In this document: positions 1 to 15,848 of the stretch, piece after piece | Layout of the letters: each line of letters starts with the position of its first letter | Position numbering within the stretch: the stretch's first letter is position 1 | From: Bacteroidaceae bacterium | GTDB taxonomy: Bacteria; Bacteroidota; Bacteroidia; Bacteroidales; Bacteroidaceae | Direction: 5' to 3' | NCBI GenBank assembly: GCA_017961965.1 | Contig: JAGCWG010000099.1 | Span: 1 to 15,848, forward strand | Length of the DNA: 15,848 bases | Notes under the pieces: model-generated | The model's input: the letters and a program-made list of their open reading frames with translations, nothing else | Told to the model about the DNA's origin: nothing | Databases searched by the model: none | Made by a program: the position numbers and the translations under genes

Positions 1-52
1 AACCGTAAGGACGCGATTGGACAACAGATCAAAACGCCGACGAAGTGGATGA

Positions 53-1444
53 ACTGCCCGTCTCGCCGCGCTAATAAAGCGTATCCCAACTACGCCAATC
101 AAGCGGTTATCAATGCGACAGCTCAAACCAGAAGAAGTGTATGAGTACGCAAGCGAAGATGCTGACGTGACACTCAAGCTTAAGAATATCCTTGCTAAGG
201 AAATTAACGAAAAGGGTTTCACAAAATTGTTTAAGGAAATAGAAATGCCACTCGTTCCTGTACTTGCACGCATGGAAATAGAAGGTGCACGTATTGACAC
301 TAATTCACTCAAGGAAACATCACGTCTCTTCACAGAGAAGATGAACGAGATTGAAAAGAGCATACGTGAGACAGCAGGCGAAGAGATAAACATATCATCA
401 CCTAAACAGATAGGCGAACTGCTGTTCGACAAACTTAAAATCTCTGATAAGGCAAAGAAAACAAAGACAGGTCAATACGTTACATCAGAAGAAGTGCTGA
501 ACACACTCGTTGGCAAGCATCCAGTGGTACAGCAAATACTTGACTACAGAGGCTACAAAAAGCTTCTGAGTACATATATTGACGCACTTCCTGAACTTAT
601 AAATCCAAGGACAGGCAAGATACATACGTCATACAACCAGGCGGTAACAACAACAGGACGACTTAGTTCAAGCAATCCTAACCTACAGAACATCCCTATC
701 AGGGACGAGAATGGAAAAGAAGTAAGAAAAGCTTTCATTCCAGAACAAGGATGTGAGTTCTTTTCAGCAGACTACAGCCAGATAGAACTACGTCTTATGG
801 CACATCTATGTGGTGACAAAAACATGGTTGAAGACTTCAATAGCGGACACGATATCCACCGTGCCACAGCAGCAAAAATCTTCAAGAAACCAATGGATGA
901 GGTAACGTCGGACATGAGACGTATGGCAAAGACCGCAAATTTCGGCATTATTTACGGCATCAGCGCCTTTGGACTCGCTGAACGTATGAATGTAAGTAGA
1001 ACCGAAGCAAAGGGCCTTATAGACGAATATTTCGCAACATATCCAGGTGTGAAGGAATACATGGATAAATCAATAGAGAAAGCGAGAGAAAAGGGCTATA
1101 CTGAGACTCTCTTCGGCAGACGATGCCAGTTGCCAGACATTAACTCACGAAATGCGGTAGTACGCGGATATGCTGAACGTAATGCCATCAACTCCCCTAT
1201 CCAAGGTACGGCAGCCGATATCATCAAAATTGCGATGATAAACATTGACCGTCGTATAAGGGAGGAACAACTCAAGTCAAGAATGATTCTTCAGGTGCAT
1301 GACGAATTGAACTTAACAGTTGTACCAGAGGAAAAAGAAAGACTTGAAGCTATCGTCAAACAGGAAATGGAAGGTGCCACTACCCTATCTGTTCCTCTCC
1401 TTGCCGAAAGTGGCTGGGGAAAGAACTGGCTGGAGGCACATTAA
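53..1444 (+). CDS. polA: DNA polymerase I, C-terminal polymerase part (5' end missing)
   Basis: This is the Klenow-type polymerase domain of family A DNA polymerase I, which fills gaps in repair and replaces Okazaki primers. Numbering from the ATG at 113, motif A DYSQIELR starts at Asp220, motif B follows the RxxxKxxxFGxxYG O-helix pattern (Arg269, Lys273, Phe277, Tyr281), and motif C QVHDEL carries Asp397; the two Asp residues are the metal ligands. The protein ends NWLEAH, as Bacteroidales PolA proteins do. The ATG at 113 is internal: family members are more than 900 residues long, with a 5' nuclease and a 3'-5' exonuclease-like domain before this point. The frame is open only back to base 53, behind a TGA at 50-52, and the residues before LSMRQL do not look like PolA. 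The gene is therefore broken at the left edge, by a chimeric join, sequencing error or real rearrangement. A terminator follows at 1587-1646. Confidence 0.95.
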   Translation, partial: TARLAALIKRIPTTPIKRLSMRQLKPEEVYEYASEDADVTLKLKNILAKEINEKGFTKLFKEIEMPLVPVLARMEIEGARIDTNSLKETSRLFTEKMNEIEKSIRETAGEEINISSPKQIGELLFDKLKISDKAKKTKTGQYVTSEEVLNTLVGKHPVVQQILDYRGYKKLLSTYIDALPELINPRTGKIHTSYNQAVTTTGRLSSSNPNLQNIPIRDENGKEVRKAFIPEQGCEFFSADYSQIELRLMAHLCGDKNMVEDFNSGHDIHRATAAKIFKKPMDEVTSDMRRMAKTANFGIIYGISAFGLAERMNVSRTEAKGLIDEYFATYPGVKEYMDKSIEKAREKGYTETLFGRRCQLPDINSRNAVVRGYAERNAINSPIQGTAADIIKIAMINIDRRIREEQLKSRMILQVHDELNLTVVPEEKERLEAIVKQEMEGATTLSVPLLAESGWGKNWLEAH

Positions 1445-1520
1445 CAATTAAAAATTTAAAATTAAGAATGCATAATTAGCTTCACTGAGTTCTTTCGAAT
1501 TCAGAATTTACAATTAGGAT
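1443..1520. repeat. AT-rich intergenic repeat, copy 1 (after polA)
   Basis: AT-rich sequence beginning at the polA stop. It shares AATTAAGAAT (1460-1469) with copies at 7735 and 15633, AATTCAGAATT (1498-1508) with 15626, and CATAATTA (1471-1478) with 15651. The copies are degenerate and have no coding capacity. Confidence 0.55.
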
Positions 1521-1533
1521 ACTATATTATGCA

Positions 1534-1574
1534 ATCATAAGACACCACATCTTATGATGAAAAGATATATATCT
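1534..1574. repeat. Two inverted repeats between polA and its terminator
   Basis: A perfect 9-bp inverted repeat (ATCATAAGA at 1534-1542, TCTTATGAT at 1550-1558, 7-base loop) is followed by a perfect 12-bp palindrome AGATATATATCT at 1563-1574. Neither is followed by a T-tract, so neither looks like a terminator by itself. They could fold at the 3' end of the polA transcript or belong to a small RNA ending at the terminator downstream. Confidence 0.6.
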
Positions 1575-1586
1575 GACAACATTTAT

Positions 1587-1646
1587 ACCCATATCTCCCG
1601 ACAATTAGATGTACATCTGCCGGACGGGAGATATGGGTTATTTTTT
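1587..1646 (+). terminator. Rho-independent terminator of polA
   Basis: A perfect 14-bp stem is formed by ACCCATATCTCCCG (1587-1600) and CGGGAGATATGGGT (1625-1638), followed by TA and a run of six T (1641-1646). The 24-base loop contains a second perfect palindrome, AGATGTACATCT (1607-1618), so the hairpin can be two-tiered. The T-tract lies only on the plus-strand side, which assigns it to polA. Confidence 0.85.
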
Positions 1647-1660
1647 GTAATATTATAATG

Positions 1661-1694
1661 AAAAAAGGAGTTAAGGCAAAAACGCCCTAACTCC
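1661..1694 (-). terminator. Rho-independent terminator of the parE-coaD-ctpA-ybeY operon
   Basis: Read on the minus strand, arms at 1694-1684 and 1677-1667 pair over 11 bp with one G-U pair, around a 6-base loop. They are followed by six T (plus-strand A at 1661-1666). On the plus strand the same position would be an A-C mismatch with no T-tract, so the orientation is minus. It lies about 45 bases beyond the ybeY stop. Confidence 0.8.
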
Positions 1695-1727
1695 CATATT
1701 GAAATTATTGAAAAACTATCAAATATA

Positions 1728-1757
1728 AATTGTGAATTATGAATTATGAATTAATTC
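1728..1757 (-). repeat. AT-rich intergenic repeat, copy 2 (overlaps the end of ybeY)
   Basis: On the minus strand this contains CATAATTCACAATT (plus 1728-1741), identical over 14 bases to 7725-7738 downstream of the OmpA-family gene. The element reaches into ybeY and encodes its last few residues and stop. Confidence 0.6.
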
Positions 1758-2234
1758 CAACGCTTTGTTCTCGGCAGCTTCCATAATCTCACGTTCACCT
1801 GGACCCTTATCATTGATGCCTACAAGATGGAGGATGCCGTGAATAATCACGCGATGAAGCTCCTCATCGTACGTTGTCTTCTGTTGTTCTGCATTGGAGC
1901 GAACAGTATCAAGACTAATGAACAAGTCACCAGATATAGTGTCCTTAATACCCATCTCAGCAAGGTCATCACAATAGTCAAAAGTGATAATATCTGTGTA
2001 ATAATCATGCTGAAGATACTGACGATTTACCTCAAGAATCTTATCATCATTGCAGAAGATATAGGCAATGTCACCTACCTTCTTGCCATAAGAGGCTGCA
2101 ACAGCCTTAATCCAGGCACTTGTGTCTCGTTTCTTGATAGATGGCATCTTGACACCATCAACATTGTATGTAATCATATTGCCAAAGTTTAGAGTTGATA
2201 GTTTATCGTATAAAGACTTTACTGTGTTCATCAA
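1737..2234 (-). CDS. ybeY: Endoribonuclease YbeY, rRNA maturation factor
   Basis: YbeY is a single-domain metal-dependent RNase acting in 16S rRNA 3'-end maturation and ribosome quality control. The signature is at residues 132-142, IHGILHLVGIND: His132 and His136 are the first two metal ligands, and the third ligand position, His in E. coli, is Asp142 here. From memory, Bacteroidales homologues also carry GINDKGPGEREIMEAAENKA, so this is probably a lineage feature rather than damage. The protein is 165 residues from the first ATG. Bacteroidales homologues start near MITY, which matches Met20 (ATG at 2175-2177) and would give 146 residues; I find the inner start more likely, although the outer one lies only 21 bases from the ctpA stop. 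The last residues, LIHNS, and the stop come from an AT-rich repeat. It is the last gene of the minus-strand operon. Confidence 0.93.
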   Translation of the reverse strand: MMNTVKSLYDKLSTLNFGNMITYNVDGVKMPSIKKRDTSAWIKAVAASYGKKVGDIAYIFCNDDKILEVNRQYLQHDYYTDIITFDYCDDLAEMGIKDTISGDLFISLDTVRSNAEQQKTTYDEELHRVIIHGILHLVGINDKGPGEREIMEAAENKALELIHNS

Positions 2235-2255
2235 ATAAACACAATCACGTCTATA

Positions 2256-3920
2256 TTACTGCTTTGTAGAAAGAACCTCCTTATACTTCTCATCCTTTAT
2301 AGCATCCAGACCTCTGAGATAGATTTCATTGAGCGGATTGATAATCTGGAAATATTCATTCATGTTCCAAAGGTCACGGGCAAGAAGAGCCTTAAGCTGA
2401 AGCTTGATTGTAGGAATGGTAAGAGCAAGTGTAGAGTCATTATACACTATCTTAGCCTCTTTAGCCTTCTCAAGAACAATATCAATAAGCTCCTGAGGTA
2501 CTTCATAGCCATTCTTGAAACGTTCAAAATGGCTCATGTCAAAATCGACATCCTTGCCCTTGCTTTCCTTCTTCTTAGCCTTACGGTAAGCATCTATCTG
2601 ATACTCCTTCTCAAAAGTCTTGCGATGGGAATCAAGATACTTCAGCGTAGCCTGTACCACACAACCCTTAGCTGTAAGTTCACGATGAAGTCGTGTATAA
2701 CGTGTTGTATCAAGAGGAACATAGACATCCGGCATGATACCACCACCACCATATACTATACGACCAGCCTTAGTATGATACATAAGAGAATCAGGAAAAT
2801 GTATGCTGTCCGGATTCATAAGCTCTCCACTATTAAGACGGTCGAGCATATCATTTTCGTATGCCTTATTGTCACCCTTTACATAAGGCTTCTGGAAACA
2901 ACGTCCTACAGGGCTGTAATAATGGGCTACGGTAAGACGGATAAGACTACCGTCTGGAAGGTTGATAGGACGCTGTACAAGGCCCTTTGCAAAGGTTCTA
3001 CGGCCTACTATCACTCCCCTATCATTATCCTGCAAAGCACCAGAAAGAATCTCGGATGCAGAAGCTGTATATCCATCCACAAGTACAACAACCTTGTCGA
3101 TGTCCATTGTATTGGCTGTAGCACGGAAGTTTCTCCTTCCTTGTGAACGTCCCTCTGTATAGACAATCATCTCATCATTTGAGAGAAACTCATCGGCCAT
3201 CTGTACGGCTGCCTGAAGGTAGCCACCGCCATTACCCTGAAGGTCAATAATGATATCCTTCATACCCAGCTTCTTCAACCTATTGCAAGCTTTTACAAAC
3301 TCGTCATGGGTTGTTGCTCCGAAACTGCTGATACGCACATATCCAGTAGTATTGTCTATCATGTATGAGGCATCAACGGTATAGAGAGGAATCTTGTCAC
3401 GAGTGACAACAAACGTGAGCTTATCCTTTATGCCACGACGTATGACCCCCAATTTTACCTTAGTACCCTTTGGTCCCCTGAGACGCTTCATAATATCGTC
3501 ACGCGACATCTTCACTCCAGCTATGGCTGTATCATTAACGGAAACAATCTTGTCGCCACAGATGATGCCTACCTTATCACTCGGACCACCACTCACAGGC
3601 TGAATCACCACGAGGGTGTCCTCCGACATGTTGTACTGCACGCCTATTCCGTCAAAACCTCCGTCAAGCGGTTCATTAAGAGCCTGCACCTCCCTGGCTG
3701 GAGTATATGTAGAATGAGGGTCAAGCTCCTTGAGCATGCCCTTTACTCCGTTCTCTATAACACTCTTAGGATCAATTTTATCAACATACAGCATATTGAT
3801 ACTGTGATAGGTCATCATCAATTTTCTCAGCTGTACTTCATCAAGGATATCAGACTGTTGCTGGGCATGAACACCACCAGATAATAAAGCAGTCAGTATA
3901 GGTATAAGTATTTTTTTCAT
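2256..3920 (-). CDS. ctpA: C-terminal processing protease, S41 family, exported
   Basis: A periplasmic serine protease of the CtpA/Tsp family, which trims or degrades envelope proteins from their C termini. Residues 1-19 form a type I signal peptide (MKK, hydrophobic core, cleavage after VHA); there is no lipobox Cys. A PDZ domain lies about 85-172 (GGFDGIGV, GDKIVSVND). The protease core follows: IIIDLQGNGGGYL (223-235), the nucleophile region TASASE with likely Ser287, and GRRTFAKGLVQ with general base Lys312, at the 25-residue Ser-Lys spacing known from CtpA. Residues about 380-554 are a C-terminal extension rich in charged helices, of unknown role, as I recall from other Bacteroidetes members. 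The start lies 6 bases after the coaD stop, so the two are almost certainly cotranscribed and perhaps translationally coupled. Its substrates cannot be read from the sequence. Confidence 0.93.
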   Translation of the reverse strand: MKKILIPILTALLSGGVHAQQQSDILDEVQLRKLMMTYHSINMLYVDKIDPKSVIENGVKGMLKELDPHSTYTPAREVQALNEPLDGGFDGIGVQYNMSEDTLVVIQPVSGGPSDKVGIICGDKIVSVNDTAIAGVKMSRDDIMKRLRGPKGTKVKLGVIRRGIKDKLTFVVTRDKIPLYTVDASYMIDNTTGYVRISSFGATTHDEFVKACNRLKKLGMKDIIIDLQGNGGGYLQAAVQMADEFLSNDEMIVYTEGRSQGRRNFRATANTMDIDKVVVLVDGYTASASEILSGALQDNDRGVIVGRRTFAKGLVQRPINLPDGSLIRLTVAHYYSPVGRCFQKPYVKGDNKAYENDMLDRLNSGELMNPDSIHFPDSLMYHTKAGRIVYGGGGIMPDVYVPLDTTRYTRLHRELTAKGCVVQATLKYLDSHRKTFEKEYQIDAYRKAKKKESKGKDVDFDMSHFERFKNGYEVPQELIDIVLEKAKEAKIVYNDSTLALTIPTIKLQLKALLARDLWNMNEYFQIINPLNEIYLRGLDAIKDEKYKEVLSTKQ

Positions 3921-3926
3921 TTCTAT

Positions 3927-4367
3927 TTATTCCGGTAAAAATTGTGAAACGTCCTTACCGTAGCTCATAAGCTCGCGAACGACACTTGAGCTTACACAGG
4001 ACAATTCAGGTTCAGTAAAGAGAAGAATGGTCTCTATGCCGCTAAGACGCTTATTGACATCAGCTATGTTACGCTCAAACTCGAAATCGGAAACTGAGCG
4101 TACTCCCCTCACAAGAAAGTCTGCACCTACAGATTTGGCACAATCTACCGTGAGTCCAGTATAGCTCACTACTCTTACTCTCGGATTATCGGCATACAAT
4201 TTCTCAATGTAACGAATCCTTTCCTCCACGGGAAACATATTCTTCTTGACATAATTGATACCAATAGCAACAATAATCTCATCAGCCACGTTCTTGAGAA
4301 CGCGGTCAACAATGGACTGATGTCCACGAGTGAATGGATCAAAGGACCCGGCAAATAGTGCTATCAT
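3927..4367 (-). CDS. coaD: Phosphopantetheine adenylyltransferase
   Basis: CoaD transfers AMP from ATP to 4'-phosphopantetheine, giving dephospho-CoA, the penultimate step of coenzyme A synthesis in the cytoplasm. The nucleotidyltransferase signature is at the N terminus: [10 protein letters not shown] (residues 7-16) with the T/HxGH motif at Thr13-His16. Lys41 of VKKNMFP, the RGVR segment (87-90) and VSSSVVRE (125-132) match the family substrate-binding positions. At 146 residues it is slightly short for the family (about 155-165) but complete at both ends. Its ATG overlaps the parE stop in an ATGA (4364-4367), implying translational coupling with the topoisomerase gene. Confidence 0.95.
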
Positions 4368-6328
4368 TCTTCTTCTGCTAATTCAGTATCTTCCTCTGGC
4401 ACGTCTTCCTCTATCACAAGATTATTGATAATAAAGTTCTGACGTTCCATTGTATTCTTTCCCATATAGTATTCGAGGAGTTCCTTCACCTGGTCAGTCT
4501 TGCGGAGAGTAACCTCTTCAAGACGCATGTCAGGACCAATGAAGTTCTTGAACTCGTCTGGCGAAATCTCACCAAGACCTTTGAATCGTGTGATTTCAGG
4601 GTCTGGAGATAACATCTTTATGGCGTTCTTACGCTCCTCGTCTGTATAACAATACACGGTAACGAAGTCACCAGTATCTTTCTTTCCCTTAGTGAGTTCT
4701 TCAAGATACTCTTTCTTCACACGCTTACGTCTCTGACGCACTCGGAAGAGAGGTGTCTGGAGAATGTGTACGTGTCCCTTACGGATAAGCTCTGGGAAGA
4801 ACTGCAAGAAGAATGTAATCATCAACAGACGAATGTGCATACCATCCACATCGGCATCTGTAGCCACGATGACCTTATTGTATCGGAGTCCTTCGATACC
4901 GTCTTCTATGTTAAGGGCAGCCTGAAGGAGATTGAACTCCTCGTTTTCATACACCACCTTCTTTGTCAATCCAAAGCAGTTGAGAGGCTTACCCTTGAGA
5001 GAGAATACTGCCTGAGTGTTCACATCACGGCTCTTTGTGATACTACCACTCGCAGAGTCACCCTCTGTGATGAAGATACAACTGTCTTCCTTCAGGTCAC
5101 CCTTAGCATCGTTGAGATGCACACGACAGTCGCGAAGCTTACGGTTATGGAGATTAGCCTTCTTTGCCCTCTCCCTTGCAAGCTTTGTTACACCAGCTAT
5201 AGCCTTACGGTCACGCTCGTTGTCCTGTATCTTCTGCTGGATAATCTCAGCTACGTCAAGGTTCTTGTGAAGATAGTTATCCACCTCCTCCTTGATAAAG
5301 TCGCCAACGAACTTATTGACGCTTATTCCGCCACCAGGCTCCATAGTGAGCGAACCGAGCTTAATCTTTGTCTGCGACTCAAACTGTGGCTCTTGCACAT
5401 TGATGGCAATGGCAGCTACGATACCGCTACGCACATCACTCAAATCATAGTTTTTATTAAAGAAATCCTTGATTGTACGTGCAATATGCTCCTTGAACGC
5501 ACTCTGGTGAGTACCACCCTGTATGGTGTGCTGACCATTGACAAATGAGTGATACTCCTCACCATATTGCTGATTGGTATGTGTAAAGGCAATCTCTATA
5601 TCCTCACCTTTGAGATGGATGATGTCATAGAGAGGTTGAGTATCCATAGTGTCAACGAGCAAATCCTTCAGACCATTGCGTGAAGTGATGCGTCGCTGGT
5701 TATAGTAAATCTCAAGACCTGTATTGAGGTAAGTGTAATTGCGGAGCATAGTCTCCACAAATTCACCTTGGAACTTATAGTTGAGGAAGAGAGTATTGTC
5801 AGGAATGAAATGAATGTAAGTACCTGTTTCTTCATCCGATTTCTCAATCTTATTCGAAATAAGTTCACCCTTCTCAAAGATGGCAGTACGTACCATTCCG
5901 TCACGGTAGCTTCTTACCTCAAAGAGCGAAGACAATGCGTTGACAGCCTTGGTACCCACACCGTTAAGACCTATTGACTTTTGGAAAGCCTTGGAGTCAT
6001 ACTTACCTCCAGTATTGAGGATAGATACAGCCTCAACCATCTTACCTTGCGGAATTCCACGACCATAGTCCCTGACAGTCACCTCAAGGTCGTCCGTAAT
6101 ATCAACCTCGATGCGCTTGCCTGCCTTCATCTTGAACTCGTCGATGGAGTTATCAATAATTTCCTTTAGAAGTACATAGATTCCATCCTCAGCATGGGAA
6201 CCGTCACCAAGGCGTCCGATATACATACCAGGACGAAGACGAATGTGCTGAACACCCGTGAGGGTGATAATGTTGTCATCTTTGTACTCAGGTTGTTTAG
6301 GTTCTTGAATATTTATTTCTTCACTCAT
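4364..6328 (-). CDS. parE: DNA topoisomerase IV subunit B (type IIA, GyrB/ParE family)
   Basis: This is the ATPase subunit of a type IIA topoisomerase; with ParC it decatenates daughter chromosomes. The GHKL ATPase has [10 protein letters not shown] (Glu56, Asn60), DYGRGIP (Asp87), NTGGKYD and [13 protein letters not shown] (120-132). The transducer carries the QTK loop (Lys321). The TOPRIM domain has EGDSASGS (Glu422) and DADVDG (Asp491, 493, 495), followed by RFKGLGE (581-587). The length of 654 residues suits ParE, with no GyrB-type insertion in the TOPRIM region; the choice of ParE over a second GyrB rests on length and resemblance, since parC is not in the window. The acidic tail [15 protein letters not shown] is probably disordered. 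It is the first gene of the minus-strand operon, with a candidate promoter -7 at 6392-6399. Confidence 0.9.
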
Positions 6329-6391
6329 ATTTTGTTAAAATATACATGCTAATATTAGGCACACAGAGCACCTATATACATTAAATTTGCG

Positions 6392-6399
6392 CAAATATA
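6392..6399 (-). promoter_or_regulatory. Candidate Bacteroidetes -7 element for parE operon
   Basis: The minus strand reads TATATTTG, an exact match to TAnnTTTG, about 63 bases upstream of the parE ATG. I find no TTTG at the usual 19-21 bp spacing (the nearest similar sequence is ATTG at about 25), so the -33 half is weak. It abuts a plus-strand TAAATTTG (6382-6389) within the palindrome ATTTGCGCAAAT (6385-6396). Confidence 0.5.
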
Positions 6400-6418
6400 C
6401 AAAATTTTCGGTTTTTGT

Positions 6419-6450
6419 TTTGTTCAATTATTTAATATTAACTAATTTTG
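6419..6450 (+). promoter_or_regulatory. Bacteroidetes-type promoter of the OmpA-family gene
   Basis: The -33 TTTG (6419-6422) and -7 TAATTTTG (6443-6450) are separated by exactly 20 bp, matching the Bacteroidetes consensus TTTG / 19-21 / TAnnTTTG. Transcription would start near 6456-6460, giving a leader of about 30 bases. This promoter also argues against any upstream extension of the coding region. Confidence 0.75.
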
Positions 6451-6488
6451 AGGCCAAAATATTAACGAACCTTTATTTTTTTACAATT

Positions 6489-7721
6489 ATGCTTAATCTT
6501 AAAACGACAATCGCAGCATCAATTGTTGCATTGTGTGGTACGAATGCCATGGCACAGACAGCAGCTGAGGTACAGGAACAGGAACTCGGCTACAAACCAC
6601 AGCCATACACATTCATTCAGGTACAAGGTGGTGTAGGAACAGTCTTCACAGACGTAAAGGCTACAGAAACCATATTACCAACATTCGGACTCAGCGTAGG
6701 TCGTATGTTCACACCTTCAGTAGGTGCTCGTCTCCACTTCAACGGTTACCGCAGCCGTGGAGCATTCGACCACAAAGATGTCATCTACAAGTACGGACAC
6801 AACTACATCACTACAGATGCAGACCTCATGATTAACGTCATGAACATCTTCCAGGACAAGAACTTCTCAAGGTTCAATCTCTATCTCGTAGGTGGTGTAG
6901 GTCTCTCATACACTTGGAACAACAGCGAGTTCGAATCACTCAGCGGAGTTGCAAAGGCAGCACGATACGACGTTTCAAACGCATGGGGCGACAACCAGAG
7001 CCCACGTCACAGTCTCATCAGCCACAACCTCCGTGCAGGACTTCTTGCAGACTACAACGTAAGCAAGCACTTCAGCATAGGACTTGAGGTTGATATGAAC
7101 TCACTAGACGACCGTTTCAACTCAAAGTATAACAACTCTGACGACTGGATGATGACAGCAATGCTTACTGCCACATACAAGTTCGGTTTCAAGAAGGCAT
7201 CAAAGCCTGCTCCAAAGCCAGTACCTGTTGTAGAACCTATTCCTGAGCCAGAGCCAGAACCAGAGTACGCTACACGTATCGATACTATCTGGTACGACAG
7301 TATCTACTATGAGGAGAGCACAAGAGACCGTCAGATCAAGAAGGAAATCTTCTTCGGACTCCGCGAAAGTGGTGTTGAGACAAGCACCGCACTGATTAAC
7401 GCAGTCGCAGCATTCCTCAAGAACGTAAAGAATGCAGAAATCACTATCACATCATATGCTGATAAGGGCACAGGTACTCCAGAAAAGAACATGGGTTACA
7501 GTAAGACACGTGCCGAGAAGACCAAGAAGGCACTTATCGCAGCAGGTGTAGATCCTAAGATTATCAAGAAGGTAGAATGGAAGGGAGATACCGAACAACC
7601 ATACGCCGAGAACGACAAGAACCGCCTCTCAGTCATCACAGGTCACGGTGTCTATACAGACAAGGATGAGAAGGTAGTCAAGAAGTTCAAGACTAAGGAA
7701 GTAACTTACAGAGTTAAGTAA
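6489..7721 (+). CDS. OmpA-family outer-membrane protein
   Basis: A 410-residue envelope protein probably linking the outer membrane to peptidoglycan. Residues 1-22 form a signal peptide ending NAMA-Q. Residues about 37-235 look like an 8-stranded outer-membrane beta-barrel, with alternating aromatic strands such as FIQVQGGVGTVF, GLSVGRMF and MLTATYKFGF. A Pro/Glu/Lys-rich linker (about 239-260, PKPVPVVEPIPEPEPEPEY) leads to an OmpA-like domain (about 285-390) with TSYADKGTGTPEKN, SKTRAEKTKKAL and NDKNRLSVI, the region of the peptidoglycan-binding Asp and Arg in this family. The frame stays open upstream to a TTG at 6387, but that stretch lies across the promoter and the ATG at 6489 starts a proper signal peptide, so I use it. 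The start context ACAATTATG, without Shine-Dalgarno, is shared with the gene at 8430. The gene is flanked by its own promoter and a strong terminator. The final ~20 residues are Lys-rich and outside the domain. Confidence 0.92.
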   Translation: MLNLKTTIAASIVALCGTNAMAQTAAEVQEQELGYKPQPYTFIQVQGGVGTVFTDVKATETILPTFGLSVGRMFTPSVGARLHFNGYRSRGAFDHKDVIYKYGHNYITTDADLMINVMNIFQDKNFSRFNLYLVGGVGLSYTWNNSEFESLSGVAKAARYDVSNAWGDNQSPRHSLISHNLRAGLLADYNVSKHFSIGLEVDMNSLDDRFNSKYNNSDDWMMTAMLTATYKFGFKKASKPAPKPVPVVEPIPEPEPEPEYATRIDTIWYDSIYYEESTRDRQIKKEIFFGLRESGVETSTALINAVAAFLKNVKNAEITITSYADKGTGTPEKNMGYSKTRAEKTKKALIAAGVDPKIIKKVEWKGDTEQPYAENDKNRLSVITGHGVYTDKDEKVVKKFKTKEVTYRVK

Positions 7722-7724
7722 ATC

Positions 7725-7746
7725 CATAATTCACAATTAAGAATAG
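7725..7746 (+). repeat. AT-rich intergenic repeat, copy 3 (after the OmpA-family gene)
   Basis: Starts 4 bases after the stop. CATAATTCACAATT (7725-7738) is identical to the minus strand at 1741-1728 beside ybeY, and AATTAAGAAT (7735-7744) recurs at 1460 and 15633. Confidence 0.6.
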
Positions 7747-7753
7747 ATAAAGC

Positions 7754-7792
7754 AAAAAGGAGGAAAGAGATTGTTCCCTTTCCTCCTTTTTT
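7754..7792 (+). terminator. Rho-independent terminator of the OmpA-family gene
   Basis: A perfect 14-bp stem (AAAAAGGAGGAAAG at 7754-7767 with CTTTCCTCCTTTTT at 7778-7791), a 10-base loop and a T-tract built into the 3' arm (7787-7792). The A-rich 5' side means it may also act in the reverse direction, although no reverse gene is present. Confidence 0.88.
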
Positions 7793-7848
7793 GTGTTTAA
7801 GCCATGACAAAACTTTTTTACCTACCGAGAGAGAAAAAAAACGAAACA

Positions 7849-7903
7849 AGTACGGTCAAAGTAGAGACTAAGTACTGACTAAGTAGAGACTAAGTAGTAA
7901 CTA
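7849..7903. repeat. Five tandem 11-bp direct repeats
   Basis: Five head-to-tail units with exact 11-base period: AGTACGGTCAA, AGTAGAGACTA, AGTACTGACTA, AGTAGAGACTA, AGTAGTAACTA (consensus AGTAnnGACTA). Units 2 and 4 are identical and lie 22 bases apart. An 11-base period places each unit on the same DNA face, as expected for cooperative protein binding. It lies about 260 bases before the candidate -33 element, which is far for a direct activator site. A degenerate microsatellite-like repeat is the alternative. Confidence 0.8.
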
Positions 7904-8163
7904 TGAACTTTAGGACAAAACACGCAGAACTTTCGACACTTTTAAGAAAAAGACAACCCCAGCTATCCATGCAGGGAAAAAACAAGATTGCTCCACATTA
8001 CCCAGAACATCTTACTCACACCATGAACGGCAAGCAAACGCCAAAAAAGGCTGAAAAAGAACAGAGACAGAACATATCTTCAACAAATACAACCGAAAAT
8101 TCCGAAAAAAGTCCTAATTTTCTTTAAATTAATTGTCATAAACACACAAAAGTCAAAAATTAT

Positions 8164-8194
8164 TTTGTTAAATCAATTTTTTTCTTGTAATTTG
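8164..8194 (+). promoter_or_regulatory. Candidate promoter of the first large surface protein
   Basis: TTTG (8164-8167) lies 20 bp before TAATTTG (8188-8194). The -7 is one base shorter than the consensus TAnnTTTG, but the spacing is ideal. Use of this promoter would give a leader of about 230 bases. No closer consensus match is seen upstream of 8430. Confidence 0.45.
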
Positions 8195-8429
8195 CAGACT
8201 AATCAACAAATACTATACTAACTTAGTTACACTAATTGATTTAAAAGCAAATACAAGGGAATAATCATCTTAATAATTTATTTGCCATTTTGACATATAG
8301 CGATACACATAACGTGTTGAATATATGCTCAACCATAATAATGGACTATCTTGGTATTATTACAAATACATGATAATGTGAACCAAATAAATAAAAACTA
8401 TTAACTAATCAAGTTTAATTACCACAATT

Positions 8430-11400
8430 ATGAAGAAAACATTACTTCTGATTGGTTCTGTGGTAGTGAGCCTTAGCGCCTCTGCTCAGAACTTCACAGG
8501 TAAGTGGGAAAGACCTGCAGCTCCAGAGTTTTCCGACTTCGAACCTGAGACAAAGTATTACATGTGGAATGTGGGAGCCAACGGTTTCTACATCAACCAT
8601 CAGAACGGAACAAGTGCTCCTTACTATGGTACAGCCGCATCAGTAAATGACACAATCGGTGCATTGGTTTATTTCAGCAAGACAAACCCTGATGCAAATA
8701 TTGTAGAGTCATGGGAACCAGGCACTGATAACGCTTACCTTCTCGTGAGCTACGTTTCAAAGTTCAAGGAAGATAGATGTACATTTGCTGATGGAAATGT
8801 ATGGACAGACAACAACACTAACGGCTACCGTTACTTCGACGTTGCTGTAGATGGCAAGACATTTACCATCACTCCTAATCCAGCAATGATTCAGTTCTCA
8901 GTTGCTGATGCTATTCCTGAGACATACGAATACAACCCATTAGGTGTTGAATCTTCAAATACAGAAAAGATTGTGTATATCTCTAAAACAGAAGGCGAAT
9001 GGTACACTAAGTGGGCATTTGTATCTGAGGAGGCATACAATAACTATATTGACAATGCTAAGCAGCAGATTAAGCTTTGTGCAGCTGCTGAAGCACTCCG
9101 CAAGACAATCGAAAAAGCTGTTAAAGAAAACCCAGGCATCGACCTCGATGCACAGGTTGCTGTTTATAACAATCCAAACAGCACTTTCGAGGAGCTTAAT
9201 GCTGCTAAGGATGTTGTAAAGGATGTAATCGTTGCATTCACAGCTTCAAAGGCAACAATTGACAATCCTATCAACTACACAAGCCTCATCCAGAACTCAA
9301 CATTCGATGTTATCGGTAACTTCGACGGTTGGTCTGCAGGATTCGGTGCAGGTGGTACTACAGGACCAAGCGCTGAGTGCTATGGCAAGTCATTCGACGT
9401 ACATCAGACAATAAAGGGTCTTCCTTCTGGTGTATATATTGCAAAGGTTAATGGTTACTTCCGTAAGGAGAACGCACAGAAGGACTATGATGACTTTATT
9501 GCAGGCATACAGTCAGATTGCGAATTCTACGCTACATCTGGTGACTTCAAGTCAAAAGTTAACGTAAAGCACGTTGCAGAAGGTGCAGTAACTGAAGGAT
9601 TCGGCGTAACCAGCGAGTCAACATTCGTAGACCAAAACGGTTCTACTATGACTATTCCTAACACAATGCTTGCTGCTGACAGCTACTTCCACAACGAGGA
9701 CGGTGAAATCAACCCACGCTATGAGAACGTAGTATATGTTCCAGTATCAAACGGCGAACTTACAATCGGTGTTGCTAATTCAGTAGGTGGTGGTTCTGAC
9801 TGGTCTATCTTCGATGACTTCCAGCTCTACTACATCGGTGATGGCGACGACTGCTACGAGCTCCTCAAGGAGAATCTCGAAAAGGCTCTCGAATACAGCC
9901 TCCCAGAGAATGCAGCATACAGCACACGTGACTATGCAGACTACACTAACGCTAAGGATGCATTCAAGTCAGCAACTGGTAAGGCTGCCCTCACAGAATA
10001 CACTAACGCAGCTGCAGCTCTCGAGACAGTTAAGGCTGGCGTTGAAAACTACAAGTTGTATCAGGTTGCTATTACTGATGCTAACAATTGGTACACAGAT
10101 GCTACAGACCGTAATGTAAACGAAGAAATTCCAGCAGTAGAAAAACTTAAGGCTTACCTCACATATGAGGAGGATGAAGAGTTTGGTTTCCCTAACGGAA
10201 CATACATACAGATTCTTAATCAGGATAATGAAGGTTCACTCACAAATGAGCAGATTATTGAAGAAACAGCCTTTGTAAACGCTCTCGTTAAGCAGGCTAT
10301 GAACGATGGTATCGTTGAAGGTGCAGACCTCACAGCGATGATCACAAACCCTGGTTTCGAAGAGGCTGGTGGTAAGGGTTGGACAAACGCTTACGGTAAC
10401 CTGACAAACTGGCACGGAGGTAATGCAAACAACTACTGTGCTGAGGCATGGAACAGCAACTTCGACGTTTATCAGGAAGTAGAAGGTCTTCCAAACGGAC
10501 TCTATGAGGTATCAGTTCAGGCATTCTATCGCACAGCTTCAAATGCTGATGCTTACACAGCATACCAGAACGACCCAGAGATGACAGGTGACGCTAAGGT
10601 TCTCTCTTATGTATATCTGAACGAGTTTGCAACTCCAGTTCGTAATGTAATGGAAATCCAGTTCGACGAGAACCTCTCAAACAATTGTTGGTCAACTACT
10701 GATGGTAAATACACTCTCAATGGTATGGCTTCTGCATCAGAGGCATTCAGCTTGGAGGATGAGAGCCAGAACTTCACTATGAAGGTTTATGGTATCATCA
10801 AGGACGGCAAGATGCGTCTTGGTATCCGTGGTGAAGGTACAATATTCGACCGCTGGACACTTTGGGACAACTTCAAGCTCCGCTATATGGGTAAAAACAA
10901 GGTTGCCGTTGCAAGCGTATTGAGTACTAAGGCTAATGCATTGTTAGCTATGCAGAATGAGGTTGACGAAAACAAGAACCCAATTATGAACGAGTACACA
11001 AAGAAATTCATCGATGATCAGTATGCATCTGCAATGAAGTGGTTAATTGGAATTACTGAATTCAACGATGAGACTCTCGCAATGCTTAATGAGGATGACC
11101 TTTGGAATGCACTTACTAACATCGCTGCAGCACAGGAAGAAGTTGATGCTGATGTTAAGGCATACAAAGAATACAGTACAGCATTTAGTACACTTGAGGG
11201 TGTTGATTCAGAACTGTTCACACAAGAAATGCAGAAAGAGTTCTATGATCTTCAGGACCTCGCTGCTAATTCTCAGAACATGACAAGACAGCAGCTTGAG
11301 GAGCTTTCCGCAAGAATCAACAAGTCTATGAACTGGTTTACTTATCCAGAAAGATTGAATAATGCTGTTGAAGCAGAACTCCCAGAGGGTTATGACACAG

Positions 11401-11999
11401 CAACAGGTGATGTTGACTTCACAAGCATCATCATTAACCCAGACTTCGAGGAAGATCTCAATGGATGGAACAACGAGAATATGCAGGCACAGACCAACAC
11501 AGCATTCGGTAAGAATGGTAACACTTACTGCGAGAAGTGGCACGCTGACCTCAGCCTCAGAATCTCTCAGTCATTCAAGAACCTTCCAAACGGTTACTAC
11601 ACATTGACTGCTAACTGCTACAACTCTACAGCTGACGGTTGCCTCTTCATCTCTGCTGAAGATGAGAACTGCAACGTAACAGAGACTACTACATTTATTG
11701 AAGATACTACTACACCAGAAACAGTAAATACTAACTCTGTAACATTTGAATACAAGGGTGGTATCCTCACATTCGGTGCAAGGGCTACACTCACAAGCTC
11801 AACTTGGTTCTGCGTAGATAACTTCATCCTCACTTACTCTAAGGAGGTTCCAGTAGCAGTTGAAACTGTTGAGGCAGCTACTGCTTCTGCTACAGAAGGC
11901 ATCTTCACAATCTCTGGCGCACGTGTTGACAAGCTCGCTAAGGGCATCAACATCGTCAAGATGACTGACGGAAGTGTAAGAAAGGTATTCGTAAAGTAA
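8430..11999 (+). CDS. Large secreted modular protein A, three beta-sandwich modules and sorting-like tail
   Basis: An 1189-residue exported protein whose family name I do not know. Signal peptide 1-19 (ends ASA-Q). The mature protein begins with WERPAAP, then a beta-rich lectin-like region (about 40-200) with YYMWNVGANGFYI. Three galactose-binding-like beta-sandwich modules follow, about 279-470, 631-820 and 994-1137. Each opens like DLTAMITNPGFE...GW, has a central FDVYQEVEGLPNGLYEVSV pattern, and the first two close with FDDFQLYYIG or LWDNFKLRYMG. Helical spacers of 150-170 residues (about 200-275, 472-625, 825-985), partly FIVAR-like, separate them. Residues about 1156-1189 (GIFTISGARV...INIVKMTDGSVRKVFVK) resemble the last strands of a type IX secretion sorting domain. 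No catalytic motif is visible; binding of glycans or host or plant material is an inference from fold. Codon use favours ATC/ATT over ATA, unlike gene B, suggesting higher expression. The start context is ACAATTATG. A terminator follows. Confidence 0.85.
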   Translation: MKKTLLLIGSVVVSLSASAQNFTGKWERPAAPEFSDFEPETKYYMWNVGANGFYINHQNGTSAPYYGTAASVNDTIGALVYFSKTNPDANIVESWEPGTDNAYLLVSYVSKFKEDRCTFADGNVWTDNNTNGYRYFDVAVDGKTFTITPNPAMIQFSVADAIPETYEYNPLGVESSNTEKIVYISKTEGEWYTKWAFVSEEAYNNYIDNAKQQIKLCAAAEALRKTIEKAVKENPGIDLDAQVAVYNNPNSTFEELNAAKDVVKDVIVAFTASKATIDNPINYTSLIQNSTFDVIGNFDGWSAGFGAGGTTGPSAECYGKSFDVHQTIKGLPSGVYIAKVNGYFRKENAQKDYDDFIAGIQSDCEFYATSGDFKSKVNVKHVAEGAVTEGFGVTSESTFVDQNGSTMTIPNTMLAADSYFHNEDGEINPRYENVVYVPVSNGELTIGVANSVGGGSDWSIFDDFQLYYIGDGDDCYELLKENLEKALEYSLPENAAYSTRDYADYTNAKDAFKSATGKAALTEYTNAAAALETVKAGVENYKLYQVAITDANNWYTDATDRNVNEEIPAVEKLKAYLTYEEDEEFGFPNGTYIQILNQDNEGSLTNEQIIEETAFVNALVKQAMNDGIVEGADLTAMITNPGFEEAGGKGWTNAYGNLTNWHGGNANNYCAEAWNSNFDVYQEVEGLPNGLYEVSVQAFYRTASNADAYTAYQNDPEMTGDAKVLSYVYLNEFATPVRNVMEIQFDENLSNNCWSTTDGKYTLNGMASASEAFSLEDESQNFTMKVYGIIKDGKMRLGIRGEGTIFDRWTLWDNFKLRYMGKNKVAVASVLSTKANALLAMQNEVDENKNPIMNEYTKKFIDDQYASAMKWLIGITEFNDETLAMLNEDDLWNALTNIAAAQEEVDADVKAYKEYSTAFSTLEGVDSELFTQEMQKEFYDLQDLAANSQNMTRQQLEELSARINKSMNWFTYPERLNNAVEAELPEGYDTATGDVDFTSIIINPDFEEDLNGWNNENMQAQTNTAFGKNGNTYCEKWHADLSLRISQSFKNLPNGYYTLTANCYNSTADGCLFISAEDENCNVTETTTFIEDTTTPETVNTNSVTFEYKGGILTFGARATLTSSTWFCVDNFILTYSKEVPVAVETVEAATASATEGIFTISGARVDKLAKGINIVKMTDGSVRKVFVK

Positions 12000-12032
12000 T
12001 TGCACAAAGCAATAACTAACATTTAGATAATT

Positions 12033-12070
12033 GTGGCGAACATCAAATAGTGGTGTTCGCCACTTTTTTT
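12033..12070 (+). terminator. Rho-independent terminator of large protein A
   Basis: GTGGCGAACA (12033-12042) pairs perfectly with TGTTCGCCAC (12054-12063), extendable by a T-G and a C-G pair, followed by seven T (12064-12070). It separates the two large genes into distinct transcripts. Confidence 0.9.
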
Positions 12071-12102
12071 GTTATCAATCCAAGTTTTTCATTAATAATG
12101 CT

Positions 12103-12110
12103 TATCTTTG
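12103..12110 (+). promoter_or_regulatory. Candidate Bacteroidetes -7 element for large protein B
   Basis: TATCTTTG matches TAnnTTTG exactly, just after the terminator of gene A. I see no TTTG at 19-21 bp upstream, so only half of the promoter is supported. The leader would be about 185 bases and would include the inverted repeat at 12166-12248. Confidence 0.5.
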
Positions 12111-12165
12111 CCAAGTTAAAGCCAACAGAGGCATCAAGACAAATAAAAAGAACATTTTTTGAAAA

Positions 12166-12248
12166 CACAGAGAACGCAGAGAACACGGAGGATTCTCCTG
12201 CAAAAGCTATAATATATTAAACACTCTGGTTACTCTGTACTCTCCGTG
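12166..12248. repeat. Imperfect inverted repeat built from period-9 units
   Basis: The left arm (12166-12190) contains CAGAGAACG CAGAGAACA CGGAG; the right arm (12224-12248) contains CTCTGGTTA CTCTGTACT CTCCGTG. Reverse-complemented, the right arm matches the left at 17 of 25 positions by my count, and both keep a 9-base period with CxGAG cores. The 33-base spacer is AT-rich. It resembles the short CTCTGTG-type intergenic repeats seen in many bacterial genomes, and would be transcribed in the leader of gene B if 12103 is its promoter. Confidence 0.65.
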
Positions 12249-12299
12249 CTTTAAGAGAGACAAAACATTCTAATTTTCTTACATGTATATTGATAATTT

Positions 12300-15200
12300 A
12301 TGAACAGAATAACCATCTTTGCCATTACACTATTTGCAAGTATAAACACATTTGCACAGTGGACCAAACCTGCTCCACCAGCAATAAGCAATATAAGCAT
12401 TAACACCAATTGCTACCTCTTCAACAAGGAAGCAAATGCTTTCCTCATTGGTGGTAACGAATGGGGAACGCGTGCAAGCATATCTGAAAAACGCGGTAGC
12501 AAGTTCTACATTAACCTGTACTTTAAGGATAACAACTGGGATGGTAACTCATACTATCTCATCAATGACGTTGAGAGCGGAAAACTCAACGGCAGCAAGG
12601 GTTATATGTTCATAGATAACCTTGATAGGATATACGTCGATGGCATACCTGGAGAGAACAAGAACATGGGCTTCCAGTTTGTGACAAACGAAGACGGTAC
12701 ATTTAGGATTTCGCTATCGAACAATAACGAGACATTCAATCCAGAGAACTATCCTAACACATACCTCGGAGTAATACCAGAAATAGAGGATGGCAGGGTA
12801 TATTTCTGCAACCTTGACTCCTTAGTCGGTAAGTACGACCCAGCAAAGTTCCAATCATCATGGTACGTCGTTACGGCTAAGGACTACAAGTCATACACGG
12901 ATAAGATAGCACAATACGATGCAGCCATAGAACTTGGCAAGACACTTGAGGAGGCAAAAAAGTATGATGGAATAGACGAGGAACTGATGGAGGATGCAAC
13001 CTTTGCCTATGAACATACTTTTACGAGTATTGACGAGCTAAAAGAGATGAGCGACAGCATCAAGAAGGTCATCAAGAAAATTAAAATCACATTGGCAAAT
13101 ACCGACAATCCTGTGGAGATGCTAAGCATGTACGGTGAAGTGGAGCAGACATTCAGTACCAAGGCTACAACTGGATGGGTTATGGACACCAATGCTGAGA
13201 ACAAGGGTGCATCAAACGGTAATGCCTCAAAGGATATCGAAAAGACAGGCTACCACCTTGAGAACTGGAACAACGAGGCACTTGGCAACGGTAGCGTATG
13301 GGCAAAAATTACAGACATTCCTAACGGAGTGTATAGACTATCAATGCTCGCATTTACTAATGACACACTCACGACGCTTGCCTTTGCAGGCAACGACACT
13401 ACACGCGTAAGGACGGAGCTTATCGACATAGACAGACCAACAGAGGTGATGGCTATAGTGGATAACAACGAAATCACCTTCGGACTTAGACTTGTGAACT
13501 CAAATGCCAACTGGATAGGACTGGACAATGTGAACCTCTACTATCTCGGTACATCATACGAAGCATACAAGATGGTAGCTGACAGCTACATCAACAGAAG
13601 CAAGGAATATGTCAGCCTAACAGAGAATGGCAGCTTAACAAACTACAGCAAGGAGCATCTGAAAGAATACAAATCTGTAATAAAGTCTTTGAGCGAGGCA
13701 AAGACTACTGAGGATGTAATCAAGTATCTAAATGACTTCAAGACTGTCATAGCGAATCTGGAGAACAGTATCATAGCATACGAGACATACGTGGTACTCT
13801 ACACCAACGTTGGTATGTGGCTCACGGAACAGATTTACGAGAATGAATCAGTAAAATTCCTCGACCGCTACATCAACGGTACGGATGATTTATTAGGCTT
13901 CAACGGCAATGGTAATGCCACATTCATACTCAATAGCCTCGAACTCACATGGGACGAAATGACTGACGAGATAAAGTATCTGCAAAAACTCTATGACGAT
14001 GCCTACGCCTCAATACTGAAGGAAGGCGACGACTGTACCAAGCTTATCAAGAACCCTAAGTTCATTGAAGAGGGTGGTTGGTTATCAGCAGTAGGACCTA
14101 AGTGGCCTGTAGGCAACACAAGCATCTGTCCTGTGGTAGAGGCAAACAACATGATATGCAACGTCTATCAGGAACTCACAAACCTACAGAACGGCCTTTA
14201 CGAGATAAACGTTCAGGCTGTGTTCCGCCCAGGAAGAGAATACAACGAGGAGAACGCGGCAAAGGCTGATGCAGTCATCTACATCAACTCATTCGAGTCA
14301 AAGATACCTTGTGCCGACATCAACAGCGCTGAGGAGGCTTCAGAGGCATTTGCCGAAGGAAAATACAATGTCAAGGCTTACGGTATTGTATCAGACGGTA
14401 CTCTGCACATAGGCATAAGAAACAACAGCAGACTCGTGGATGGTTGCGTACTCTGGGCTGGCAACGTAAGTCTCAGATACTTCGATAAGACATCCAACGC
14501 CATATCTGATGCAATCACATTCATACTCCCATACGCTAAGGATGTCTATGCAGAGTCTATATGCGGAATAGCAGAGAAAGAGGCACTCAACTATGCCATA
14601 ACCTTTGCACATCAAGAGGACGACCCATACGAAGAATTTGTCAATCTCAAGCAAAGTGTGGATGATGTTATTGCTGGCAACAAGCTATACAAGAAACTTG
14701 AGAAGGCAGTGGACATACTTGACAAGGCAATAGATAACAACGAGACCGACGAAGACATCAAGAAGACACTTCGTGAAATAAACTTCAAGGTTTCAAACCT
14801 TCTTAGCAAGCATGAACTGACAAATTCGAAGGCAACAGAGGCTCTTGCAAAGATATACGAGTCAATAGTCATTGCCAAGAGATACGGATATGCAGAGGGC
14901 ACAGAAGAGAATCCTGTGGATTATACAGACCTTATCCTCAACAATAACTTTGACCCAGAGGATGGTAGTCTCGATGAGTGTAACATCAACGGATGGAACA
15001 CAACAGCAATGAACGGATATAAGGAGAACACTGTTTCGTACAACCGTGCAGAGTATGAACTCAACCAGACTATATACGGACTGAAGAAAGGTACGTATAA
15101 GCTTACCGTTCATGGCTACTATCGTGCTGGTTATGCCAACGAGGACGAGATGAACCTGAAGAAGGACTCTGTAGATTCACACCTCGCAACGTTGTATGTT

Positions 15201-15638
15201 GAGACACCTACAAAGAAATACTCCAAGCCATTGCTTTTGCTCACAGAGGGAGCAAGCGATACTCAGGAGTGTGAAACTGGATGTTTCACCACATCTGAAG
15301 GTAAGTATGTACCTACAAGTACATCAAGTTCGGTGATATACTTCAACAAGGGATATTATCTTAACGAGATAACATTTGAGCTTTCTGAACTTGGTGCAGT
15401 AAGGATTGGTATCTCAAAGAAAGGTATCATTGCCAACGACTACAGCGTCATCGGACAGTGGAAACTATGGAACTTAGGATTAGTCCACGAAGACGTAGGC
15501 ATAAACGATGCTGAAACAATTTCTGATAATACCATATCAGGTGTTTATACCATTGACGGTATGCGCCTTTCTGAACCAAGGAATGGTATCAACATCGTCA
15601 GGATGAGTGACGGAACGGTTAAGAAAATTCAGAATTAA
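12300..15638 (+). CDS. Large secreted modular protein B, paralogue of protein A
   Basis: A 1112-residue exported protein with the same plan as A; family name unknown to me. Signal peptide 1-19 (ends TFA-Q), then WTKPAPPAIS and an N-terminal lectin-like region (about 33-195) with NCYLFNKEANAFLIGGNEWG. Three beta-sandwich modules lie at about 270-416 (ends LDNVNLYYLG), 578-728 (DCTKLIKNPKF...VYQELTNLQNGLYEINVQA...LRYF) and 871-1061 (DYTDLILNNNF...LNQTIYGLKKGTYKLTVHG). Helical spacers separate them (196-265, 418-576, 730-865). The tail (about 1078-1112, GVYTIDGMRL...INIVRMSDGTVKKIQN) matches that of A but ends in KIQN instead of KVFVK, because an AT-rich repeat supplies the last codons and stop. 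ATA isoleucine codons are much commoner than in A, pointing to lower expression or separate history. No catalytic motif is visible. A surface binding or adhesion role is inferred. Confidence 0.84.
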   Translation: MNRITIFAITLFASINTFAQWTKPAPPAISNISINTNCYLFNKEANAFLIGGNEWGTRASISEKRGSKFYINLYFKDNNWDGNSYYLINDVESGKLNGSKGYMFIDNLDRIYVDGIPGENKNMGFQFVTNEDGTFRISLSNNNETFNPENYPNTYLGVIPEIEDGRVYFCNLDSLVGKYDPAKFQSSWYVVTAKDYKSYTDKIAQYDAAIELGKTLEEAKKYDGIDEELMEDATFAYEHTFTSIDELKEMSDSIKKVIKKIKITLANTDNPVEMLSMYGEVEQTFSTKATTGWVMDTNAENKGASNGNASKDIEKTGYHLENWNNEALGNGSVWAKITDIPNGVYRLSMLAFTNDTLTTLAFAGNDTTRVRTELIDIDRPTEVMAIVDNNEITFGLRLVNSNANWIGLDNVNLYYLGTSYEAYKMVADSYINRSKEYVSLTENGSLTNYSKEHLKEYKSVIKSLSEAKTTEDVIKYLNDFKTVIANLENSIIAYETYVVLYTNVGMWLTEQIYENESVKFLDRYINGTDDLLGFNGNGNATFILNSLELTWDEMTDEIKYLQKLYDDAYASILKEGDDCTKLIKNPKFIEEGGWLSAVGPKWPVGNTSICPVVEANNMICNVYQELTNLQNGLYEINVQAVFRPGREYNEENAAKADAVIYINSFESKIPCADINSAEEASEAFAEGKYNVKAYGIVSDGTLHIGIRNNSRLVDGCVLWAGNVSLRYFDKTSNAISDAITFILPYAKDVYAESICGIAEKEALNYAITFAHQEDDPYEEFVNLKQSVDDVIAGNKLYKKLEKAVDILDKAIDNNETDEDIKKTLREINFKVSNLLSKHELTNSKATEALAKIYESIVIAKRYGYAEGTEENPVDYTDLILNNNFDPEDGSLDECNINGWNTTAMNGYKENTVSYNRAEYELNQTIYGLKKGTYKLTVHGYYRAGYANEDEMNLKKDSVDSHLATLYVETPTKKYSKPLLLLTEGASDTQECETGCFTTSEGKYVPTSTSSSVIYFNKGYYLNEITFELSELGAVRIGISKKGIIANDYSVIGQWKLWNLGLVHEDVGINDAETISDNTISGVYTIDGMRLSEPRNGINIVRMSDGTVKKIQN

Positions 15639-15658
15639 GAATTCAAAATTCATAATTA
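15626..15658 (+). repeat. AT-rich intergenic repeat, copy 4 (end of large gene B)
   Basis: Shares AATTCAGAATT (15626-15636) with 1498-1508, AATTAAGAAT (15633-15642) with 1460 and 7735, and CATAATTA (15651-15658) with 1471. It contains the gene B stop at 15636-15638 and fills most of the 42-base gap before the next gene. No terminator hairpin with a T-tract is visible here. Confidence 0.6.
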
Positions 15659-15680
15659 AAAAAAGAGTTACGATAAATCC

Positions 15681-15848
15681 ATGAACTATCGGTCGGTAAA
15701 GAATCTATTGTCTTCCGTGACAGAAGAGAGTGAGGCAACAGCCATCACCTTTCTTCTGTTTGAGAAGCTGGCAGGAATGGATAAGATGAAGGTCCTGATG
15801 GGTGACGAAATACCCAAGGAGACTGAAATCGAATCATGGAAGCTGCCA
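15681..15848 (+). CDS. prmC: Probable PrmC, release factor glutamine methyltransferase (5' end only)
   Basis: An open frame of 56 codons runs off the right edge from an ATG. The product begins MNYRSVKNLLSS and continues with a helical, acidic stretch (TEESEATAITFLLFEKLAGMDKMKVLMGDEI). This resembles the N-terminal helical domain of Bacteroidales PrmC/HemK proteins, which methylate the GGQ glutamine of release factors RF1 and RF2 with S-adenosylmethionine. The diagnostic NPPY motif lies beyond the window, so the assignment rests on this weakly conserved domain only. The gap to gene B is 42 bases, occupied by the AT-rich repeat; without a visible terminator, read-through from gene B is possible. 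Confidence 0.65.
   Translation, partial: MNYRSVKNLLSSVTEESEATAITFLLFEKLAGMDKMKVLMGDEIPKETEIESWKLP

Follow-up and report, generated by a model that had tools for sequence, protein, structure and literature searches.

A tandem pair of enzyme-free, multimodular paralogues from a Bacteroidaceae bacterium as probable T9SS-anchored surface proteins with CBM-like modules

What do two adjacent genes for large, multimodular proteins without a recognizable enzyme do in a Bacteroidaceae genome, and how would their products be held at the cell? The question arises from a 15,848-nucleotide stretch of DNA (hereafter, the window), in which a first-pass annotation had proposed a tandem pair of paralogues sharing one unusual plan and ending in a short, sorting-like tail.

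Two paralogues with one domain plan

Both open reading frames were found where they had been placed, and the two products, GB1 and GB2, aligned in BLASTP at 24% identity across 825 positions (E 5e-37). In a profile comparison based on family alignments of 81 (A1) and 90 (A2) rows, cut by domain, domains at the same position also matched each other, at 99.9% for the trefoil and at 99.3, 99.9, and 98.7% for the helical spacers H0, H1, and H2, whereas four control pairs of unlike domains reached only 0.2–3.4%. The match between the second modules (M2) was the clearest, at 100% (E 1.4e-48). In agreement with the proposal, GB1 and GB2 are therefore true paralogues, and they share a putative signal peptide, a beta-trefoil, three beta-sandwiches of CBM-like type set on helical spacers, and a tail of 46–47 residues (Table 1). 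All 15 module pairs were related at 98.4% or more. Module M1 of GB1 was nearer to M3 of GB2 (E 1.9e-39) than to M1 of GB2 (E 4.1e-26), suggesting that modules have likely been exchanged or copied.

Table 1. Features of the gene pair, in nucleotide positions of the window.
Feature	Residues	Positions	Strand	Basis
Gene 1 (GB1), T9SS-type multimodular surface protein (probable)	1189 aa	8430..11999	+	ORF list, homologue search, model
GB1 putative signal peptide, ends ASA|QN, no Cys	1-19	8430..8486	+	sequence, by eye
GB1 beta-trefoil	29-205	8514..9044	+	model and fold search
GB1 helical spacer H0	206-277	9045..9260	+	model; hand-set borders
GB1 CBM-like module M1	278-472	9261..9845	+	model, profile comparison
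GB1 helical spacer H1	473-627	9846..10310	+	model; hand-set borders
GB1 CBM-like module M2	630-822	10317..10895	+	model, alignment, conservation
GB1 helical spacer H2	823-980	10896..11369	+	model, conservation
GB1 CBM-like module M3, fold closest to CBM61, CBM16	992-1139	11403..11846	+	fold and profile
GB1 putative short CTD, putative PorU cleavage before A1143	1143-1189	11856..11996	+	model, profile
Terminator-like hairpin (strong) with T-run, between GB1 and GB2		12033..12063	+	sequence scan
Gene 2 (GB2), GB1 paralogue, same plan	1112 aa	12300..15638	+	ORF list, BLASTP, model
GB2 putative signal peptide, ends TFA|QW, no Cys	1-19	12300..12356	+	sequence, by eye
GB2 beta-trefoil	25-201	12372..12902	+	model and fold search
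GB2 helical spacer H0	202-268	12903..13103	+	model; hand-set borders
GB2 CBM-like module M1	269-418	13104..13553	+	model, fold and profile
GB2 helical spacer H1	419-572	13554..14015	+	model; hand-set borders
GB2 CBM-like module M2	574-729	14019..14486	+	model, fold search
GB2 helical spacer H2	730-862	14487..14885	+	model; hand-set borders
GB2 CBM-like module M3	870-1062	14907..15485	+	model, profile comparison
GB2 putative short CTD, putative PorU cleavage DV/GI before G1067	1067-1112	15498..15635	+	model, profile

Transcription of the two genes as one unit is unlikely, since the hairpin that separates them has 13 pairs and a T-run; a similar one is visible at the same intergenic place in the related genomes G001 and G021. 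Terminator-like sites in the region numbered 10, against 5.2 expected. The Bacteroidota promoter pattern had a single match in the window, which is at chance level.

Folds of the modules and their likely work

AlphaFold2 models of the whole proteins (pLDDT 88 for GB1 and 90 for GB2) comprise an N-terminal beta-rich domain and three beta-sandwiches with helical stretches between them and, behind a low-confidence linker, a three-stranded piece at the C-terminus of each. As the pTM values were 0.49 and 0.59, respectively, the relative placement of the domains in these models is not fixed, and the extended rod of the first-pass annotation is a tentative suggestion. A fold search, also run on the whole proteins, matched the trefoil and beta-sandwich folds of both to solved structures, and in fold and profile searches the CBM-like modules came closest to CBM61 and CBM16. 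The galactose-binding-like sandwiches of the first-pass annotation were thus recovered, and both beta-sandwich fold and sequence profile relate them to CBM61, at 16–18% identity to TmCBM61 (2xom). The solved examples of CBM61 (TmCBM61 2xom and 9fli) are found in galactanases, whereas here three modules occur without an enzyme. CBM-like folds occur also in non-binding domains.

The proposed lectin-like character of the N-terminal region held only in part: the beta-trefoil fold matches solved structures, but neither trefoil contains a QxW (QxF) repeat, the motif of ricin-type lectins, and identity to ricin-type beta-trefoils (HA33 entries and the GH43 protein BT0265) is about 10–13%. No catalytic domain was found in GB1 or GB2 by fold, profile, Pfam, or NCBIfam searches, as had been predicted. 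Pfam and NCBIfam gave no domain above cut-off in either protein, the nearest Pfam family being DUF5013 in GB2 (23.1 versus 28.5 bits). Also below cut-off, a Glyco_hydro_57 hit in GB2 (17.1 versus 21.2 bits, residues 400–523) covers the last part of a module together with a helical spacer, and we discarded it as chance. Single-sequence PDB searches with GB1 and GB2 returned nothing over threshold, and a genome-contig scan with a single-protein query gave no match. Given the lack of a catalytic domain, multivalent glycan binding is the likeliest work of these proteins; that the two paralogues prefer different ligands, as the first-pass annotation read from their divergence, is a conjecture.

Alternatively, the modules might pack into a surface layer or fibre that is anchored through the T9SS and binds no glycan, with the CBM fold serving as a building block. 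The best whole-chain Foldseek matches of both models were full-length Cry protoxins (E 2.6e-18 and 1e-16; aligned Cry part at widest residues 461–1189), in whose C-terminal half CBM-like and helical domains alternate as they do in GB1 and GB2, and this tail of Cry protoxins serves crystal packing; trefoils devoid of the QxW motif would also suit such a coat. However, the global fit to Cry is poor (rmsd 22–38 A, TM 0.10–0.15) and only the alternation is shared, the profile relation of the modules is to the enzyme-borne CBM61, the CBM-like module also accompanies CotH, glycosidase-core, or alginate-lyase domains in other proteins, and a same-plan paralogue lies within a Sus-like locus (see below). 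We therefore consider a purely structural coat unlikely. The likeness to Cry was likewise rejected as a sign of a toxin, on the same poor fit; no sequence relation between Cry protoxins and GB1 or GB2 was found, and the N-terminal pore-forming part lies outside the aligned ranges shown.

The C-terminal tail and export through the T9SS

The expected sorting-like tail was borne out by a three-stranded piece in both models (strands at residues 1155–1160, 1172–1178, and 1183–1188 of GB1, and 1079–1083, 1097–1102, and 1107–1111 of GB2). Counted from the putative cleavage site, the tails are 47 (GB1) and 46 (GB2) residues long, contain GIN, and show motifs B, D, and E, one three-stranded sheet, and a flexible linker, as short CTDs do. 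In P. intermedia, according to the available text of PMC11969387, short CTDs are 40–55 residues long, form a three-stranded sheet, and have a conserved Gly in motifs B and D, with a GxN subgroup of motif D. The GB1 and GB2 tails resemble that cargo in their length from the cleavage site, the three predicted strands, the Gly in motifs B and D, the GxN form of motif D, and the basic residue kept near the end. A putative N-terminal signal of typical appearance, with an A|Q junction, was recognized by eye in both proteins. The cleavage consensus in P. intermedia is PT/GI (PMC11969387, available text); GB2 has DV/GI, with Ile at +2, whereas GB1 (V/AV) has Val instead of Ile. In a loose test, the residue-Ile step was within the allowed range in 127 of 142 distinct tails caught by a pattern. 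Cleavage and C-terminal glycosylation were measured in P. intermedia, whereas for GB1 and GB2 both are read from sequence features, and the cargo described in the available part of that paper has LRR, protease, Fn3/choice-of-anchor J, and pectin-lyase-fold domains, with no mention there of a trefoil-CBM-helix plan (PMC11969387). We conclude that the tail of GB1 and GB2 is most likely a T9SS short CTD.

Tails of the kind IY..SG.R....GINIVK..DG..KK..VK end 189 of the 240 listed homologues; the remaining 51, which include truncated proteins and proteins with different tails, did not enter the tail model. The solved hexosaminidase 8bbl_A shares this short tail (E 2.9e-6). We searched a model of 35 tails (A3) in 199 sampled genomes of the same family (E up to 1e-5) and obtained matches in 125, counted irrespective of their position at ORF ends, while PorU (NF033707, E up to 1e-20) was found in 137 of the same genomes. 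The tail-model matches were confined to PorU genomes in this sample: 125 genomes had both, none had the tail without PorU, 12 had PorU without the tail, and 62 had neither. At order level PorU was present in all 17 tail genomes, but also in 182 of 197 genomes overall, so that this test does not discriminate, whereas the family-level test does. Several points count against the explanation that we favour below: the 12 of 137 PorU genomes that lack a tail match, the trefoils lacking QxW, the use of CBM-like folds in non-binding domains, the Val of GB1 at +2, the failure of the canonical CTD models to list either tail, the SprA_N marker not found in G001, the 11 of 25 GB1 and 14 of 17 GB2 cases with no porZ inside 5 kb, and the modest conservation of GB1 M3 in the most distant relatives.

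The canonical CTD models TIGR04183 and PF18962 did not list the GB1 or GB2 tail at E up to 1, in searches whose filters drop most matches above E 0.1. We rejected the idea that genus members use the short tail in place of the canonical CTD, because TIGR04183 had matches in 45 of 45 genus genomes; both kinds of tail were matched in all 16 genus genomes searched for both. Two CotH/LTD proteins of G001 with a CBM-like module end in a canonical CTD (TIGR04183; contigs C105 and C85), for which PF18962 gave 25.7 bits against a cut-off of 27 in the C105 protein and did not list the C85 protein. The breadth of the short tail and the coexistence of both kinds suggest that searches relying on canonical CTD models alone may miss part of the T9SS cargo, and the matches in 125 of 199 family genomes bear on the statement, made in PMC11969387, that long and short CTDs together have been reported from P. 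intermedia alone among the species of its phylum.

SprA_N, a marker of the T9SS translocon, was found in 43 of 45 genus genomes. G021 has PorZ and SprA_N, and in G001, which is 86% complete, PorU and PorZ were found and SprA_N was not. From these related genomes we infer a probable T9SS in the source organism itself.

The reading that we favour, with a probability of about 0.65, is that GB1 and GB2 are PorU-anchored T9SS surface proteins displaying glycan-binding modules. The Sec signal peptide would direct both into the periplasm and the short CTD would take them through the outer-membrane translocon of the T9SS. The sortase PorU would then cut the disordered linker before the tail, ahead of G1067 in GB2 and of about A1143 in GB1, and join the new C-terminus to surface polysaccharide, which PorZ, encoded two genes on in the nearest genomes, may help to deliver; the functions of PorU, PorV, and PorZ are those published for other species. 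At the surface, each protein would display its trefoil and three CBM-like sandwiches on helical spacers, and multivalent binding could let the cell adhere to plant particles, to mucin, or to further glycans, or could keep glycans close to surface enzymes. Export and anchoring are indirectly but well supported, and glycan binding is suggested by the fold, the profile relation, and the paralogue in the Sus-like locus. T9SS cellulases of Ca. Paraporphyromonas polyenzymogenes offer a parallel, as they too are multi-modular, carbohydrate-acting proteins of a rumen Bacteroidota member exported by a T9SS CTD instead of through PULs, but those described in the available text carry catalytic domains, which GB1 and GB2 do not (PMC5831590).

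Genomic setting, family, and allelic variation

In G021, a single contig carries ompA, gene 1, gene 2, prmC, and porZ in this order, the porZ product scoring 628.9 bits against a curated cut-off of 260. In G001, genes 1 and 2 are each located at a contig end, the two contigs sharing 40 exact end bases; downstream of gene 2 come first an ORF with a PrmC N-terminal domain and then porZ. An acyltransferase-type ORF and a C10 peptidase are found farther along the locus in the nearest genomes. GB matches across the genus were counted at E up to 1e-50 and are mostly distant relatives rather than orthologues. A porZ gene no more than 5 kb away accompanied the best GB1 match in 14 of 25 genomes and the best GB2 match in 3 of 17; taking either gene, 16 of 33 genomes showed this proximity. 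Exceptions for GB1 included G001 (GB1 on another contig), G012 (9.5 kb), G005 (149 kb), and G006 (no porZ match).

The first-pass annotation had noted that the pair does not look like part of a standard PUL. At the locus itself this stands: SusD (PF07980) was not found on the three contigs carrying the pair (C93 and C51 of G001, C159 of G021), and no SusC was found among the other scanned ORFs of the window. It does not hold for the plan as a whole, since contig C119 of G001 has a same-plan paralogue within a Sus-like amylase locus: a SusD match is 5.5 kb away, SusE/F-type and alpha-amylase/CBM26 genes precede the paralogue, and GH3 and GH8 genes follow it. This setting ties the plan to glycan use. 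This paralogue, the CBM-like modules, and the SusD matches elsewhere in the two nearest genomes (18 and 14) would also fit non-catalytic PUL capture proteins with an SGBP-like role, whose SusCD is encoded elsewhere or, for some members, alongside. Yet neither GB1 nor GB2 has a lipobox Cys within its first 24 residues, so that they are not lipoproteins; their tail is of T9SS type, their neighbours are housekeeping genes and porZ, and among 16 module-bearing proteins checked in G001 only that of C119 is less than 20 kb from SusD (for the two on C146 the distance is 24 and 28 kb, and the other 13 have no SusD on their contig). A capture role of this kind is accordingly rather improbable.

The family is large, with at least 688 homologues of gene 1 among 7993 candidates scored and at least 141 of gene 2 among 7442 (both at E up to 1e-3), and at least 16 module-bearing proteins in G001, counted in regions fetched because they matched. 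Among the 120 GB1 homologues listed, 116 have three modules, the other four being 653–1001 aa long; the 120 listed for GB2 have two (3 proteins), three (20), four (66), five (29), or six modules (2).

In nine GB1 relatives of 38–77% overall identity, M2 was 63–85% and H2 19–63% identical, making them the most and least conserved parts, respectively, among the distant relatives compared. M3 exceeded the spacers in conservation only among the nearer relatives, and in the most distant it did not surpass H1. Alleles of gene 1 appear mosaic, in a protein-level comparison of few clusters in which MAG chimaeras are possible: over residues ~120–237 the window equals P0001 (100%) and P0002 equals P0003 (100%), with 73% across groups, and over residues ~298–412 and 533–830 the grouping changes. 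For gene 2, one close cluster (99%) was seen. Such a pattern could point to a variable surface antigen or shield, selected mainly for escape from host antibody or phage and with glycan binding secondary. The limits of the allele comparison weaken this explanation, and the conservation of M2 in the nine relatives speaks instead for a kept function; we regard it as quite improbable, and retain anchored display of glycan-binding modules as the preferred reading.

Secretion through the T9SS, the short signal itself, and folds of CBM type were known before. By the searches made, the as yet unnamed family built on this plan, the wide occurrence of the short signal, the porZ linkage, and the mosaic gene-1 alleles appear new, and a literature search of titles and abstract openings, with terms on architecture and signal, found no paper on a trefoil-CBM-helix family. 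A wider reading, possible if somewhat doubtful, joins these points: a large, unnamed, enzyme-free family anchored by the T9SS, with an upstream trefoil and three to six CBM-like modules, often beside porZ and once in a Sus-like amylase locus, might serve rumen Bacteroidaceae as a main coat for gripping glycans. Its first member would recombine module-wise between strains and so change binding or antigenic type, and the short CTD anchoring it, until now reported from a single species, would be widespread in the family. Apart from PULs, there is little to explain how rumen Bacteroidaceae attach to fibre or mucus and, if this is true, a catalysis-free multi-CBM family with a T9SS anchor would offer them a ready-made adhesin set.

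Among 44 loci in named records, 22 have a title naming a ruminant host, 13 bear RUG/RUI names, which denote rumen MAG series, and 9 are other. Prevotella, to which the first-pass annotation had looked, is near but not exact: the named records that come closest belong to Bacteroidaceae MAGs obtained from the rumen of sheep and water buffalo.

Mosaic appearance of gene 1 alleles

When gene 1 was compared with its close relatives P0001, P0002 and P0003, identity alternated between ~100% and 73% from block to block, with domain-sized borders between the blocks, so that its alleles look mosaic. By contrast, gene 2 formed a single close cluster (99%). The switching of gene 1 blocks points to recombination module by module, although the pattern may instead reflect chimaeras in the metagenome-assembled genomes.

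Surroundings of the pair

An imperfect inverted repeat lies in the gap between the two genes, with a predicted RNA fold of -28 kcal/mol. In the corresponding gap of G001, one of the two nearest genomes carrying the pair, a palindromic CACGGAG-type element is found at a contig break. The gap repeat is possibly a small repeat element.

Immediately 5' of the pair is a gene for an OmpA-family outer membrane protein, which keeps its position in both nearest genomes (G021 and G001; 92% identity). Beyond porZ, both of them carry a gene for a C10-family peptidase.

Features of the pair and related loci
Feature	Location	Match
OmpA-family gene	window 6387-7721	
Gene 1	window 8430-11999 (+)	
Inverted repeat	window 12140-12265	
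C10-family peptidase gene	G021 L094:4451-6172	PF01640, 188 bits
C10-family peptidase gene	G001 L096:7805-9523	PF01640, 182 bits
Same-plan paralogue	L123 (G001 C119:26001-40000), 4958-8572	

Relatives at other locations and PorU

Near the gene 2 relatives of four other genomes (regions L099, L100, L101 and L102), an mnmG/gidA-like ORF was recognized by eye, which suggests a second conserved location for this branch, near a putative mnmG/gidA.

G001 also encodes a 1204-aa paralogue that shares the plan of the pair and has a tail of the short-CTD type (the putative T9SS sorting tail). It is preceded by SusE/F types and an alpha-amylase with CBM26, and followed by GH3 and GH8. These surroundings are a Sus-like locus, and the paralogue may be a family member on the starch side.

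Among the matches listed for the sortase PorU in the genus of G001, alignments reach no further than roughly positions 990-997 in a model of 1095 positions (NF033707); the C-terminal ends of the four matches inspected were diverged-CTD-like.
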